From Planctomycetes bacterium RBG_16_43_13 (GTDB taxonomy: Bacteria; Planctomycetota; MHYJ01): DNA of 5,395 nt. A model generated the notes under the pieces. That model ran no database searches. It had not been told where the DNA came from and was given only the letters and a program-made list of their open reading frames with translations. This document shows, one piece after another, positions 1 through 5,395 of the stretch. Made by a program: the position numbers and the translations under genes. The first letter of the stretch is position 1; every line of letters starts with the position of its first letter. Location of the stretch: assembly GCA_001828445.1 (NCBI GenBank), contig MHYJ01000046.1, forward strand, positions 11,500 to 16,894, in the 5' to 3' direction.

Positions 1-1
1 T

Positions 2-613
2 ACCAAACTCAATCGCATCCATTTATATGTTTTATTAACGAAGGGCATCGCAACTAAACCCTTGGATTATGTTGCACGGGAGGCAGTAAGAGGAGGTGCG
101 GATGTGGTTCAGCTCCGCGGCGAGGGAATGAGCGATAGGGAATTTATGGCAACCGCAAAAAATATAAGGGCAATCACAGAAAAAAGAGGAATTCCGTTCA
201 TAGTAAATAACAGGGTTGACATTGCGAAGGCGGTCGGCGCAGACGGCGTCCATTTAGGCAAAAGTGATATGCCGATTGAGAAGGCAAGAAAAATACTTGG
301 GATAGAAAAAATTATCGGTGCGACTACCCACAATATATCAGAGGTACGGTCTGCTGTGAAATCTGGCGCCGACTACATCTCCGTCGGTCCAATGTTTACG
401 TCTACGCTTAAACCATCGCTTCAGCCAATGGGATTTTCATATATAGATAGTGTCAAGAAGTTGGGCGTCCCGTTTTTCTGCATAGGTGGTATAACATCCG
501 ACAACGTTCGCAAGGTTCGAAAGGCAGGATGCCGCAGGATAGCAGTTTGCCACAGCGTTATAGGGCAGAAGGATATAAGAGGGGAGGCAAAAAGATTAAA
601 GAGGATTTTTTAA
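2..613 (+). CDS. thiE: Thiamine-phosphate synthase (ThiE/TenI family), 5'-truncated by the window edge
   Basis: ThiE joins HMP-pyrophosphate to thiazole phosphate to give thiamine phosphate in the cytoplasm. The frame is open to the left edge and reads ...LYVLLTKGIATKPLDYVAREAV before the TTG at 62. These residues fit the first beta strand and helix of the TIM barrel, so TTG 62 is not the start and the true one lies just outside. 203 residues are visible, against about 205-215 in the family. Motifs in order are GGADVVQLR, FIVNNRVDIAKAVGADGVHLG, IIGATTHNISEV, GADYISVGPMF, LKP and CIGGIT. Several usual active-site positions look changed: QLREK/QLRDK is QLRGE, the common VND is VNN, and the phosphate-loop TxTK is STLK. 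It could therefore be a divergent ThiE, or a TenI-like paralogue with another role. Family assignment is firm; catalytic activity is uncertain. No partner thiamine gene is visible. Confidence 0.88.
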   Translation, partial: TKLNRIHLYVLLTKGIATKPLDYVAREAVRGGADVVQLRGEGMSDREFMATAKNIRAITEKRGIPFIVNNRVDIAKAVGADGVHLGKSDMPIEKARKILGIEKIIGATTHNISEVRSAVKSGADYISVGPMFTSTLKPSLQPMGFSYIDSVKKLGVPFFCIGGITSDNVRKVRKAGCRRIAVCHSVIGQKDIRGEAKRLKRIF

Positions 614-634
614 TTTTACGTTTCAATTTTGGCC

Positions 635-713
635 TTTCCCGATAAATCGGGATCCCGACCATGTCGGGACTGCTACTATGGATTATATAGAGGCGGGATG
701 CTCTTTGCTTTTT
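635..713 (+). repeat. Dispersed repeat, copy A (palindromic head plus conserved tail)
   Basis: The element starts with two adjacent palindromes: CCCGAT-AA-ATCGGG at 638-651 and TCCCGAC-CAT-GTCGGGA at 653-669. A non-palindromic tail follows at 673-706 (CTACTATGG, the 14-mer GGATTATATAGAGG at 680-693, CGGGATGCTCTTTG). The same head and tail recur at 1541-1616. The element lies between the convergent thiE and pilZ genes. The hairpins could stop transcription from either side, but neither is followed by a T-run, so they are not classic intrinsic terminators. Confidence 0.75.
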
Positions 714-723
714 GAATTTTGCC

Positions 724-1212
724 CTACTCCTTCCCCTTCGTTATCCTGCTATGCGGGGATGTGAACCAACTCCTCATATGCTCGATTCTTTTTATATCTT
801 CATCGGATATTTTTATGAACTCCGCTCCTATGAAGTATTCCGCAGGTCTATTTGATTTTATGCTTTTGGGTATGTCCCTCACCCATTTTACCTTTCCGAT
901 TGCCTCTATCGTATCTCCAAACTTATCGAGGGCGATTTTTATATATACCTTGTGTCCTTTCCGCAGGTGCTCTCTCGTGATGAATCGAACGCCGCCCGTG
1001 CTGATATCGGAGAGCGTGTCCGCTATATTGCGCCGCAGTGTCAGTAAGCCGAATATATCCTTTTTGCGGCAGGTGAATGCATAGTCGCTGATGGAGAATC
1101 TAATCCAGCGCCTACGTTCTCTACCGACGGGTTCCTTCTGCGTAACCTGCCTGTGCTTGGGCTTCAGGAATATGCGTGTGAATAAATCCTCTCCCGCCCG
1201 TTCCCTTGCCAT
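724..1212 (-). CDS. PilZ-domain protein (probable c-di-GMP receptor)
   Basis: 162 aa. The PilZ domain spans roughly residues 31-150. Both signature c-di-GMP motifs are present: an RxxxR (R34 to R38 in RERRRWIRF) and a DxSxxG (D69-I-S-T-G-G74). Beta-strand-like stretches follow, such as HKVYIKIALD, IGKVKWVR and YFIGAEFIKI, then a C-terminal helix SDEDIKRIEHM. The first 30 residues are basic with no recognisable domain and no membrane segment, so the protein is probably a cytoplasmic single-domain adaptor. PilZ proteins usually pass second-messenger signals to motility, pili or exopolysaccharide machinery; no such partner gene is in view. The ATG at 1212 is supported by AGGAGG on the minus strand (1220-1225) with a 7-nt spacer. 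The gene converges with thiE and appears monocistronic. Confidence 0.88.
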   Translation of the reverse strand: MARERAGEDLFTRIFLKPKHRQVTQKEPVGRERRRWIRFSISDYAFTCRKKDIFGLLTLRRNIADTLSDISTGGVRFITREHLRKGHKVYIKIALDKFGDTIEAIGKVKWVRDIPKSIKSNRPAEYFIGAEFIKISDEDIKRIEHMRSWFTSPHSRITKGKE

Positions 1213-1243
1213 ACACTGTCCTCCTACATTTATGTTAAATAAA

Positions 1244-1272
1244 ATTATAATGTTAATTTAGTGTGGGGGCAA
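1244..1272 (-). promoter_or_regulatory. Sigma70-type promoter of the PilZ gene
   Basis: On the minus strand TTGCCC (1267-1272) and TATAAT (1244-1249) are separated by exactly 17 nt. The start of transcription would fall near 1237, giving a short leader before the AGGAGG ribosome site. The -10 box is perfect and the -35 matches at four of six positions. Confidence 0.55.
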
Positions 1273-1296
1273 GCAAATTCGTAGTGGAGGAAAAGA

Positions 1297-1325
1297 TTGC
1301 GTATTTAATCTTATAATCTTATAAT
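1297..1325 (+). promoter_or_regulatory. Probable promoter of the tRNA-Gln gene
   Basis: TTGCGT (1297-1302) and TATAAT (1320-1325) are spaced 17 nt apart on the plus strand, about 80 nt before the tRNA. The region between carries an 8-bp tandem repeat (AATCTTAT at 1307-1314 and 1315-1322, then AATCTT to 1328), which also makes a second TATAAT at 1312-1317. The promoter lies back to back with that of the PilZ gene. Confidence 0.45.
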
Positions 1326-1346
1326 CTTGAAATTATATTGTGGGGT

Positions 1347-1364
1347 ATCCCGACAGGTCGGGAT
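1347..1364. repeat. Short palindrome of the CCCGAC/GTCGGG family
   Basis: ATCCCGAC-AG-GTCGGGAT is a perfect 8-bp-arm palindrome. It matches the hairpin heads of the dispersed repeats at 635 and 1541 but lacks their tail. It lies in the presumed leader of the tRNA transcript. Confidence 0.7.
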
Positions 1365-1407
1365 CCTTAACTTTTTATTTTGGTTTTTAATTTTAATCTT
1401 TCGCTAC

Positions 1408-1481
1408 TACCGGGTGGTGTAATGGTAACACAGGAGTTTTTGGCACTCCTATTCCTGGTTCGAGTCCAGGCCCGGTAGCCA
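1408..1481 (+). tRNA. tRNA-Gln (anticodon TTG), CCA encoded
   Basis: A complete cloverleaf can be drawn. Acceptor TACCGGG 1408-1414 pairs with CCCGGTA 1471-1477, followed by discriminator G1478 and genomic CCA 1479-1481. The D stem is GTG/CAC (1417-1419 with 1429-1431), with GG in its loop. The anticodon stem is GGAGT/ACTCC (1433-1437 with 1445-1449), with loop TTTTGGC and anticodon TTG at 1440-1442. A 4-nt variable region is followed by T stem CCTGG/CCAGG (1454-1458 with 1466-1470) and loop TTCGAGT. All stems are fully paired, so the gene looks functional. It is a lone tRNA gene, and the accessory-looking region begins immediately after it. Confidence 0.96.
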
Positions 1482-1540
1482 TATCAAAAGAGTTGAGAGT
1501 TTGGTGTGGGGGCTTGTCCCGTTTGTCCTTAATTTTTAAC

Positions 1541-1616
1541 TTTCCCGACAAATCGGGATCCCGCTACTATGGATTATATAGAGGGGATTATATAGAGGCG
1601 GGATGCTCTTTGATTT
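1541..1616 (+). repeat. Dispersed repeat, copy B, with an internal 14-bp tandem duplication
   Basis: Head TTTCCCGA-CAAA-TCGGGATCCCG and tail CTACTATGG...CGGGATGCTCTTTG match copy A at 635-713. Copy B lacks the second hairpin of copy A (about 15 nt between CCCG and CTACTATGG). It has GGATTATATAGAGG twice in tandem, at 1571-1584 and 1585-1598. ATCCCGC (1558-1564) and GCGGGAT (1598-1604) also form an outer inverted repeat around the duplicated part. Apart from this element, the 203-bp gap 1482-1684 holds only a possible gene-end remnant (1628-1669). Confidence 0.75.
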
Positions 1617-1684
1617 TTTAGTTTCTATTACCGCCCGCCGAAGAGGTCGAGGATGCTCAATTTATAAAGTCAGATGTTTTAATA

Positions 1685-2113
1685 CTATTCCTCTTTTGGT
1701 TTAAAGCATATAGTAGATCTCCGTAAGGCAATGATCGGCTTGTTGTCGCTAACTTTAATGAATTTAGAAAACTTAATGGGTTGTGGCAATTCTCTTAGTT
1801 CTTCAACGGCTATTACTTTTTTATCTTTCTCAAATTCATTATGTTTTTTTGCCTTCTCAAAATACTCTTTGATATGTTGCGGTATAACATCATAGTAAAA
1901 CTCCGTTATCACGCCCTTATAGCTAACCTCTTTTGCATCCTGTCCAAGGGAAAAATAAACTGCTAAATGCCCCATACCAACTTCGTCTTTAACGTCACTT
2001 ATTTGGCTAGATCCCAAGTGTGGTTGGAAGTACTGCTTTTCTCTGTCGTAGGCGAGTTTTTTCTCTATATCCTCTTTCCAATCGTTGATTACAATACATT
2101 TTTCTTCATTCAT
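1685..2113 (-). CDS. Hypothetical protein, 142 aa (possible EVE/PUA-like fold)
   Basis: I do not recognise this protein with certainty. It is soluble, charged and without a signal peptide or membrane segment. It has a lysine-rich middle (EYFEKAKKHNEFEKDKKV), a compact region GHLAVYFSLG...YKGVITEFYYD, and a C-terminal stretch ELRELPQPIKFSKFI...PIIALRRSTICFKP. That order (a strand with Y/F, a GV-x-E-x-YYD strand, then LPxPIxFxxF) is loosely reminiscent of small EVE/PUA-like domains that bind modified bases, but this is a guess from pattern alone. The start at 2113 is strongly supported: TAAGGAGGTG (minus strand, 2121-2130) is nearly a full anti-16S match, a few bases upstream. The gene is divergent from the structured-RNA/lipoprotein unit and carries its own promoter. 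Confidence 0.8.
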   Translation of the reverse strand: MNEEKCIVINDWKEDIEKKLAYDREKQYFQPHLGSSQISDVKDEVGMGHLAVYFSLGQDAKEVSYKGVITEFYYDVIPQHIKEYFEKAKKHNEFEKDKKVIAVEELRELPQPIKFSKFIKVSDNKPIIALRRSTICFKPKEE

Positions 2114-2136
2114 TTTTTATCACCTCCTTAATTTCT

Positions 2137-2165
2137 ATAATAACACCGCTTTTTGAAAAAGGCAA
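2137..2165 (-). promoter_or_regulatory. Promoter of the 142-aa hypothetical gene
   Basis: Minus-strand TTGCCT (2160-2165) and TATTAT (2137-2142) are 17 nt apart. The predicted transcript starts near 2130, right at the ribosome site, so the leader is very short. Its -35 has the same TTGCC core as the PilZ gene promoter. Confidence 0.55.
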
Positions 2166-2184
2166 GAAGTTTTCCCCATCATTA

Positions 2185-2205
2185 AACTATTTCTACAAAA
2201 TAGTT
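2185..2205. promoter_or_regulatory. Inverted repeat between divergent promoters (candidate operator)
   Basis: AACTATTT (2185-2192) and AAATAGTT (2198-2205) form a perfect 8-bp inverted repeat around CTACA. Its right arm overlaps the first two bases of the plus-strand -35 box (2204-2209), so a protein bound here could block that promoter. The same AACTAT/ATAGTT hexamer recurs in the first hairpin of the downstream RNA (2278-2283 and 2294-2299). No cognate regulator can be named. Confidence 0.4.
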
Positions 2206-2232
2206 GACATATTACTACTATTGGTATATTAT
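2204..2232 (+). promoter_or_regulatory. Strong sigma70-type promoter of the structured RNA / lipoprotein unit
   Basis: TTGACA (2204-2209, perfect) and TATTAT (2227-2232, five of six) are 17 nt apart. Transcription should begin near 2239, some 15 nt before the closing stem of the structured RNA. It faces away from the minus-strand promoter at 2137-2165. Confidence 0.75.
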
Positions 2233-2238
2233 CCCACT

Positions 2239-2425
2239 TTAGAAGTAAAAAAAAGGCAATCGGCAAAATATATTGACATAGTTGCCAAGATGTAACTATG
2301 TCCAGTGGTACATCCGCAGGCGTATGTGGTGAGGTCGTTATGACCTCGCCAAGAGGGTCATACGCCTGTAAACACATCTTTGCCGATTGTCTATAGGTAA
2401 AAATCCCTCTTCGGCGAGGTTTTTT
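2239..2425 (+). ncRNA. Unrecognised structured RNA / leader with three stems and an alternative terminator pairing
   Basis: The segment runs from a strong promoter to a T-run. Closing stem P1 is 2255-2267 with 2379-2391 (core CAATCGGCAAA/TTTGCCGATTG, 13 pairs with one G-U). Inside, P2 is GACATAGTT/AACTATGTC (2275-2283 with 2294-2302, 10-nt loop). P3 is CAGGCGTATG/CATACGCCTG (2317-2326 with 2359-2368), continued by P3b GGTGAGGTC/GACCTCGCC (2328-2336 with 2342-2350, 5-nt loop). Unpaired AAGAGGG (2351-2357) is complementary to CCCTCTT (2405-2411). With the adjoining P3b arm, 2343-2357 can pair over 15 bp with 2405-2420, leaving one bulged C. Such competing pairings are typical of riboswitches and attenuators, but no known family was recognised. 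It may act in cis on the lipoprotein gene at 2552 or as a free RNA of about 190 nt. The rest of the 2114-2551 gap is promoters and the lipoprotein ribosome site. Confidence 0.7.
2405..2425 (+). terminator. Terminator / switch 3' arm of the structured RNA
   Basis: CCTC-TTCGGC-GAGG (2406-2419) is followed by six Ts (2420-2425). The local 4-bp stem is weak, but the same bases can instead pair over 15 bp with 2343-2357, which would give a much stronger stem ending directly at the T-run. Either form could stop transcription before the lipoprotein gene. Confidence 0.5.
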
Positions 2426-2551
2426 ATTTATGACGACCCAGCGAAGGAAGTTAGTAAAAGCGAACAATACTATTAGACCACCATAGCATCCCAAACAATT
2501 AGCTTGTTTATTGATTACTTTTCCTAAAATCTATTAAGAAAGGAGATTTTT

Positions 2552-3229
2552 ATGTTAGTAAGTATATACCGTAATTCAAGTGCCCTTTTTCTAATCGCAT
2601 TCGGTTTCTTGGTAGGTATGTTCTTCAGTATGAGTTGTGGTGGCGGAGGCGGTGGGGGTGGCGCTATAGCTCAATCGCCGACACCCGCTTCATCTATCAG
2701 CTTCGATACGACAGGCACTACACTTACTGGAACAAACGTTCAGACCGCTATAGCAGAACTTGATACTAATGTAACAGCTATACCGACAGCTAAGATTTAC
2801 ACTACCCCTATAAATACAACGCCTGTGGTCTTTACCGGTGGCACACAAGTAATACATCAGGTTACATATACACCGCCTACTGCTGACAATATGATAATGA
2901 AAATATTTGTAACATTTTCATATAGTGGTAGCAGTGGTAGTGTGTACCCACTTGTCGAAGTATATGATTTAAGTGGTAACAAGATAGTAATACTCAGCTC
3001 TCCTGGAGCGATTAGGGGTATAGGTACTGGTAGCGGGCAGTTTAGTATGCTAAGCGCTCCAGATAACTACCTTGAGGGAGGATTATTATTTTACCCTTCT
3101 AACAGTTACACCATAAAGTTTATAGCTTATGATTTGGGGGGCGGTGGATCGGCTACTATATCAGATGTTCAGTTTAAGTTTGAAGTAATAGAAAATGTAA
3201 AGACCGCTAACATAAATATGGATTTCTAA
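2552..3229 (+). CDS. Predicted lipoprotein with phage tail-fibre-like motif
   Basis: 225 aa. The N-terminus has a short basic part (R7), a hydrophobic stretch (about residues 11-25) and Cys29 in FFSMSC, followed by eight glycines (30-37). This looks like a lipoprotein signal peptide with a poor lipobox (Met at -2, Ser at -3), so the mature protein would be lipid-anchored and exported. Residues of about 45-75 (SSISFDTTGTTLTGTNVQTAIAELDTNV) resemble the 'stNVQ-AI-EL' motif common in phage tail fibres and collar proteins. The rest is rich in Gly, Ser, Thr and Val and probably all-beta, with ILSSPG, GLLFYPSNSYTIKF and SDVQFKFEVIENV. The start is supported by AGGAG at 2541-2545, six bases before ATG. 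It lies about 125 nt after the structured-RNA terminator, with no convincing promoter of its own. The precise function is unknown; adhesion or surface display is an inference. Confidence 0.85.
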   Translation: MLVSIYRNSSALFLIAFGFLVGMFFSMSCGGGGGGGGAIAQSPTPASSISFDTTGTTLTGTNVQTAIAELDTNVTAIPTAKIYTTPINTTPVVFTGGTQVIHQVTYTPPTADNMIMKIFVTFSYSGSSGSVYPLVEVYDLSGNKIVILSSPGAIRGIGTGSGQFSMLSAPDNYLEGGLLFYPSNSYTIKFIAYDLGGGGSATISDVQFKFEVIENVKTANINMDF

Positions 3230-3266
3230 AAAACAAAATTGGCTGTGAGTATTAGCTAAAAAAAGC

Positions 3267-3295
3267 TTGACATTTTAAAACGCATTTAGTATAAT
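3267..3295 (+). promoter_or_regulatory. Exact-consensus sigma70 promoter
   Basis: TTGACA (3267-3272) and TATAAT (3290-3295) are both perfect and separated by the optimal 17 nt. The start of transcription should be near 3302-3303, only about 70 nt after the lipoprotein stop codon. It drives the tandem-terminator leader of the sigma-like operon. Confidence 0.88.
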
Positions 3296-3301
3296 ATGCA
3301 C

Positions 3302-3394
3302 TAAGTAGGGAAGAGGTCTGCCTACAGGGTTACAGGAACAGTTAAAGCCCACGAAAACTCGTAAGGACTAAGTACGGGTTCTTGTGGGTTTTTT
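3302..3394 (+). ncRNA. Small structured RNA or attenuator leader (unit 2)
   Basis: The unit runs from the expected start site of the consensus promoter to a strong terminator, about 90 nt. GTAGG (3305-3309) pairs with CCTAC (3321-3325) across an 11-nt loop. GGGTT (3327-3331) can pair with AA(G)CCC (3345-3350), which is also the base of the terminator stem, so an antiterminator form is possible. No open reading frame with a ribosome site was seen. I do not recognise a known riboswitch class. It may be a free small RNA or the leader of the operon starting at 3652. Confidence 0.55.
3348..3394 (+). terminator. Intrinsic terminator of unit 2
   Basis: Arms 3348-3362 (CCCACGAAAACTCGT) and 3374-3388 (ACGGGTTCTTGTGGG) pair over 15 positions with one mismatch and two G-U pairs, around an 11-nt loop. 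Six Ts follow at 3389-3394, then A and seven more Ts to 3402. The upstream As extend the stem into the T-run. Confidence 0.85.
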
Positions 3395-3486
3395 ATTTTT
3401 TTATGAGCGAAGGGAGGTGAGGTAAAAAGTATATCTGATACAGGAAACAAAAGGCACAAGGTCTGTATAGACATTTAGTGCGGCAA

Positions 3487-3541
3487 GCCCGTTAAAGCCC
3501 AATCGTAGTATGGCAAATTTTGGGTTTCGACGGGCTTTTTT
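3487..3541 (+). terminator. Second intrinsic terminator in the same leader (unit 3)
   Basis: Arms 3487-3502 (GCCCGTTAAAGCCCAA) and 3520-3535 (TTGGGTTTCGACGGGC) pair over 16 positions with one mismatch and two G-U pairs, followed by six Ts (3536-3541). The stretch before it (3403-3486) has no recognisable promoter but can form GCAC/GTGC (3454-3457 with 3478-3481) around GTCT/AGAC (3461-3464 with 3469-3472). It also holds an SD-like AGGGAGGTGAGG (3411-3422) with no start codon at a suitable distance. GTTAAAGCCCA in its 5' arm is repeated exactly from unit 2, 150 nt earlier. Confidence 0.8.
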
Positions 3542-3564
3542 ATTTGTCCCCATTAGAAATAAAT

Positions 3565-3644
3565 TCCTAACGGGATAAACCCGCAAATCCAATTACGCCT
3601 TATCCCATAGGGATAAGGTCTTTGCCGTGATTTTTATTAGGAGA
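3565..3644 (+). promoter_or_regulatory. Leader fold able to hide the ribosome site of the 29-aa ORF
   Basis: TCCTAA (3565-3570) is complementary to TTAGGA (3637-3642), which contains the ribosome site (AGGAGA, 3639-3644) of the next ORF. Between them CCTTATCCC/GGGATAAGG (3598-3606 with 3610-3618, 3-nt loop) is a perfect hairpin. A second GGGATAA at 3572-3578 competes for the same TTATCCC (3600-3606). GCAAA (3583-3587) can also pair with TTTGC (3622-3626). This is consistent with control of translation initiation, but the fold is hand-drawn and untested. Confidence 0.45.
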
Positions 3645-3651
3645 TGGTGCT

Positions 3652-3741
3652 ATGAATAAATTTTTCGCAAATTCGTGTCGAGGGGGTGGTCTGGAAGTCC
3701 GACTTCGTGGTATTTACTTTTATAGGAGGGATAAATTATGA
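3652..3741 (+). CDS. Small leader ORF, 29 aa, overlapping the sigma-like gene
   Basis: The frame encodes MNKFFANSCRGGGLEVRLRGIYFYRRDKL. It has a ribosome site, AGGAGA at 3639-3644, seven nt before ATG. Its TGA (3739-3741) overlaps the ATG of the next gene (3738-3740) as ATGA, the classic arrangement for translational coupling. The ribosome site of the sigma-like gene (AGGAGGG, 3724-3730) lies inside this ORF, so translation here could open or control it. The peptide is basic (several Arg and Lys) with no known domain. It may be a regulatory leader peptide whose sequence matters little. It is too short to be found by most gene callers. Confidence 0.5.
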   Translation: MNKFFANSCRGGGLEVRLRGIYFYRRDKL

Positions 3742-4241
3742 ATCTTGTAAATAAGTATGATGGGCTAATAGAGGATTGGAAGGTTGAGCGGATGCGGACG
3801 CACTGCAAAAGGCGTGGGCTACAGCAGGCAGACCGCGACGAGGTTGAGCAGGATATCGTGCGGGAACTTATGAAGTTAAAGGGCAAATATCCAAACGTTT
3901 CTGGTGATGATGAGAAACGGTTGGTAGATGACGCTATATGTAAGTGTATAAGTAAATTCAAGCGGCGCGGTAAGAAACATCCTATGGAGAGTTTAGACCT
4001 CGCCATCCACGACCAAGCCATCAATACAGAGGACGCAGTGGATTTGCGGCTGGATTTGGAGATGGCTTTTGAGAAGATGCCCAAGCGACTGCGTGAGGTC
4101 TGGACGTTACTGCAATCGAGGTATAACTATGCTGAGGGTGCGAAGATACTGGGCATCAATAAGAAGACGTTTGTGAAGGACGTGAAGAAATTGAGGGTGG
4201 CGCTGGGCGGGATATATAGGGAGTATTTCGGGGAGGGGTAG
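3738..4241 (+). CDS. Sigma-70-like (ECF/phage-type) regulatory protein
   Basis: 167 aa, about the length of a two-domain ECF sigma factor. The N-terminal part (about residues 8-90) resembles a region-2-like helical domain: RRGLQQADRDEVEQDIVRELMKLKGKYP, then DDAICKCISKFKRRGKKHPMESLD. The C-terminal part (about 106-157) is a clear region-4 helix-turn-helix: LEMAFEKMPKRLREVWTLLQSRYNYAEGAKILGI followed by NKKTFVKDVKKLRVAL. The 'lp-rlrev--l' and 'y-eiA--Lgi----v' spacing is typical of sigma region 4, but Gly replaces Ala in E-G-A-K-I-L-G-I. ATG 3738 is supported by AGGAGGG with a 7-nt spacer and by the ATGA overlap with the 29-aa ORF. Small sigma-like proteins are common in phages and mobile elements as late-gene regulators; that role is inferred from the structural-looking gene downstream. 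Region 2 is weak, so it may be a DNA-binding activator rather than a true sigma factor. Confidence 0.75.
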   Translation: MNLVNKYDGLIEDWKVERMRTHCKRRGLQQADRDEVEQDIVRELMKLKGKYPNVSGDDEKRLVDDAICKCISKFKRRGKKHPMESLDLAIHDQAINTEDAVDLRLDLEMAFEKMPKRLREVWTLLQSRYNYAEGAKILGINKKTFVKDVKKLRVALGGIYREYFGEG

Positions 4242-4318
4242 AGCAGTGGTAACAATTCATTAGTTTTTCTCTTTTATTTTTGCATTTTTCTTTTCTATGA
4301 AAGGGGGTGAAACAATTT

Positions 4319-5128
4319 ATGGCATACGGCAAATGGGGTAATATACGAGGCAGGGTATTCCTGACGCAGGAGGTGGTCGCCTCCGATTGGAAGGGCTATC
4401 CGACCTATCGTAACCTGACGCGGACTATCTACCAGACGCAACGTGCGACGCAGGGCAACCGCAGGAGTTATCTCTCGTCCGCATCTAAAAAGTGGTCGAA
4501 TGAGATGACGGAACTGCAACGTGCGAAGTGGGACGCCTACGCAAAGATGCTCAAGAGTGCCTATAATAGGATGAAGGAGGACGTGGCTCGTGGTGCGGGC
4601 AATATAATCCGCCAGAGGAAGAAACTCGAGAGCGGGTTCAACTCGTTCGTCGAGAGCAACCTTGCGGCGATTGAGTTAGGGTGTCAGACGACACAGCAGT
4701 TCGCGCTGGAGGCACCGTTTCAGGACGGATTCCCACCTGCACCTACAGATGTGGGAGTGAGCCACCTGGCAGGGGTGGTATCTGTAACGTGGACACCGCC
4801 GGATCTGGCGCCTTTTGCGAGTTACTTCTGCAAGAAGTTCCGCATCTGGGCAACGATTCGGTCGCTGAAGAAAATCCACCCGCAGATAGTGGGGTTCGTG
4901 GATGTGGCGACAGCACCGCCTTTTACATTCAATAGTATAAGGGCGGGCGGGTATAGGACGGGGACGCCGATAGACATCGGCAGTTTCGCTATGCCGGGCG
5001 GTAGGAAGGTGGAGTTAGTCGTGCAGATGGATACGATAGTCAAGTTCGACGACCCGTCTGCGGGACCATCACACGGGGCTACATTGGGCGGAGACCCGTC
5101 AAATGTGGCGGTGATAGTGATACCGTAG
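4319..5128 (+). CDS. Phage/virion-like protein with basic N-terminus and FN3-like C-terminal region
   Basis: 269 aa from ATG 4319, preceded by AAGGGGGTGA (4301-4310) at 8 nt. The in-frame GTG at 4307 lies inside that ribosome site, so it is rejected. Residues 5-35 (KWGNIRGRVFLTQEVVASDWKGYPTYRNLTR) resemble the 'GxxrG-v------WKG--y-R' start of several phage or element-encoded structural proteins of unknown function. Residues 59-74 carry a W-x9-R-x2-W-x2-Y pattern (KWSNEMTELQRAKWDAYA). Residues 75-110 are basic and helical. From about 139 the sequence FPPAPTDVGVSHLAGVVSVTWTPPD looks like a fibronectin-III strand pair, and the C-terminus VELVVQMDTIV...NVAVIVIP is beta-rich. There is no signal peptide. 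The gene is visibly richer in G+C than the lipoprotein gene. A 77-nt pyrimidine-rich gap separates it from the sigma-like gene, so the two are probably one operon. Function unknown; a virion or particle component is an inference. Confidence 0.8.
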   Translation: MAYGKWGNIRGRVFLTQEVVASDWKGYPTYRNLTRTIYQTQRATQGNRRSYLSSASKKWSNEMTELQRAKWDAYAKMLKSAYNRMKEDVARGAGNIIRQRKKLESGFNSFVESNLAAIELGCQTTQQFALEAPFQDGFPPAPTDVGVSHLAGVVSVTWTPPDLAPFASYFCKKFRIWATIRSLKKIHPQIVGFVDVATAPPFTFNSIRAGGYRTGTPIDIGSFAMPGGRKVELVVQMDTIVKFDDPSAGPSHGATLGGDPSNVAVIVIP

Positions 5129-5189
5129 GCGAGTTGAGAGTGGAGAGTTAGGAGTTTGGGGTTGGCGCGCGACAGCCCCTTACTTCCTT

Positions 5190-5330
5190 AAATCCGAAAT
5201 CCTAAACGCTAAATTCTAAACAAATTCGAATTACCAAAATCCGAATGTTCAAAATGGTTTTGGATTTGGAGTATTAGGATTTTGGGTTTGTTTAGGATTT
5301 AGTGCTTCGAATTTAGAGTTTGTTTTTCAG
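5190..5330. repeat. Long imperfect A/T-rich hairpin repeat
   Basis: CTAAATTCTAAACAAA (5209-5224) pairs with TTTGTTTAGGATTTAG (5287-5302), with one G-U. Weaker complementarity continues outward (AAATCC... with ...GAATTTAGAG) and inward to a centre near CAAAATGGTTTTG (5240-5252). Words such as AAATCC, CCTAAAC and AATTCGAA recur on both arms, suggesting an A/T-rich dispersed repeat of the kind common in uncultured-phylum genomes. It occupies most of the 233-bp gap 5129-5361. I see no gene, strong promoter or T-run terminator there. Confidence 0.7.
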
Positions 5331-5361
5331 GAAGGAGTTTGTTTTTTAATGGAGGTATTAT

Positions 5362-5395
5362 ATGAAAGGTAAAGGTATCCCCAATATGTGGGGGA
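5362..5395 (+). CDS. Start of an unidentified gene, cut by the window end
   Basis: ATG at 5362 follows TGGAGGT (5350-5356) at a good distance and opens a frame MKGKGIPNMWG that runs off the window. Only 11 codons are visible, so no function can be given. A shorter frame from ATG 5349 ends after seven codons and is not preferred. By position it may continue the set headed by the 269-aa protein, though the long hairpin repeat separates them. Confidence 0.55.
   Translation, partial: MKGKGIPNMWG

Follow-up and report, generated by a model that had tools for sequence, protein, structure and literature searches.

A strongly folded RNA with competing tail pairings upstream of a putative lipoprotein gene

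Positions 2239-2425 of the window (the whole 5,395-nt stretch of DNA that was analysed) have a fold that is real and well beyond chance, and the element looks like a genuine regulatory RNA, likely transcribed from the plus strand. What might such an RNA do? The best single reading, which we adopt tentatively and at something under even confidence, is a cis-acting leader or attenuator of the lipoprotein gene downstream, possibly working like a strand-exchange attenuator. At that same tentative strength we place it ahead of a close rival, a free-standing small RNA.

The folded element and its strand

An earlier reading of the sequence alone had described an unrecognised structured RNA between a strong promoter and a T-run, and that description is confirmed. 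The minimum free energy is -76.3 kcal/mol on the plus strand against a dinucleotide-shuffle mean of -42.4 (z -8.0), and none of 200 shuffles equals it. In a control with natural DNA, none of 1321 random 187-nt windows reached z -7 or lower (mean z -0.6, minimum -6.15), the windows being drawn from 95 records (89 viral loci, many of them chosen for sharing a short word with the window, and six from Paracoccus and other genomes); with the 25-shuffle protocol used for that control, the element has z -10.2. The promoter, with 11 of 12 consensus positions and a 17-bp spacer, ranks second best among the 14 sites found by a promoter scan of the window. From its position the RNA is expected to start near 2239.

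Table 1. Coordinates of the features discussed, numbered from the first letter of the window.
Feature	Position	Strand	Remarks
Sigma-70-like promoter, TTGACA-17-TATTAT	2204..2232	+	11/12 consensus matches
Structured RNA	2239..2425	+	about 187 nt; minimum free energy -76.3 kcal/mol, shuffle z -8.0
P1 closing helix	2254-2267/2379-2392	+	14 bp, one G.U; encloses three-way junction
P2 hairpin	2275-2285/2292-2302	+	11 bp, loop CAAGAT, one G.U
P3a	2316-2326/2359-2369	+	11 bp, one G.U; part of P3 hairpin 2316-2369
P3b	2327-2336/2342-2351	+	10 bp, one G.U; part of P3 hairpin 2316-2369
One-sided 7-nt bulge, AGAGGGT	2352..2358	+	between P3a and P3b; unpaired probability 0.99-1.0
Strand for alternative fold B	2343..2357	+	pairs with 2405-2420, 15 bp, bulged C2412
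Strand for alternative fold C	2378..2386	+	mostly P1 3' strand; pairs with 2411-2419, 9 bp including two G.U
Weak intrinsic-terminator-like hairpin and U6	2399..2425	+	-5.5 kcal/mol
Putative lipoprotein ORF, 225 aa	2552..3229	+	candidate regulated gene; phage tail-fibre-like motif

The helices P1, P2, P3a and P3b are defined from the minimum free energy fold. Four long helices had been proposed, with 13, 9, 10 and 9 bp; their number is right, and their lengths are superseded by the 14, 11, 11 and 10 bp of the minimum free energy fold, so that each helix is slightly longer than first noted. The junction also has a 2-bp stem (2307-2308/2314-2315), which we have left out of the helix count. A short plus-strand ORF of 32 codons (2298-2396), considered as a leader ORF for peptide-dependent attenuation, crosses P2, P3 and P1; by eye it has no Shine-Dalgarno-like sequence, and it is probably a chance occurrence.

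Which strand carries the RNA? Every helix contains exactly one non-Watson-Crick pair, and in all four this pair is G.U on the plus strand, hence A.C on the minus strand. Under a simple model in which a perfect pair suffers one mutation, the helix ends being themselves partly set by permitting G.U, the chance that all four odd pairs are G.U is 0.0008-0.03 (ts:tv weights 1-10), and the chance for the three that lie away from helix ends, all G.U as well, is 0.005-0.07 over the same weights. We regard the G.U pattern as modest evidence of strand. The minus strand folds well too, which is what inverted repeats would give: at full length it reaches -67.4 kcal/mol, z -7.8, and its version of P1 is followed by U8. 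In a 150-nt sliding scan (20 shuffles) the two common windows gave z -7.5 and -7.0 on the minus strand against -4.6 and -4.5 on the plus strand, and this more extreme minus strand counts against the leader reading.

The folding of the minus strand, in the full-length and the 150-nt comparisons alike, speaks for an improbable alternative, a feature of the DNA itself or a fossil with no RNA function: either a small mobile element whose ends are 14-bp inverted repeats, or inverted duplications that template switching during replication left behind. The P1 arms do make up a 14-nt inverted repeat, and 2343-2357 recurs, inverted and almost exactly, in the tail segment. Several observations weigh against such an origin, however. 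The full-length minus fold is weaker than the plus fold, the odd pairs are all G.U on the plus strand, and it is on that strand that a promoter-like site and a U-run flank the RNA; moreover, no target-site duplication was seen by eye beside the P1 ends, and the repeats listed for the window include no second copy. The G.U pattern and the promoter together favour an RNA of the plus strand. An approximate search of the window for TTTGCCGATTGTC returned 6 matches against 1.6 expected, two of them the P1 arms and the other four carrying 3 mismatches.

Competing pairings of the tail

Between the promoter and the gene lies a candidate intrinsic terminator, a hairpin of 4 bp (2406-2409/2416-2419) with A-U pairs on its flanks and T2420-2425 behind it. 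It is weak, at -5.5 kcal/mol for 2399-2425 and -9.2 kcal/mol for 2395-2430, and the terminator pattern scans of the window do not list it.

The sequence-only reading had pointed out that 2343-2357 is complementary to the terminator segment 2405-2420 over 15 bp with C2412 bulged, and this complementarity is exact and exceeds chance. The duplex has -26.9 kcal/mol, or -29.4 with its flanks; of 1000 versions with the upstream part shuffled, the best paired with the terminator at -23.1 (mean -14.2) and none attained -29.4. Counted as the longest Watson-Crick match to the tail with at most one bulge, the pairing scores 15; none of 300 shuffled tails exceeds 11, and 8 and 7 are the longest matches that the two adjacent terminator stems have to their own upstream stretches. 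Among eight body strands tried against the tail, the 2343-2357 strand stands out (z -6.6, 0 of 500). The same reading held that the pairing cannot coexist with P3b, and in this it was right as far as it went; it is not P3b alone that is lost, as the nested 15-bp helix disrupts P1 and P3a too.

A second and weaker competitor for the tail, absent from the earlier description, is the P1 3' strand. With it paired, the local fold of 2370-2425 has -12.2 kcal/mol against -5.5 for the hairpin, and shuffling the body strand gave 23 of 2000 versions as good as fold C, shuffling the tail 7 of 2000, about the 1% level; the P2 5' strand comes third among the eight (16 of 500). Because eight strands were looked at, the result for the P1 3' strand is weak evidence when taken alone.

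The bulge could offer a shorter contact. The overlapping 7-mer 2351-2357 has a predicted duplex of -9.5 to -9.7 kcal/mol with 2405-2411, and among 20000 shuffled tails 160 contain an exact complement of this 7-mer. Up to 2417, the tail by itself folds at just -0.9. To judge from the base complementarity, 2405-2411 could use the bulge as a toehold while the 3' arm of the hairpin is still within the polymerase.

Is this a switch? The layout of a ligand- or protein-sensing one had been proposed, and it is supported in part: body and terminator segment have the sequence capacity for mutually exclusive pairings, namely folds A, B and C. It is qualified by the energies of the whole RNA: the main fold A (-76.3 kcal/mol) leads nested fold B (P1 and P3a broken, -64.9) by 11.4 kcal/mol and fold C (P1 broken, -63.6) by 12.7, and the equilibrium pair probability of fold B is about 4e-9. 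In silico, fold B became the minimum once 2316-2336 was blocked, as did fold C once 2254-2267 was; fold B did not become the minimum when 2316-2326 or 2327-2336 was blocked singly. With the alternatives 11-13 kcal/mol above the main fold, a switch would have to rely on kinetics or on a partner.

A leader or a free-standing RNA

The ORF at 2552 lies on the same strand as the RNA, 126 nt beyond its end. A Shine-Dalgarno-like stretch, AAAGGAG, precedes its ATG, and by eye its product has a signal-peptide-like start with a cysteine; the lipoprotein of the earlier description, with its tail-fibre-like motif, is supported as a putative one. No site passed a plus-strand promoter scan of 2233-2552. 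A looser look gave TTGACA-18-TATGTC at 2273-2302, a site inside P2 that precedes the terminator; beyond 2426 the best spacing-adjusted promoter score is 7/12. The leader reading draws on the points assembled so far, among them that the fold and the 15-bp pairing exceed chance, that folds B and C come out on blocking in silico, that the terminator is weak, and that the gene on the same strand has no promoter of its own passing the scan.

How would a leader of this kind work? Transcription would begin near 2239, and the strongly folded 5' leader would set the amount of transcription passing into the lipoprotein gene. The tail, 2405-2420, could pair in three exclusive ways: weakly with itself, or with one of two partners in the body, namely the 3' strand of P1 or that of P3b together with the bulge. 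As long as P1 and P3 were folded, the weak hairpin alone could form and polymerase would frequently read through; the bulge may even capture the 5' arm of that hairpin. Were P1 or P3 open or unformed, the tail would take the freed strand, and the resulting stronger helix against the U-run would stop transcription. Whatever opens or holds the body could be a ligand, a protein, an RNA or temperature, and the sign of control could be reversed. Given the tail's options and the toehold bulge, the anatomy would suit a strand-exchange leader whose intact body favours read-through. In its fullest form this becomes a new class of leader on a phage-like surface-protein gene, a two-input RNA gate in which a hyperstable junction would withhold from a single tail the 3' strand of P1 and that of P3b, the latter with its toehold bulge, and opening of either arm would bring about termination by strand exchange. 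We consider this full version unlikely.

One would think that a helix that has to open should be weaker than a 14-bp P1, and the strength of P1 counts against a leader, as does its timing, since P1 is already complete before the tail is made. The lead of the main fold and the minute equilibrium share of fold B tell in the same direction. Further, the 126-nt gap and the U-run fit a free small RNA too. Such an RNA, a structured molecule of about 187 nt with its own promoter, ends tied by P1 and an intrinsic terminator, is a possible reading and the second in our order of preference. The lipoprotein would then be expressed from elsewhere or through leaky read-through, and the complementarity of the tail would be incidental or structural, as in a pseudoknot. 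Agreeing with it are the very stable body with paired ends, the promoter-like site and U6 at the termini, and a 15-bp alternative scarcely populated at equilibrium; the terminator-bounded stretches at 3267-3395 (12/12 promoter) and 3420-3545 suggest, in addition, a region rich in small RNAs. It is at odds with the weakness of the terminator and with a gene at 2552 that has no promoter passing the scan. Nor does any target stand out: pairing of 2239-2425 with four neighbouring stretches (the second and third structured stretches, the leader of the lipoprotein gene and the beginning of the sigma-like gene) was not above shuffles, z -1.4 to +1.0.

Surroundings, relatives and known systems

Is the region phage-like? 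Eight viral loci match parts of lipoprotein residues 29-159 at 34-51% identity, with E-values that are relative to the candidates only. In viral locus L088 the match lies within a 757-aa ORF bearing NVQTAIAELD, which on its sequence we take for a putative phage tail fibre. A search of 5.8 billion protein sequences with the 225-aa lipoprotein returned the window's own protein only, and NCBIfam gave two matches, both below cut-offs; its structure model has a mean pLDDT of 56.9 and six PDB matches at E<=0.001, to mixed beta-rich folds. The ORF at 3738-4241 has a weak match to a phage sigma-factor family (5.5e-06), its Pfam and NCBIfam sigma-factor matches being below cut-off. Annotated phage records contain no match (E<=0.1) for the 225-aa protein of 2552-3229, the 167-aa sigma-like protein or the 273-aa protein. 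With a tail-fibre-like motif and a weak sigma match, and none of these proteins in phage records, the phage-like nature of the region is a lead only.

HK022 put and the EAR element are RNA-borne antiterminators, and on their model the leader might be a phage-type antiterminator that makes RNA polymerase ignore this terminator and the later ones of the phage-like region. The site directly behind the promoter, the tail-fibre-like and sigma-like neighbours and two further terminator-like stems downstream would be in keeping with such a role. No Rfam family matched, however, which counts only in so far as put or EAR is modelled there, and the lack of phage-record matches for the lipoprotein, sigma-like and 273-aa proteins also tells against it. 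We regard an antiterminator as quite improbable, the least probable of the readings that we have weighed.

The same stretch of DNA has other features. At 3267-3395 (plus strand) a perfect sigma-70 promoter (12/12, 17-bp spacer) is followed by about 94 nt with a strong terminator stem, a second promoter-leader-terminator unit; its fold has z -2.7, with 3 of 200 shuffles as good, and an Rfam scan of it gave no match above the gathering score. A third structured region, likewise with a strong terminator stem (3420-3545, plus strand; z -3.1, 1 of 200 shuffles), is followed by a stem-loop at 3570-3625, both upstream of the sigma-like ORF at 3738, and 3481-3630 has z -5.0 on the plus and -6.5 on the minus strand (20 shuffles). 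The plus-strand ORF 4307-5128, of 273 aa, has two relatives besides itself among the 5.8 billion sequences, at 84% and 36% identity, and none in viral contigs (by sequence or three-row alignment). The protein of 1685-2113 has in that search one near-identical sequence of 104 aa. Between genes, 5190-5321 holds an imperfect inverted repeat with 48-nt arms, 71% complementary, built of TTAGGATTT-like repeats. A repeated intergenic element occurs at 625-719 and 1531-1624 (88% identical over a 33-nt part and 93% over a 40-nt part) and carries a TCCCGAYAAATCGGGATCCCG palindrome and GATGCTCTTTG, which we take to resemble boxA. A tRNA-Gln lies at 1408-1481, and from about 1640 the GC content falls from about 0.44 to 0.33-0.38 and the genes are near-orphan; this is a possible border of an integrated element. 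There is no integrase among the scanned ORFs of the window. The model of the 269-aa protein P0001 has a mean pLDDT of 51.9, and a scan with defence models gave a single match, E 0.027, for the 142-aa protein.

Does the RNA have relatives? The sequence-only reading had recognised no known aptamer and suggested an Rfam search and a collection of homologues by BLASTN and covariance model. Rfam agrees with it: the whole window (E<=5) gave 11 matches, with the tRNA alone above its gathering score, and 2230-2440 (E<=10) gave three, all of 12-13.8 bits where the gathering scores are 45-58. The collection of homologues came back empty, with no relative in the phage, plasmid, viral or Paracoccus-phylum sets. 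A blastn search of 2190-2560 against phages gave 13 records, none matching over more than 12% of the query, all at E 0.1-0.4 and read as chance; 12 of them fall at query positions 195-260, the terminator stretch. The same region had no match in plasmid records. Four DNA patterns occurred in 3, 53, 15 and 10 stretches of viral contigs, none a homologue of the 2239-2425 RNA; for the last three patterns, 77 placements were compared without gaps, and identity beyond the seed peaked at 36%. A one-sequence covariance model gave no match in 81 viral loci, in 8 tail-fibre loci or, with stricter filters, in 398 genomes of the Paracoccus phylum; these nulls were run without a positive control, and an empty answer so obtained shows nothing. 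A scan of genome contigs for the P1 pattern produced a lone Paracoccus match, which we set aside as chance, since it reads as coding DNA and the interior of its stem folds differently. A retron was rejected, the RT family being absent among the Pfam matches of six ORFs and the PHROGs matches of four in this window, and an attC site was considered and set aside by eye. Among neighbouring sequences, neither DNA 3230-3740 nor the 142-aa protein (E<=1) has a match in phage records, and the 167-aa protein has no relative in viral contigs.

None of the matches listed for the ThiE of the window in 60 Paracoccus-phylum genomes, 58 of which gave a match, exceeds 38% identity, and from this the host probably lies outside the phylum of Paracoccus. 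The collections searched for relatives of the RNA probably lacked the host's own phylum. Moreover, as three neighbouring proteins are near-orphan in 5.8 billion sequences, an RNA with no relatives found says little on conservation.

How does the element compare with known systems? The pbuE adenine riboswitch is a strand-exchange transcriptional riboswitch. The ZTP riboswitch is another, according to PMC10907184, and as in these systems a body and a terminator stand ahead of one gene, and the segment beside the U-run can invade a helix of the body, P1 or P3, with a stronger stem as the outcome. In contrast to them, 2239-2425 contains no Rfam aptamer, its P1 has 14 bp, its alternatives are 11-13 kcal/mol less stable, and it is known from sequence alone. 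For the guanidine-IV riboswitch and the formate-tetrahydrofolate ligase leader motif, PMC10907184 and PMC11109978 describe a preceding element that may pair with the terminator stem-loop; likewise the bulge 2352-2358 could pair with 2405-2411 and block the terminator, although the RNA is a different one and this pairing is a possibility read from its letters. The dauA motif, as given in PMC11109978, is a three-stem-junction riboswitch candidate with no known ligand and 57 unique representatives, and it encloses the Shine-Dalgarno sequence. Like it, the present element is an orphan with a three-stem junction and lies ahead of a single gene; unlike it, the element is a single sequence and ends 126 nt before the gene.

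A z of about -8 justifies a search of metagenomes, where relatives may lie. Should the element prove to be only a stable small RNA, it would be one among many. If the element is real, a scarcely sampled bacterial or phage-like lineage would gain an orphan structured RNA that is likely a leader, and with it a compact and testable case in which two arms of a junction contend for one tail segment.
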